Assembly: GCA_015068655.1 (NCBI GenBank)
Contig: SVKC01000010.1
Coordinates: forward strand, 1 to 49,491
Length of the DNA: 49,491 bases
From: Oscillospiraceae bacterium
GTDB taxonomy: Bacteria; Bacillota; Clostridia; Monoglobales; Monoglobaceae
Reading direction: 5' to 3'
In this document: positions 1-49,491 of the stretch, in pieces
Position numbering within the stretch: the stretch's first letter is position 1
Layout: the number at the start of each line of letters is the position of its first letter
Translations under genes and position numbers: made by a program
The notes under the pieces: generated by a model
What the model saw: the letters and a program-made list of their open reading frames with translations, nothing else
Told to the model about the DNA's origin: nothing
The model's database searches: none

Positions 1-411
1 TGTGACCGTGTATTGGATGGGACATCCCGCCTTTATACGTATCAGGTTAAAACCTGCCATGCGGTACTAAAAGTTTTTTTGCGGTGCTGTGGGCAGTGTA
101 GCCTGCCTTGAGTGGTTATGGTGAATAATTGTTCAGCCTGTTGATTCTCGGCCAAGAACCAACAGTTATCGCTTTTTGAAACCATAATTGCAAAAGAGGC
201 TAAGAAATGTATGTAGCTGTCGGGGAAAACCCCTAGACCGGTACGCATATACAGGATTGTAGTGTGTACTCAGTGGCAATCAGGTAACGCAGAGACATTC
301 TTTTGTCTCATCGGTAACGGTGCGTGGCAGACTTTAAACGGAAACATCCCTTTCGGCGACGATTGGGAAGTCTGACGGGAAATCCAACCTGACCTAAGGC
401 ACAAAATTTAC
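1..411 (+). ncRNA. ole: OLE RNA (3' portion, cut by the left window edge)
   Basis: This gene-free stretch of about 410 nt has no credible coding frame but is rich in potential stems, for example GGGG-AAAA-CCCC near 213-222. It lies directly upstream of a small multi-spanning membrane protein gene that is followed by dxs, tlyA, nadK and recN. That is the characteristic setting of the large OLE RNA (about 600 nt, anaerobic and extremophilic Firmicutes), which sits in isoprenoid operons next to the gene for its binding protein OapA. OLE forms a membrane-associated ribonucleoprotein linked in Bacillus halodurans to ethanol, cold and metal-ion stress. The call rests on gene context and structure, not on a covariance-model hit. 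The 5' part lies outside the window, and the exact 3' end, probably near the oapA start, is not resolved. Confidence 0.8.
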
Positions 412-466
412 TGTGTGTGCTACCCTTTTTTATTCTCAAATACCATTTTACGGAGATGAAATTCTT

Positions 467-1051
467 TTGAAAGACGACATACCTCGAAAACAGAAAGTAA
501 AGTTCAAGCCTGCATCATCCAAAAAGACGGATGTTTCCTGGATTGTAAAAACAATAATCATAACCTTCACAATGTCCGGAGTATTCAACATACTTTCCAG
601 CGGTATTATGAATATGTTGAACATCTGGATTGCGGTTCTGATACTGCTTCTTATCATTCTTTGCGGTATACTGTTTGATATAATCGGTATGGCAGTAACA
701 ACTGCCGATGAAGCACCTTTTCACTCTATGGCAGCAAAAAAGGTCAAGCACGCAAATACTGCAATTAATCTCGTGAAATCCAAGGATAAGGTTTCAAATT
801 TCTGCAATGACGTTGTCGGTGACATTTGCGGAATTGTCAGTGGTTCTGCCTCTGCCGCAGTTGTAGCATATATTGTTCAACTGACACCCATTTCAAACAG
901 CTTTGTTATAAGTCTTCTTATTACTGCATCTGTTGCAGCTGTTACCGTTGGCGGAAAAGCTATGGGAAAAACTATTGCGATAAAATACAGCAACTTTATC
1001 GTCTACAACGCCGCAAGAATTATCTCTGTATTCGGAATACGAAAAAAATAA
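467..1051 (+). CDS. oapA: OLE-associated membrane protein OapA
   Basis: This is a membrane protein of about 195 aa with a basic N-terminus (PRKQKVKFKP) and three to four hydrophobic segments: roughly residues 27-50, 56-78, 126-143 and 148-166. A polar stretch follows the second segment (TTADEAPFHSMAAKKVKHA) and resembles the DUF21/CorC-type core to which OapA is distantly related. In the known family, an OapA dimer binds OLE RNA and carries it to the membrane. I chose TTG at 467 because GGAGATG at 452-458 is well spaced from it. A GTG at 413 in the same frame would add 18 residues with no clear ribosome-binding site and would run into the RNA. The gene lies between OLE and dxs, 48 nt upstream of dxs. 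The family call depends on topology and context. Confidence 0.78.
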   Translation: MKDDIPRKQKVKFKPASSKKTDVSWIVKTIIITFTMSGVFNILSSGIMNMLNIWIAVLILLLIILCGILFDIIGMAVTTADEAPFHSMAAKKVKHANTAINLVKSKDKVSNFCNDVVGDICGIVSGSASAAVVAYIVQLTPISNSFVISLLITASVAAVTVGGKAMGKTIAIKYSNFIVYNAARIISVFGIRKK

Positions 1052-1099
1052 GAGTTTCTTTCACATTTCATTGATGTGATAACAGACTAAAGGTGTGCT

Positions 1100-2962
1100 A
1101 TGAGTAAAATTCTGGATGAAATAAATTCATCAGCTGATATAAAGAAACTAAATATCCCCGAACTCAATACACTTGCGGAAGAAATCCGTAAGTTTCTTGT
1201 TGAGAACATTTCGAAAACAGGGGGACATTTGTCTTCAAACCTTGGAACAGTGGAGCTTACCCTTGCACTGCACAAGGTTTTTGACTTTTCATACGACAAA
1301 ATAGTATGGGATGTGGGACACCAGAGCTATACCCACAAAATCATAACGGGGCGAAAAAATCTTTTCAATACACTTCGCCAGAAAGACGGTATAAGCGGCT
1401 TCCCCAAGGTTGAGGAAAGCGAATCTGATGCATTCAACACAGGTCACTCTTCCACCTCTATATCTGCCGCTCTCGGTTTTGCGGAAGCTTTTGAGCTTTG
1501 CGGAAGCTCTTCCCGGGCTGTTGCTGTTATCGGTGATGGGGCTCTCACGGGTGGTATGGCATATGAAGCTCTCAATCAGGCAGGAAGCAGCAAATCACCG
1601 CTGATTGTTATTCTCAATGACAATGGTATGTCTATTTCAGAAAATGTAGGCGGAATTTCTCAATCTATGCGAAAAGTTACCAGCCACGCAAAATATATTG
1701 ATGCAAAAACGTCTTTGAAAAAATTCTTGCAAAATCTGCCACTTTTTGGTCAACCCTTTGTTGATATAATTATACGAGGAAAAAGACTTCTGAAAAATGT
1801 CCTTTTCCAGAAAAAGCTATTTGAAAATATGGGGCTTGAATACTTAGGTCCTGTTGACGGACATGACCTGAAGGAGCTTATAACTATCATAAATTACGGA
1901 AAAAGCCTGTGCAAGCCCGTAATCATTCACGTTCTTACACAAAAGGGCAGAGGCTATGCCCCGTCGGAAAATGACCCATCATTTTTTCATGGAGTTGGAC
2001 GCTTTGATCCCGAAACAGGTGAGCCTGTATCATCAGGTACGGAAACCTATTCCGATGTTTTTGGCGACGAAATAGTGAAGCTCGCAAAGGAAAATCCGAG
2101 ACTTGTCGGCATAACTGCTGCAATGCCTCTGGGAACCGGTCTTATCAAGTTTGCAAACATCTTTCCTGACCGATTCTTTGATGTAGGTATTGCAGAGCAA
2201 CATGCTGTTACCTTTTCTGCCGCAATGGCACTTTCCGGATATATTCCTGTTTTTGCAGTATACTCAACCTTCCTTCAGCGTGGTTATGACCAGATTATAC
2301 ACGATGCAGCTCTCCAGAACCTTCACGTTGTCTTTGCAATCGACCGTGCAGGAGCATCAGGAAATGACGGTGAAACACATCAGGGAATTTATGACCTTTC
2401 ATACCTGTCCCATATCCCCAATATGACAGTTATGGCACCATCATCAAACGAAGAACTCCGATTAATGCTGCGTCATGCAGTGAATGACTGTTCAGGACCT
2501 GTTGCAATCAGATATCCGAAGGGAAGTAATCCTGCAAATGCTGACGCTTGCCACCCAGTCTCATACGGCAAAGGAATTGTTGAAAAAGAAGGTACTGATG
2601 TTCTTCTTGTGGCTCTCGGTTCGCAAGTTCAGGAGGCTATGAAAAGTGCAGAGCTCCTTGAAAATCATGGAATTTCTGTTGCTGTTATGAATGCACGCTT
2701 TTTGAAGCCCTTCGATGAAGAACTGTTCTTGAAACTGAAGGATGGCAAAAAACTTATTGCTACATTGGAAGACAACGTTTGTATCGGCGGACTTTCTTCC
2801 ATTGTACGCCGTATTGTGAACGAAAACATTCTGGACTTTGGTTTTCCCGACAAGCCCTTGTCACAGGGAACTGTTTCTCAGCAAAAGGCTTGGGCTGAAA
2901 TAGATGCACAACACATTGCAGAAAAAATAATTAATACACTTGAGGGTGATAACCGTGGCTAA
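1100..2962 (+). CDS. dxs: 1-deoxy-D-xylulose-5-phosphate synthase
   Basis: This is a cytoplasmic thiamine-diphosphate enzyme that condenses pyruvate and glyceraldehyde 3-phosphate, the first step of the MEP isoprenoid pathway. The protein is 620 aa, the usual family length. The N-terminal half carries the TPP/Mg motif GDGALTGGMAYEALNQ and an early HLSSNLGTVELT stretch. The middle has DVGIAEQHAVTFSAA with the catalytic Glu, followed by DRAGASGNDGETHQG. A transketolase C-terminal domain ends the protein. The start is ATG at 1100. The stop overlaps the tlyA start by 8 nt, implying co-transcription and probably translational coupling. The neighbours oapA, tlyA, nadK and recN match the usual clostridial isoprenoid/repair cluster. 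Confidence 0.96.
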   Translation: MSKILDEINSSADIKKLNIPELNTLAEEIRKFLVENISKTGGHLSSNLGTVELTLALHKVFDFSYDKIVWDVGHQSYTHKIITGRKNLFNTLRQKDGISGFPKVEESESDAFNTGHSSTSISAALGFAEAFELCGSSSRAVAVIGDGALTGGMAYEALNQAGSSKSPLIVILNDNGMSISENVGGISQSMRKVTSHAKYIDAKTSLKKFLQNLPLFGQPFVDIIIRGKRLLKNVLFQKKLFENMGLEYLGPVDGHDLKELITIINYGKSLCKPVIIHVLTQKGRGYAPSENDPSFFHGVGRFDPETGEPVSSGTETYSDVFGDEIVKLAKENPRLVGITAAMPLGTGLIKFANIFPDRFFDVGIAEQHAVTFSAAMALSGYIPVFAVYSTFLQRGYDQIIHDAALQNLHVVFAIDRAGASGNDGETHQGIYDLSYLSHIPNMTVMAPSSNEELRLMLRHAVNDCSGPVAIRYPKGSNPANADACHPVSYGKGIVEKEGTDVLLVALGSQVQEAMKSAELLENHGISVAVMNARFLKPFDEELFLKLKDGKKLIATLEDNVCIGGLSSIVRRIVNENILDFGFPDKPLSQGTVSQQKAWAEIDAQHIAEKIINTLEGDNRG

Positions 2963-3764
2963 AATCAGACTTGATGTATACCTTGCAGAAAACGGTCTTG
3001 CTCCCAGCCGCAGTGCGGCACAGGCAATGATTATGGCAGGGGATGTTTATGTTGACAACCAAAAAGCTATGAAGGCGGGCGAAACGGTCAAAGGAACCGA
3101 AAACATCGAGGTCCGTGAAAAAGGGCCTTCCTATGTCAGCCGCGGCGGTCTCAAGCTTGAAAAAGCAATGAAGGTATTTCCCGTAACTCCGTCAGAAAAA
3201 ATCTGTATGGATATAGGTGCATCAACCGGTGGTTTTACCGATTGTATGCTTCAAAACGGAGCACTGAAGGTTTATTCCGTAGATGTTGGCTATGGTCAGC
3301 TTGCCTGGAAGCTCCGCCAGGATGAAAGAGTTGTCAATATGGAACGTACCAACATACGTTATATAGACAAAAATCTGATTGAAGAACCACTGGGTTTTTT
3401 TTCAGTTGATGTTTCCTTCATATCACTGAAGCCCGTTCTTCCTGTTGCCTATGACCTTCTTGAAGACGGCGGTGAGGGTGTTTGTCTGATAAAGCCGCAA
3501 TTCGAAGCAGGACGTGAAAAGGTAGGCAAAAAAGGTGTTGTAAGAGAAAAGTCAACACATATTGAAGTTATTGAGAATGTACTTGCCTTCACGAAGGAAA
3601 TAGGTTTTTCTGTCAAAGGTCTTGATTTTTCTCCCATAAAAGGTCCTGAAGGCAATATTGAATACCTTATGTATATAAAAAAAGACGACTCTGTTTCTGC
3701 GGAATTTGATATTCCCACACTTGTGGAAGCATCCCATGAACTAAACTCAAAAAACGAAAACTAA
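2955..3764 (+). CDS. tlyA: TlyA-family 2'-O-ribose rRNA methyltransferase
   Basis: The product has an N-terminal S4 RNA-binding domain (about residues 1-60, beginning AKIRLDVYLAENGLAPSRS) followed by an FtsJ/RrmJ-like SAM-dependent methyltransferase domain with DIGASTGGFTDCMLQ as the SAM site. TlyA proteins in actinobacteria methylate 16S and 23S rRNA and determine capreomycin sensitivity. The older name hemolysin A is misleading. I chose GTG at 2955 because GAGG at 2942-2945 is well placed and the protein then begins at the S4 domain; an upstream in-frame start at 2940 lies deeper inside dxs. Length is 269 aa, typical. The gene overlaps the end of dxs and lies 12 nt before nadK. Confidence 0.92.
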   Translation: MAKIRLDVYLAENGLAPSRSAAQAMIMAGDVYVDNQKAMKAGETVKGTENIEVREKGPSYVSRGGLKLEKAMKVFPVTPSEKICMDIGASTGGFTDCMLQNGALKVYSVDVGYGQLAWKLRQDERVVNMERTNIRYIDKNLIEEPLGFFSVDVSFISLKPVLPVAYDLLEDGGEGVCLIKPQFEAGREKVGKKGVVREKSTHIEVIENVLAFTKEIGFSVKGLDFSPIKGPEGNIEYLMYIKKDDSVSAEFDIPTLVEASHELNSKNEN

Positions 3765-3776
3765 GGAGGGTTTTTT

Positions 3777-4625
3777 ATGCAACGAATTGCTCTTTTTGTC
3801 AACAAAAGCCGTGACACGGATTTTTCAGCAACAAAAGAAATTATATCCCTTCTGAAAAAATATAACAAAACCGTCATTTTGGACGTATCCCTCAAGGATG
3901 AGCTGGATTTTCCGGGCTTGTTCTTTGCAAACGGTGACGGTATTTTTGAAGAAAGTGACATGGTTATTGCTCTCGGCGGTGATGGTACAATTCTCAAAAC
4001 CGTTAATCAGGCGGCAGACTACAATGTTCCTGTTGCAGGAATAAACTTGGGACATCTGGGCTTTCTCACCCTCGCAGAACGCAACGACCTTTCCAATCTT
4101 GTAAAGATTTTGGAAGGAGATTTTTCGGTTGAGCACAGAATGATGCTTGAAGCAAGAATTACATCCGGCAAGGATGTCAAGGAAACATATACCGCTCTTA
4201 ACGATATTATTATTCGAGGTAACTCTGCAAAAATGATTTCACTTACCGCAGAGGTTGACGGGACTACGGCAGGCGAATACCTTGCTGACGGGATAATTGT
4301 TTCAACATCAACAGGCTCTACCGCCTACTCCCTTTCCTGCGGAGGACCTATCGTGCACAAAAATCTTGATTGTATGATAATGACACCTATATGCCCTCAC
4401 ACACTGAAATCAAGGTGTATTGTTATTTCACCCGATTCCACCATTTCTGTGAAGTTTGACGCATCATATTGCAGTGAGGTTGACCTCAAAATTGACGGAA
4501 GCTCCGCAAGACGTATGCGAGCAGACGAATATATAGAAATAGTACGAAGCAAAAAGCGTGTCCCTATGATTAGTGTTGACACAAGAGACTACTTTGATGT
4601 TATCCGTGAAAAATTATCCGACTAA
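3777..4625 (+). CDS. nadK: NAD kinase
   Basis: NAD kinase phosphorylates NAD to NADP using ATP or polyphosphate and is a cytoplasmic housekeeping enzyme. The protein is 282 aa. It shows the family motif GGDGTILK at about residues 64-71, GINLGHLGFLT, and STSTGSTAYSLSCGGP in the C-terminal beta domain. The start ATG at 3777 has a strong AGGAGGG ribosome-binding site just upstream. In many Clostridia argR lies between nadK and recN; here only 23 nt separate nadK from recN and argR is absent. Confidence 0.95.
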   Translation: MQRIALFVNKSRDTDFSATKEIISLLKKYNKTVILDVSLKDELDFPGLFFANGDGIFEESDMVIALGGDGTILKTVNQAADYNVPVAGINLGHLGFLTLAERNDLSNLVKILEGDFSVEHRMMLEARITSGKDVKETYTALNDIIIRGNSAKMISLTAEVDGTTAGEYLADGIIVSTSTGSTAYSLSCGGPIVHKNLDCMIMTPICPHTLKSRCIVISPDSTISVKFDASYCSEVDLKIDGSSARRMRADEYIEIVRSKKRVPMISVDTRDYFDVIREKLSD

Positions 4626-4648
4626 CATTTTGAAAAGGACGTGAGACA

Positions 4649-6343
4649 ATGCTCAAAGAATTACATATCAAAAATATTGCCGTGATTGATGAAGTTCATA
4701 TTGAATTTTCCGATGGTTTCAGCGTTCTCACAGGTGAAACCGGCGCAGGTAAGTCTATTCTCATTGATTCAATAAATATGGCACTGGGCAAACGTGTAAG
4801 TCACGACCTTATTCGAACCGGTTGTGACAAAGCCACTGTCAACGCCTGCTTTGAAGTCACAAACAGTACAATTCTTGAAGCTCTCTCGGATATGGGTATT
4901 GAAGCAGAAGACGGTCTTATCACTATAAGCCGCCAGCTCACACTTGACGGAAAATCCACTTGCCGTGTAAATGGGATAATTATGCCACTTGCTGTTGTTC
5001 GTGAAGCGACAGCATTGCTCATTGATATTCATGGTCAATCTGACAACAGAATGCTTCTTGACCCTCACAGTCATCTTGACTTTCTTGACAGCTTCGGAAA
5101 TCTTTTGGATAGCCTTGAAGAATACAAAGCATCATATAAGGAAATGAAAACAATAACAAAAGAAATTGACGGACTTTCTTCAAATCTTGAAGAAAAGCAA
5201 CGAAGACTTGATCTGCTCACATTCCAGATTGACGAAATAAATGCCGCAAAGCTGAAGGTTGGCGAGGATGAAGAGCTTGAAACAAAAAGAGATTATCTAT
5301 ACAATATGGAAAGTATTGTATCTGGAGCAGGCGCCGCCTATGGAGCACTTTACGGCGGCGAAGAATATTCTGCTTATGACCTTCTTCGGCAAGCCGAAAG
5401 AAGCTTGTCGGGAATAAGTCAGTTTCTCCCCGCTCTTTCCGATTGTGCCGAAAGACTCGATAGTATTATTGCAGAAACAGAAGATATTTCATCTGAAATA
5501 AACAACTGTCTCTCAAACTCCGATTTCAGTATGGCAGAGCTTGACAGTATTGAAGAACGTCTTGATACGATTGGCAACCTGAAACGAAAATACGGAAATA
5601 CAATTGAAGAAATTATTAACTACGGAAAAACCGCAGAGCTTGAAGCATCTTCTATTGAACAATGTGACAGCAAGCTTGAAGAACTGCACTTGCGTCTTTC
5701 GGATGTCAATGCACAGCTTGAGCAAAAAGCAAATATACTTACACAGAAAAGACTTTCTGTGGCAAAAGAGCTTGAAGCTCGCATTTCCACAGAGCTTGAA
5801 GAGCTTGATATGCCCAAGGTTCGTTTTTCAATCACACTTTGTGACCGAATAACTGACGGAAATATTACTTATACAAACACAGGGAAGGATAACGTAGAAT
5901 TCCTCCTTTCCACCAATCCCGGTGAAGCTTTGAAGCCAATGTCAAAAATTGCGTCAGGCGGCGAGCTTTCACGTATTATGCTTGCCATAAAAACAGTTCT
6001 TTCCGACACAGATGATATTGACACTATGATTTTTGACGAAATTGATACTGGCGTAAGTGGCAGGGCAGCACAGAAAATTGCCGAAAAACTCAGCTGTCTC
6101 GGAAAAAATCGTCAGGTTTTCTCGATTACACACCTTGCGCAGATTGCAGGAATGGCAGACAACCATTATCTTATCAAAAAAACTTCTACAGATGCAAGCA
6201 CCTCCACCTCTGTCACCGCCCTTGATTCTGACGGCAGAGTAGACGAGCTTGCAAGAATTATTGGTGGCGTAACAGTCACCGACCTCACACGCAGAAGTGC
6301 ACTTGAAATGCTTGAAATGGCAAAAAAAATTAAGGAACAGTAG
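4649..6343 (+). CDS. recN: DNA repair protein RecN
   Basis: RecN is an SMC-like ATPase that acts in double-strand-break repair. The 564-aa protein starts with the Walker A sequence GETGAGKSILIDSIN near residue 30. It has a long central coiled coil rich in Glu, Leu and Lys (about residues 150-370). The ABC signature IASGGELSRIMLAIKTVL and Walker B TMIFDEIDTGVSG follow, then FSITHLAQIAG, all in the expected order. The start ATG at 4649 has AAGGACGTGA upstream. It is co-directional with nadK and the RseC-like gene and lies 4 nt upstream of the latter, so it appears to be part of the OLE/dxs operon. Confidence 0.96.
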   Translation: MLKELHIKNIAVIDEVHIEFSDGFSVLTGETGAGKSILIDSINMALGKRVSHDLIRTGCDKATVNACFEVTNSTILEALSDMGIEAEDGLITISRQLTLDGKSTCRVNGIIMPLAVVREATALLIDIHGQSDNRMLLDPHSHLDFLDSFGNLLDSLEEYKASYKEMKTITKEIDGLSSNLEEKQRRLDLLTFQIDEINAAKLKVGEDEELETKRDYLYNMESIVSGAGAAYGALYGGEEYSAYDLLRQAERSLSGISQFLPALSDCAERLDSIIAETEDISSEINNCLSNSDFSMAELDSIEERLDTIGNLKRKYGNTIEEIINYGKTAELEASSIEQCDSKLEELHLRLSDVNAQLEQKANILTQKRLSVAKELEARISTELEELDMPKVRFSITLCDRITDGNITYTNTGKDNVEFLLSTNPGEALKPMSKIASGGELSRIMLAIKTVLSDTDDIDTMIFDEIDTGVSGRAAQKIAEKLSCLGKNRQVFSITHLAQIAGMADNHYLIKKTSTDASTSTSVTALDSDGRVDELARIIGGVTVTDLTRRSALEMLEMAKKIKEQ

Positions 6344-6347
6344 TTTT

Positions 6348-6731
6348 ATGGAAAAAACCGGAATAGTAATTGAAACAACAGGTGAATATATGCTCGTCTC
6401 TGTCCACCGTGATTCTGCCTGTGGCGAAAACTGTGCTGCTTGCGGACTTTGCAAAAACAACAGAGAAATGACTTTGCGACTCAAAAACACAGATAACTTC
6501 AAGATAGGAGAAGCTGTTCGCCTGACATCCGACGACAAAAAGTTTTTGCATCACTCTGCCGCAGGGTATCTCAGTCTTACTGCACTCCTCATTACAGGGG
6601 GCATTATCGGAGGATTTTTGGGCGGTGATTGGGCAGCATTTTTGGGGGCTTTCTTCGGATTACTTATTGGAATTATGTTATTGAAACTGTCCTTTAAGGA
6701 TAAACTTGAAATAACAGCAGAAAAGGCTTAG
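6348..6731 (+). CDS. SoxR-reducing / RseC-family membrane protein
   Basis: This 127-aa protein has an N-terminal cysteine cluster (CGENCAACGLC, about residues 25-35), a short beta-rich linker, and two adjacent hydrophobic helices (about residues 72-115) with the glycine-rich segment GGIIGGFLGGDWAAFLGAFFG. That is the architecture of the RseC/MucC family. Its relatives work in SoxR reduction in E. coli (RsxC context) and in many anaerobes sit near Rnf genes, but no rnf genes are seen here. The start is ATG at 6348, immediately after recN, because the longer frame begins inside recN. Its role in this operon is unknown; a redox or thiol role is an inference from the Cys cluster. Confidence 0.8.
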   Translation: MEKTGIVIETTGEYMLVSVHRDSACGENCAACGLCKNNREMTLRLKNTDNFKIGEAVRLTSDDKKFLHHSAAGYLSLTALLITGGIIGGFLGGDWAAFLGAFFGLLIGIMLLKLSFKDKLEITAEKA

Positions 6732-6740
6732 AGGTACAAT

Positions 6741-8666
6741 ATGCTTATAACCATTGACAACCTGAGCAAAAGCTTCGGACAGGAAGAAATATTGAAAAAT
6801 GTAAAGTTGACCGTAAACGAAAAATGTCGTTACGGTCTTATTGGGGTGAACGGAGCGGGAAAATCCACCTTGCTGAAAATAATTATGGGTACCCTTTCCT
6901 TTGAAGAAGGTGAGGTTATAAAAAAGCCCGGTCTCAAAATAGGTTATCTTGAACAGAACAACGGACTTGAACGTGACAGCTCCATAATTATTGAAATGCG
7001 CAAGGTTTTTGAAGACGTATATGAATCGGAACAAAAAATGCGTGCTCTTGAGCTTGAAATGGCAGAAATATCAGACCAAGACTCAGACGAATACAGGCGT
7101 ATTGCCTCTGAGTATACCCGTGCTCAAAACTTCTTCGACAGCCGTGACGGATATAATATTGACGTCAAAATCAAGACAATCCTCAATGGTATGGGCTTTG
7201 GTGACAGGGATATGGATACTGTTATTTCAACACTCTCCGGCGGCGAAAAAACTCGTCTTGCAATCGCAAGACTTCTTCTCGAAGAGCCTGAGCTTCTCAT
7301 TCTTGACGAACCTACAAATCACCTTGATTTCAAGACTCTCAAATGGCTTGAGGAATATCTTGTCAGCTATAACGGTGCTATTCTCACCGTTTCCCATGAC
7401 AGATATTTTCTCGATAAAATTGTCACACATATATATGAAGTGGAACGCGGACGAGTTTATTCCTACGCAGGAAACTACTCCAAATATCTGCCACAGAAGG
7501 CTGAACGTCGCGCCCGTCAGGAGAAGGAATATGAAATGCAGCAAATGCAGATTGCTCAGCTACAAACCTATGTAGATAAGAACATAGCACGTGCTTCAAC
7601 CTCAAACAGTGCAAAATCAAGGTTGAAAACTCTTGAAAATATGGAAATTATCGAACGCCCTGATGGGGATTTAAAATCTATGCGGCTTCGCTTTGAGCAC
7701 ACAAAAGACCCCTACAAAGATGTGCTTACAGTGACAGACCTTGATATTGCCGTCGGCGAGGAACAAAAGGTTCTTTGCCGTAACATCAACCTTGCCGTAA
7801 AGAAAAAGGAAAAGATTGCAATAATAGGTTCAAACGGCATCGGTAAATCCTCTTTCCTGAAAATTATTCAGGGAATTATCCCCCACTACAAAGGAAATGT
7901 TGAATGGGGCAACAATGTAAGCATCAGCTACTACGAACAGGAAATTTTGAACCTTAATCAAGACAAAATAGCACTTGACGAGCTTTGGGACAGATTTCCT
8001 GATGTACCCGAAGCTGAAATACGCAGGGTACTTGGAAACGTTCTTCTTACGAAGGACGATGTCTTCAAGCCTGTAAAAATAATCAGCGGCGGCGAACGGG
8101 CGAAGCTCGCCTTCTGTATAATTATGCTTGAAAAGGCAAATGTCATAATCCTTGACGAACCTACAAACCATCTTGATCTCGCGTCAAAGGAAGTCCTTGA
8201 AGAAGCTCTTTCAGGATACGAGGGAACTCTTATATTTGTTTCTCACGACCGTTATCTTCTCAACAAGGTGCCTGACAAAATAGTAGAAATAAACCGGAAT
8301 GGTCTGCGAGTTTTTCAGGGAAACTACGATTATTATTGTGAAGTTCTTGAACGTGAAGCGTTGAGCGATGCTGAAGCAGCTGCAGCCCATGCAGCCGCAA
8401 AAGCCGCAGAAGCTGTGAAAAATCAAGCAGCTACATCCTATCGTTCAAAAGAACAGCGCCGTCTTGAAGCACAACGAAAAAATCGCATCCGTGAGCTTGA
8501 AGAACTTATTGAAGAAACCGAAACAAAGCTTTCTTTGCTTGAAGAAGAAATGACTACGGAAGCTGTTTTTTCCGATTACAAGCTTATGACCGAAAAATGT
8601 TCAGAAGCGGATGCTCTTCGTCAGAATCTTGAAAAGTATTATGATGAGTGGGGAGAGCTTGAATAA
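6741..8666 (+). CDS. ABC-F family ATPase (translation factor/Uup-like)
   Basis: This soluble 641-aa protein has two tandem ABC ATPase domains and no membrane segments, the hallmark of the ABC-F family, which acts on the ribosome. Domain 1 has Walker A GVNGAGKSTLLK, signature LSGGEKTRLAIARLLL and LLILDEPTNHLDF. Domain 2 has GSNGIGKSSFLK, ISGGERAKLAFC and VIILDEPTNHLDL. A charged inter-domain linker and a C-terminal coiled coil (about residues 560-641, preceded by an Ala-rich stretch) resemble Uup/YfmR-type members, whose roles include relief of stalled ribosomes. Antibiotic-resistance ABC-F subtypes cannot be excluded from sequence alone. It is the last gene of the operon and ends at a strong hairpin. 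Confidence 0.9.
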   Translation: MLITIDNLSKSFGQEEILKNVKLTVNEKCRYGLIGVNGAGKSTLLKIIMGTLSFEEGEVIKKPGLKIGYLEQNNGLERDSSIIIEMRKVFEDVYESEQKMRALELEMAEISDQDSDEYRRIASEYTRAQNFFDSRDGYNIDVKIKTILNGMGFGDRDMDTVISTLSGGEKTRLAIARLLLEEPELLILDEPTNHLDFKTLKWLEEYLVSYNGAILTVSHDRYFLDKIVTHIYEVERGRVYSYAGNYSKYLPQKAERRARQEKEYEMQQMQIAQLQTYVDKNIARASTSNSAKSRLKTLENMEIIERPDGDLKSMRLRFEHTKDPYKDVLTVTDLDIAVGEEQKVLCRNINLAVKKKEKIAIIGSNGIGKSSFLKIIQGIIPHYKGNVEWGNNVSISYYEQEILNLNQDKIALDELWDRFPDVPEAEIRRVLGNVLLTKDDVFKPVKIISGGERAKLAFCIIMLEKANVIILDEPTNHLDLASKEVLEEALSGYEGTLIFVSHDRYLLNKVPDKIVEINRNGLRVFQGNYDYYCEVLEREALSDAEAAAAHAAAKAAEAVKNQAATSYRSKEQRRLEAQRKNRIRELEELIEETETKLSLLEEEMTTEAVFSDYKLMTEKCSEADALRQNLEKYYDEWGELE

Positions 8667-8667
8667 G

Positions 8668-8711
8668 AAACGAACATCCTGAAATGCAACTGCATTTCAG
8701 GATGTTCGTTT
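8668..8711. terminator. Bidirectional rho-independent terminator
   Basis: A perfect 21-bp stem (8668-8688 with 8691-8711) and a 2-nt loop lies between the convergent ABC-F and M20 peptidase genes. It has A/T tracts on both sides, so it can end transcription on both strands. Its right end touches the M20 stop codon. Confidence 0.9.
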
Positions 8712-10144
8712 TAAAGACACTCATCAATATTTATAATATAGTGCGTTATAATTCTCACAGCGTCAAAAAATGCTTCAAGGTCAATCATTTCATCACTCTG
8801 ATGAACTCCACCGTGACCATCAGGCATTTCCAAAAACGGAGTTTTTCTGTCTGCTCTTGAGGTTTTTGTACCCACTGAGAAAGCATTATCCAGCTTTCTC
8901 GCATATGTTCCTCCTCCAAGCCTCAAAGCCTTTTCATCAAAGCCCGTAATAGCATTGTATATTTCAACAAGACGGTCCGGAATGGGACTATCATCAGCAA
9001 TAGAAAAGCCTTTCATACAGCTTTCGACCTCAACGGACCAACCTTTTTCAGAAAATTCATTTTTTGCTTTTGTCACAAATTCATCGGGGTCCAGAGTTGA
9101 GCTAAAGCGAGTATCAAAGCTAAGTGCGAGTTTTCCGTCAACAGTTTTTACTATTCCGTTCACGAATGTTAGCTTTCCAAACCTGATGTCATCATGTTCA
9201 AGACTCATTGTTGTGCCGTAATGACATCCGAGAATATGGGCAGTATCAGCCATAATAGCTCTATCCTGTTCGCATAATTCCGATAGCTCCGACAAAAGCT
9301 CTGCCGCAAGCCTTGCAGCATTACATGAGCCTTCAGGCATACAAGCGTGCATAGCAACACCCTTTGCCGAAAGCTTAATTGTATCATCATTTTTCTCAAG
9401 ATTGAAGGCTTCCTTTTTTTCTGTCTTTTCTTTCAATTCATCAAAAAGCTTTTCTGAATATCTTAACACAATATCCGCTCTGTCAAGAACAACATTAAAA
9501 GCTTCTCCGCCTTTAAATTCAAGAATATCGCTCAAAGAATCACCGCATTCCGCCCAGAAATGACAGATGCTTTTCTCACCAATGCTGCAAGGGAAATCCG
9601 CATCAAGCACCAATGAAACATCCGGCATTTTCTGGTCATTTGCAAAAGCAGTAATATCAGTCATTCCCGTCTCTTCATCCGAACCGATAAATGTTTGTAT
9701 TTTGCTTTTCACGGGGATTTTTTCGTCACGGATTATTTCCATAGCGCAAAGAGCCGCCATAATTCCCGATTTGTTATCCTCTACACCTCTACCAATGAGA
9801 GTTCCGTCAATCACCACAGGTTCAAAAGGCTTCGCATATATCCAATCATCACTTACGGGAACAACATCACTATGTCCGAAAAGCCCTATGACACTTTCAC
9901 CGTTTCCCGTTTCCGAAAGAGAATATCCTGATTCCCTGTATACCTGAGTTTTGAAGCCCTTGTCTTCAAACAAAGCAGCACACCGACAAAGAGCATCCAT
10001 ACACACTTTTCCGAAAGGTGCACCAGGCTCCGCCTCTCCCTTTATAGCAGGTATTTTTGAAATCTCAATCCATTCATTTACTATTCTGTCACGATTTTTT
10101 TCTATCCAATCTTTTATTACCTTGTCATATTCAAGATTTATCAT
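8711..10144 (-). CDS. M20 family dipeptidase (PepV/Sapep-like)
   Basis: This is a zinc-dependent M20 metallopeptidase of 477 aa, close to the PepV/Sapep dipeptidase length, with a lid-domain insertion. The metal site is visible in order: GLFGHSDVVPV (His), GRGVEDNKSGIMAAL (bridging Asp), GSDEETGMTD (catalytic Glu pair), LDADFPCSIGEKS, and a late HGGVHQSDEMIDLEAF. It probably cleaves dipeptides in the cytoplasm. I chose ATG at 10144 because GAGGGAGAG lies just upstream; the frame is open for 13 more codons inside the sulfatase gene. The ATGA overlap with the upstream sulfatase stop indicates coupling. Confidence 0.9.
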   Translation of the reverse strand: MINLEYDKVIKDWIEKNRDRIVNEWIEISKIPAIKGEAEPGAPFGKVCMDALCRCAALFEDKGFKTQVYRESGYSLSETGNGESVIGLFGHSDVVPVSDDWIYAKPFEPVVIDGTLIGRGVEDNKSGIMAALCAMEIIRDEKIPVKSKIQTFIGSDEETGMTDITAFANDQKMPDVSLVLDADFPCSIGEKSICHFWAECGDSLSDILEFKGGEAFNVVLDRADIVLRYSEKLFDELKEKTEKKEAFNLEKNDDTIKLSAKGVAMHACMPEGSCNAARLAAELLSELSELCEQDRAIMADTAHILGCHYGTTMSLEHDDIRFGKLTFVNGIVKTVDGKLALSFDTRFSSTLDPDEFVTKAKNEFSEKGWSVEVESCMKGFSIADDSPIPDRLVEIYNAITGFDEKALRLGGGTYARKLDNAFSVGTKTSRADRKTPFLEMPDGHGGVHQSDEMIDLEAFFDAVRIITHYIINIDECL

Positions 10145-11979
10145 TTTTTCTCTCCCTCTTCTGCCGTTTTGTCCGCTTTCCACGGCATAAATAAATTTTG
10201 TAATCTTTTTGCTTTCGGACTTGCATTATTATAGGTCAGTTCCAGATATGTTTCCACCTTTTCCTTGTACGGAGATTCGTCAGAATACTTGAAAAGTTTG
10301 TTATCGACCGTTTTGTACAAATTGAAAGCCGTAATAACAGGAACGTCACTTTTCAATTCATTCATATAACTGTAAAAAGGTGACTGTCTGCACCCCGCCG
10401 CCTCCAATGTAATTGGTGCAAGATAAGGCATTGATGTTATTTCGGGAACATCTGTTTGTAACTCAAAGTTTGCCCATATAACATAAGGTGTTGTTCTCAA
10501 AGCAAAGGTTTTTTCAATATCAATATTATCAACCAGTTCTCTTGCAAAAGAAGGTGCGTGGTCGCCTACCATACATATCACTACAGGTCTTTCTGATTTT
10601 GAAAAATAATCTGTCAGTTCTTCAAAAGCCTTGTCAGAAAGACTTATGCAAGACTGAAATTCAGCAACATCATCTGTATTTTCACCAAAATCCTTTGAAA
10701 CCTTTACAATGTCTTCTTCATCAGGGTTTGTATCCCAGCCGCCATGATTTTGTATAGTAAGAAGATACATAAACCTCGGGTCATCACCCATTTTTTCGTA
10801 GTCTTCAATCATTTTGCCGTAACAAAACTCATCCGTTGCATAAGAACGTTTTCCGTATTTTGAAATAGTACCAAAATCCTCGGAAAACATTATTTTATCA
10901 AAGCCCAGTTGAGGATAAACAATTCCTCTGGAATAGTTGAGAGGTACGGCACAATGAGCGCCCCAAGTTTTGTAGCCAAGCTGTTCGAGATGACTGACTA
11001 TACTGTTTGAATTTTCAAACTCCAAATAATTGAATGGCGTAATCCCCGGCATAAGCTGAATTGAATTGCTGGTCAACAGCTCATATTCACTCTTGTTTGT
11101 TCCACCACCCGTGCCCGCAACAACAACTTTTCCCTTTTGTTTTTTTGGCAAACTATCAATAAAGGGCATTGCCGAAGGTTCACCTTCCATATCAACCAAG
11201 TCTCTCAAATCATAAAAAGTCTCATTGAGGATGAATATTATATCAGGTCTGGCATCCTTTTCATCTTTCTTTGAAAGCATCATCACATCCTCAGAAAGTG
11301 TATCCTCCGAGTAGTTTTCAGGACGATTAACCATATTTACGGAATTCTGGAACACTTCAATTGAGCTTGCAACAAAGCCATAAGAATGATAGGATGCCTC
11401 CCACGACCATACAAATGTATTTCTCGGCTTTATGGGCTCTTTTGCAAAATACACAGAATGCATAAATAAGGTACACAGAACCGCTATACACAAATTTTGA
11501 ACAAGCACCTTTTTCAAAGAGAATTTCTTTCCCTTTTCATGGACGTAAAGCTGTCTTGTCACCGCAAGGGAAAGAACAAAAACAACTATAACCGCAACTA
11601 CGAAAAAACTAAGCGGAAACTTGTATCCGCCTAAAACCGAAAGTGTGGTGCCAACATTATGCAAATCCTGAGTTGATATGGGCGAATTTCTGTAAAGCAG
11701 GGTATAATAATTTGCTATACTCAAAAAAAGCACCGGAATAGACACCACCAGAGAAGAAATCCACCATCGCTGGACAAAGAAGAATACTGCAGCCATAACA
11801 GCAAAAATTGTCAATATATTTATTCCCGTATAGAAAATACCGTTAAAGAACGGATTTTTGTTACCCAATTCAAGACAGTAATAAATCAATGCTGCATTCA
11901 AAAGTGCATAAAGAAAAGTTATGATACCATTTCTGTTATTTAAAAAAACTTTTTTTCCTTTTTCATATATTCCCTTCAT
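10141..11979 (-). CDS. LtaS-like membrane sulfatase / phosphoglycerol transferase family
   Basis: The 612-aa product has about five N-terminal transmembrane segments (residues 15-200) followed by an extracellular alkaline-phosphatase-fold domain. The domain opens with DIIFILNETFYDLRDL (metal-binding Glu), carries GTGGGTNKSEYELLTSNS where LtaS-type enzymes have their catalytic Thr, and has GDHAPSFARELVDN near the C-terminus (metal-binding Asp-His). Relatives polymerise glycerol-phosphate onto lipoteichoic acid or modify glycans with phosphoglycerol. The substrate is not readable from sequence. Translation is coupled to the downstream M20 peptidase by a 4-nt overlap. I see no consensus promoter in the AT-rich leader. 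Confidence 0.87.
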   Translation of the reverse strand: MKGIYEKGKKVFLNNRNGIITFLYALLNAALIYYCLELGNKNPFFNGIFYTGINILTIFAVMAAVFFFVQRWWISSLVVSIPVLFLSIANYYTLLYRNSPISTQDLHNVGTTLSVLGGYKFPLSFFVVAVIVVFVLSLAVTRQLYVHEKGKKFSLKKVLVQNLCIAVLCTLFMHSVYFAKEPIKPRNTFVWSWEASYHSYGFVASSIEVFQNSVNMVNRPENYSEDTLSEDVMMLSKKDEKDARPDIIFILNETFYDLRDLVDMEGEPSAMPFIDSLPKKQKGKVVVAGTGGGTNKSEYELLTSNSIQLMPGITPFNYLEFENSNSIVSHLEQLGYKTWGAHCAVPLNYSRGIVYPQLGFDKIMFSEDFGTISKYGKRSYATDEFCYGKMIEDYEKMGDDPRFMYLLTIQNHGGWDTNPDEEDIVKVSKDFGENTDDVAEFQSCISLSDKAFEELTDYFSKSERPVVICMVGDHAPSFARELVDNIDIEKTFALRTTPYVIWANFELQTDVPEITSMPYLAPITLEAAGCRQSPFYSYMNELKSDVPVITAFNLYKTVDNKLFKYSDESPYKEKVETYLELTYNNASPKAKRLQNLFMPWKADKTAEEGEKK

Positions 11980-12066
11980 AAGCTCGCCTCACAAAAGTTT
12001 TCAATACAATTTATATTAACACAAACATCAAAAAAAAGCTATACCTAATCAAGATTTTTTTGCAGT

Positions 12067-12098
12067 AAAAAGGACAAAGCGTTGGCTTTGTCCTTTTT
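12067..12098 (-). terminator. Rho-independent terminator after htrA
   Basis: A perfect 14-bp stem (12067-12080 with 12085-12098) and a GTTG-side loop lies 17 nt beyond the htrA stop. The outer stem is A5/T5, so it can also block transcription in the + direction. Confidence 0.85.
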
Positions 12099-12114
12099 CG
12101 GAGAGAAAATTTTA

Positions 12115-13512
12115 TCAATCAGGTCTTTCTTCGGAGAGTTTTACCGAAACTTTTTCTTTGAGACCTGTGTCGTATTTATAAACCTCAAGAAGTATACTTT
12201 CACCCGGCTTGTGAGTATCCTTTATCTTGTTGAGTTCATCTGTTGTCTTTACTTCCTTGCCGTCAGCCTTGACAATTATGTCACCCTGTACAAGACCGGC
12301 AATTTCAGCACCGCTTCCAAGCTGTGTCTCCATAACCTGAACACCAATGGGCCAACCCTGTCGTGTCGCCATATATTCTGTTACGTCACGGCTCGAAATA
12401 CCTATTACGGGTCTGCCCTTCACATATCCGTGCTTTATGAGATCCTCAACAACAGGCTTCGCCTCGGAAATGGGAATTGCAAACCCCATACCTTCAACAG
12501 ACGAAGATGAAACCTTTACTGCATTGATGCCAATAACCTGACCATATGCATTTACAAGAGCACCGCCCGAATTACCTTCATTTATTGCTGCATCTGTCTG
12601 GATAAGACTCATTGTTCTTCCGTCAACTGTAATAGTTCTGTTGATTGCACTAATGATTCCCTGAGTTGTACTTCCAAAGAACTCCATTCCGAGAGGATTT
12701 CCGATTGCAACCGCCTTTTCGCCAACCTCAACAATTGATGAATCACCAAGTTCAGCAACAGTCAGTGCTTCTTCAGGAATAATTTTTATAACCGCCAAGT
12801 CGGTTTTCGCATCCGAACCAATGAGCTTTGCCTCATACTCAGAGCCAGTATTGAGTGTAACCGTCACTGCAGACGCACCCTCAACAACATGGTTGTTCGT
12901 GATAATATAGCCGTCGGAGCTGATTATGATACCCGAGCCTGTTCCCTCAGAAAACATCTCCGAGCTGAAGAAGCTAATTGTGTTGGAAATCTTGCTTGTA
13001 ATTCCGACAACAGCAGGACCAACCTTCTTTGAAATCTCAACAGTTGAAAGCTCTGCACCTTTGTTTGCTGTTTCTGTTGTATTATTTTCAGAATTATGCT
13101 TTTCGGGCTGCTGTTGAAGAACCGAAAGTACATTTTCTTTGTTTCTGCCGCCTACATCACTTGTTCCTACCTTGTATCCGGCAAAAAACAGTGCACCCAC
13201 AACCGCAACATTCACAAAGCCCGCAACAACAGCAAGTGCTATATAACGTTTTATTCCCGGTTTTTTCTTTTTAACATTATACGACACTCTGGCGGCTGGT
13301 TCTTCATAATTCTGAACCGGTTGCTGTACAAAGTTAATATTTTCAGAAACAACAGTCTCTGGTTCTGTTTTTTCAGCTTCTTCCACAGGAACTGCTTCAA
13401 CATTCACCGCATCTGCCATTTCTTCCTCAGTAAGAGTTACATCATTTTCAACACTGTGATTGATTTCAGAGTTAAATTCATTCTCATTATTCATCTTCTC
13501 AAATTCATTCAC
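12115..13512 (-). CDS. htrA: HtrA/DegP-type membrane-anchored serine protease
   Basis: This is a trypsin-like quality-control protease outside the membrane. The 465-aa protein has an acidic cytoplasmic N-terminus (about residues 1-80), one transmembrane helix (about 88-112), then a protease domain with the triad His (IITNNHVVEG), Asp (SDAKTDLAVIKI) and Ser (NEGNSGGALVN). A C-terminal PDZ domain follows (GLVQGDIIVKADGKEV). This matches Bacillus HtrA/HtrB topology. The start is ATG at 13512 with AGGAAAG upstream; ATG seven codons in is an alternative. It follows the two-component genes on the same strand after about 118 nt of AT-rich DNA. In B. subtilis, CssRS controls htrA and htrB, so a similar circuit is likely. 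Confidence 0.95.
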   Translation of the reverse strand: MNEFEKMNNENEFNSEINHSVENDVTLTEEEMADAVNVEAVPVEEAEKTEPETVVSENINFVQQPVQNYEEPAARVSYNVKKKKPGIKRYIALAVVAGFVNVAVVGALFFAGYKVGTSDVGGRNKENVLSVLQQQPEKHNSENNTTETANKGAELSTVEISKKVGPAVVGITSKISNTISFFSSEMFSEGTGSGIIISSDGYIITNNHVVEGASAVTVTLNTGSEYEAKLIGSDAKTDLAVIKIIPEEALTVAELGDSSIVEVGEKAVAIGNPLGMEFFGSTTQGIISAINRTITVDGRTMSLIQTDAAINEGNSGGALVNAYGQVIGINAVKVSSSSVEGMGFAIPISEAKPVVEDLIKHGYVKGRPVIGISSRDVTEYMATRQGWPIGVQVMETQLGSGAEIAGLVQGDIIVKADGKEVKTTDELNKIKDTHKPGESILLEVYKYDTGLKEKVSVKLSEERPD

Positions 13513-13630
13513 AGAACATCTTCCTTTCCTTATGAATTGTATTTGTCCGACACTGCTTTAATGTCTTGATGTTTTGAGTATACCACTAATTTATTACAAA
13601 ATTATTAATAAACTATAAAAAATTTTAAAA

Positions 13631-15052
13631 TTATATTTTACCCTTGTCCAATGTAAAAACAAATTCCGCATACTCGCCTTCAACACTCTTCACGGTAATA
13701 TTCTTCCCATGCCGGTTTATTATATCCTTCACAATATAAAGTCCTATTCCAGTTCCATCGCGGTTAAGAGACCGCGACTTATCCACCTTGTAAAATCTTT
13801 CAAATATAAGTTTTCTGTCCTCCGAAGAAATACCGCAACCGGTATTATATACCGAAACAAAAACCTCCTGCTGATGTGTTTCAGTGGAAATTCTCAATAT
13901 TCCTCCGTTGTTTGTGAACTTTATGGCATTCTCAATAAGATTTGTGAGTACTCTTGTGATGGAATCGCTGTCCGCCCTTACATAGCAAGCTTCTGTTTCA
14001 AAAACAACATCAACCTCAATATCATTTTCACAAATTCTGCTTTCAAAATTAAACAGGTTCCTTCTGATTGTTTCGTTAATATCAAAAACCGTAGTTTGGA
14101 GTTCCTGCTTGTTTTCAGCATTTCTCGTAACATCAAGGAAAGAGTTCACCAAAGAAGAAAGTCTTGATATTTCATCCTTTACTATTTTCAGATACTCCTC
14201 GCGGCTTTCCGCAGGAACTGTCCCGTCAAGAATTCCATCAACAAATCCACCTATTGTAGTCATAGGCGTTCTCAGTTCGTGAGATACATCGGATATAAAG
14301 TTGTTTCGTATATCCTCCGCCTTTTCAAGATGAAATGCCATATCATTGAAAGCTGCTTCCAGTTCTTCGATTTCGGTAATACTGTTTCCTTTATCCAAAT
14401 CGACACGACTGGAAAAGTCACCCTTCGCAAATTTTCTTACAGCAATGCCCATTTTCTTTATAGGCTTCGAAATTCTTTTGGAAAGCGCATAGGAAAGGAG
14501 AAATGACATAAGAAGAACCGCAAGAAAAGCAATGCTCATTGTTCCGAAAAGTTTTCCTTGTAGCTCCAGCAATTCAGGTGCAGGCATACTGATAAAGATT
14601 GCACCTACAATCCTTCCCATACGTTGTTCCGCTATAGGAAGCTGAAGGGTGTACATATCCGAGGAATAAATTCCTCCCAGAGTACCCTTTTCCACATTAT
14701 CCTTACCCGAAAGCACCTCGCGGCAAAATTTTTTGTCAACTATCCGCTTCTCGCCGGTATAAGAACCGTCAACGGTTGACTCCATAATAATCCTGCAATC
14801 CTTGTTTATTATAATAATATTCTTGTTTGCACTATGCGAAAACCCGTAAAGCAGGTTCTCAAGCTGTTCGGCAGGTATACCGCTGTCAATAAACCTCGTT
14901 ATCGCCTTTGCGTTGTCCTTCAAGGTCTCTATGCGTGCATTATACTCAACGTGCGTTATAATAATAAAGCTGGAAACAGCAAGAATCAACATACTGCTCA
15001 GAATTATAATAACATTATTGAGAAATATTTTTGAAAATACTGTCTTTTTCAT
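13631..15052 (-). CDS. Sensor histidine kinase (HAMP-HisKA-HATPase)
   Basis: The 473-aa membrane kinase has TM1 at about residues 10-32, an extracytoplasmic sensor of about 130 residues, and TM2 at about 165-188. A HAMP linker follows, then HisKA with the phospho-acceptor His in DVSHELRTPMTTIGGF, and a HATPase_c domain with the N box LTNLIENAIKFTNNGG, VYNTGCGIS and the G2 motif DGTGIGLYIVKDI. All catalytic boxes look intact. It is encoded 13 nt after the response regulator. Pairing with the OmpR-family regulator and the following htrA suggests envelope or secretion stress sensing (CssS-like by position, not by proven orthology). Confidence 0.94.
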   Translation of the reverse strand: MKKTVFSKIFLNNVIIILSSMLILAVSSFIIITHVEYNARIETLKDNAKAITRFIDSGIPAEQLENLLYGFSHSANKNIIIINKDCRIIMESTVDGSYTGEKRIVDKKFCREVLSGKDNVEKGTLGGIYSSDMYTLQLPIAEQRMGRIVGAIFISMPAPELLELQGKLFGTMSIAFLAVLLMSFLLSYALSKRISKPIKKMGIAVRKFAKGDFSSRVDLDKGNSITEIEELEAAFNDMAFHLEKAEDIRNNFISDVSHELRTPMTTIGGFVDGILDGTVPAESREEYLKIVKDEISRLSSLVNSFLDVTRNAENKQELQTTVFDINETIRRNLFNFESRICENDIEVDVVFETEACYVRADSDSITRVLTNLIENAIKFTNNGGILRISTETHQQEVFVSVYNTGCGISSEDRKLIFERFYKVDKSRSLNRDGTGIGLYIVKDIINRHGKNITVKSVEGEYAEFVFTLDKGKI

Positions 15053-15065
15053 AGCTGACCGCCTT

Positions 15066-15770
15066 TTATGCTTTTACCTCAAATTTGTATCCTACGCTCC
15101 AAATAGTTCTGAGGCACCATGTAGGATTTTCTCCCTGATTGACTTCTATTTTTTCACGAATTCGCTTTATGTGAACATCAATTGTTCGTGATTCACCAAA
15201 ATATTCATAGCCCCAAACCTCATCAAGAATCTGGTCACGGGTGAAAACCTTGTTTGCGTTGCTGGCAAGAAAGTACAAAAGCTCAAATTCCTTGGGCGGC
15301 ATTTCAAGTAGCTTTTCGTCAAGATAGACCTCATAGGTATCACGGTTGATTGTAAGTCCGTCAAACTTCAGAATATTGGGGTTTTCTTCCTCCGAAGATT
15401 CCGCCAATGCGCCACGACGAAGAACAGCCTTTATTCTCGCCACAAGCTCCTTCGGTTCAAAGGGCTTCACTACATAATCATCCGCACCAAGCTCCAGTCC
15501 AAGAACCTTGTCAAAAAGCTCACCCTTTGCCGTAAGCATAATTATTGGAGTATTGCCCGCTGCACGAATTTCACGGCATACCTGCCAGCCATCCTTTTTC
15601 GGCAGCATAATATCAAGTATGATTATATCAGGATTTTCTGTCTTGAATTTTGAAACAGCATCCTCTCCGTCATATGCCGTACAGGTATCATAGCCTTCCT
15701 TCTCCACATAAAGACGTATAAGCTCACATATGTTTTTTTCATCATCAACAATCAAAACCTTTTTGTTCAT
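15066..15770 (-). CDS. OmpR/PhoB-family response regulator
   Basis: The 234-aa protein has a receiver domain at residues 1-120 with acidic pocket DDE (9-11), phospho-acceptor Asp53 in LDIMLPKKDGW, Thr80 and Lys102 in VVKPFEP. A winged-helix DNA-binding domain (about 135-232) contains FELLYFLASNANKVFTRDQI and RTIDVHIKRIREKI. It is the cognate partner of the adjacent kinase and probably regulates htrA. It starts 4 nt after rsmI in the same run, which begins at a sigma-A-type promoter upstream of trmN6. Confidence 0.95.
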   Translation of the reverse strand: MNKKVLIVDDEKNICELIRLYVEKEGYDTCTAYDGEDAVSKFKTENPDIIILDIMLPKKDGWQVCREIRAAGNTPIIMLTAKGELFDKVLGLELGADDYVVKPFEPKELVARIKAVLRRGALAESSEEENPNILKFDGLTINRDTYEVYLDEKLLEMPPKEFELLYFLASNANKVFTRDQILDEVWGYEYFGESRTIDVHIKRIREKIEVNQGENPTWCLRTIWSVGYKFEVKA

Positions 15771-15774
15771 AAAA

Positions 15775-16641
15775 TCAACATTCCTTTCCCGTGCCTTGTT
15801 TGTTCTTTGTCTTTAGGTACAAATCATATACTTCCCGTTTTGGGAGTCCAAGTTCCTCAGCAACCTTGTTCACCAGCTCTTTACCCCGAAGGTTTTCTGT
15901 TCCGTATCGTTCAAGGAGTTCCTCTGGCGAAGCTTGACCTGCACGAATTTCTTCTTCAAGCTCTGTAGGATTTTTTCCTTTTATGATAAGTACAAATTCG
16001 CCCTTCGGCGGAGTTTCTTCATAATGTACAATTGCCTCCGAAATGGTTGTCCTGAAAAACTCCTCAAATTTTTTTGTCAGCTCTCTCGCAAGTACAATTT
16101 CGCGATTTCCAAATATATCCAGCATATCTTTAAGCGTTGACAGAAGCTTGTGAGGTGCTTCATAAAAAATCAAGGTTCTTGTGTCATTTTTCACTTCTTC
16201 AAGGTGAATTTTTCTGTTGCGTTTGTTCATGGTAAGAAAGCCCTCAAAAGAAAACCTTCCCGTAGGCATTCCTGAAGCAACGAGAGCGCAAGAAAAAGCC
16301 GATGCACCGGGCAGGGGCACAACCTCAATCCCTTCATCAATACAAAGACGTACCAAATCCTCACCGGGGTCGGAAATCGCCGGCATTCCTGCATCAGAAA
16401 CAAGAGCAATATTCTGTCCGGCTTTCAGTTTTTCTATGAGTATCTCACCCTTGTGAGCCTTGTTGTGTTCATAATAGCTGGTCAACGGAACATCTATATC
16501 AAAATAATTCAATAGCTTCAGTGTATTTCTGGTATCTTCCGCCGCAATAAGCTCAACAGACTTCAAGGTTTCAAGGGTTCTGAAGGTTATATCTTGTAAA
16601 TTTCCGATAGGAGTCGGACAAAGATAAAGTATTCCGCTCAT
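15775..16641 (-). CDS. rsmI: 16S rRNA (cytidine1402-2'-O)-methyltransferase
   Basis: RsmI 2'-O-methylates C1402 in the decoding centre of 16S rRNA. The 288-aa protein has the family signatures LYLCPTPIGNLQDITFRTLE at the N-terminus, AAEDTRNTLKLLNYF, SDAGMPAISDPGEDLV and PLPGASAFSCALVASGMP. This is the tetrapyrrole-methylase fold with an RsmI-type C-terminal helix-turn-helix (GLPKREVYDLYL). The start overlaps the stop of the upstream methyltransferase by 4 nt, so the two are translationally coupled, an arrangement common in Firmicutes. Confidence 0.95.
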   Translation of the reverse strand: MSGILYLCPTPIGNLQDITFRTLETLKSVELIAAEDTRNTLKLLNYFDIDVPLTSYYEHNKAHKGEILIEKLKAGQNIALVSDAGMPAISDPGEDLVRLCIDEGIEVVPLPGASAFSCALVASGMPTGRFSFEGFLTMNKRNRKIHLEEVKNDTRTLIFYEAPHKLLSTLKDMLDIFGNREIVLARELTKKFEEFFRTTISEAIVHYEETPPKGEFVLIIKGKNPTELEEEIRAGQASPEELLERYGTENLRGKELVNKVAEELGLPKREVYDLYLKTKNKQGTGKEC

Positions 16642-17402
16642 TGTTTCGCTGTCCCCCTTCCGTAAATTTCGTTTATTTCATCTGAATAGTTTCCGTCATT
16701 GTTATATACATAAAGCGGAGGTTCCAGAAAAAGCTTCGGTTTTCCGTATTTTGCTCCTTCAACAAGTATCATATTTGCCGTTTTTGCAGGCGAAGGGTGT
16801 ACAAATCTAAGTCTTTTGGGTTCAATTCTGTATTGTCTCATCAAACATATTATATCCGCCAGACGTTCGGGTCTGTGTATCATACAAAGCTTTCCATAAG
16901 GCTTCAGGCATTTTGAACTGACATCTATTATATTTTCAAGAGTACAAAAAATTTCGTGTCTTGCAACAGTAACCACATCTGTTGCGTTTTTTAATCCGCC
17001 GTGGTTTTCCTTGTAAGGAGGATTGCAAGTAATGTTGTCAAAGGCTTCACGTCCAAACATATCAACAGCCTCACACAAATCGCCCGTCTCAATATGTATT
17101 TTGTCTTCAAGCTCATTCATCAAAACACTTCTTCCCGCCATTTCAGCAACACATCCCTGAATTTCCAGTCCCGAAAGGTGTTCTGCCTGAGACTTTTCCG
17201 ACATCAAAATAGGTATAATCCCGTTTCCCGTGCAGAAATCCATTACCCTCGCCCCTTTCTTCACGGTTTTTGAGGCAAAGTCAGCAAGAAGAACAGCATC
17301 AACTCCAAAACAGAACCATTCAGGGTTCTGAATAAGTCTCAGGTTGTTTTTTGTTTGAAGGTCGTCCACTCTTTCATTTGGATTAATCAATACATCGTTC
17401 AT
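16638..17402 (-). CDS. trmN6: tRNA1(Val) (adenine37-N6)-methyltransferase-like protein
   Basis: This is a class I SAM-dependent methyltransferase of 254 aa. It has the SAM motif RVMDFCTGNGIIPILM at about residue 55 and the amino-methyltransferase motif NITCNPPYKENHGG, whose NPPY marks base N6-methylation. The family (YfiC/TrmN6) modifies A37 of tRNA-Val in E. coli. Firmicute members are usually found next to rsmI, as here. The start ATG at 17402 has AAGGAT upstream and a sigma-A-type promoter about 50 nt further upstream. Substrate specificity is by homology only. Confidence 0.88.
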   Translation of the reverse strand: MNDVLINPNERVDDLQTKNNLRLIQNPEWFCFGVDAVLLADFASKTVKKGARVMDFCTGNGIIPILMSEKSQAEHLSGLEIQGCVAEMAGRSVLMNELEDKIHIETGDLCEAVDMFGREAFDNITCNPPYKENHGGLKNATDVVTVARHEIFCTLENIIDVSSKCLKPYGKLCMIHRPERLADIICLMRQYRIEPKRLRFVHPSPAKTANMILVEGAKYGKPKLFLEPPLYVYNNDGNYSDEINEIYGRGTAKQ

Positions 17403-17448
17403 AATCCTTTATCCTTTTCTGTCAAAAATTGTTTCGAAATATAAAAAA

Positions 17449-17477
17449 ATTATATCACCAAAGTATAGAATAGTCAA
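17449..17477 (-). promoter_or_regulatory. Sigma-A-type promoter for trmN6-rsmI-two-component run
   Basis: Reading the minus strand: TTGACT (17477-17472), a 17-bp spacer, TATAAT (17454-17449). It lies about 47 nt upstream of the trmN6 start and is directed into it. Confidence 0.85.
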
Positions 17478-17496
17478 TTAAAACTTCGGTCACACA

Positions 17497-17733
17497 TTAT
17501 ACAGATTCAATAATTATAATATCATCACCTATTTTCTTTATGTTCTCCCACTTGATAACAATATCCTCTTCTTTACCGAGGAAGCCCAGTAATCTGTACG
17601 AACCCGGCACAACAATTGCCGTAAGCCGTCCATCAGAAAGGTCAATTTTCACATCCGAAACATATCCAAGCTTTGCACCGTCAGAAACATTGATTACTTC
17701 CTTTGCCTTCAAATCGTTTACACTGCAATTCAT
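17497..17733 (-). CDS. ylmC: PRC-barrel protein of the YlmC/YmxH family
   Basis: This 78-aa single PRC-barrel domain protein begins MNCSVNDLKAKEVINVSDG, with LGYVSDVKIDLSDGRLTAI and a hydrophobic LGFLGKEEDIVIKWENIKK core. It is typical of YlmC/YmxH, small proteins conserved in endospore-formers. In B. subtilis ylmC lies close downstream of sigG; here it is divergent from the sigG fragment, which supports the identity of both. AAAGGAATGGG precedes the ATG. Its molecular function is not established. Confidence 0.88.
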   Translation of the reverse strand: MNCSVNDLKAKEVINVSDGAKLGYVSDVKIDLSDGRLTAIVVPGSYRLLGFLGKEEDIVIKWENIKKIGDDIIIIESV

Positions 17734-17887
17734 ATTCCCATTCCTTTCAGTATTTTAACAGAGATTTCATTTTTTACTTCAAAAATATATTTATGCATTG
17801 ACCTTTTTTGATATTCTCTCCGTATTTTTTTCAGTATATGTTCTTACCTTCGGTGAAATACTGTTTTCAGGAAAATTCAGAGAGGGG

Positions 17888-18223
17888 TTGTCAAAAATTT
17901 TAATCAATAAGGTTGAAATATGCGGAGTGAATACATCAAAGCTCCCGTATCTGAACGAGAAGCAGAAACAGGAGCTTTTTCAGAGAATAAAAAAAGGTGA
18001 TAAAAATGCGCGTCAGGAATTTATCTATGGCAATCTTCGACTTGTGCTAAGCGTTTTGCAACGTTTTGGCGGTAAAAACGAAAACGTTGATGATTTATTT
18101 CAGGTGGGATGCATCGGACTAATCAAGGCACTGGACAATTTTGATACATCCCACGGCGTCAAATTTTCCACGTACGCAGTGCCAATGAGTGTCCGTTGGG
18201 GAAATTACATATTAAACTTGTAA
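17888..18223 (+). pseudogene. sigG: sigG 5' fragment: forespore sigma factor cut after codon 100
   Basis: The first 100 residues are unmistakably sigma-G: NKVEICGVNTSKLPYL near the N-terminus, GNLRLVLSVLQRFGG, VDDLFQVGCIGLIKALDNFD and VKFSTYAVPM (sigma region 2). In known sigma-G proteins the next residues are IIGEIRR. Here the frame instead runs into 11 unrelated residues and a stop at 18221-18223. Regions 3 and 4, about 155 residues, are missing and are not found elsewhere in the window. The break at 18187/18188 lies 17 nt from the stop of a convergent serine recombinase, as in skin-type elements that split sigK. No ATG is available: TTG at 17888 abuts AGAGGGG, and ATT at 17897 has better spacing. 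The frame is open upstream to 17798, but those residues are not sigma-G-like. Confidence 0.92.
18176..18204. other. Probable recombinase attachment junction (attL) inside sigG
   Basis: Sigma-G coding sequence stops matching the family after the Val-Pro-Met codons (Met at 18185-18187). The next 17 nt lead straight into the stop codon of the serine recombinase (18205-18207). Large serine recombinase genes often lie this close to their own attachment site. The exact crossover dinucleotide cannot be set without the other end. Confidence 0.65.
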
Positions 18224-19569
18224 TAAATCTTTATATCATCATTAAAAACCTCTATTTTTTCAACACAGCTTGCCACTATATTACGTTGCTCACTTGACGT
18301 CATATAATCCCAGCTTTCACGAAGAGACAAAAGCTTTTTTCTCACATCTTTTTCCATGTTGCTGACGATGCGATGCTCCCGTTCAGCTTCAATTTCCTTT
18401 TCTATATTTCCAAGCTCAGCTTTAAGCTCTCTTATGGCATCCTCCAATACATCATCCTCGCTGTCAGCAAAGGCAAGATAAAGCTTTTTCAGCTTCTCAC
18501 CTGTCTTTTTTCGTCTTTTTTCGAGCACATCAAGAACCGATTCGGTTTTCTTGCTTTTCTTTTCAATAGACTTACTTACGCCAATAGCGAAAAGATCTTC
18601 CTTTACTGTGTTTTCAAGAATTTCAGCAATTATTCCATCATTTGTGCAATTGGGGTTTTTCACCATATGAGGCTTGCTTTTGTCCTTTGAATAACACACA
18701 AGCTTGTACCCGGCTTTTCCCCATTGCTGGTACCTCATTTTTGCACCGCAACAACCACAATACACAAGCCCCGTAAGCAGTTTTCCTCTTTCAACTTTTT
18801 TCTTTCCTGCACGCTCTCGCATTACCGCCATTGCTTTTTCGAATATTTCCTCGGAAATAATTGCTTCGTGCTTTCCCGGAAAAACTTCACCGTTGTAGCA
18901 GATATAGCCTATATTTGTTTTTCTTGTGAGTATCTGTCTCACAAGCTTTTCGTATGACAACCCCAGAACCCTTGCAATATATCCCGTAGAATGACCGTTT
19001 ATATATAGCTCATAAACCTTTCTGACCGTTTCTGCATCACTGTTCGGAACAAGAATTCCCTTTTCAGGGTCATAATCATATCCGAAAGGGACTCTTCCGC
19101 CACCCATCCAGTATCCCATTTTTACTCTTTCCTTCATACCCATACTTGTTCTTTCACGTATGTTTTCACGTTCAAGCTGGGCAAAAGCCGAAAGAATACC
19201 AAGCATAAGTCTTCCTAGCGGTGTGGACGTATCCATACTTTCATTCAGGGATATAAAATCTACTCCCATAGGATTGAAAACATCCTCAATGAGATAAAGC
19301 GTATCTTTTTGGCTTCTTGAAAGTCTATCGAGCTTGTACACAATTACACAACTTATTTTTCTTTCTCTGATGTCAGCAATCAGTCGTTTCAATTCAGGAC
19401 GGTCAATATTGCTTCCGCTGAACCCGCCGTCAATATAGTATTCATATTTTTTTATGGATTTGGACACACAGTATGCCGTAAGCATTTCCTTCTGTGCATC
19501 TATTGAATATCCCTCCTCTCGCTGTGCATCGGTAGAAACTCGGATATAAATTGCGGCAATCTTATCCAT
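18205..19569 (-). CDS. Large serine recombinase (SpoIVCA/phage integrase type)
   Basis: The 454-aa product has an N-terminal resolvase catalytic domain (about residues 4-150) with the nucleophile Ser12 in AIYIRVSTDAQ, followed by YKLDRLSRSQKDT and AQLERENIRERT. The DNA-binding Recombinase domain (about 165-265) comes next, then a zinc ribbon with Cys pairs (YCGCCGAKMRY and later VCYSKD and NPNC), then a coiled-coil segment rich in Lys and Glu (about 345-410). This is the layout of skin and temperate-phage integrases, and all recognisable catalytic residues are present. It is convergent with the sigG fragment, the same arrangement as spoIVCA with the 5' half of sigK in B. subtilis. Its start overlaps the 53-aa ORF. 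Confidence 0.94.
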   Translation of the reverse strand: MDKIAAIYIRVSTDAQREEGYSIDAQKEMLTAYCVSKSIKKYEYYIDGGFSGSNIDRPELKRLIADIRERKISCVIVYKLDRLSRSQKDTLYLIEDVFNPMGVDFISLNESMDTSTPLGRLMLGILSAFAQLERENIRERTSMGMKERVKMGYWMGGGRVPFGYDYDPEKGILVPNSDAETVRKVYELYINGHSTGYIARVLGLSYEKLVRQILTRKTNIGYICYNGEVFPGKHEAIISEEIFEKAMAVMRERAGKKKVERGKLLTGLVYCGCCGAKMRYQQWGKAGYKLVCYSKDKSKPHMVKNPNCTNDGIIAEILENTVKEDLFAIGVSKSIEKKSKKTESVLDVLEKRRKKTGEKLKKLYLAFADSEDDVLEDAIRELKAELGNIEKEIEAEREHRIVSNMEKDVRKKLLSLRESWDYMTSSEQRNIVASCVEKIEVFNDDIKIYYKFNM

Positions 19570-19723
19570 TCAAATCACTTATGTTTTTTGATTTGGTGTG
19601 CCTTACAAAAGCTCTGTCATTTGCCTTGCTTATTGTCTCGTTTATTACGTCATTGTTAATAACAATATTTCCCGACATTGTTCCATCAAGCTTTTTACCG
19701 TTTATAAACCTTGTAACCTTCAT
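19562..19723 (-). CDS. Small 53-aa protein overlapping recombinase start (candidate RDF)
   Basis: The ORF starts at ATG 19723 with a strong GGAGGTGA ribosome-binding site (19738-19731) and encodes a protein of 53 aa beginning MKVTRFINGKKLDGT, ending at TAA 19564-19562. The stop lies inside the recombinase start, so translation is coupled. The strong site and the overlap argue that it is real although short. I do not recognise the family. By position and size it could be the recombination directionality factor; SprB of the SP-beta element is 58 aa. An unrelated accessory peptide is equally possible. An ATG at 19727 in another frame gives only 10 codons. Confidence 0.68.
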   Translation of the reverse strand: MKVTRFINGKKLDGTMSGNIVINNDVINETISKANDRAFVRHTKSKNISDLNG

Positions 19724-19764
19724 TCATAATTCACCTCCAAAAATTATTATTGCCGCGATTGAAA

Positions 19765-19800
19765 CAAAAAAAACAGCTCTCCCGAAAAGGAAAGCTGTTT
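19765..19800 (-). terminator. Rho-independent terminator after the leucine T-box operon
   Basis: Reading the minus strand, an AAACAGCT/AGCTGTTT stem (19800-19793 with 19778-19771) and partly paired interior is followed by eight T residues. It lies 4 nt beyond the amidohydrolase stop and separates this operon from the recombinase unit. Confidence 0.85.
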
Positions 19801-19804
19801 AAGC

Positions 19805-20608
19805 TCATATTCCAAAAAGTTTTTTTGCATTTTCGCAGAGAATTTGCTTGTTTGCTGTCTTACCCAAATCCATTCCAAAAAATGTTTCAAGCTCCTTTTC
19901 TGCTGACCACATAGGATAATCACTTCCGAAAAGAACTTTGTCTGTTCCATATCGGAAAATCAAGTCCTTGAAATCAACATTATGGGAAAACTCAAAGCTC
20001 GATGAACAGTCAACATAAAAATTCGGAATTCCGGCAAAATTTTCACAAGCTTCTTCCCACACCGACCATCCGCCAAAATGAGCACCAATCAATGTCAAAT
20101 GCGGATATGCCTTCAAAATAGGCAACACACGATTGGGGTTTGAATTATCGTAGCGATAATCTCCCGTATGCATCAAAATAAGCAAATTCTTTTTTTCGCA
20201 GTATTCATAAATCTTAAGGAGATTACCTTTGTCAACCTGAAACCCTTGAATATCAGGGTGAAGCTTTACACCCTTGAGTCCAAGCTCCAGAAGATGCTCT
20301 ATATCACCCGGTATATCATCACTATCAGGATGCAATGTTCCAAGTCCGGTAAGAAAGCCGTTGCTTTCTCTTACTTCTGAAGCAATAAACTCGTTTATGC
20401 TCTTGACCTGCTGCGCAGTTGTTGCAACAGATTGAACAACTGCATGGTCAATGCCAAAATCTTTATAGGCTGACACAAGATGTTTTACTGTTCCTTCACC
20501 ATATGCAGTTGAGCCATAAAACTTATCCGTAGCCGCCACTGCCTTTTCCGCAATTTTCTCCGGATAAATATGACAATGTGAGTCTATAACAAAGTATCCG
20601 TTTACCAT
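19805..20608 (-). CDS. Amidohydrolase-family TIM-barrel metal-dependent hydrolase
   Basis: The 267-aa protein begins with the amidohydrolase-2 signature VIDSHCHIYPEKIA (HxH metal ligands). It continues with GVKLHPDIQGF, LLILMHTGDYRYDN, LIGAHFGGWSVWEEA and KVLFGSDYPMW (catalytic Asp region), giving a complete metal site in a TIM barrel. Members hydrolyse or decarboxylate varied substrates and the substrate here cannot be read from sequence. It is the last gene of the T-box-controlled operon, 39 nt after ilvE, so it may be linked to branched-chain amino acid metabolism, but no direct motif supports that. Confidence 0.85.
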   Translation of the reverse strand: MVNGYFVIDSHCHIYPEKIAEKAVAATDKFYGSTAYGEGTVKHLVSAYKDFGIDHAVVQSVATTAQQVKSINEFIASEVRESNGFLTGLGTLHPDSDDIPGDIEHLLELGLKGVKLHPDIQGFQVDKGNLLKIYEYCEKKNLLILMHTGDYRYDNSNPNRVLPILKAYPHLTLIGAHFGGWSVWEEACENFAGIPNFYVDCSSSFEFSHNVDFKDLIFRYGTDKVLFGSDYPMWSAEKELETFFGMDLGKTANKQILCENAKKLFGI

Positions 20609-20647
20609 TATGCAATCACCTTAATTTTGCTTTTTGCAACGCCGGTA

Positions 20648-21712
20648 TTAGTCCAAGGGACAAATCCAACCAAAGCTGTCTTCAATCTTACCCCACTGAA
20701 TACCCGTGAGAGTGTCATAGAGTTTCTGTGTTACGTCGCCGATTTTACCTTCATTAACAGTGAAAATCTCACCTTTGTAGCTCAGTTCACCGATAGGTGA
20801 AACAACAGCTGCAGTACCGCAGCCCCAAGCTTCTTCAAGTGTTCCGTCAGCCATTGCCTTTTCCAGTTCGTCAATGCTGAGAAGACGCTCAGAAACAGTA
20901 TAACCCTCTCTCTTGAGAACTTCAATACAGGATTTTCTTGTTATACCCGGAAGAATTGAGCCTGTAAGCGCAGGAGTAACGATTTCGCCGTTAATCTTGA
21001 ACATAACATTCATTGCGCCAACTTCTTCAATATATTTTCTTTCAACACCATCAAGCCAGAGAACCTGTGAATAGCCCTTCTGTTCAGCTCTCTCACCGGC
21101 ACGGTTGCTTGCAGCATAGTTACCGCCGCACTTTGCATAACCTGTACCGCCACGAACCGCACGAACATCCTGGTCTTCAATCATAATTTTTACAGGATTA
21201 ATGCCTTCCTTGTAATAGCTTCCAACCGGCGATGCAATAATCATAAATCTTGCATTATGAACAGCGTGAACACCGAGAGTTTCATCATTTCCGTACATAA
21301 AAGGACGGAGATAAAGTGATGTACCGGGAGCTGAAGGCGTCCAGTCTTCCTCACACTTAACAAAGGTTTTGAGGATTTCCATTGCCATATCTTCATCAAT
21401 CTGAGGCAAGCACAATCTTTCTGCAGAGCTGTTCATTCTGCGGATATTTTCAATAGGTCTGAACATCTGAACCTTTCCGTCTTCACGGCGGTATGCCTTG
21501 AGACCTTCAAAAATTTCCGAACCATAGTGAAGCACGGTTGATGCAGGGTGAATTTCAAAAGGACCAAAGGGTACTATTCTTGCATCATACCAGCCCTTTT
21601 CTCTTGAATAATCCATAACAAACATATGGTCTGTAAAAATCTTACCGAAACCAAGGGAAGAGCTATCAGGCTTTTCCTTCGGGCAAGCTGTTTTTGTAAT
21701 TTTTATTTCCAT
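20648..21712 (-). CDS. ilvE: Branched-chain amino acid aminotransferase
   Basis: This is a fold-type IV PLP aminotransferase of 354 aa (the longer class II branched-chain type). It interconverts leucine, isoleucine or valine and their 2-oxoacids with glutamate/2-oxoglutarate. Recognisable segments are VLHYGSEIFEGLKAYRRED, LYLRPFMYGND, GTGYAKCGGNYAASNRAGE with the PLP lysine, LDGVERKYIEEVGAMNVMF and GSILPGITRKS. AAGGAGATTC precedes the ATG. It is 26 nt downstream of the oxidoreductase gamma subunit, which makes or uses the same 2-oxoacids, and it lies under a probable leucine T-box. Confidence 0.96.
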   Translation of the reverse strand: MEIKITKTACPKEKPDSSSLGFGKIFTDHMFVMDYSREKGWYDARIVPFGPFEIHPASTVLHYGSEIFEGLKAYRREDGKVQMFRPIENIRRMNSSAERLCLPQIDEDMAMEILKTFVKCEEDWTPSAPGTSLYLRPFMYGNDETLGVHAVHNARFMIIASPVGSYYKEGINPVKIMIEDQDVRAVRGGTGYAKCGGNYAASNRAGERAEQKGYSQVLWLDGVERKYIEEVGAMNVMFKINGEIVTPALTGSILPGITRKSCIEVLKREGYTVSERLLSIDELEKAMADGTLEEAWGCGTAAVVSPIGELSYKGEIFTVNEGKIGDVTQKLYDTLTGIQWGKIEDSFGWICPLD

Positions 21713-21738
21713 TTAAGAATCTCCTTATAAATCAAATT

Positions 21739-22272
21739 TTAACAATCTGCACCAATCTGCATTGCTTTCTTGTTTACATCAAGCATATCAGCACGCTTTG
21801 CTGAAATAACCTTTTTGAGAGCCGCATCAACACCATCTTCGGTGAAGCTGTCGGTAGCCTTCAAAAGCTTGCCTGCAATAATCATATTTGCAAGAGTTGG
21901 CATATCGTTGTCTGATGCGAGCTTTGTTGCAGGAACATAATAAACTGTAACATCATCACGCTTAACTTCTCTTTCAATCAAGGTTGAGTCAACAATGATA
22001 ATACCTCCGGGAACAACAGAATCCTCATACTTGTCAAGAGACGGAAGATTCATTGCAACCAAAACATCAGGAGCAGAAACAATGGGAGAACCAACAGGCT
22101 CCTCGCTGAGAATAACGCTGCAGCTTGCTGTACCGCCTCTCATTTCAGGACCATAAGAGGGAAGCCAGCTTACTTCCTTTCCTTCAACAAGACCCTTGTA
22201 TGCAAGGAACTTTCCCGTAAAAAGAATACCCTGACCGCCGAAACCGGCAATCAACATCTGTGTAGCACTCAT
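21739..22272 (-). CDS. 2-oxoacid:ferredoxin oxidoreductase, gamma subunit
   Basis: The 177-aa protein begins [20 protein letters not shown], the Rossmann-like signature of the gamma domain of pyruvate/2-oxoacid ferredoxin oxidoreductases, and has [17 protein letters not shown]. It completes the alpha-beta-gamma-delta enzyme encoded by the four adjacent genes. Its start directly follows the beta-subunit stop. Given ilvE next door, the complex most likely handles branched-chain 2-oxoacids (VOR/KorC-type) rather than pyruvate. Confidence 0.93.
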
Positions 22273-23028
22273 TTATTTTTCCTCCTTTTCTGCTGATCTG
22301 TCTTTGTAAACACCCAGAGGATAGTAAGGAAGCATCTTCTCGTCAATCCACTTGAGAGCATCCTGAGGTGTCATACCCCAGTTTGTGGGACAGCTTGAAA
22401 CAACCTCAACAAGAGAAAAACCCTTGCCGTCAATCTGGTTCTGGAAAGCCTTCTTTATAGCCTTCTTTGCGTTTTTAACATTTTTTACGTTGTTAACCGT
22501 AACTCTTTCAAGATATTCAGGACCATCAAGAGTTGACAGCATTTCACATACACGGATAGGGAAGCCGCAAGCATCCGTATCACGTCCGTAAGGTGAAGTC
22601 TGTGTAACCTGACCGGGAAGTGATGTAGGTGCCATCTGACCGCCTGTCATACCATAAATTGCGTTGTTGATAAAGATAATTGTGATATTCTCGTTTCTTG
22701 CAGCACTGTGAACAGTTTCAGCCATACCGATAGATGCAAGGTCACCGTCACCCTGATATGTGAAAACAATATTGTTTTCAGGGTCGGAACGCTTTACACC
22801 TGTTGCAACAGCGGGAGCACGTCCGTGAGCCGCTTCAATCATATCACAGTTGAAATAGTTGTAAGCCATAACCGAGCAACCAACCGGAGCAATCCCGATT
22901 GTTCTGCCTTCAATACCAAGCTCGTCAATAACCTCAGCCACAAGACGGTGAACAATACCGTGTGTACAGCCGGGGCAGTAATGCATCTGGACATCAGCCA
23001 GAGCCTTTGGTTTTTCAAAAACTACCAT
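22273..23028 (-). CDS. 2-oxoacid:ferredoxin oxidoreductase, TPP-binding beta subunit
   Basis: This 251-aa subunit carries the thiamine-diphosphate site: CPGCTHGIVHRLVAEV with Cys residues near the N-terminus, AHGRAPAVATGVKRSDP, TYQGDGDLASIGMAETVHSA (GDG Mg/TPP motif) and FINNAIYGMTGGQMAPTSLP. It is the catalytic half of the enzyme, which oxidatively decarboxylates a 2-oxoacid to acyl-CoA with ferredoxin reduction, or runs in reverse. The start overlaps the alpha-subunit stop by 1 nt. It is a Kor/Vor-type rather than a pyruvate-type beta subunit by length and context. Confidence 0.93.
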   Translation of the reverse strand: MVVFEKPKALADVQMHYCPGCTHGIVHRLVAEVIDELGIEGRTIGIAPVGCSVMAYNYFNCDMIEAAHGRAPAVATGVKRSDPENNIVFTYQGDGDLASIGMAETVHSAARNENITIIFINNAIYGMTGGQMAPTSLPGQVTQTSPYGRDTDACGFPIRVCEMLSTLDGPEYLERVTVNNVKNVKNAKKAIKKAFQNQIDGKGFSLVEVVSSCPTNWGMTPQDALKWIDEKMLPYYPLGVYKDRSAEKEEK

Positions 23029-24092
23029 TATTTTGCACCTCCGTTTGCTGCTTTCTTTATTGCGTCAAGCACCTGCTCAGGTGAGGGAATCATACCGCCC
23101 ACACGGTTGCAGAGCGTAACGGGAACCTTGCACTCTGATGCAAGTTTAACATCTTCAATCATCTGACCCATTGAAAGCTCAACAGAAATAATTTCCTTCA
23201 CCTTGTCAGCAGCCTTCTTGTAAGGAGCAACAGGGAAGGGCCAGAGAGTGATGGGACGGATAAGACCAACCTTGATACCCATTTCACGGGCAGCATTAAT
23301 TGCATTTTTTGAAACACGTGCAGCAATACCAAAGGCTGTAACACAGATTTCTGCGTCGTCCATCATATATTCTTCATACATACATTCGTTTTCTTCGATG
23401 TATTTGTATCTTTCAAATCTTTCAAAGTTTGACTTTTCAAGCTCATCAGGAACAAGGAACAGAGAGTTCACAATATTGTGAGGTCTTTCCATTTTTGTAC
23501 CTGTTGTTGCCCAGGGCTTTTCAATAGGAGCACCTATCTCATAATCCAGTGAAACAGGTTCCATCATCTGCCCCATGGTACCGTCAGCAAGAACCATTGC
23601 TGTCATTCTGTACTTGTCAGCAAGCTCAAAGCCCTTCACTGTCATATCTGCCATTTCCTGAACCGAGCTGGGTGCAAGAACAATCATACGAAAGTCACCG
23701 TGTGCACCGCCCTTTGTTGCCTGAAAATAGTCTGACTGTGAAGGCTGAATACCACCGAGACCGGGACCGCCACGCTGAACGTTGATAACAAGTGCGGGAA
23801 GGTCTGCACCTGCCAGGTATGAAAGGCCTTCGCCTTTCAAAGAAATACCGGGACTTGACGAAGAGGTCATAACCCTCTTTCCTGTTGAAGAAACGCCGTA
23901 AACCATATTGATTGCAGCAATTTCACTTTCTGCCTGAAGGAATGTACCGCCGATTTTGGGCATTCTTTTTGCCATATATGCGGCAATTTCTGTCTGAGGT
24001 GTGATAGGATAACCGAAATAATGACGGCATCCTGCAATAATAGCAGCTTCAGCAATAGCCTCGTTGCCTTTCATCAAAACTTTATCTGCCAT
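23028..24092 (-). CDS. vorB: 3-methyl-2-oxobutanoate:ferredoxin oxidoreductase alpha subunit VorB
   Basis: The 354-aa protein starts MADKVLMKGNEAIAEAAI and contains GYPITPQTEIAAYMA, FLQAESEIAAINMVYG, TSSSSPGISLKGEGLSYLAG and RGGPGLGGIQPSQSDYFQA, the alpha-domain motifs of the VOR/KOR branch. A C-terminal transketolase-like domain (LIRPITLWPFP) follows. It pairs with the beta and gamma subunits downstream and the small ferredoxin upstream. Substrate preference between isovalerate-, isobutyrate- and 2-methylbutyrate-derived oxoacids cannot be read from sequence; the leucine-type T-box and ilvE favour branched-chain substrates over 2-oxoglutarate. Confidence 0.9.
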   Translation of the reverse strand: MADKVLMKGNEAIAEAAIIAGCRHYFGYPITPQTEIAAYMAKRMPKIGGTFLQAESEIAAINMVYGVSSTGKRVMTSSSSPGISLKGEGLSYLAGADLPALVINVQRGGPGLGGIQPSQSDYFQATKGGAHGDFRMIVLAPSSVQEMADMTVKGFELADKYRMTAMVLADGTMGQMMEPVSLDYEIGAPIEKPWATTGTKMERPHNIVNSLFLVPDELEKSNFERFERYKYIEENECMYEEYMMDDAEICVTAFGIAARVSKNAINAAREMGIKVGLIRPITLWPFPVAPYKKAADKVKEIISVELSMGQMIEDVKLASECKVPVTLCNRVGGMIPSPEQVLDAIKKAANGGAK

Positions 24093-24101
24093 TTTATGTA
24101 C

Positions 24102-24308
24102 CTACCTTTCTACTGTAATAATGCAATCCGGACACATTGTTGCACAGAACGCACAACCGATGCAGGCATCAGGATTTGCCGCTTCAACCGGATGATGACC
24201 TTTTTTGTTAATTTTGTCTTTTGCAAGGATGAGAACATTTTTGGGACAGGCGTCAACACAAAGTCCGCAACCCTTGCAGTTATCTGTTTTGAAAGTAAGT
24301 TTTGCCAT
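24102..24308 (-). CDS. 2[4Fe-4S] ferredoxin, delta subunit of the VOR complex
   Basis: This 68-aa protein has two four-cysteine clusters, CKGCGLCVDACPKNV and CIGCAFCATMCPDC, each a CxxCxxCxxxCP pattern for a [4Fe-4S] cluster. It starts MAKLTFKTDNCKGC with AAGGAGATG upstream. It lies 9 nt ahead of vorB and 1 nt after the ATPase gene. It is the electron-transfer delta subunit that links the oxidoreductase to ferredoxin. Confidence 0.95.
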   Translation of the reverse strand: MAKLTFKTDNCKGCGLCVDACPKNVLILAKDKINKKGHHPVEAANPDACIGCAFCATMCPDCIITVER

Positions 24309-24309
24309 A

Positions 24310-24987
24310 TTATAACATCTCCTTTAACTTTTTTTGTAATTTTAATGCAAACAAGTTGGGAATCTTCCCGACCAACGCATCCTTGATTTCTTCCATTACA
24401 GTTGTCATCACAACCGGCAATCCTGCAATGCGTGAAATATCTTCTGCGTAGCTCAGGGAATTCAGAACATCATCTGCTGTTGTTTCGTTTCCTATATTTG
24501 AATTGTTGACAATTCCCGTAAACCTGATTTTTCCCGCCTCTTCAATCTCATGCATAATCTCAACAGTAGATTCAGCATCGGGAGTAAGGGGACGGAACTT
24601 GTTCACAACAAAAAGCATATCATAGTTGTTTTCTTCAATAATTCCCGGGGCATAACGTCCCAGTGCATATGCACCTCTGTCGTCACCGCCTATATCCACA
24701 ACTGCCATAATTTCCTTGTCGTCAATAATAGAATAAATTTCCTGAGGAAGTGCCGGAATATCAACATTTGAATTGGCATATTCGGAACAAATCAGCTTTA
24801 TTCCATTTTCTTCAAGCTCCTTCTGACTGTCCTTTGTTCTGAAATAAGGATTGACAATATCAATATCAGCAATTGCAACCTTTTCAAAATTCTTTTTCAG
24901 TTCAAAGGCAAGATTAACGGCAATATTTGTTTTCCCGCTGCCATAATGTCCGGCAAGAAGGGTAATACGTTTGTGCTTTTCTCTCAT
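24310..24987 (-). CDS. P-loop NTPase (CobQ/ParA-like nucleotide-binding domain)
   Basis: The 225-aa protein has a deviant-type Walker A motif, LLAGHYGSGKTNIAVNLAFE, at about residues 10-29, then VAIADIDIVNPYFRTKD, VVDIGGDDRGAYALGRYAP (Walker B-like) and LFVVNKFRPLTPDAEST. That is the SIMIBI fold, as in ParA, MinD and dethiobiotin synthetase. No membrane segment is visible. It is the first gene of the T-box operon and abuts the ferredoxin gene, so a role in assembling or activating the iron-sulphur oxidoreductase is plausible but unproven. ATG at 24987 is chosen; TTG at 24993 is an in-frame alternative closer to AAAGGAATG. Confidence 0.82.
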   Translation of the reverse strand: MREKHKRITLLAGHYGSGKTNIAVNLAFELKKNFEKVAIADIDIVNPYFRTKDSQKELEENGIKLICSEYANSNVDIPALPQEIYSIIDDKEIMAVVDIGGDDRGAYALGRYAPGIIEENNYDMLFVVNKFRPLTPDAESTVEIMHEIEEAGKIRFTGIVNNSNIGNETTADDVLNSLSYAEDISRIAGLPVVMTTVMEEIKDALVGKIPNLFALKLQKKLKEML

Positions 24988-25014
24988 TGACAAATCATTC
25001 CTTTTCTAATACAT

Positions 25015-25292
25015 AAAAACACCCATCTCAAAAAGACTTTGAGACGGGTGCAAAACACTCGCGGTACCACTCAAATTGCGGAAGCTGCCTCCGCCTCTTA
25101 TTGGGATCAAACAATCCTCTTGCCTTAACGCAGCAATCACGGAAGGTATCTACTCACGAAAAATACGTTTTCTGACCTTCAGCTCGGAAGTGAGGGGTAC
25201 ATTGAAACTGACCCTATCGGTTCACACCACCCACCGACTCTCTAGAAGCCGTCATGCTCCGTACCTTCTTCGTCATAGCTTTTTGAAATAAT
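25015..25292 (-). promoter_or_regulatory. T-box leader riboswitch, probable leucine specifier (CUC)
   Basis: The minus-strand leader upstream of the ATPase/VOR/ilvE operon has the conserved T-box GAGTGGTACCGCG (25072-25060), a Stem I with AGAGAG and GGTGTGAACCGA elements, and a terminator hairpin (25052-25020) running into a T tract. The UGGU of the T-box would pair with a tRNA 3' end ACCA. Aligning the segment before ACTTCCGAG with the family pattern (codon-ACCUUUGAG) puts CUC, leucine, at 25194-25192. Uncharged tRNA-Leu would favour the antiterminator and let the operon be transcribed. The T-box call is firm; the specifier assignment is by eye. Confidence 0.9.
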
Positions 25293-25298
25293 AGAGTA

Positions 25299-25327
25299 AT
25301 TATAGCACTCTAATCCGCTGTTGTCAA
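25299..25327 (-). promoter_or_regulatory. Consensus sigma-A promoter of the T-box operon
   Basis: Reading the minus strand: TTGACA (25327-25322), a 17-bp spacer and TATAAT (25304-25299), both perfect hexamers. It fires into the T-box leader. Confidence 0.92.
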
Positions 25328-25458
25328 TACTTTTTTGCAATTTTCTACAATTTACTTACAAATATTTGTTTCATTAAAAATACAGTTTGGAATCCTTTAT
25401 AAAGATTATTAGAAATAGATAAAAATTAAAATGTAAGAAATAATAAAATTATTAGACT
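25328..25458. other. AT-rich divergent intergenic spacer
   Basis: This gene-free, strongly AT-rich stretch lies between the T-box promoter and the pyrimidine promoter. The only distinct element I see is a perfect 12-bp palindrome ACAAATATTTGT at 25358-25369, about 30 bp upstream of the T-box operon -35. It could be an operator or chance in AT-rich DNA. Confidence 0.5.
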
Positions 25459-25505
25459 TTTTCTGTTGATTTTCTATTGACACATCAACAGAAAAGTGAT
25501 AAAAT
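25459..25505 (+). promoter_or_regulatory. Pyrimidine operon promoter within a 12-bp inverted repeat
   Basis: TTGACA at 25477-25482, a 17-bp spacer and TAAAAT at 25500-25505 form a good sigma-A promoter about 29 nt before the pyrC start. The arms TTTTCTGTTGAT (25459-25470) and ATCAACAGAAAA (25484-25495) are perfect inverted repeats that flank and overlap the -35 element. The leader after the start point is too short for a PyrR-type attenuator, so control by a repressor on this palindrome is the simplest reading. Confidence 0.8.
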
Positions 25506-25533
25506 ATATGAAAATGTCAGAAAGGAAACCACA

Positions 25534-26793
25534 ATGAACTGTATTTTGAAGAACGCAACGGTTTATGTTAATAAAGAATTTACAAAGAAGGATGTTTTCA
25601 TTGTTGACGGCACAGTCACCTTTGAACACAGTCCTCTTTTTTTTGATTTTCAGGTTATTCCCTGTGACGGCAAATATATTTTCCCCGGTTTTGCAGATGT
25701 TCATGTTCATCTGAGAGAGCCGGGTTTTTCGTATAAGGAAAATATCGAAACCGGCACAAAGGCTGCAGCACATGGCGGTTATACCACAGTCTGCTCAATG
25801 CCCAACCTGAAGCCGGCTCCCGACAGTATGGAAAACCTCACGGTTCAACTTGATGCAATAGGGAAGTCTGCTGTTATCAATGTTATTCCCTTTGGAACAA
25901 TAACCAAAGGAAGTCAGGGCGATGTTCTCTCGGATATGGAGGATATGGCAAAAGATGTTGCCGGATTTTCTGACGACGGCAGAGGTGTACAAAACCGGGA
26001 AATGATGCTTGCTGCAATGAAAAAAGCAAAAGCTCTCGGAAAAATTATTTCAGCACATTGTGAGGACAACTCCCTCCTCCGTGGCGGATATATCCACGAT
26101 GGTGAATACGCAAAGGAGCATGGGCACAAGGGAATTTGTTCGGAAAGCGAATGGGGTCAGATAAAACGGGATCTTGAGCTTGTAAAAGAATCAGGATGTG
26201 CATATCACGTATGTCACATTTCCACAAAAGAAAGCGTAGCGCTCATACGTCAGGCAAAAAAGGACGGTCTTGATGTTACCTGTGAAACAGGTCCTCACTA
26301 CCTTGTGTTTTCCGACAAAGATCTTCAGGAGGATGGACGTTTCAAAATGAATCCCCCTATCCGAAGCGAAGAAGACCGCTTGGCACTCATTGAGGGAATC
26401 AAGGATGGCACAATTGATATGATTGCGACCGACCACGCCCCCCACTCTTTTGAAGAAAAAAGCAAGGGACTCAAAAACAGCCTTATGGGCGTTGTAGGAA
26501 TTGAAACATCATTCCCTGTACTTTATACAAATCTTGTGAAAACAAACATAATAACTCTAGAAAAACTGATTGAACTTCTCCACATCAATCCCTGCAAGCG
26601 TTTTGGAATTGATTGTGAACTCGCAGAAGGTAAATCAGCAAACCTCACGGTTTTTGACCTTGAGTCAGCTTACAAAATAGATTCAAATAGTTTTCTGTCC
26701 ATGGGAAAAAGCACCCCCTTTGAAGGTGACGAAGTCTTTGGCGAATGTCTTTTGACAGTTGCCAACGGACATATCGCATGGCAGAGACCGTAA
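25534..26793 (+). CDS. pyrC: Dihydroorotase (type I)
   Basis: Dihydroorotase cyclises N-carbamoyl-aspartate to dihydroorotate, the third step of pyrimidine synthesis. The 419-aa zinc amidohydrolase has DVHVHLREPGFSYKENIETG (HxH), GGYTTVCSMPN, SAHCEDN, YHVCHISTKESV and ATDHAPHSFEEK (catalytic Asp), all metal ligands present. I chose ATG at 25534, preceded by AGAAAGGAAACC; the frame stays open upstream into the promoter, but that part does not look coding. It is the first gene of the pyrimidine operon. Confidence 0.95.
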   Translation: MNCILKNATVYVNKEFTKKDVFIVDGTVTFEHSPLFFDFQVIPCDGKYIFPGFADVHVHLREPGFSYKENIETGTKAAAHGGYTTVCSMPNLKPAPDSMENLTVQLDAIGKSAVINVIPFGTITKGSQGDVLSDMEDMAKDVAGFSDDGRGVQNREMMLAAMKKAKALGKIISAHCEDNSLLRGGYIHDGEYAKEHGHKGICSESEWGQIKRDLELVKESGCAYHVCHISTKESVALIRQAKKDGLDVTCETGPHYLVFSDKDLQEDGRFKMNPPIRSEEDRLALIEGIKDGTIDMIATDHAPHSFEEKSKGLKNSLMGVVGIETSFPVLYTNLVKTNIITLEKLIELLHINPCKRFGIDCELAEGKSANLTVFDLESAYKIDSNSFLSMGKSTPFEGDEVFGECLLTVANGHIAWQRP

Positions 26794-26819
26794 TATATAT
26801 ATCAGGAGGAAATGGAAAA

Positions 26820-29800
26820 ATGGCAAAAAGAAAAGATCTCAAAAAAATTCTCATCATCGGTTCAGGTCCTATTGTAATCGGACAGGCAGCCGAATTTGAC
26901 TATGCAGGAACTCAAGCGTGTCTTGCACTCAAGGAAGAAGGCTACGAGGTTATCCTTGCAAACTCAAACCCCGCAACAATTATGACAGACACAACCATTG
27001 CGGACAAGGTTTATATGGAACCGCTTACTCTCGAATATATCGCAAAGATTATCCGCTATGAGCGTCCGGATGCTATTGTTCCCGGGATCGGCGGACAGAC
27101 AGGTCTCAACCTTGCAATGCAGCTCGAAAAGAAAGGCGTTTTGAAAGAATGTGATGTAGAGCTTCTCGGAACAAAAAGCGAAAGTATCGAGCGTGCAGAA
27201 GACCGTGAGCTTTTCAAAGAGCTTTGTCAGTCCATCGGTGAACCTGTTATTCCTTCTGAAATCACATATTCTCTTGATGAAGCAAAGGAAGCTGCAAAAA
27301 GAATTGGCTACCCTGTTGTTCTTCGTCCTGCCTTCACTCTCGGCGGAACAGGCGGCGGCTTTGCATACAGCGAAGAAGAACTCATTGAAGTTGGTACAAA
27401 TGCTTTCAAGCTTTCACCTGTTCATCAGGTTCTCATTGAAAAAAGCGTAAAAGGTTACAAGGAAATTGAGTTTGAGGTTATGCGTGACTCAAACGACAAT
27501 GCAATAACAATCTGCGGTATGGAAAACATTGACCCTGTTGGCATTCACACCGGTGACAGTATCGTTGTTGCACCAATCCTCACACTCAACGAGCATGACC
27601 ACAAGATGCTCAATGATAGTGCAATCAAAATCATTCGCGAACTCAAAATTGAAGGCGGCTGTAATGTTCAGTTTGCACTTCATCCCACAACCTCTGAATA
27701 CTATCTTATTGAAGTTAATCCCAGAGTTTCACGTTCATCCGCTCTCGCTTCAAAGGCAAGTGGTTATCCTATCGCAAGAGTTACTGCAAAAATTGCTGTT
27801 GGTATGTCTCTTGATGAAATCGCAATTGCAAACACAACAGCAGCTTTCGAACCTAGACTTGACTACATTGTAGCAAAGTTCCCCCGCTTCCCCTTTGACA
27901 AGTTTGCAACAGCAACAAACAAGCTTGGCACACAGATGAAAGCAACGGGCGAGGTAATGGGTATCGGTTCAACACTTGAAGAATGTTTCCTCAAATCAAT
28001 CCGTTCACTTGAAATCGGAGTAAACCACATCTGGATGGCAAAATTCGACAACAAGACAAACGAAGAGCTGCTTGATTATATCAGCGAATTCCGCGATGAC
28101 AACATTTATGCCGTTGCACAGCTTATGCGAAACGGTGTGAGCCTTGAAAAGCTCCACGAGGTTACAATGATAACCCCCTACTTCCTCGAAACAATAAAGA
28201 AAATTGTTGACTTTGAAACTGTAATCAAGGACAACAAGAGCGACATCGAAACTTTGAAGGAAGCAAAGAAAATCGGTTTCAGTGACCCATTTATTGCAAA
28301 GCTCTGGGGAGTTCCCGAAATCGAAATATATAATGCAAGAAAAGAAAACAATATTTTCCCTGTTTACAGAATGGTTGATACCTGCCACACAAATGCATAT
28401 ATCCCCTACTTCTACTCAAGCTACACAGGGAAAAATGATTCCATTCTCACCGACAAGAAAAAGCTTGCTGTGCTTGGTGCAGGTCCTATCCGTATAGGTC
28501 AGGGTGTTGAGTTTGACTATTCAACAGTTCACGCTGTTACCACAATCAAAAAAGCAGGCTATGAATCAATTATCATAAACAACAACCCCGAAACTGTATC
28601 AACAGACTATACAACGGCGGACAAGCTCTATTTTGAGCCTCTTACACCTGAGGATGTTATGAACATAATTCATTTTGAAAATCCCGAAGGCGTAATCGCA
28701 TCCCTCGGCGGACAGACAGCGATAAACCTTGCACAGCCCCTCACTGACCGCGGTGTTGAAATAATCGGTACAGATTGTGCCGCTATCGACCGTGCAGAAA
28801 ACCGTGACGCTTTCGAAAAAATTCTCAAACAGCTCAACATCCCTCAGCCCACAGGAAAGGCTGTAACAAAGATTGAGGACGGTGTTGCAGCAGCTTCTGC
28901 AATCGGTTATCCCGTTCTGGTTCGTCCCAGCTTTGTTCTCGGTGGTCGTGCAATGCAGATTGTAGGTAACGAAGAACAGCTCAGACATTACCTGAAAACA
29001 GCTGTTGAAATTGACGAGGACAAGCCCGTTCTTGTTGATAAATACATTTTCGGCAAGGAAGTTGAAATTGATGCAATCTGTGACGGAAAGGATGTATTCA
29101 TTCCCGGTATAATGGAGCTTGTTGAGAGAACAGGTATTCACAGCGGTGACTCAATAAGCGTATATCCGTCCTTCAGTATATCCGACAAGGTAAAGGAAAC
29201 TATCATCGACTACGCAAAACAGCTCGGAATTGGAATTGGAATTGTTGGTCTTTACAATATTCAGTTTATTGTTGACGAAAACGAAGACGTATATATTATC
29301 GAAGTAAATCCACGTTCTTCAAGAACTGTTCCTTTCCTTTCAAAAGCGACAGGATACAGCCTTGCGGATATTGCAACAGAGGTTATTATGGGCAAGTCGC
29401 TGAAAGAACAGGGTATTACCGAGGTTTATCCAAAGGAAAAGAACCGCTGGTACGTAAAGGTTCCAGTATTCTCATTCAACAAAATCAGAGGACTTGACGC
29501 ATATCTTTCACCCGAAATGAAGTCAACAGGTGAGGCAATCGGTTATGATGACAAGCTCAATCGGGCACTCTACAAAGCACTTCAGGCATCCGGTATGCAT
29601 CTTCAGAATTATGGTACAGTTCTCGCAACAATTGCTGACAGAGACAAAGACGAAGCCCTTGAACTTATCCGCAGATTTTATGCTCTCGGCTTCAATATTC
29701 AGGCTACAAAGGGCACTGCTGAATTTCTCAAGAAAAATGGTATCCGTACCCATATGCTCAAGAAAATCAGCGAAGACAGTGAAGAAATTCCATCTGCAAT

Positions 29801-29996
29801 CCGTCAGGGTCACATCGCTTATATCATCAACACAAGTGATGTTTCAGGCTCCGGCACCACACTCAATGATGGTCATGAAATCAGAAAATGTGCAACCGAG
29901 AATAATGTGAACATTTTCACCTCTCTTGATACAGTTTCGGTTCTTTTGGACGTTCTTGAAGAAAATACAATTACAATTTCAACTATTGATGCATAA
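26820..29996 (+). CDS. carB: Carbamoyl-phosphate synthase large subunit
   Basis: CarB makes carbamoyl phosphate from bicarbonate, ammonia and two ATP. The 1058-aa protein is full length. It has two homologous ATP-grasp halves with IIGSGPIVIGQAAEFDYAG and VLGAGPIRIGQGVEFDYS near residues 10 and 560, metal-site segments LIEVNPRVSRSSALASKA and IIEVNPRSSRTVPFLSKA, and a C-terminal MGS-like regulatory domain that normally binds UMP or IMP. I chose ATG at 26820 after GGAGGAAATGG; the longer frame overlaps pyrC. No carA (glutaminase subunit) is found in the window, so the partner must be elsewhere if glutamine is the nitrogen donor. Confidence 0.96.
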   Translation: MAKRKDLKKILIIGSGPIVIGQAAEFDYAGTQACLALKEEGYEVILANSNPATIMTDTTIADKVYMEPLTLEYIAKIIRYERPDAIVPGIGGQTGLNLAMQLEKKGVLKECDVELLGTKSESIERAEDRELFKELCQSIGEPVIPSEITYSLDEAKEAAKRIGYPVVLRPAFTLGGTGGGFAYSEEELIEVGTNAFKLSPVHQVLIEKSVKGYKEIEFEVMRDSNDNAITICGMENIDPVGIHTGDSIVVAPILTLNEHDHKMLNDSAIKIIRELKIEGGCNVQFALHPTTSEYYLIEVNPRVSRSSALASKASGYPIARVTAKIAVGMSLDEIAIANTTAAFEPRLDYIVAKFPRFPFDKFATATNKLGTQMKATGEVMGIGSTLEECFLKSIRSLEIGVNHIWMAKFDNKTNEELLDYISEFRDDNIYAVAQLMRNGVSLEKLHEVTMITPYFLETIKKIVDFETVIKDNKSDIETLKEAKKIGFSDPFIAKLWGVPEIEIYNARKENNIFPVYRMVDTCHTNAYIPYFYSSYTGKNDSILTDKKKLAVLGAGPIRIGQGVEFDYSTVHAVTTIKKAGYESIIINNNPETVSTDYTTADKLYFEPLTPEDVMNIIHFENPEGVIASLGGQTAINLAQPLTDRGVEIIGTDCAAIDRAENRDAFEKILKQLNIPQPTGKAVTKIEDGVAAASAIGYPVLVRPSFVLGGRAMQIVGNEEQLRHYLKTAVEIDEDKPVLVDKYIFGKEVEIDAICDGKDVFIPGIMELVERTGIHSGDSISVYPSFSISDKVKETIIDYAKQLGIGIGIVGLYNIQFIVDENEDVYIIEVNPRSSRTVPFLSKATGYSLADIATEVIMGKSLKEQGITEVYPKEKNRWYVKVPVFSFNKIRGLDAYLSPEMKSTGEAIGYDDKLNRALYKALQASGMHLQNYGTVLATIADRDKDEALELIRRFYALGFNIQATKGTAEFLKKNGIRTHMLKKISEDSEEIPSAIRQGHIAYIINTSDVSGSGTTLNDGHEIRKCATENNVNIFTSLDTVSVLLDVLEENTITISTIDA

Positions 29997-30010
29997 GGAG
30001 AAATTTTGCT

Positions 30011-30742
30011 GTGAAACAGAAAATTTTTACAATAAAAAGCAATGAAAAAATTGCAAAAGATATATACTTGATGACATTAAGCGGTGATACATCAGCTATC
30101 ACCGCCCCTGGTCAATTTGTCAACATCCAGATTGATGGACTCTATCTCAGAAGGCCCATTTCTGTTTGCGATTATGACGAAGGAACATTGACACTTATCT
30201 ACAAGGTTGTTGGCGAAGGAACAGAAATTATGAGCAAGTATCCGGTTGATACAAAGCTTGACCTTCTTGTTGGACTTGGAAACGGTTACACCACCGAAAA
30301 AAGCGGAGATACTCCTCTTCTCATCGGCGGCGGTGTCGGTGTTCCGCCAATGTACAACCTTTGCAAAACCCTAATCTCCGAAGGCAAAAAACCGACAGTA
30401 ATTCTCGGTTTCAACAGCCATGAGGATGTGTTCTTTGAAGAAGAATTCAAAGCACTTGGAGCTGATGTTCTTATTACAACAGCTGACGGAAGCTATGGTA
30501 CAAAAGGCTTTGTTACGGATGCAATGAAGGGCATTACATACTCCTACTTTTTCACTTGTGGTCCAGAACCCATGTTCAAAGCAATTGAAACCGTGGCAGA
30601 GACATCCGGACAATACAGCTTTGAAGAACGAATGGGTTGTGGCTTCGGTGCTTGTATGGGTTGCTCCTGCAAAACAAAATACGGAAACAAAAGAATATGC
30701 AAAGACGGTCCCGTTCTGGAAAGAGAGGAAATCATATGGTAA
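30011..30742 (+). CDS. pyrK: Dihydroorotate dehydrogenase electron-transfer subunit
   Basis: PyrK is the FAD/[2Fe-2S] subunit of class 1B dihydroorotate dehydrogenase, passing electrons from PyrD to NAD. The 243-aa protein has the FAD-binding YLRRPISVCDYDEG, the NAD-binding GGGVGVPPMYNL and TADGSYGTKGFVTDA, and a C-terminal four-cysteine cluster, MGCGFGACMGCSC with a later RICKDGP. The start is GTG at 30011 with AAGGAG at 29996-30001. The stop overlaps the pyrD start by 7 nt. Confidence 0.95.
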   Translation: MKQKIFTIKSNEKIAKDIYLMTLSGDTSAITAPGQFVNIQIDGLYLRRPISVCDYDEGTLTLIYKVVGEGTEIMSKYPVDTKLDLLVGLGNGYTTEKSGDTPLLIGGGVGVPPMYNLCKTLISEGKKPTVILGFNSHEDVFFEEEFKALGADVLITTADGSYGTKGFVTDAMKGITYSYFFTCGPEPMFKAIETVAETSGQYSFEERMGCGFGACMGCSCKTKYGNKRICKDGPVLEREEIIW

Positions 30743-31647
30743 ACACAAAACTAAATCTTTGCGGCATAACTATTGATAACCCTGTTATTCCCGCCAGCGG
30801 AACCTTCGGATTTGGCTATGAATTTGCAGAAATATATGACATAAACTGTCTTGGAACATTTTCATTTAAAGGCACGACAAAGGATGCCCGTTTCGGCAAT
30901 CCTACTCCCAGAATTGCAGAGTGCAAAATGGGAATGATAAATTCAGTAGGTCTTCAAAACCCCGGTGTTGAAGCTGTTGTATCTGAAGAACTTCCAAAGC
31001 TGAAAAAAGTTTTTTCAAAACCCGTTATGGCAAATATAAGCGGTTTTTCTGTTGGAGACTATGTTTATACCTGTGAAGCCCTCAACAACGAAGAACAAAT
31101 CGGCTGGTTTGAGGTTAATGTTTCCTGCCCCAACGTTCATGGCGGCGGTATGAGCTTTGGAACATCACCCGAGGCTGCAGCAGAAGTAACCAAAGCTGTT
31201 AAAGCTGTTGCAAAGAAACCGGTTATAATCAAGCTCTCACCCAATGTTACAGACATTGTTTCAATTGCAAAAGCTTGCGAAGAAGCCGGGGCAGACGGAA
31301 TCAGCCTTATTAACACTCTTCTCGGTATGCGAATTGACCTGAAAACAAAAAAATGTGTTATTGCAAACAAAATGGGCGGTTTTTCAGGACCTGCAATTTT
31401 CCCTGTGGCTGTTCGTATGGTGTATCAGGTTTATGATGCGGTGAACATTCCTGTTATTGGTATGGGCGGTGTTTCAACTGCAGAAGACGTAATCGAAATG
31501 ATGCTTGCAGGTGCAACAGCCGTTCAGGTTGGTGCCGCAAATCTTGTCAATCCCTTTGCTTGCAAAGAAATTATCGAAAACCTTCCGGCTGTTATGGAAA
31601 AATACGGAATTAACGATTTAAATGATATTATAGGAGGTGCCCATTAA
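30736..31647 (+). CDS. pyrD: Dihydroorotate dehydrogenase, class 1B catalytic subunit
   Basis: PyrD oxidises dihydroorotate to orotate with FMN. The 303-aa protein begins [20 protein letters not shown], followed by [10 protein letters not shown] and [13 protein letters not shown]. Class 1 features are the active-site Cys in [12 protein letters not shown], the FMN-binding [11 protein letters not shown], and [21 protein letters not shown]. The adjacent pyrK places it in class 1B (NAD-linked), usual for Firmicutes. I chose ATG at 30736 after GAGAGGAAA; the longer frame lies inside pyrK. Confidence 0.95.
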
Positions 31648-32345
31648 TGGGAAAAGATGTTATTGTTGCCTGCGACTTTGCAGGAAAAAAAGAGGTATTT
31701 GACTTTTTGGACAAATTCACAGACGTAAAGCCTTTTGTGAAAATCGGTATGGAACTGTTCTATGCAGAAGGTCCCGAAATTGTTCGTGAAATCAAGAAAC
31801 GTGGTCACAAAATTTTTCTTGACCTGAAGCTTCATGATATTCCAAATACAGTAAAAAAATCTATGGCTGTTCTCAGCCGTCTTGATGTTGATATGACAAA
31901 CCTTCATGCATCAGGTACTGTTGCAATGATGGAAGCTGCCTTGGAGGGACTTACGAGACCCGACGGAACACGTCCGATTCTCATTGCTGTAACCCAACTC
32001 ACCTCTACAAGTGAAGAAAAAATGAAGGAAGACCTTCTTATCAATGAACCAATCGACAAGGTTGTTATGCATTACGCAAGCAACGCAAAAAAAGCAGGAC
32101 TTGACGGTGTTGTTTGCTCACCCTTGGAGGCTGAAAAAGTTCACAACACTTGCGGCAAAGATTTTGTGACAGTTACCCCGGGTGTTCGTTTTGCTGACGG
32201 AGACAAGGGCGATCAGGTTCGTGTTATGACACCTGCTGATGCAAAAGCAATTGGCTCTGACTATATTGTTGTGGGTAGACCCATTACAGCAGCAAGTGAC
32301 CCCGTTGCCGCATACAAAAGATGTGTAGACGAATTCGTAGGATAA
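31647..32345 (+). CDS. pyrF: Orotidine 5'-phosphate decarboxylase
   Basis: PyrF decarboxylates OMP to UMP, the last step of the pathway. The 232-aa TIM-barrel protein has [18 protein letters not shown], the catalytic KxxKxHDIPNT-type segment [16 protein letters not shown] with the Asp/Lys array, [27 protein letters not shown] and [15 protein letters not shown]. The start ATG shares one base with the pyrD stop, and GGAGGTGCCC lies upstream. All active-site residues seem present. Confidence 0.95.
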
Positions 32346-32366
32346 TAAAGAAAAGGAGATACAATA

Positions 32367-32999
32367 ATGAAAGAATTAATTGCAAAAGACTTACTTAAAA
32401 TCAAAGCTGTTTTTTTCAGACCCGAAGAACCCTTCACATGGGCAAGCGGTATCAAAAGTCCTGTTTACTGCGACAACCGCCTTACACTCAGTGATATTGA
32501 CGTGAGATGCGACGTTGAAAACGGTCTCGCAACTCTCATCAAGGAAAACTATCCTGATGCAGAAGTTCTTATGGGTACTTCAACCGCCGGCATTGCTCAT
32601 GCAGCTATTACAGCTCACCTTCTCGGGCTCCCTATGGGTTACGTAAGAAGCGGTGCAAAGGACCACGGCAGACAGAATCAGATTGAAGGTCGTCTCGAAA
32701 AAGGTCAGAAGGTTGTTGTTGTTGAAGACCTTATTTCAACAGGCGGAAGCGTTATTGAGGTTGTAAATATCCTCCGTGAAGCCGGTGCTGAGGTTCTTGG
32801 TATTGTTTCAATATTCACATATGGTATGCAAAAAGGTCTTGACCGTCTTGCTGCAGCAGATGTGAAAAATATCAGCCTCACAAACTTTGATGTTATCGCC
32901 GAGGTAGCGGCACAAGAAGGTTACATCAAGCCTGAAGATATCGAAAGACTTATTGCGTTCCGAAATAACCCATCCGACGAAAGCTGGATAAATGCATAA
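32367..32999 (+). CDS. pyrE: Orotate phosphoribosyltransferase
   Basis: PyrE joins orotate to PRPP to make OMP. The 210-aa protein has EPFTWASGIKSPVYCDNR at the N-terminus, GTSTAGIAHAA, GYVRSGAKDHGRQNQIEG (flexible loop with Lys and His) and the PRPP-binding VVVVEDLISTGGSVIEVV. AAAAGGAGATAC precedes the ATG, 21 nt after pyrF. No missing residues are seen. It completes the enzymes from dihydroorotate to UMP in this operon. Confidence 0.95.
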   Translation: MKELIAKDLLKIKAVFFRPEEPFTWASGIKSPVYCDNRLTLSDIDVRCDVENGLATLIKENYPDAEVLMGTSTAGIAHAAITAHLLGLPMGYVRSGAKDHGRQNQIEGRLEKGQKVVVVEDLISTGGSVIEVVNILREAGAEVLGIVSIFTYGMQKGLDRLAAADVKNISLTNFDVIAEVAAQEGYIKPEDIERLIAFRNNPSDESWINA

Positions 33000-33046
33000 A
33001 ACTTTCTCAGGCTATTCCAAAATTTAAAAGAAAGGATTAACCAACT

Positions 33047-33958
33047 ATGAGAAGTGTTATTGATATAAAAGACCTTTCAACAACAGAGCTGAACGAGCTT
33101 GTTGCTGTTGCTGAGGATATTATCGAAAACCCCGATAAGTATGCTCACAAATGCGACAGGAAGAAGCTTGCTACACTCTTTTTTGAGCCATCAACAAGAA
33201 CACGTTTGAGCTTTGAAGCAGCAATGTATGAGCTTGGCGGACACGTGCTTTCTATGTCTGCTGCAGGCTCAAGCTCTGCAGCAAAGGGTGAAAGTGTTGC
33301 AGATACAGCAAAAACAGTGTCCTGCTATGCAGATATTATCGCAATGAGGCACCCGAAAGAAGGTGCTCCATTAGTTGCCGCAATGAATGCATCAATTCCT
33401 GTAATCAACGCAGGTGACGGCGGACATAATCATCCAACACAGACGCTTGCGGATTTGCTCACAATACATCGTGAAAAAGGCAGATTTGACAATCTCACAA
33501 TCGGTCTTTGCGGCGACTTGAAGTTTGGCAGAACAGTTCATTCACTTATCTCTGCAATGACAAGGTATTCCGGCATAAAGTTTGTTCTCATTTCTCCAAA
33601 AGAGCTGATGATTCCAAGCTATGTGAAGAAAATCATAAAAGAAGCCGGTGCTGAATGTATTGAAACAACAGATCTTGCAGAATATATGCCTGAGCTGGAT
33701 ATTCTTTATATGACAAGAGTACAGAGAGAAAGATTTTTCAACGAAGAAGACTATCTCCGCCTGAAAGACAGTTATATTCTTACTCCCGAAAAGCTCACTA
33801 CAGCAAAAGCAAACCTTTCTGTTATGCATCCTCTTCCTCGCGTTAATGAAATCAGTGTAAAGGTTGATGATGACCCGAGAGCCTGCTACTTCAAGCAAGT
33901 ACTCAACGGAAAATATATGAGAATGGCACTTATTCTGAAGCTTCTGGAGGTGGACTAA
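33047..33958 (+). CDS. pyrB: Aspartate carbamoyltransferase catalytic subunit
   Basis: PyrB condenses carbamoyl phosphate with aspartate. The 303-aa protein carries the carbamoyl-phosphate site [16 protein letters not shown], the mobile loop region [35 protein letters not shown], and the aspartate-binding [23 protein letters not shown] precedes the ATG. The stop is followed at once by the pyrI start, consistent with a class B holoenzyme of catalytic and regulatory chains rather than the PyrB-only enzyme of Bacillus. Confidence 0.96.
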
Positions 33959-34375
33959 ATGAACATTGATTCAATCAAAAATGGTTATGTTATTGACCAC
34001 ATTAAAGCCGGAAAGGGTATGGAAATTTACAACCTCCTCCGCCTTGACCTGCTTGATTGTCCTGTTGCAATCATAAAAAACGCAAGCAGCTCAAAAATGG
34101 GCAAAAAGGATATTATTAAAATAGACGCTCTCATTGAGCTTAATATGGACATTCTGGGCTACGTTTCTCCCGATGCAACCGTTGACATTATAAAGGATGA
34201 AAAGCTTGTTGAAAAGAAAAAAATGAGTCTTCCCGAGAAACTCACCAATGTAATTTTCTGCAAGAACCCAAGATGTATTACTACCACTGAACAGGAACTG
34301 CCACATATATTCCATCTTACTGACAAAACAGAACGTGAATATCGTTGTGTATACTGCGAGTCAAAAGGGAATTAA
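33959..34375 (+). CDS. pyrI: Aspartate carbamoyltransferase regulatory subunit
   Basis: The 138-aa PyrI binds nucleotide effectors (CTP, UTP or ATP) and bridges catalytic trimers of PyrB. The N-terminal allosteric domain starts MNIDSIKNGYVIDHIKAGKG and includes SSKMGKKDIIKID. The C-terminal zinc domain has the four ligands as CKNPRC and CVYC, both pairs intact. The start is directly behind the pyrB stop and GGAGGTGGAC lies just upstream. It is the last gene of the operon. Its presence indicates feedback control at enzyme level, in addition to any transcriptional control at the promoter palindrome. Confidence 0.95.
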   Translation: MNIDSIKNGYVIDHIKAGKGMEIYNLLRLDLLDCPVAIIKNASSSKMGKKDIIKIDALIELNMDILGYVSPDATVDIIKDEKLVEKKKMSLPEKLTNVIFCKNPRCITTTEQELPHIFHLTDKTEREYRCVYCESKGN

Positions 34376-34392
34376 TCATAAAATAAAATTCA

Positions 34393-34434
34393 GGGCTGTT
34401 TAAAAACGATGTTTTTAAACAGCCCACTCTTTTT
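34393..34434 (+). terminator. Rho-independent terminator of the pyrimidine operon
   Basis: A perfect 15-bp stem (34393-34407 with 34411-34425), a 3-nt loop and a nearby T5 run lie between pyrI and the convergent TIR gene. It may also act weakly on the opposite strand. Confidence 0.9.
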
Positions 34435-34452
34435 GATAATATATATTTCAAC

Positions 34453-36258
34453 TTATGCTTCGTTGAATTTTTTCTGAATTTGGTCAACAATTTCCTTAAT
34501 TGCTTCAGGCTTTGAACTAAACAAATTCAGCTTCTTATATGGTTTTAGCATAAATCTCCAGTTTGAATAATCTTTGAATAAATCAAAATCTTCAATTTGA
34601 ACTGGTATAACCATCTTTCTGCATGTTTTTGCCTCTTCAACTTCAGTTATAACTTCAAGTGACATAACAGAACGGGTAGAAACAAATACCAGAACAATAG
34701 CACATTCCTTAATCGCCTGCGGAATTACACTATTGTGATCCTCACCACCATCAATCCCGTCCTCGGAAAGCCAGCACCGAATACCTCGTGAATTTAGTTC
34801 TCTGACAACAAGAGAAGCACGACTGTTTCCCGATTCCATATCCTCGGTCTTCTTTGATACAAAAACATATTTTCCCTTAATGGTGGAAATTCCTTTTACC
34901 TTTTTCGCACCGCCAAACAGTTCATTCCACAATCTTTTTATGTAACTTTCGACTTTATCGTATAAAGGTCCAAGCTTTGACTCATGGATTTTCAGTTTGA
35001 CATTACTTCTGAATCTCGGATAAGCTATGAGCAAAACAACAAATACAAATATCAAGAAATTCAAAAGCCCAAAAGCCAATGAAACTAAGCCTGTTATCAA
35101 TGAAACTATTATTGATATAATTGATGTTCTTTTCTTTGGAATCGCCTTTTCAATGCTGATAGGCATTTCTATCTGTTCAAATTCATCTTCCTCTGGAGCA
35201 AAATAGTTTACAATTTTTTTGTCATATCCACTATCATAAGAAGTTTTCTCCGAACATAACCCTGAACCGGGTGTTTCCTTGTGGTAAACTTCAACGTTTT
35301 CTGCATTAAGAAGTGGAATACATACTCCCTCCTTCTGCGGATCAACAGAAACTCCATCCAATGTATACACAGCTGCTGCAAAAGTTGAATCATCTCTTTC
35401 CCCTTCTGCAACAATGTGATTATAGCTCAAAGCAACACCCTTCACCTTTGATTTTGTCAAATAATTATTGTAGTTTTCATCTCCCATAGCACATCCACTG
35501 AGATACAAATCGACATCATCGGTAGTATCGCGGTATGTCGTATGACCGGCATTATCTGCAACCACAAAAATATTCTTGTTGACCTTCTCCTTTGCGAGGT
35601 GAATTACTCCGTATTCTTTTTCATAAGTGAATTCACAGGGAGAATATCCGTTTTTCATCAAAATAAACTCACGGAACGAGCCACTGAACTCCTCAAAATT
35701 TGCCGCTTTTTCCTCTCCCCAAAATACATCTCTATCCATCACTGCACCGAAAGAATATGCAGTTAAAAAAAGTATTTCCGGATTGTCTGCAAGATAATTC
35801 TCTGACCAATAATGTATATCGTATTCACTTCTATGTTGCGCAGTTTCAGTATCAGCATAAAGAACCAAACGTTTGGTTTGATGTGGTGATAATTTCAAAT
35901 CATTCAAAGCTTTGTCAATAATATTCTCAGCTTTGAATTCATTGCTGGATTTTGTATATTTTGTAAAATTCTCTTCCAAAAACTTTTGATTTGTTTCAAT
36001 ACGAATAGGCTCATTGCTTCCCGCAATGGGATAAAGCCAAATTTCCGAATGCTCCGCAATACTTGCAGCAATAATTGATTCAATCAATATGCTTTTTACC
36101 TCATCATGTCCTGAATTATCAAAAACAATATTAATTCTCTCCGTAATTTCAGGTGCTGTATACCCTAAATCCTGCTGCGGAGGATATATCCACACCGCAC
36201 TACAGGTCAACGAAAACAACAAAATAAACAAAATTCCAAATGACAAAAACTTTTTCAT
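34453..36258 (-). CDS. Membrane protein with VWA-like ectodomain, TM segment and cytosolic TIR domain
   Basis: The 601-aa protein starts with a signal peptide or anchor (MKKFLSFGILFILLFSLTC), then a region of about 350 residues opening with RINIVFDNSGHDEVKS, a VWA-type strand with a degenerate metal site (DxS kept, following Ser lost). A strongly hydrophobic segment lies at about 378-412, then a basic linker and a TIR domain at about 462-590: KGKYVFVSKKTEDM, VVRELNSRGIRCWLSEDGI, SVIPQAIKECAIVLVFVSTR, SLEVITEVEEAKTCRKMVIP. A Glu in SLEVITE is positioned like the catalytic Glu of NAD-cleaving TIRs, which is only an inference. Start ATG 36258 follows GGGGGGAATT. Topology predicts ectodomain outside and TIR inside, like a Toll receptor. 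YhcH lies 60 nt upstream on the same strand. Confidence 0.82.
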   Translation of the reverse strand: MKKFLSFGILFILLFSLTCSAVWIYPPQQDLGYTAPEITERINIVFDNSGHDEVKSILIESIIAASIAEHSEIWLYPIAGSNEPIRIETNQKFLEENFTKYTKSSNEFKAENIIDKALNDLKLSPHQTKRLVLYADTETAQHRSEYDIHYWSENYLADNPEILFLTAYSFGAVMDRDVFWGEEKAANFEEFSGSFREFILMKNGYSPCEFTYEKEYGVIHLAKEKVNKNIFVVADNAGHTTYRDTTDDVDLYLSGCAMGDENYNNYLTKSKVKGVALSYNHIVAEGERDDSTFAAAVYTLDGVSVDPQKEGVCIPLLNAENVEVYHKETPGSGLCSEKTSYDSGYDKKIVNYFAPEEDEFEQIEMPISIEKAIPKKRTSIISIIVSLITGLVSLAFGLLNFLIFVFVVLLIAYPRFRSNVKLKIHESKLGPLYDKVESYIKRLWNELFGGAKKVKGISTIKGKYVFVSKKTEDMESGNSRASLVVRELNSRGIRCWLSEDGIDGGEDHNSVIPQAIKECAIVLVFVSTRSVMSLEVITEVEEAKTCRKMVIPVQIEDFDLFKDYSNWRFMLKPYKKLNLFSSKPEAIKEIVDQIQKKFNEA

Positions 36259-36318
36259 AATTCCCCCCGTACCGCAAAACATTAAAATAATAATGTTTTT
36301 TCAAAGTATATTAAAATA

Positions 36319-36768
36319 TTAATCTACTTTTATCTTTACAACAATTTTTTTAACCGACGAAACTTCCTTGTAAGCTCTTCCCGGAGCATGAACATCATCA
36401 GGATAAAGAATAGCAAAAGTGCCGGCAGGCATATCAAGAACAACAGGCTCGTCCGTATTAAGAAGCATACAATCACGTTCTGCGTCATACTCTTTTGTAA
36501 TCTTGCAGTCGTTTATGTTCTTCCAGAAAATCTGCTCGTGACCTTCAAGAACAAACTGAAGGTCAATATATTTCTTGTGAGCCTCAAAAACGCCTTCGCA
36601 TTTTGTTTCATAAGCACTAACATTTGCATAAACATCATCGCCATCAATAAAATGCTTTCCCGTTTCAATTCCATTTTCGACCGATTTCTCAATAAATTCA
36701 AAGGCTTTGACAAACTTTTCTCCAAGCTGTGTATATAAGTTCTTGTTCCCTATCAAATCATAAATCAT
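36319..36768 (-). CDS. YhcH/YjgK/YiaL family (DUF386) protein
   Basis: This 149-aa cupin-like protein belongs to the YhcH family. It begins MIYDLIGNKNLYTQLG and contains ETKCEGVFEAHKKYIDLQF, EGHEQIFW and FAILYPDDVHAPG, with His/Glu residues that could bind metal. E. coli members act in sialic acid or other sugar catabolism (NanQ as an anomerase). No sugar genes lie beside it here, so the substrate is open. I chose ATG 36768 after GGGGACAGAG because the ten extra upstream residues are not conserved-looking. It may be co-transcribed with the downstream TIR gene, 60 nt away. Confidence 0.88.
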   Translation of the reverse strand: MIYDLIGNKNLYTQLGEKFVKAFEFIEKSVENGIETGKHFIDGDDVYANVSAYETKCEGVFEAHKKYIDLQFVLEGHEQIFWKNINDCKITKEYDAERDCMLLNTDEPVVLDMPAGTFAILYPDDVHAPGRAYKEVSSVKKIVVKIKVD

Positions 36769-36800
36769 CGCTCTGTCCCCTTGAAATATATTTTTCAAAT

Positions 36801-36830
36801 GAAAGAGCCCCTCTAAACGAGAGGCTCTCT
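36801..36830 (-). terminator. Rho-independent terminator after the SLH protein gene
   Basis: On the minus strand, AGAGCC and GGCTCT arms with an inner CTC/GAG stem form a hairpin ending in TTTCATTT. It lies 18 nt past the SLH gene stop. The T tract is imperfect. Confidence 0.65.
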
Positions 36831-36847
36831 GCTAAACTTCCTAAAAA

Positions 36848-38533
36848 TTACTGTTCATAAACTGTCCAGTCAGTATTTTCTGCAAGTTCACTCCACTTTT
36901 CATTTACAGCATCAATACGTCCGTATGTATGGCTGTTTGTAGCTTCCTGAATTGCTATGTAATACCAAGCATCTACAGTATTGTCAGGCCATACTTTCAT
37001 ATTTTCGAGGAGACAAGATGTGTCTTCGGGAATACGAACAAGTACTCTGTTTACGAGAGTTGCTGTTTCTGCACGAGTAATGAAGTTATCAGGACGGAAA
37101 GTATTATCTTCATAACCATTAATCCAGTTATACGCCACTGCTTCAAGAATATAATCTGTAGCCCAGTGGCCATCAATATCAGTAAAGATATTTTCTGCCT
37201 TTTCATTTGCTTCATCAAATCTTGCACAAATTGCAGCAAATTCAGCACGTGTAATATTTTCTTCGGGAGCAAATGTGCTCTCAGAACGTCCGTTTATGAT
37301 ACCCATTTTAGCCATTGTTGAAACAGCTGTGTTGTACCAAGCATCCTCACTTACATCCTCAAACTCATTCGCAGTTGTCATGTTTTCCTGTCTAACTTCA
37401 GCCTTGAGAAGTCTGAAGAAGATTGTCGCAACCTCAGCACGTGAGATATTGTCAAGAGGACGAATTGTTCCATCGGGATAACCCTGGAGATATGCAAAGT
37501 GTTCATCACCATTGAGCTGACCGGGAACCGGATGAGCTATTTCACCGCCTGGAGTTCCTGCTTCTGTCCAAGCTGCATAAACTGTTATATTCTTGTCAGC
37601 AACAATTGATGTAATCTTGTTTGTCAGTTCAGCATCCGAATACCAACCTGCAAATGCATAGCCTTCCTTTTCAGGAACCTCAGTAAGCTCAATCTTCTTT
37701 CCTTCAACAACAGAATCTTTCTTGTGGATTGTTCCGTCACCCATATCATATGTAATTGTAACAAATGATGTGGTTGATGAACCGCCGGCACCAGTACCTG
37801 AGCCTGTTCTAAGGTCAATCTCAACAGGTTTAATTTTTGAAGTATCCTCAGTATTTGATTCGTCTATGAACTTATATGTAACATCGTATGATTCTGTAAG
37901 ACCATTCTTAATCTTTGTAAAACCGCTTATTTGTCCCTTCATTTCACCATCACTTACAATTGAGAATCCGCCGATTTCAAGAGTAATCTTTGCAGGAAGG
38001 TTCAAAATATCAGCAACAGTTACATCCTCTTTAATATCAATAACTGCAGAAACAAGGTTTTCTCTTTCCAAGATTCTTGTTGGACCTTCTTCAAAAACAT
38101 CAGAAGTAGCAGAATCATCAAACTTAAAGCCTTTGAGCGCACCTGTTTCAATATCGGCAGGAGGTGTTACACCTGTCCACTCAGCTGAAAAAGTGAATGA
38201 GCCTTCTACCGGCAATGCCATAAAAGCTGCCAACTCATCAGCATCTGTAAGAGCTGTTTCCGCATTCTTAACAACCTTCTCAACAACCTTTTTTACATCC
38301 GCCATATCAATTTCAGCCATAAAGGTTGCTTCTGCATCTTTTCTTCCTCTAACCAAGTCAGCGTATGTACCGCCTACTGTAAGCTTGCCGGCAATGTCTG
38401 TTGCCACAACAACATCTCTTTCAAGAGACTGGCAAATTACCAAAAACTCATCTTTTGTTGTCGCACTAACATTGCAGAAACAACTCATCAAAAGAGTTGA
38501 AACGAGCAACAATGCCACTAAAGTTTTCTTCAT
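36848..38533 (-). CDS. Secreted SLH-domain surface protein with InlB B-repeat
   Basis: The 561-aa protein has a signal peptide (MKKTLVALLLVSTLLMSCFC, cleavage near NVSA-T) and an N-terminal region of about 240 residues of unknown fold. One InlB B/Listeria-Bacteroides repeat follows (about 270-335), with VTITYDMGDGTIHKKDS and GYAFAGWYSDAELTN. Three C-terminal SLH domains bind secondary cell-wall polymer: YLQGYPDGTIRPLDNISRAE, MGIINGRSESTFAPEENITR and NWINGYEDNTFRPDNFITRA. It is thus displayed on the cell surface. AAGGAGGACA precedes ATG 38533, and the longer frame extends into the promoter. It is monocistronic, with a promoter 76 nt upstream and a terminator after it. The ligand of the N-terminal region is unknown. 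Confidence 0.9.
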   Translation of the reverse strand: MKKTLVALLLVSTLLMSCFCNVSATTKDEFLVICQSLERDVVVATDIAGKLTVGGTYADLVRGRKDAEATFMAEIDMADVKKVVEKVVKNAETALTDADELAAFMALPVEGSFTFSAEWTGVTPPADIETGALKGFKFDDSATSDVFEEGPTRILERENLVSAVIDIKEDVTVADILNLPAKITLEIGGFSIVSDGEMKGQISGFTKIKNGLTESYDVTYKFIDESNTEDTSKIKPVEIDLRTGSGTGAGGSSTTSFVTITYDMGDGTIHKKDSVVEGKKIELTEVPEKEGYAFAGWYSDAELTNKITSIVADKNITVYAAWTEAGTPGGEIAHPVPGQLNGDEHFAYLQGYPDGTIRPLDNISRAEVATIFFRLLKAEVRQENMTTANEFEDVSEDAWYNTAVSTMAKMGIINGRSESTFAPEENITRAEFAAICARFDEANEKAENIFTDIDGHWATDYILEAVAYNWINGYEDNTFRPDNFITRAETATLVNRVLVRIPEDTSCLLENMKVWPDNTVDAWYYIAIQEATNSHTYGRIDAVNEKWSELAENTDWTVYEQ

Positions 38534-38608
38534 ATAAATGTCCTCCTTTTTTTTGTTATTATGCCAAATACCCGCACAACAACACATATTACATCTATTA
38601 TTAGTATT

Positions 38609-38637
38609 AGAATACCACATTATTCTGTGTCTGTCAA
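38609..38637 (-). promoter_or_regulatory. Sigma-A-type promoter of the SLH protein gene
   Basis: Reading the minus strand: TTGACA (38637-38632), a 17-bp spacer and TATTCT (38614-38609), followed by a leader of about 70 nt with a good ribosome-binding site. Confidence 0.8.
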
Positions 38638-38715
38638 GATTTGAAAACACAACTTTGATAGAAATTTTACAAAAAAATTTATCAAAAATTTTTTAAAATT
38701 TTTTTGAATTAGTAC

Positions 38716-38744
38716 TTGACATTTAGAAAAAGATATGCTACAAT
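38716..38744 (+). promoter_or_regulatory. Promoter of the tRNA-Ser pair
   Basis: TTGACA (38716-38721), a 17-bp spacer and TACAAT (38739-38744) lie 30 nt before the first tRNA. The run of A and T tracts at 38662-38712 may act as an UP element. Confidence 0.85.
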
Positions 38745-38774
38745 ATCAAAGTCGTTTGAGAAAGCGATACTTAC

Positions 38775-38861
38775 GGAGAGGTGTCCGAGTGGTTTAAGGA
38801 GCTAGTCTTGAAAACTAGTGATGCGAAAGCACCCAGAGTTCGAATCTCTGCCTCTCCGCCA
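38775..38861 (+). tRNA. tRNA-Ser (anticodon UGA)
   Basis: The 7-bp acceptor stem GGAGAGG pairs with CCTCTCC, with discriminator G and an encoded CCA at 38859-38861. The anticodon loop CTTGAAA reads UGA. A long variable arm (around GATGCGAAAGCACC) and the T loop GTTCGAATC mark a class II serine tRNA. Confidence 0.97.
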
Positions 38862-38887
38862 TTTTTATATTTGTATGTTTTAAATTC

Positions 38888-38978
38888 GGAGAAGTACTCA
38901 AGAGGCCGAAGAGGCGCCCCTGCTAAGGGTGTAGGTCGTGAAAGCGGCGCGAGAGTTCAAATCTCTCCTTCTCCGCCA
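38888..38978 (+). tRNA. tRNA-Ser (anticodon GCU)
   Basis: The acceptor stem GGAGAAG pairs with CTTCTCC, discriminator G, encoded CCA at 38976-38978. The anticodon loop CTGCTAA reads GCU. The long variable arm and GTTCAAATC T loop confirm a class II serine tRNA. It lies 26 nt after the first and is probably in the same transcript. Confidence 0.97.
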
Positions 38979-39018
38979 GAGAAAGCACAATTTTTTTAAA
39001 ATTGTGCTTTCTTTTTTT
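38979..39018 (+). terminator. Rho-independent terminator of the tRNA-Ser operon
   Basis: GAAAGCACAATTT (38981-38993) pairs with AAATTGTGCTTTC (38998-39011-region) and is followed by a T7 run. It starts directly behind the second tRNA. Confidence 0.92.
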
Positions 39019-39041
39019 GTCTGCATAAACGGTTATAAAAG

Positions 39042-39083
39042 AAAAAAACCAGAAGGGCAATGCAATCGCATTGCCCTTCTGGT
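39042..39083 (-). terminator. Rho-independent terminator of the polysaccharide/EAL operon
   Basis: A 16-bp stem ACCAGAAGGGCAATGC/GCATTGCCCTTCTGGT with a 4-nt loop is followed on the minus strand by seven T residues. It lies about 9 nt beyond the stop of the last EAL gene, marking the end of the long minus-strand operon. Confidence 0.92.
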
Positions 39084-39091
39084 ACATAATA

Positions 39092-40024
39092 TCAACTATT
39101 TTGTTTGAAATATTTTTCTATGAAGGCTTCACACTCTTCAAGGGGAATCGGTTTCGAATAATACCACCCCTGAATATAATCACAGGCAGACTGCGACACA
39201 AGTGTATTTTGATCTTCCGTTTCAACACCTTCACAGATTACCGATATATTGAGGTTATGAGCGAGCGCAATGATACCCGCAAACAAATCCTTGCCGCGCT
39301 TCGTGCTTGTTTTTAACAAAATATCACGGTCAATTTTTACAACATCAATGGAATAATCGCAAAGATTTGCAAGAGAAGTATATCCACTGCCTAAATCATC
39401 AAGGTAAATCTTAAAGCAAAGGTCTTTACATAGTCTGACGTTTCTTTTTGCCGTTTCTCTGTCTTTTTCTATGGCATCTTCTGTTATTTCTATTGCCAGC
39501 TTTGATTTGTCAAAATCATAGGCTTGTAGAATCATTTTAAGCTTGTCAATACAATCTTCTTCAGAAAGTGTTATCCTTGTAAAATTACATGATATTGAAA
39601 TATCCTTGTATTCTGTATCTCTCCATTTTTCAAGCTGACGGCAAGCACACTCAAACATATAAAAATCATGCCTACTGATTAGTCCTGCCGTTTCCATATA
39701 ACCAATATAATTCCCCGGTCCTATAATCCCTTTTTGCGGATTTTCCCATCTGGAAAGAGCTTCTGCGGAAATAATATTTTTGGTCTTGTTGTCAACAACA
39801 AACTGAAGATACATCTTGAACTCATCGTTTTTTATTCCTTCCAAAATACTGTCTGTAATTTTCTTTTCTTCTTCTGTTGTAATATCATTTTTCTTGTTAG
39901 AATCAATTTTCTCAACAGCTGCATTACGTTTTTTCATACTCCTGATTCGAAACAGTAATACAACAACAAAAGCAGATTGCACAAAAAATGCAAATATTGC
40001 TATAAACATTATTACCTTTTCCAT
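39092..40024 (-). CDS. Membrane-anchored EAL-domain c-di-GMP phosphodiesterase
   Basis: The 310-aa protein has one N-terminal transmembrane helix (about residues 4-26), a short linker and a single EAL domain (about 60-305). The expected catalytic residues appear present: EALSRW, the Asn in ISCNFTR, LAIEITED, IYLDDLGSGYTSL with the paired Asp, VVKIDRDIL with Lys, VICEGVETEDQ and the Gln in YIQGWYY. It should hydrolyse c-di-GMP to pGpG. No sensory or GGDEF domain is attached. It is the last gene of the polysaccharide operon and ends at a strong terminator. Confidence 0.9.
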   Translation of the reverse strand: MEKVIMFIAIFAFFVQSAFVVVLLFRIRSMKKRNAAVEKIDSNKKNDITTEEEKKITDSILEGIKNDEFKMYLQFVVDNKTKNIISAEALSRWENPQKGIIGPGNYIGYMETAGLISRHDFYMFECACRQLEKWRDTEYKDISISCNFTRITLSEEDCIDKLKMILQAYDFDKSKLAIEITEDAIEKDRETAKRNVRLCKDLCFKIYLDDLGSGYTSLANLCDYSIDVVKIDRDILLKTSTKRGKDLFAGIIALAHNLNISVICEGVETEDQNTLVSQSACDYIQGWYYSKPIPLEECEAFIEKYFKQNS

Positions 40025-40048
40025 TTTCTGTACACCCCCCTTACAATA

Positions 40049-40996
40049 TTATTTATATTGTTCAACTGCTATAAAATTTTTCTTTGCACTCTTTACGGTC
40101 GAAGAAATTATGTACTTTGGTCTGCCTTTAATTTCTTCATAAATACGCGCAATATAGTATCCAATTATTCCAAGGCTTATCATAATTATACTCCCTATAA
40201 AGATAGTTATAATTATTACCGTTGTCATGCCTTCAAGAGCTCGTCCGATTATTTTGTCAATAAGCGCCCAAACACTGAATATAACCGATATAACAAGCAT
40301 CACAAAACCTAAAGCTGTTACAATCTGCATTGGAGCGGTAGAATATGATGAAATGTTTGAAATTGCATACTTCACAAGTCCCCGGGTTGACCATTTGGAT
40401 TCGCCATCTACGCGCATATTGACATCATATTCAACTGTTGCTTTCTTGTATCCTACCCAATAAGAGATTGCCCTGAAAAAACCTCTTTCCGGCATATTGT
40501 TAATCACATCAACAACTTTTCTGTCCAAAAGCTTGAAATCCGACGAATTTGCCATATCGAAACCCGCCATACGACTGATAACCGAATAAAAAATCTTTGC
40601 GCCAATGCTGTGCATTTTTTTTTCCTGTCCGCGCTCTTTTTTTATTCCTTCAACAATCTCATATCCCTGTTCCCACAAGCGATACATCTCAACTATCTTT
40701 TCGGGCGGATGCTGAAGGTCACAGTCAATAACAACAGCACAATCACCGTTTGCTGCGGCTAAACCCGCAGATATAGCTGATTCTTTTCCAAAATTTCTTG
40801 AAAAGTTCAGTCCAATTATATTTTCTTTCTCTCCGGAAAGTTCGGTTATCATTTTGTAAGTCTGATCCTGTGAGCCATCATTTACAAAAATAAACTCACT
40901 GTCAATATTATTTTCTGCAAGCAAAGAGTGTATAGCGATATATGCACGTCTTATACACTTCTCTTCATTATAGGCAGGAATGATTACTGATAACAT
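40049..40996 (-). CDS. GT2 polyprenyl-phosphate glycosyltransferase (GtrB/DPM1-like)
   Basis: The 315-aa protein has a GT-A catalytic domain, MLSVIIPAYNEEKCIRRAY, IFVNDGSQDQTYKMI and VVIDCDLQHPPEKIVEM (the DxD-like Asp cluster), followed by two C-terminal transmembrane helices (about 230-255 and 265-290). That is typical of GtrB and bactoprenol-phosphate glucosyl- or mannosyltransferases, which load a sugar onto undecaprenyl phosphate at the inner membrane face. It lies between the two EAL genes and probably supplies or modifies a surface glycan. Confidence 0.92.
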   Translation of the reverse strand: MLSVIIPAYNEEKCIRRAYIAIHSLLAENNIDSEFIFVNDGSQDQTYKMITELSGEKENIIGLNFSRNFGKESAISAGLAAANGDCAVVIDCDLQHPPEKIVEMYRLWEQGYEIVEGIKKERGQEKKMHSIGAKIFYSVISRMAGFDMANSSDFKLLDRKVVDVINNMPERGFFRAISYWVGYKKATVEYDVNMRVDGESKWSTRGLVKYAISNISSYSTAPMQIVTALGFVMLVISVIFSVWALIDKIIGRALEGMTTVIIITIFIGSIIMISLGIIGYYIARIYEEIKGRPKYIISSTVKSAKKNFIAVEQYK

Positions 40997-41007
40997 AAAA
41001 AACCACC

Positions 41008-42375
41008 TTACTGTTTCTCAAATAATGTTTCAAGCTTTGCAACAGGCATTGGACGATAAAAATAATATCCTTGAAGCATATCACAACCTGCTTCCACAAC
41101 CGTGTTTTTGTGTTCTTCTGTTTCTATCCCCTCACATAAGGTCTTGAACCCTAAGTCATGTGCGGTTCGGATAATATTTTTCAAAATCAAAAATCCCGTT
41201 TGGTTAATTGCATTTTGTGTTATTGCTTTATCAATTTTCACAATGCTTATATCAAAATCCGTCAAATCTCCAAAACTGGTATAGCCTTTGCCGAAGTCAT
41301 CCAAAAGAATCAAGATTCCCTTTTCTTTTAAACGAGTCAAATTTGATACCATTACAACTTTTTCATCTTCATTCAGACTCTTGTCCTCAAGGATTTCAAC
41401 TGCAATACACGAATAATCAATGTCATATTTTTCTATAATATTTATTATATTATCTGCCAGATTCCGGTCACAAAGAGTATATCGGGAAAAATTGATTGTG
41501 TACACATATTTAACTCGATTTTCTTTGTCGTTTGAAATCCATTTGCAATTTTTTTCAAAGATATAATAATCAAATTTCTCGTTTAATCCTACATTGTTCA
41601 CTGCCGAAAGGAAAAAGTATGGCGTCAAAACCCCCTCGGTTGGAGAATTAAGTCGAGACAGCACCTCTGCGCCCATAATCTTGTTTGTTTTTGCATCCAG
41701 AATAGGTTGATACTCAAGGAAAAATCTGTTGTTGTCAATTTCATTCCGGATATTGTTTTCGATTTTGATTTTTCTTTCAAATTCTTTCCCGTTTGAGCTA
41801 TCCCATCGGCAGTACAAAACATCCTTGTCTTCTGCTATACTGCACGCCTGTTTTGCTCTTGCAAGGGCTGTATCAAAGGAAACATCTGTTGCGCTGGTCA
41901 TATGATAACCGAAATTTGTACGAACAACATTCACCACACCATATTTCACCAATGCTTCATTGATTTCTTCAAAGCAACTGTTGAGGCATCGTTCCAGTTC
42001 ATCTGCTTCCAGATTGTTGATTGCAACAAAATTCGCTTCGCCGTAAAGAGAAATCTCGCCCCCTGCATCGAGACACAGATAGCTGAACAAAATTTTTTTT
42101 ATTTGTTCATACATTCTGACAGCCTTTGATGCCGAATACAGTCTTTTCATACCATCAAGAGATATTGAAACATATATAATTGAACGGTTTTTTCTGGAAG
42201 CTCCTGCTTTTTCAAAGTCATTTTCTATTTTCCCTATACCGCAAAAGCCTTTCTCAGCTGTTCCTTTTGCTGTTTTCACAGATTTCATCGTAAAGAACAA
42301 TCCTACAAGGCCCATTATAAGGAAAAACATTACAAGAATAGTTATAATTACATAAGGGTATTCAAAAAATTTCAT
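41008..42375 (-). CDS. Membrane protein with degenerate GGDEF and intact EAL domain
   Basis: The 455-aa protein has one N-terminal transmembrane helix (about 8-30), a GGDEF-like domain (about 60-195) whose active-site loop reads ISLYGEANFVAI instead of GGDEF, so no cyclase activity is expected, and an EAL domain (about 210-450). The EAL residues look complete: AEVLSRL, the Asn in YTINFSRYTL, IAVEILEDK, LLDDFGKGYTSF, IVKIDKAIT, LCEGIETEEH and LQGYYFY. It is likely a c-di-GMP phosphodiesterase with the GGDEF fold as a regulatory module. AGGAG precedes ATG 42375. It sits inside the glycosyltransferase operon. Confidence 0.88.
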   Translation of the reverse strand: MKFFEYPYVIITILVMFFLIMGLVGLFFTMKSVKTAKGTAEKGFCGIGKIENDFEKAGASRKNRSIIYVSISLDGMKRLYSASKAVRMYEQIKKILFSYLCLDAGGEISLYGEANFVAINNLEADELERCLNSCFEEINEALVKYGVVNVVRTNFGYHMTSATDVSFDTALARAKQACSIAEDKDVLYCRWDSSNGKEFERKIKIENNIRNEIDNNRFFLEYQPILDAKTNKIMGAEVLSRLNSPTEGVLTPYFFLSAVNNVGLNEKFDYYIFEKNCKWISNDKENRVKYVYTINFSRYTLCDRNLADNIINIIEKYDIDYSCIAVEILEDKSLNEDEKVVMVSNLTRLKEKGILILLDDFGKGYTSFGDLTDFDISIVKIDKAITQNAINQTGFLILKNIIRTAHDLGFKTLCEGIETEEHKNTVVEAGCDMLQGYYFYRPMPVAKLETLFEKQ

Positions 42376-42393
42376 TTTTCAGACTCCTGCCAT

Positions 42394-43458
42394 CTATTTT
42401 TCAAAAATAGGAAACTCCCTCGTTCCTGATGTCTGCTTGAGACCCAAATCCGACGCTACTTTCATACACTTTGCAATGTCTTTTTTCGCCGTTTGTTTTC
42501 TTCGGGTAATTTCTTTCATCAAAAAGAATGGATTAAAACTGAGCATCGCTTTCACAACATCGGTTTTTGACACACCGCATCTTTTGTATTCAGCCAAAAT
42601 TTCCAGAAGTGCATAGCTTATTGTTTTCTTATCAAAATTTTTGCCGCTCACACGCTTCAACCATTTTGCATATTCAAGGAACTTGTCTATATCAGCATTT
42701 TCTTTGAAATAGATTCCGCTGATATAAAACTCCTGCATTTTTTCATCCAATTTCTGAAGAAGGGTCCCATAATATTTCTGCTGTATTTTCAGCACTTCGG
42801 AATGTTGTCTTTCAAGAGTTGTGCTTGTAATTTGCTTGTCGTGAAGTCGATATATCAAGAGACATTCAGGAAGAATCTCTATTTTCTGCTCTCCCATCAT
42901 CATTCTCGTCCACAACTCAAGGTCTTCGGTACATGTAAGTCCGGTGTCATAATTAAACTTTTTCATTACCTCACTCTTTGCAATAACACCGGGATGAAGT
43001 ATTGGGTTTGCCACAAGAAGCATTGCACGCAACGCTTGATTGTCACAACGTCCTCCTGCCCCGCCTGACATATATACACCATTTTTCACGGTCATAAATC
43101 TGCAAGAAGATAATGCAACATCACTGTTTTCTTCCATAAACTTATATTGTTTTTCAAATCTATCGGGAAGACAGATGTCATCAGCATCCATTCTTGCTAT
43201 ATATTTCCCGCAAGAAAAAGAAATAGCCTTGTTGAGTGATGCAGGAAGCCTCAAATTAACTTCATTTGTATGAACCTTTATTCTTTCATCCCTCAGGGAA
43301 ATCCTGTCAAGTATTTCAGCTGTGGAATCTGTTGAACAATCGTTTATAACAATCAGCTCCCAATTGGTAAAAGTCTGTTTTATAACACTTTCTATTGCTT
43401 CTTCAATATATGTTTCGCCGTTATACACACTCATAATTACCGATATATCAGGCTTCAT
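42394..43458 (-). CDS. GT2 glycosyltransferase
   Basis: The 354-aa protein begins MKPDISVIMSVYNGETYIEE and has VINDCSTDSTAEIL and YIARMDADDICLPDRFEKQ (DxD motif), a standard GT-A nucleotide-sugar transferase. No transmembrane helix is evident, so it is probably a cytosolic or peripheral enzyme adding one sugar to the repeat unit. I chose ATG 43458 after GGGTGAAAT, 8 nt after the previous stop; the longer frame overlaps the upstream gene. Donor and linkage cannot be read from sequence. Confidence 0.9.
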   Translation of the reverse strand: MKPDISVIMSVYNGETYIEEAIESVIKQTFTNWELIVINDCSTDSTAEILDRISLRDERIKVHTNEVNLRLPASLNKAISFSCGKYIARMDADDICLPDRFEKQYKFMEENSDVALSSCRFMTVKNGVYMSGGAGGRCDNQALRAMLLVANPILHPGVIAKSEVMKKFNYDTGLTCTEDLELWTRMMMGEQKIEILPECLLIYRLHDKQITSTTLERQHSEVLKIQQKYYGTLLQKLDEKMQEFYISGIYFKENADIDKFLEYAKWLKRVSGKNFDKKTISYALLEILAEYKRCGVSKTDVVKAMLSFNPFFLMKEITRRKQTAKKDIAKCMKVASDLGLKQTSGTREFPIFEK

Positions 43459-43466
43459 AAGATATT

Positions 43467-44486
43467 TCACCCTTTCTTCAGAACTCTTTTGATGTTTTTG
43501 CATAAATTAAGGAAATAAAATGCGACTTTGTAACATTTCTTCTTCATAAGGAATATTGTTATTCTGCTTTTCAAAGAAATGTTTTCGAACTCTGCGCACG
43601 AAATTCTTTTGCTGTGTATCGACTTTTCAATATTTTCCTTAATTGTTCTTATACTTTTGAAGTGATTTCCTTCCGCTGCCGATGCTAGTATTGCAAAGCA
43701 CATAAAGCAGGAATAACGGCAAAGCTGTTCATCGAAATCAATCAAATTTTTCATATCTGTTTTCCTTATTTCATTGATAACATCTTCTATAAGAAAAATC
43801 TGCTTTGCGTTAAACTCCTTTGACAAGGAATCATCTCTCACAGTGTATAAATATGCCTCTTTTTTGCTTATGTAAACGCTTTTGGCGCTTAGGTAACAAG
43901 GAACAACGCAGCATAAATCTTCGCCCAAGGATATTTTTTCACTTACTCCCAATTGATGTGGGGTCAGCAGTTCTCTTTTTACTGCCTTTCCGGACAAATA
44001 ATATGAAATATGATTCATATTTTTATCCATCAAAAGTCTGGGATAAATATAGTTTTCAATATCCTTTCCGGCATAAAGTCCTTCATCAAGTCCGTCAGTT
44101 GTAACACTGACTGTATGCCCATTTTTGACCCATCTGTATGAGAAAGATACAATTTCGCAGCTTGTATCCTTTATTATCTTGTGTGCACATTCCAGAGTGT
44201 CATTTTCGATTAGATCGTCCGAATCAAGGTTAAACACATATTCGCCCACAGCTTCCCTTATTCCTGCTCTGCGAGCACTTGCAAGGCCGCCGTTTGATTT
44301 GTGAACTACCTTTATGCGTTCATCCTTTTCTTTGTAATTTTCACAAATTTCAGGACACCTGTCAGGAGAACCGTCATCAACCAAAATAAGCTCAAAATCA
44401 GAAAATGTCTGATTCAAAACACTCTCTATGCAATTGGGCAAATATTTCTCAACCTTGTATACAGGTACTATTACAGAAAAAAACAT
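43467..44486 (-). CDS. GT2 glycosyltransferase
   Basis: This protein of about 339 aa has the GT-A motifs FFSVIVPVYKVEKYLPNCIE, LVDDGSPDRCPEICENY and VFNLDSDDLIENDTLE (DxD). The C-terminal half is basic and less conserved. ATG 44486 follows AGGTGAAGG; a GTG at 44495 directly after the upstream stop is an in-frame alternative. It belongs to a tandem set of three cytosolic GT2 enzymes and is not a recent duplicate of either by eye. Confidence 0.88.
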   Translation of the reverse strand: MFFSVIVPVYKVEKYLPNCIESVLNQTFSDFELILVDDGSPDRCPEICENYKEKDERIKVVHKSNGGLASARRAGIREAVGEYVFNLDSDDLIENDTLECAHKIIKDTSCEIVSFSYRWVKNGHTVSVTTDGLDEGLYAGKDIENYIYPRLLMDKNMNHISYYLSGKAVKRELLTPHQLGVSEKISLGEDLCCVVPCYLSAKSVYISKKEAYLYTVRDDSLSKEFNAKQIFLIEDVINEIRKTDMKNLIDFDEQLCRYSCFMCFAILASAAEGNHFKSIRTIKENIEKSIHSKRISCAEFENISLKSRITIFLMKKKCYKVAFYFLNLCKNIKRVLKKG

Positions 44487-44495
44487 ATCCTTCAC

Positions 44496-45554
44496 CTATT
44501 TGGCTCTTAATCCTACAAGTACTTTCAACAGAAAGTACAATCTATATTTCATCCCGTACGCAAACACCCTTTGCTTGAACGGCAGCTTGCTTATGGGATA
44601 TGATTTCAGGGTTTTGACTGACACGCTGTGGGTGCACACCGCCTTCAATCTTTGCTTTAAGTCACTATATTTTATATTGTTATCTTTGGCATACATTATC
44701 TCTTGAGAGCACACCACTCTGCACATTGCCTGCCAGAATCTTTCAATATAAATCTGATATTCTTCATTTTTTATATCCTTTTTAAATCTTTTTTCAACCT
44801 CACCTACAAAAATAAGACTTTTTTCAAATCTGTCTTTCTTGTATGATTTTGAAATTGAATCCTCATTTCTGCAGTAATTATAAAATGCTTCATTGATTCC
44901 TGTCGCCTTACTTATGCACGATATGTAATCTATCATAAAGAGTGCATCCTCTGAAAGTATCTCGCGTTCAGATTGGAAAGAAATTTTATTTTTCTTTATT
45001 ATTTCCGTTTTAAACAGATTCTTCCAGATACTCATTCCATATTTGCTGTCATCGCAATCATCCGGCGTTGCTCCCACAATACCCATCCGAAGTTTTTTCA
45101 GGCTTTCTTCATTATCAAAATGGGTATCCTTGTCAAAATAAGTTTTTCGGTCGCATTCTCCCTCATGGCTGAACATATTTCCGTCTACAAACAGAACTCC
45201 TGACATCACAAGGTCAGAACCATATTTCTTTGCCGTCTCGTATAGGGTTTCAAACATATTTTTTTCTACAAAATCGTCCGAATCCAAAAAACCGATATAT
45301 TCACCCGTTACGACTTCAAGTGCCGCATTTCGTGCATAACCCGCTCCCTCGTTCACCTTGTGAATAACCTTTATGCGAGAGTCGACCAGCGCCAGTTTGT
45401 TGCATATTTCAAGGGATGAGTCTGTTGATGAATCATCCACAAGGATTATCTCAATGTCTTCAAGGGTCTGGTTTTTTAAAGAGTTTATACCTCTTTCAAG
45501 ATATTTCTCCGCATTATATACGGGAACGATAATGCTTACTTTGGGCTGTGACAC
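44496..45554 (-). CDS. GT2 glycosyltransferase
   Basis: This protein of about 352 aa begins SQPKVSIIVPVYNAEKYLER and has LVDDSSTDSSLEICNKL and YIGFLDSDDFVEKNMFETL (DxD), so it is a GT-A family 2 transferase, probably adding a sugar to a lipid-linked repeat. I chose GTG 45554, which has AGAGGTGAG at good spacing. GTG 45563 is in the same frame but overlaps the ribosome-binding site and the end of the upstream GT4 gene. Confidence 0.88.
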   Translation of the reverse strand: MSQPKVSIIVPVYNAEKYLERGINSLKNQTLEDIEIILVDDSSTDSSLEICNKLALVDSRIKVIHKVNEGAGYARNAALEVVTGEYIGFLDSDDFVEKNMFETLYETAKKYGSDLVMSGVLFVDGNMFSHEGECDRKTYFDKDTHFDNEESLKKLRMGIVGATPDDCDDSKYGMSIWKNLFKTEIIKKNKISFQSEREILSEDALFMIDYISCISKATGINEAFYNYCRNEDSISKSYKKDRFEKSLIFVGEVEKRFKKDIKNEEYQIYIERFWQAMCRVVCSQEIMYAKDNNIKYSDLKQRLKAVCTHSVSVKTLKSYPISKLPFKQRVFAYGMKYRLYFLLKVLVGLRAK

Positions 45555-45559
45555 ACATC

Positions 45560-46768
45560 TCACCTCTTGGCTAATTTTTCGTATTCTTTCATCAAAATAT
45601 CAGTATATGTTTCTACACTCAAAATGTTATCCTTTTCCTTTTTGCAATTTTCTTTGAGTGTATTATAATAATCCTCATTTTCAATTGTTTCCCTCAATTT
45701 TTGTGCAATACCATCAGGAGTAGGCTCCTTTACAAGAGTTCCTGTGACTCCGTCTTTTACGAGTTCTGCCATACCTCCGCTGTTCATGGTAACAACCGGA
45801 ACACCCATACAGTGTGCTTCAAGTATGGAAAGAGGGCAGTTTTCATAACACACAGAAGGCAAAAGAAGAACTTTTGCATTGCCCACAAGCTTTGTCAGCT
45901 CGTCTCCGGTAAGAAATCCTGCCAGCTTGATATTTTGAATATCTTTCAGCAGCCCTTCATCCGGACCGCTTCCTGCTACTACAAAATTATATTCCGGAAG
46001 AAGTTTTGCCGCACCTGCAATATTCTCAATGCCTTTTTCCTTGGAAAGTCTTCCTACATACACAATATAGGGCTCTTCCTTTCGGCTGTTTCCTGCAAAC
46101 TTTTCTTTGTCAATAAAATTATGTATTGTTTTGGTTTTGCCTTTGTAATATTCCTTTGCCGACAAAAGCTTGTTTTCAAGGAAATTGCTCGGACAAACAA
46201 ACAAATCAACCTTTTTGTAGGTTTTGAGCCACGAATAAAACTTTGCCTCTATAACGCCTATAATGCTCTTAACCCCTGAACCGTGAATACACTTGTTTTT
46301 TATGCAATTCATATGCGAGCCTCTGACACACTTTTCGCAGGGTGTATTTTTCTCAAAATTATACAGAAGATGATTAGGGCAAATCATCTGATAGTCATGG
46401 ACGGTCTGAACAAGAGGAATTCCTTTTTTCTTTATGCCATAAATTATGGACGGCGTAAGCTGGAAGTTTATGTTGTTCATATGAACTATATCCGGCTTGA
46501 AAGCGTCTATTACCTGCATAATTTTCTTTTTTGCTTCAAAGGAATAAACTATTTTAAACGGATATAAAAACCTTGCAAGACCTTTTGAGTGGAAGTCCAT
46601 ATTTTGTGTATACAAACCCGGTGAATTTCCTACTGTATTCTTTTCATCATACATACCAAAGAACTCAACTTCGTGGCCAATCTTTTTGAGATGCTCCGCA
46701 AGATAGAGCATATAACTTTCGCTTCCTCCGCGTGGATACAGGAACTTATTTACCATCAAAATTTTCAT
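45560..46768 (-). CDS. GT4 glycosyltransferase
   Basis: The 402-aa protein has a GT-B fold. The N-terminal acceptor domain begins MKILMVNKFLYPRGGSESYM. A Cys-rich insertion (CPNHLL, CEKCVRG and CIKNKCIHG) follows, as in some family 4 enzymes that carry a structural metal. The C-terminal donor domain has YVGRLSKEKGIENIAGAA and ENCPLSILEAHCMGVPVVT with the EX7E-type pair. It probably adds a sugar to the growing repeat unit. Its start overlaps the stop of the polymerase/ligase gene by 4 nt. Confidence 0.92.
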   Translation of the reverse strand: MKILMVNKFLYPRGGSESYMLYLAEHLKKIGHEVEFFGMYDEKNTVGNSPGLYTQNMDFHSKGLARFLYPFKIVYSFEAKKKIMQVIDAFKPDIVHMNNINFQLTPSIIYGIKKKGIPLVQTVHDYQMICPNHLLYNFEKNTPCEKCVRGSHMNCIKNKCIHGSGVKSIIGVIEAKFYSWLKTYKKVDLFVCPSNFLENKLLSAKEYYKGKTKTIHNFIDKEKFAGNSRKEEPYIVYVGRLSKEKGIENIAGAAKLLPEYNFVVAGSGPDEGLLKDIQNIKLAGFLTGDELTKLVGNAKVLLLPSVCYENCPLSILEAHCMGVPVVTMNSGGMAELVKDGVTGTLVKEPTPDGIAQKLRETIENEDYYNTLKENCKKEKDNILSVETYTDILMKEYEKLAKR

Positions 46769-48069
46769 AACAATAAATCACTTTCCTCTTCTTGATTAGC
46801 CTCAGAAATACAGCCAAACATTTTATATTCGGTGTTGCGTACATTTTCTTCAAATGTATTGCCCATCATCAGTATTGCAAGAACTCCCGTCAGGAGCGGA
46901 TAGTTCATGGTGTTGTCCGTGGTTGATACAATTATGAGATAAACGGTAAGCATAAATGTAATTATAGCATTTTCCACATTACCTTTTCTTCCAAAATACC
47001 ATACTCTGACCAAAGTCATTGATACAAGCCATATAATATAGCCCCAAAATCCCAAATCAATAAAATGCTGGAGAAAATCGTTATGAACAGATGCAACTCC
47101 AACCTTCATAAAGGTATTAAGCTGATATGTCAAAAAGCCAATTCCGTTGCCCAGAAAGCCGGGGCTGAACTCATAAAACTTGTCTACTGCATCATAAATT
47201 TCCACACGACCGCTTGTGTTTATACCCGCTTTTTCAAGAAGCTCAAAAGCATCCATCTTTATAAGAGCAACATAGCCAATCAGCAGAATAATTACTACAA
47301 TTGAAAAGAAGGTAACAAGTCTGCTTGCTGTTTTTTTGTTGTATCTCGCAATAAATTTCAAAAGATACCCCAAAACAAGGGCAATTGCAATAGCAATTAT
47401 CGCAATTCTTTTGAATGCTGACAGAAAACAGAAAAGGCTCAAAAACATCAATATAAAGTACACAATATTCAGCTTTGGCTTATAAAGCATATAAATCAAA
47501 TATGCCCCCAGACAGAAGGCAAGCTCATGGATTTCAGCTTGAACAATAATATCTCCCGTTTCTCCTGCAAAAGTGACAACAAGCGTTATAAATTCAGAAA
47601 AGTAGTTTGCCAGCCCATTCTCTGCAATAATCGTCACTATCATCAGGATATTTGAAATCAAAATGGCTACAAGGTTATAATATATACCTTTTCTTCCGAA
47701 AATGTATAGGAGAGCCCCTGCTCCTAAAGCAAATGAAAGCATATTGGCATATATAAACGAGCTCGAAAGACCTCTGGAAATAACTCCGACATCTACCGTT
47801 CCCACAAACCATATGAATAGCGAAACTACCGTAGTAACAAGCAGGGGAATACTGTAAATACATGCGTCTTTAAAGGCTGTAAGGCCTCTTGCAATATTGG
47901 GTCTGTATAAAAACAAAACAGTTGCGCTACCGAAGAGAACAAGGGCAAATGCGTGGCGGTATGTGACGTGCAAACCTACATCGATGTATTCGTTGAGAAA
48001 ATAATACATCATTACAGCTACAATCAAAAAATAAAATACTTTTGCTTTGTCAAGAATTTTATTCTCCAC
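46765..48069 (-). CDS. O-antigen ligase / Wzy-like polymerase family membrane protein
   Basis: The 434-aa protein has about ten to eleven hydrophobic segments across its length and an extracytoplasmic loop at about 285-345 with TSGRVEIYDAVDKFYEF, FLGNGIGFLTYQ and SVHNDFLQHFID. The Arg and His positions are those of the Wzy/WaaL/O-antigen ligase family. It likely polymerises or transfers lipid-linked glycan repeats outside the membrane. The start is GTG 48069 with GGAGG upstream. Together with the downstream glycosyltransferases it marks an exopolysaccharide or wall-glycan locus. No flippase (Wzx) is seen in the window. Confidence 0.88.
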   Translation of the reverse strand: MENKILDKAKVFYFLIVAVMMYYFLNEYIDVGLHVTYRHAFALVLFGSATVLFLYRPNIARGLTAFKDACIYSIPLLVTTVVSLFIWFVGTVDVGVISRGLSSSFIYANMLSFALGAGALLYIFGRKGIYYNLVAILISNILMIVTIIAENGLANYFSEFITLVVTFAGETGDIIVQAEIHELAFCLGAYLIYMLYKPKLNIVYFILMFLSLFCFLSAFKRIAIIAIAIALVLGYLLKFIARYNKKTASRLVTFFSIVVIILLIGYVALIKMDAFELLEKAGINTSGRVEIYDAVDKFYEFSPGFLGNGIGFLTYQLNTFMKVGVASVHNDFLQHFIDLGFWGYIIWLVSMTLVRVWYFGRKGNVENAIITFMLTVYLIIVSTTDNTMNYPLLTGVLAILMMGNTFEENVRNTEYKMFGCISEANQEEESDLLL

Positions 48070-48101
48070 ACACCTGCCCTCCTTTCTCTTGTCACAAACA
48101 T

Positions 48102-49491
48102 TTACAACGAACTATTTTCTCTCAAATCCGAAGTATAATTCTTTTTGCTTGCGATTGCTTCCGAAAGCAATTTTCTTGCCGTTTTGTTCTCTTTGAATGT
48201 CTCAGCAATACCAATCCTATACTCAATCACAATGTCTTTGTGTTCTTCTCTTTCATCAAGCCTGAGCCTGAATAGTCTCATTATGTCTTCAACCGTAATA
48301 TAATCAGATTCTTCTGTCAACATAACAAAACTGCCGTTTCCGTTGTAAATATATTCAGACTTTGCCTTTCCGAAAGTTTCTTTTATGTAATGAGTGAACA
48401 TCTTGATAATATCATCACCCGCGGACCTTGAATACTCTGTGTTGATGTGTGCGAGATTTGATATATCAACCATACAGTACACTACACCGTCATCAAGAAG
48501 CTTTTTGTCCTTGGCTTTCAGGTATTTGTCAAGATATGCTCTGTTGCTGAATTCAGTAAGGTGGTCTGTGTAGAAAATGTAATTTATTATATCCCCTGTT
48601 CTTCCCAGAATTATTGCACCGCCACAGCAAAGAACCATCAGGAAGAAAAATGCAATTGCTGTGTAAAGGGTAACATTAACGCTTTCTCTTACAGATGCGG
48701 ATGACAATACTGAAATATAGCTTGCACCAAGATATTTGTTGTATTCATCATTGGTTTTCATTGTAGCATCGTAAAGCGAAGTCAGTTTTTCGAGTAAAAT
48801 ATCAATTTCTTTCTCCACATCTTCTCTTACAACAGCATATTCCGAATCGCAAAGCTCTGTACAAGTCAAATCAGAGCCCTGACATACACCTCCGCAATTG
48901 CCCGTACAATTTGTGAACGTATCAAGAATATAGTTGCAATATGCAGAGTCAATAATTGCGTGTTCTTTGCTTTCGTTGTGGTCTCTCCAGCTGTAAATCA
49001 ATTCATCATATGTTACTGTCTGGTCGCCCACATAGTCCTGAACATTTCTTTCGTGAAGATTGTCAAGAATATATTCATAACTGATGTTTGTATTTCCAGA
49101 CTCTCTCATTTTCTTGACATAAGCATCAATTACGTCAACAACATCTTCAACTATGCTTTCATCCTTCTCATTGGAAATGTTGTTATTATCTATTCTTGTT
49201 GTGTAGTCCGAAATAAGAACTGACTTGTTTTTGGTAATCTGGTACTTGTAAATCTTCGAGAAAAGAGATGAAACATTAACCTGTCTCAAATAATTGAAAT
49301 CATCTGCAAGCTCTGCAAAAGATACGCCCGTCTCTGTTGAACGGTAATAATTATTCTGTTCAATTCTCTGATACAAGGTGGTGAGAGTATTTTCAATACT
49401 TGTATCAATCAGTTCCATCATCTCAATAAAATCATAATCATTTTTATTCAGGTTTTCGATGGTATTGTTTGCCGGAGCAACATTGACATAC
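48102..49491 (-). CDS. Membrane sensor with Cys-rich ectodomain and degenerate GGDEF domain (partial)
   Basis: The frame is open to the right edge, so the true start lies outside; ATG 49421 is only the first internal Met. The visible part, about 462 residues, has a helical presumably extracytoplasmic region with a cluster of at least seven Cys (CNYILDTFTNCTGNCGGVCQ and the next ten residues). One transmembrane helix follows (about 40 residues before TDHLTEFSNRAYLDKY), then a GGDEF-like domain. Its signature reads YNGNGSFVML rather than GGDEF, so it is probably catalytically inactive. It would be upstream in the same operon as the polysaccharide genes, about 32 nt before the polymerase gene. 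It could be a c-di-GMP or GTP receptor, not a cyclase. Confidence 0.85.
   Translation of the reverse strand, partial: YVNVAPANNTIENLNKNDYDFIEMMELIDTSIENTLTTLYQRIEQNNYYRSTETGVSFAELADDFNYLRQVNVSSLFSKIYKYQITKNKSVLISDYTTRIDNNNISNEKDESIVEDVVDVIDAYVKKMRESGNTNISYEYILDNLHERNVQDYVGDQTVTYDELIYSWRDHNESKEHAIIDSAYCNYILDTFTNCTGNCGGVCQGSDLTCTELCDSEYAVVREDVEKEIDILLEKLTSLYDATMKTNDEYNKYLGASYISVLSSASVRESVNVTLYTAIAFFFLMVLCCGGAIILGRTGDIINYIFYTDHLTEFSNRAYLDKYLKAKDKKLLDDGVVYCMVDISNLAHINTEYSRSAGDDIIKMFTHYIKETFGKAKSEYIYNGNGSFVMLTEESDYITVEDIMRLFRLRLDEREEHKDIVIEYRIGIAETFKENKTARKLLSEAIASKKNYTSDLRENSSL

Follow-up and report, generated by a model that had tools for sequence, protein, structure and literature searches.

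A genuine OLE RNA gene and oapA head the dxs operon of an uncultured gut clostridium, and a close relative lacking both carries mpfA

Introduction

Does the gene-free stretch that heads the dxs operon of an uncultured clostridium encode OLE RNA, and what do close relatives carry when this RNA is missing? OLE counts among the largest of those bacterial RNAs for which no biochemical task is known. The RNA has its own promoter, dimerises, and binds two copies of OapA per RNA together with OapB and OapC. The resulting particle is located at the membrane and is required in cells stressed by Mg2+, cold or alcohol. Three reports describe the dimerisation, the binding of OapA at a ratio of at least 1:2, and the requirement for OLE in Mg2+, cold or alcohol stress (PMC12265935, PMC12286853, PMC11332333). 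Moreover, according to Fernando and Breaker (PMC11332333), OLE and the Mg2+ transporter MpfA are anticorrelated across Bacillota, and MpfA as the all-protein counterpart of OLE is already in print, based on this phylum-wide anticorrelation and on unpublished rescue data.

The window analysed here is the whole stretch of 49,491 nucleotides of contig SVKC01000010.1 (assembly GCA_015068655.1). The initial annotation had described a gene-free structured stretch, a small membrane-type protein and then dxs-tlyA-nadK-recN, all of which are present as described. The locus belongs to a known RNA class, correctly called in an uncultured gut lineage. All genomes compared are drafts or metagenome-assembled genomes (MAGs).

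Results

OLE RNA gene at the window start

The search with the Rfam covariance model proposed in the annotation returned an OLE match (RF01071) at window positions 1-442, scoring 261 bits (E 1.7e-73) against a gathering score of 50. The match covers model positions 200-616 of 616 and extends about 30 nt beyond the 1-411 given earlier. Because the first base of the window is also that of contig C18 in the assembly, about 200 5' positions of the model lie off the contig. Of the other eight genomes in the genus, seven have full 1-616 matches and G007 has no match; the 5' third of the RNA, including P4, P5 and the OapC k-turn, lies within the full matches of these seven congeners. The mature 3' end of the RNA is probably near 425-440.

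Ten related OLE sequences were compared over the 3' two thirds. Changes on both sides with pairing kept in at least one sequence occur at 41 of the 100 predicted pairs, as counted with no phylogenetic control, and every one of the ten homologous sequences has at least three stops in each of the six frames. Stops in all frames together with pair-keeping changes therefore mark window 1-442 as RNA-coding rather than protein-coding, and the coding conservation in 1-411 that the annotation had set against an OLE assignment was not found. By its model position, the GGCC palindrome (Table 1) falls in what we take to be loop L9.3. Kretsch et al. (PMC12286853) describe L9.3 as the loop through which the OLE dimer forms a symmetric kissing interaction.

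The gene shares with the full-length OLE class a match far above the cut-off, covarying helices, the GGCC loop, and oapA and dxs downstream. It differs in that the contig start truncates the window copy, and in that the host belongs to a gut-type clostridial MAG lineage instead of being an extremophile in the usual sense; OLE in gut clades was already known, as PMC11332333 indicates. OLE variants 1 and 2 (TANB77/RF39) have shortened or absent P7, P8 and P9 and are missing OapB and OapC. In contrast, matches in the congeners span the whole model, and both OapB and L7Ae proteins occur here, which favours the full-length class, the comparison being made at the level of the whole model. The named congeners are MAGs; wherever a sample source is given, it is sheep, goat, deer or buffalo. 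The host is an uncultured ruminant-gut-type clostridium.

Covariance model, neighbouring protein, synteny and covariation agree, confirming that window 1-442 is a genuine OLE RNA gene which, together with oapA, heads the dxs operon as the annotation had proposed. In G004, the OLE-oapA-dxs locus occurs twice (L013 and L014), on a 316-kb and a 5-kb contig, with oapA 99.8% identical; the second copy is probably strain variation in the bin.

Table 1 Features of the OLE-oapA-dxs locus in the window
Feature	Position	Strand	Evidence and remarks
OLE RNA gene, 3' two thirds	1..442	+	RF01071 261 bits; covariation in 10-sequence alignment; no open frame
GGCC palindrome in OLE loop	150..153	+	G150 G151 C152 C153 invariant in 10/10 sequences
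oapA, 194 aa, TTG start	467..1051	+	SD-like GGAG at 452-455; DVVGD (DxxxD) at residues 115-119
dxs, 1-deoxy-D-xylulose-5-phosphate synthase	1100..2962	+	TIGR00204 749 bits
tlyA family rRNA methyltransferase	2940..3764	+	TIGR00478 259 bits; true start may be inside ORF
nadK, NAD kinase	3777..4625	+	PF20143, PF01513
recN	4649..6343	+	TIGR00634 537 bits
RseC/MucC-family protein	6297..6731	+	PF04246 66 bits; overlap with recN end, actual start probably downstream
ABC-F ATPase	6741..8666	+	NF000355 459 bits

OapA and the other partner proteins

The oapA start lies 25 nt past the end of the OLE match, and the ole-oapA adjacency is also seen in nine relatives. The start is placed at TTG 467 rather than at the in-frame GTG 413 within the RNA because TTG-AAA is kept in all eight genus genomes having the gene. 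OapA is 68-74% identical to the proteins of seven congeners and 52-53% identical to those of two g5 genomes. The DxxxD motif is invariant in 11/11 alignment rows, and third codon positions of oapA are the most variable. In PMC11332333, DxxxD is a distinctive feature of OapA and a weak CNNM similarity of this protein is published. The window protein likewise shows a weak match to the CNNM domain PF01595 (24.8 bits, below the cut-off of 28.4). Like the known family, it adjoins ole and combines the DxxxD motif with weak CNNM similarity and a basic N-terminus; nothing of note sets it apart, its length and TTG start included. An AlphaFold2 model built from ten sequences is all helical, with a confidence (mean pLDDT 56.5, pTM 0.41) too low for a fold search.

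The search for the other OLE partners recommended in the annotation located both OapB and a YbxF/OapC-type protein in the window's genome. OapB was identified by its position between map and infA, which is the same in the window's genome (G000), G002, G004, G006 and also G007. The G004 protein matches the OLE-associated protein B of PDB 7k9b over 84 residues (E 5.1e-13), and the G000 protein is 72% identical to that of G004. A search with the KOW domain was discarded as a route to OapB, its main matches including ribosomal protein L24 (L139); the other main matches are presumably NusG, judged by their length.

Two L7Ae-type proteins are present in all nine genomes of the genus. One of those in G000 is of the YlxQ type and lies beside infB; the other is of YbxF size (83 aa), has 58 bits to PF01248, and matches a B. 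subtilis-type YbxF (PDB 4lck) with 9.2e-11, with archaeal L7Ae scoring slightly higher. By sequence, this 83-aa protein is of YbxF/OapC type and a candidate k-turn binder. OapC of B. halodurans is YbxF (PMC9723947). G007, a genome without OLE, retains both OapB and the L7Ae kind, and this fits the published occurrence of these proteins without OLE. In addition, comparison of OapB identities gave no clear sign of relaxed constraint in G007 (55-66% to the others, versus 54-67% for G002).

OLE and MpfA in the family and the order

Within the family (38 genomes), a CNNM protein above the cut-off is found in 0/10 genomes with OLE versus 27/28 without it. Over the order (51 genomes, including the same 38), MpfA-type (CNNM) proteins pass the cut-off in one of the 20 genomes with OLE versus 28 of the 31 without. 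The exceptions in the order, at the thresholds used, are G041, which has both OLE and MpfA, and G009, G038 and G039, which have neither. Fisher tests give 2e-8 (family) and 6e-10 (order), values that overstate the association because they are uncorrected for kinship, and the 28-genome tree requires only two changes of OLE state. The chance that incompleteness alone hides MpfA in all ten OLE genomes of the family is about 1.6e-8, independence being assumed.

MpfA was not found in the window's genome, whose only CNNM match is OapA. The MpfA/CorC/CorB family is an alternative to the OLE locus and not a part of it. At G004:C11:6602-6943 (minus strand), a 163-aa frame has a weak CNNM match of 18.7 bits, under the cut-off, and is neither OapA nor MpfA.

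The empty OLE-oapA site of G007

G007 is sister to G002, deep within the window's genus, with support of 100/99 in the operon-protein tree, which comprises the 28 of 38 family genomes whose dxs locus was retrieved. Its gap between argH and dxs is only 165 bp, lies on one contig, and contains neither ole nor oapA. The gene argH is directly upstream of OLE in G001, and elsewhere or beyond reach in the other congeners examined. The gap contains a promoter region identical to the OLE promoters of G006 and G002 at 37/44 and 32/45 positions, respectively, and none of 585 control windows of G007 (from 600 drawn) reaches either value. For G001, G004 and G003 (region L129), the OLE promoter matches the gap at chance level, being equalled by 33, 342 and 118 of the 585 controls, respectively. 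Moreover, the sequence before the G007 dxs retains the TATGGTGT..ATG form of the oapA-dxs junctions of its congeners. On the simplest reading of these sequences, ole-oapA would have been excised in G007, so that dxs would now be driven by the promoter left behind. In the G007 leader that separates this promoter from dxs (L083:10200-10272), inspection by eye shows two small inverted repeats, CTTAGGAGTATCCTAA and ATCTGAG..CTTCAGAT.

The mpfA gene of G007

The sole CNNM protein found in G007 carries the full domain set of the MpfA/CorC/CorB family, namely CNNM (168.9 bits), CBS (59 bits, in two stretches) and CorC_HlyC (41.3 bits). Its identity to the proteins of the two g8 genomes is 76 and 73%, and it forms a clade with them that is supported at 100/100. 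This clade stands apart from the main MpfA clade of the family, on long branches and with unsure deeper joins. In the ribosomal protein tree (21 of the 23 genomes requested), g8 falls outside the clade of eight sampled genomes of the window's genus, g1 (100/99), the order of g1, g2, g5 and g8 being uncertain in this tree.

The mpfA gene lies 240 bp beyond a tRNA-Lys(CTT) that follows ntpABD. The same tRNA-Lys stands after ntpD in 4/6 congener loci and is followed there by different genes; a search of 1.5 kb found mpfA near ntpD in none of the six. The GC content of the gene is 0.36 versus 0.40-0.44 for the neighbouring ntp genes. Over the 4.5 kb beyond mpfA, a search for a repeat of the tRNA-Lys 3' end that could mark an attachment site was negative. 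A single gain of mpfA is more parsimonious than a history with three or four losses, and g8 would be a candidate donor.

The motif GTGGACCCGTTACC, with AGGAG upstream and TGCCTCT downstream, occurs in the mpfA leaders of G007 and of G032, a g8 genome (L082:7320-7450 (-) and L172:7043-7078 (-)). Among 175 loci compared, the motif and its flanking bases are common to these two genomes only; the hits L082/L103 and L114/L172 represent two places, each recorded twice. No Rfam family scored above its cut-off at either leader. The motif could be a structured regulatory RNA.

Proposed replacement of OLE-oapA by mpfA and rival explanations

Taken as a whole, our data make it likely that a genuine OLE RNA and OapA head this dxs operon, that OLE-OapA and MpfA behave as alternatives in this lineage, and that G007 deleted OLE-oapA and carries an mpfA of imported appearance, which we infer to have taken over. 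In this proposal, OLE-OapA would perform a task at the membrane, in Mg2+ efflux or in membrane stress, and a CNNM-CBS-CorC protein could assume it. In a lineage that had gained mpfA, OLE-oapA would have become dispensable and could be dropped. OapB and the L7Ae proteins would have been retained in G007 for other roles. That mpfA would have replaced OLE-oapA in function is inferred from G007, the one draft genome available for its species.

The loss of OLE-oapA and the presence of mpfA in G007 may instead be unrelated, with the former reflecting a reduced lineage and the latter an accessory gain by tRNA-Lys. A single case cannot show linkage, the three genomes with neither gene agree with independent events, and gene gain beyond tRNA-Lys seems common because that region differs in each congener examined. 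The mutual exclusivity over the order (1/20 vs 28/31) and the very small probability that incompleteness hides MpfA from all OLE genomes of the family speak against coincidence, which we regard as unlikely while giving it some weight. It is rather improbable that the g8-type mpfA is ancestral, kept in G007 alone and lost in its OLE-bearing relatives, so that G007 underwent OLE loss without any gain. Gene trees do not separate gain from repeated loss, and g8 and g1 are neighbours in the uncertain part of the ribosomal protein tree; yet this history requires at least three to four losses (in G002, in G001 together with G006, in a five-genome clade and in g5) versus one gain, and the low GC of mpfA relative to ntp and the six congener ntpD loci devoid of mpfA also argue against it.

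An artefact of assembly or binning, with OLE-oapA present in the living species, is a further concern with G007, which is 88% complete and in 50 contigs, as MAG assemblies can drop or collapse sequence. We hold this to be very improbable, since argH, the 165-bp gap and dxs are continuous on one contig, the gap joins the kept promoter to the dxs start through a genus-like TATGGTGT..ATG leader, and the operon groups with that of G002. As to the window itself, only two thirds of the model are on the contig, and stretch 1-411 might be a mere untranslated leader or a decayed gene resembling OLE. The probability of this is negligible: 261 bits against 50, full-length copies in congeners, covariation, the conserved promoter and the partner proteins refute it at the level of sequence and structure.

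Whether OLE-OapA and MpfA are truly interchangeable modules, with G007 as a natural complementation experiment, is a more tentative matter, to which we give somewhat less than an even chance. On this view, an mpfA with a leader of its own would have come from a g8-like neighbour and settled beside tRNA-Lys, after which ole-oapA would have been excised between the promoter and dxs. OLE RNA would then make the contribution to a bare CNNM-like OapA that MpfA receives from its CBS and CorC_HlyC domains. What the present comparison adds is an exchange within a genus, in which the published anticorrelation is seen as a swap between near relatives. No such within-genus swap was found described in the literature searched, and the tree figure of PMC11332333, a source available in part, may contain one without comment. 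With an apparent excision scar and a candidate donor gene identified, the idea that both do the same job can be put to a complementation test on a precise genome pair and a defined gene.

The dxs operon, RseC and ABC-F

The order dxs-tlyA-nadK-recN is found in all 28 family loci, ten with OLE and 18 without. RseC follows recN in 24/28 of these loci overall and in 14 of the 18 OLE-less ones, where one locus scored as lacking RseC (G015) is cut off by the end of the examined region. An ABC-F gene closes the operon in 16/28 loci overall, including 6/18 without OLE. The suggestion in the initial annotation that RseC and ABC-F may be informative about OLE fails, because both occur in the same operon in OLE-less loci, and the two were rejected as OLE-linked genes. 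Their occurrence tracks phylogeny, not OLE.

Directly 3' of the ABC-F gene, between convergent genes, window 8668-8711 holds a near-perfect inverted repeat. Matches of Rfam microRNA families at this position, selected by E-value, are due to chance and caused by the inverted repeat. The repeat is possibly a bidirectional operon terminator, and it went uncounted in the terminator scan because of its long stem or a missing T run. In the g8 genomes G031 and G032 (80-82% complete), no dxs match was found at E 1e-40, which may reflect another isoprenoid route.

Follow-up and report, generated by a model that had tools for sequence, protein, structure and literature searches.

The window examined here is a 49,491-nucleotide stretch of DNA from an Oscillospiraceae bacterium. 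A single open reading frame on its reverse strand, at positions 34453 to 36258, encodes a protein of 601 amino acids (ATG at 36258, stop codon at 34453) that comprises, in order, a signal peptide, a VWA domain, a second ectodomain part, a transmembrane (TM) helix, a juxtamembrane region, and a TIR domain, several of these parts being predicted, as described below. One full-length homologue of identical layout and 49% identity was found in another Clostridia order (G170:C36; contig SVKB01000031.1, Oscillospiraceae bacterium isolate SIG450). Because a Shine-Dalgarno-like GGGGGG, the likely ribosome-binding site (36263 to 36268, reverse strand), lies four bases 5' of ATG 36258 and the start of the homologue aligns with this codon, it was taken as the start, in agreement with the location and start codon given in a preliminary description of the locus. 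The eight extra residues of a longer frame of 609 amino acids are without support.

The TIR gene is convergent with pyrI, and a bidirectional terminator with a 15-bp perfect stem and a T tract on each strand separates the two (34393 to 34425). In four genomes of the same genus (G004, G005, G001, and G008), pyrI, yhcH, and an S-layer-homology (SLH) gene adjoin without the receptor gene, and in G004 the spacer at the receptor-less site consists of a single short terminator. Since the pyrI-yhcH-SLH locus is conserved without it, the receptor gene is a stand-alone accessory gene, either gained here or lost in the other genomes of the genus; its site carries no clear repeat or mobile-element mark. 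The corresponding empty-site comparison at the locus of the homologue returned only distant PHP matches. Housekeeping or surface genes surround both copies: pyrimidine, YhcH, S-layer, EAL, and glycosyltransferase genes in the window, and amidohydrolase, PHP-like, ECF transporter, and pantothenate kinase genes beside the homologue. An amino-sugar link between the two settings (YhcH here, an amidohydrolase/NagA-like protein near the homologue) was considered and dropped, as YhcH belongs to the receptor-less locus too. Elsewhere in the window, two adjacent tRNA-Ser genes (TGA and GCT; 38775 to 38978) stand beside the SLH gene, and two EAL-domain proteins are interleaved with glycosyltransferase genes at 39092 to 46768, an arrangement that suggests c-di-GMP turnover near surface polysaccharide genes.

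Next, the membrane layout of the protein was examined. By hydropathy, the only membrane-type segments, a TIR-internal strand aside, are amino acids 4 to 22 and 379 to 413. The position of the first segment and the small residues after it point to a signal peptide (amino acids 1 to 23; 36190 to 36258, reverse strand, as are all features of the gene given below), with probable cleavage near TCSA|V and, in the homologue, SGA|L at about the equal position. An ectodomain of ∼355 residues separates the signal peptide from the TM helix and ends in a variable stalk (amino acids 351 to 378; 35125 to 35208). The TM helix (amino acids 379 to 412; 35023 to 35124) is predicted from hydropathy and from a full-length AlphaFold2 model, in which residues 380 to 412 are drawn with low confidence as one helix; this model was built on two sequences, has a pLDDT of 41, and is too poor to judge for residues 135 to 379. 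The model and comparison with the homologue place basic juxtamembrane helices after the TM helix (amino acids 413 to 461; 34876 to 35022), followed by the TIR domain (amino acids 462 to 601; 34456 to 34875). The order of signal peptide, ectodomain, one TM segment, and TIR domain noted in the preliminary description is therefore borne out by hydropathy, the low-confidence AlphaFold2 helix, and the conserved homologue.

The side of the membrane on which the TIR domain lies was considered with some care. In both proteins the flank after the TM helix is basic, with five Lys/Arg residues against one or two Asp/Glu residues; the ectodomain-side flank also carries four Lys/Arg residues, which makes the positive-inside rule a weak argument here. 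The hydrophobic stretch, at about 35 to 40 residues, is long for a single helix and might cross the membrane twice as a hairpin, which would leave the TIR domain outside the cell as a surface or adhesin-like module. The length of the stretch and the Lys/Arg residues on both of its flanks would fit a hairpin, but the model shows one continuous helix, the stretch of the window protein has no internal charged turn, and a TIR domain outside the cell would be without an NAD+ supply, and we consider this arrangement very improbable. One helix with a TIR domain that is predicted to be cytosolic is the likelier topology.

To characterize the ectodomain, residues 34 to 205 were modeled alone (pTM, 0.65; pLDDT, 61). 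A Foldseek search with this model listed almost exclusively VWA/I domains (Ku, Rpn10, integrin I, VWF A3, and CLCA1), and nearly all of the rows listed by VIA-align were likewise VWA/I domains (best Z score, 11.3 over 126 residues at 3.4 Å). Domains of CMG2/TEM8-type receptors and of apicomplexan MIC2/TRAP were among the fold matches. Those proteins combine an exported VWA/I domain, a membrane pass, and a cytosolic tail; unlike the window protein, they are eukaryotic and lack a TIR domain, and their sequences are unrelated to it. Searches of the ectodomain against Pfam gave no family up to an E value of 10 and no leucine-rich repeat (LRR), a PDB sequence search with the ectodomain profile gave no match, and hhalign against a VWA alignment from related genomes scored no better than column shuffles. 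Because the profile-profile comparison did no better than shuffles, the assignment of a VWA/integrin-I-like domain (amino acids 39 to 205; 35644 to 36144) comes from the predicted structure and a motif, DNSGH (amino acids 47 to 51; 36106 to 36120). This motif reads DxSxH instead of the complete MIDAS DxSxS in the window protein and homologue alike, and by alignment it appears to be a degraded or altered MIDAS. The VWA-type domain with a degraded metal site put forward in the preliminary description thus agrees with the predicted fold and with the motif. The second ectodomain part (amino acids 206 to 350; 35209 to 35643) belongs to no known family and has no confident structure; it is 53% identical to the homologue and has conserved cysteines at positions 208, 256, and 335.

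TIR_2 (PF13676; cutoff, 28 bits) matched the whole protein at an E value of 2.3e-11 (44.7 bits) and the C-terminal 145 residues alone at 1.5e-12 (48.5 bits), and the TIR part of the low-confidence model retrieved SPARTA, SARM1, and RPS4 (plant) TIR domains with Foldseek at a probability of 1.00, so that the TIR fold proposed earlier is supported by both sequence family and predicted structure. The Thoeris ThsB_TIR profile scored 12.5 bits, below its cutoff of 21.2. The earlier proposal had singled out the Glu in SLEVITE as the residue to mutate. The motif has two: the catalytic-type residue is the second, E539 (codon at 34642 to 34644), which aligns with the Glu of (W)xxxE, a position filled by Glu in 99% of 123 TIR domains, and which is kept in both family members; in place of the first, E535, the homologue has Gln. 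E535 and this Gln replace the Trp of WxxxE. The box-1 Tyr is likewise replaced, by Lys, in both members, which are the sole 2 of 113 aligned TIR domains with Lys there. All five of the nearest TIR domains retain both the Tyr and the Trp, while across the wider clade the Trp is absent in 20 of 25. In published work, this Trp is strongly conserved among cADPR-producing TIR domains and is linked mainly to cyclic products, being required for the cyclic product in AbTir (PMC11374754), and SARM1 Y568A has lowered NADase activity and multimer formation (PMC8266388). By analogy, a noncyclic product would be expected if the window TIR domain is active. The established NADase TIR proteins (AbTir, SARM1, and SPARTA TIR-APAZ) share the TIR fold and the conserved Glu with the window protein but are soluble, and the window protein has lost the WxxxE Trp and the box-1 Tyr. 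Because both residues are lost though E539 is kept, NADase activity is unproven; the coupling to NAD cleavage suggested earlier keeps its conserved Glu and has these two replacements against it.

Identity to the homologue was compared part by part and was 48% in the VWA domain, 53% in the second ectodomain part, and 54% in the TIR domain against 25% in the stalk and 37% in the TM helix, a pattern that fits folded domains joined by a spacer. That a full-length homologue shares the architecture indicates that the fusion is conserved, as chance does not give such a match. No further members were found in 40 relatives or in 391 class, 51 order, and 398 phylum genomes (overlapping sets), and an ectodomain profile run against order, phylum, and class genomes recovered only the two known members; weak additional matches proved to be signal peptides or ParB-like, carboxypeptidase-like, or solute-binding proteins and were rejected. 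The phages, viral contigs, and plasmids searched held no relatives. Scans of genome contigs, which need exact short peptides and so have limited sensitivity, gave no match with the single protein and only the known homologue with a two-row alignment. The same architecture, which the preliminary description had proposed to seek in other genomes, was thus found once and is otherwise rare.

We also surveyed the TIR proteins of the class. A TIR_2 search of 245 class genomes gave matches in 80, and 130 distinct TIR proteins, drawn from those loci and from earlier ones, were classified by hydropathy and by where in the protein the TIR domain lies; the sample leans to long frames and includes some near-duplicates, and its TM calls come from hydropathy only. 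An N-terminal TIR domain followed by a TM segment was present in 46 of the 130, and ten more had a middle TIR domain and a TM segment. A C-terminal TIR domain after the TM segment was confined to the window protein and its homologue. In the N-terminal-TIR examples examined, the parts beyond the TM segment were beta-propeller, DUF6273, trypsin-like, or TPR domains. Membrane-tethered TIR domains are therefore common in the class and only the order is unusual here; the earlier remark that most bacterial TIR proteins are soluble is only partly right here and is unsafe in this class. In a FastTree tree, both members fell inside a clade of mainly N-terminal TIR domains (support, 0.94 to 0.95). Given this nesting, the Toll-like order seems to have arisen by local rearrangement within bacteria and is no evidence of kinship with animal receptors.

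Several other TIR proteins came to light. The genome of the window has three besides the one described here, including an unusual-looking fusion of an N-terminal TIR domain to an N6_N4 DNA methylase (L002:1477-3156, G000:C41; PF01555, E value of 1.7e-9) and a 1,110-residue TIR-TM-beta-propeller-like protein of a type frequent in the class (L073:3371-6703, G000:C43). A TIR-TM protein with a terminal trypsin-like peptidase domain was found at L016:1453-3282 (PF13365, E value of 4e-22), and TIR-TM proteins of ∼1,000 residues (L082, L090, L099, and similar loci) recur across Clostridia families, that of L099 with WD40/beta-propeller repeats.

Comparison with described systems helps to place the protein. 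Metazoan Toll-like and IL-1 receptors are single-span receptors (PMC7075850), and the window protein shares with them the order of signal peptide, ectodomain, one TM segment, and TIR domain, the last predicted to be cytosolic here. It differs in having a VWA ectodomain and no LRR or Ig match, and its TIR domain is a bacterial-type TIR_2 that groups with Clostridia TIR domains; the likeness is one of layout, not of membership. The TIR-TM-beta-propeller, -DUF6273, -trypsin, and -TPR proteins of Clostridia also have a membrane helix that joins the TIR domain to a part predicted to lie across the membrane, and the TIR clade is partly shared, but unlike the window protein they have an N-terminal TIR domain, no signal peptide, and other outside domains. 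The nearest published vWA-TIR setting found is that of the MoxR-vWA ternary conflict systems, in which a vWA domain precedes effector domains, TIR among them, and acts together with a MoxR ATPase and with VMAP or iSTAND genes, some iSTAND-type vWA proteins having an N-terminal TM segment (Kaur et al. 2020, PMC7159879). The vWA domain of the window protein, in contrast, would be exported; no MoxR gene lies beside either copy and no AAA_3 match exceeded the cutoff in the genome, which is 82% complete, so membership in such a system was ruled out. In a literature search, limited in extent and thus weak evidence, no published bacterial protein was found to have this layout.

What the protein does was then weighed. 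We give about an even chance to a single-gene, single-pass envelope sensor that signals by TIR clustering. The exported VWA domain and second ectodomain part would bind something in the cell envelope or beyond it, whether a protein, a glycan, or a particle; ligand binding would cluster the receptor and bring the cytosolic TIR domains together; and the assembled TIR domains would either cleave NAD+ to noncyclic ADP-ribose through E539 or serve as an assembly platform. The fuller account, advanced tentatively and at somewhat less than an even chance, is of a bacterial receptor that reached a Toll-like layout independently, in which an exported I-domain-like VWA senses a ligand outside the cell and thereby switches, across one helix, the TIR domain in the cytosol, all encoded by a stand-alone gene. 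The receptor might instead be real and its TIR domain catalytically dead, serving only as an interaction module for the recruitment of a partner, which could be one of the other TIR proteins that the genome encodes, much as TLR signaling proceeds in animals. Loss of the box-1 Tyr and the WxxxE Trp where the five nearest TIR domains keep both, the effect of SARM1 Y568A, and the three other TIR proteins in the genome speak for such a module; set against them are the retention of E539 in both members, the frequent absence of the Trp in the wider clade, and its link mainly to cyclic products, and we regard a dead TIR domain as rather doubtful.

An anti-phage receptor would sense adsorption or envelope damage at the surface and, before the genome has entered or while it is entering, trigger the loss of NAD+ and the arrest of growth. 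TIR domains are common anti-phage effectors (e.g., PMC12578639), and the gene is accessory and missing from sister genomes. Genomic context nevertheless gives no support to the anti-phage role raised earlier, as both loci have housekeeping or surface neighbors with no defense genes or defense island beside either copy, PADLOC models match weakly and in the TIR part only, and no phage or plasmid relatives were found; such a role appears improbable. VWA domains are also common adhesion modules, and a sensor of adhesion or envelope state unrelated to immunity might bind a surface protein or glycan through the VWA domain and report envelope state by TIR clustering. The gene adjoins those for the S-layer-homology protein and YhcH, with surface glycosyltransferases near, but this adjacency is uninformative because the yhcH-SLH pair is conserved in receptor-less genomes, and we think that reading unlikely.

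The gene described here is rare but real and has the Toll-receptor order, with a predicted I-domain-like VWA replacing the leucine-rich repeats. Within the class, membrane-tethered TIR domains are common in the opposite order, and bacterial TIR signaling has been studied mostly as an intracellular response. If it is true that one gene joins an I-domain-like sensor on the outside to a TIR domain on the inside, the protein would offer a compact test of bacterial TIR proteins as true transmembrane receptors, and it could be used to ask whether clustering across the membrane suffices to switch a TIR domain on.
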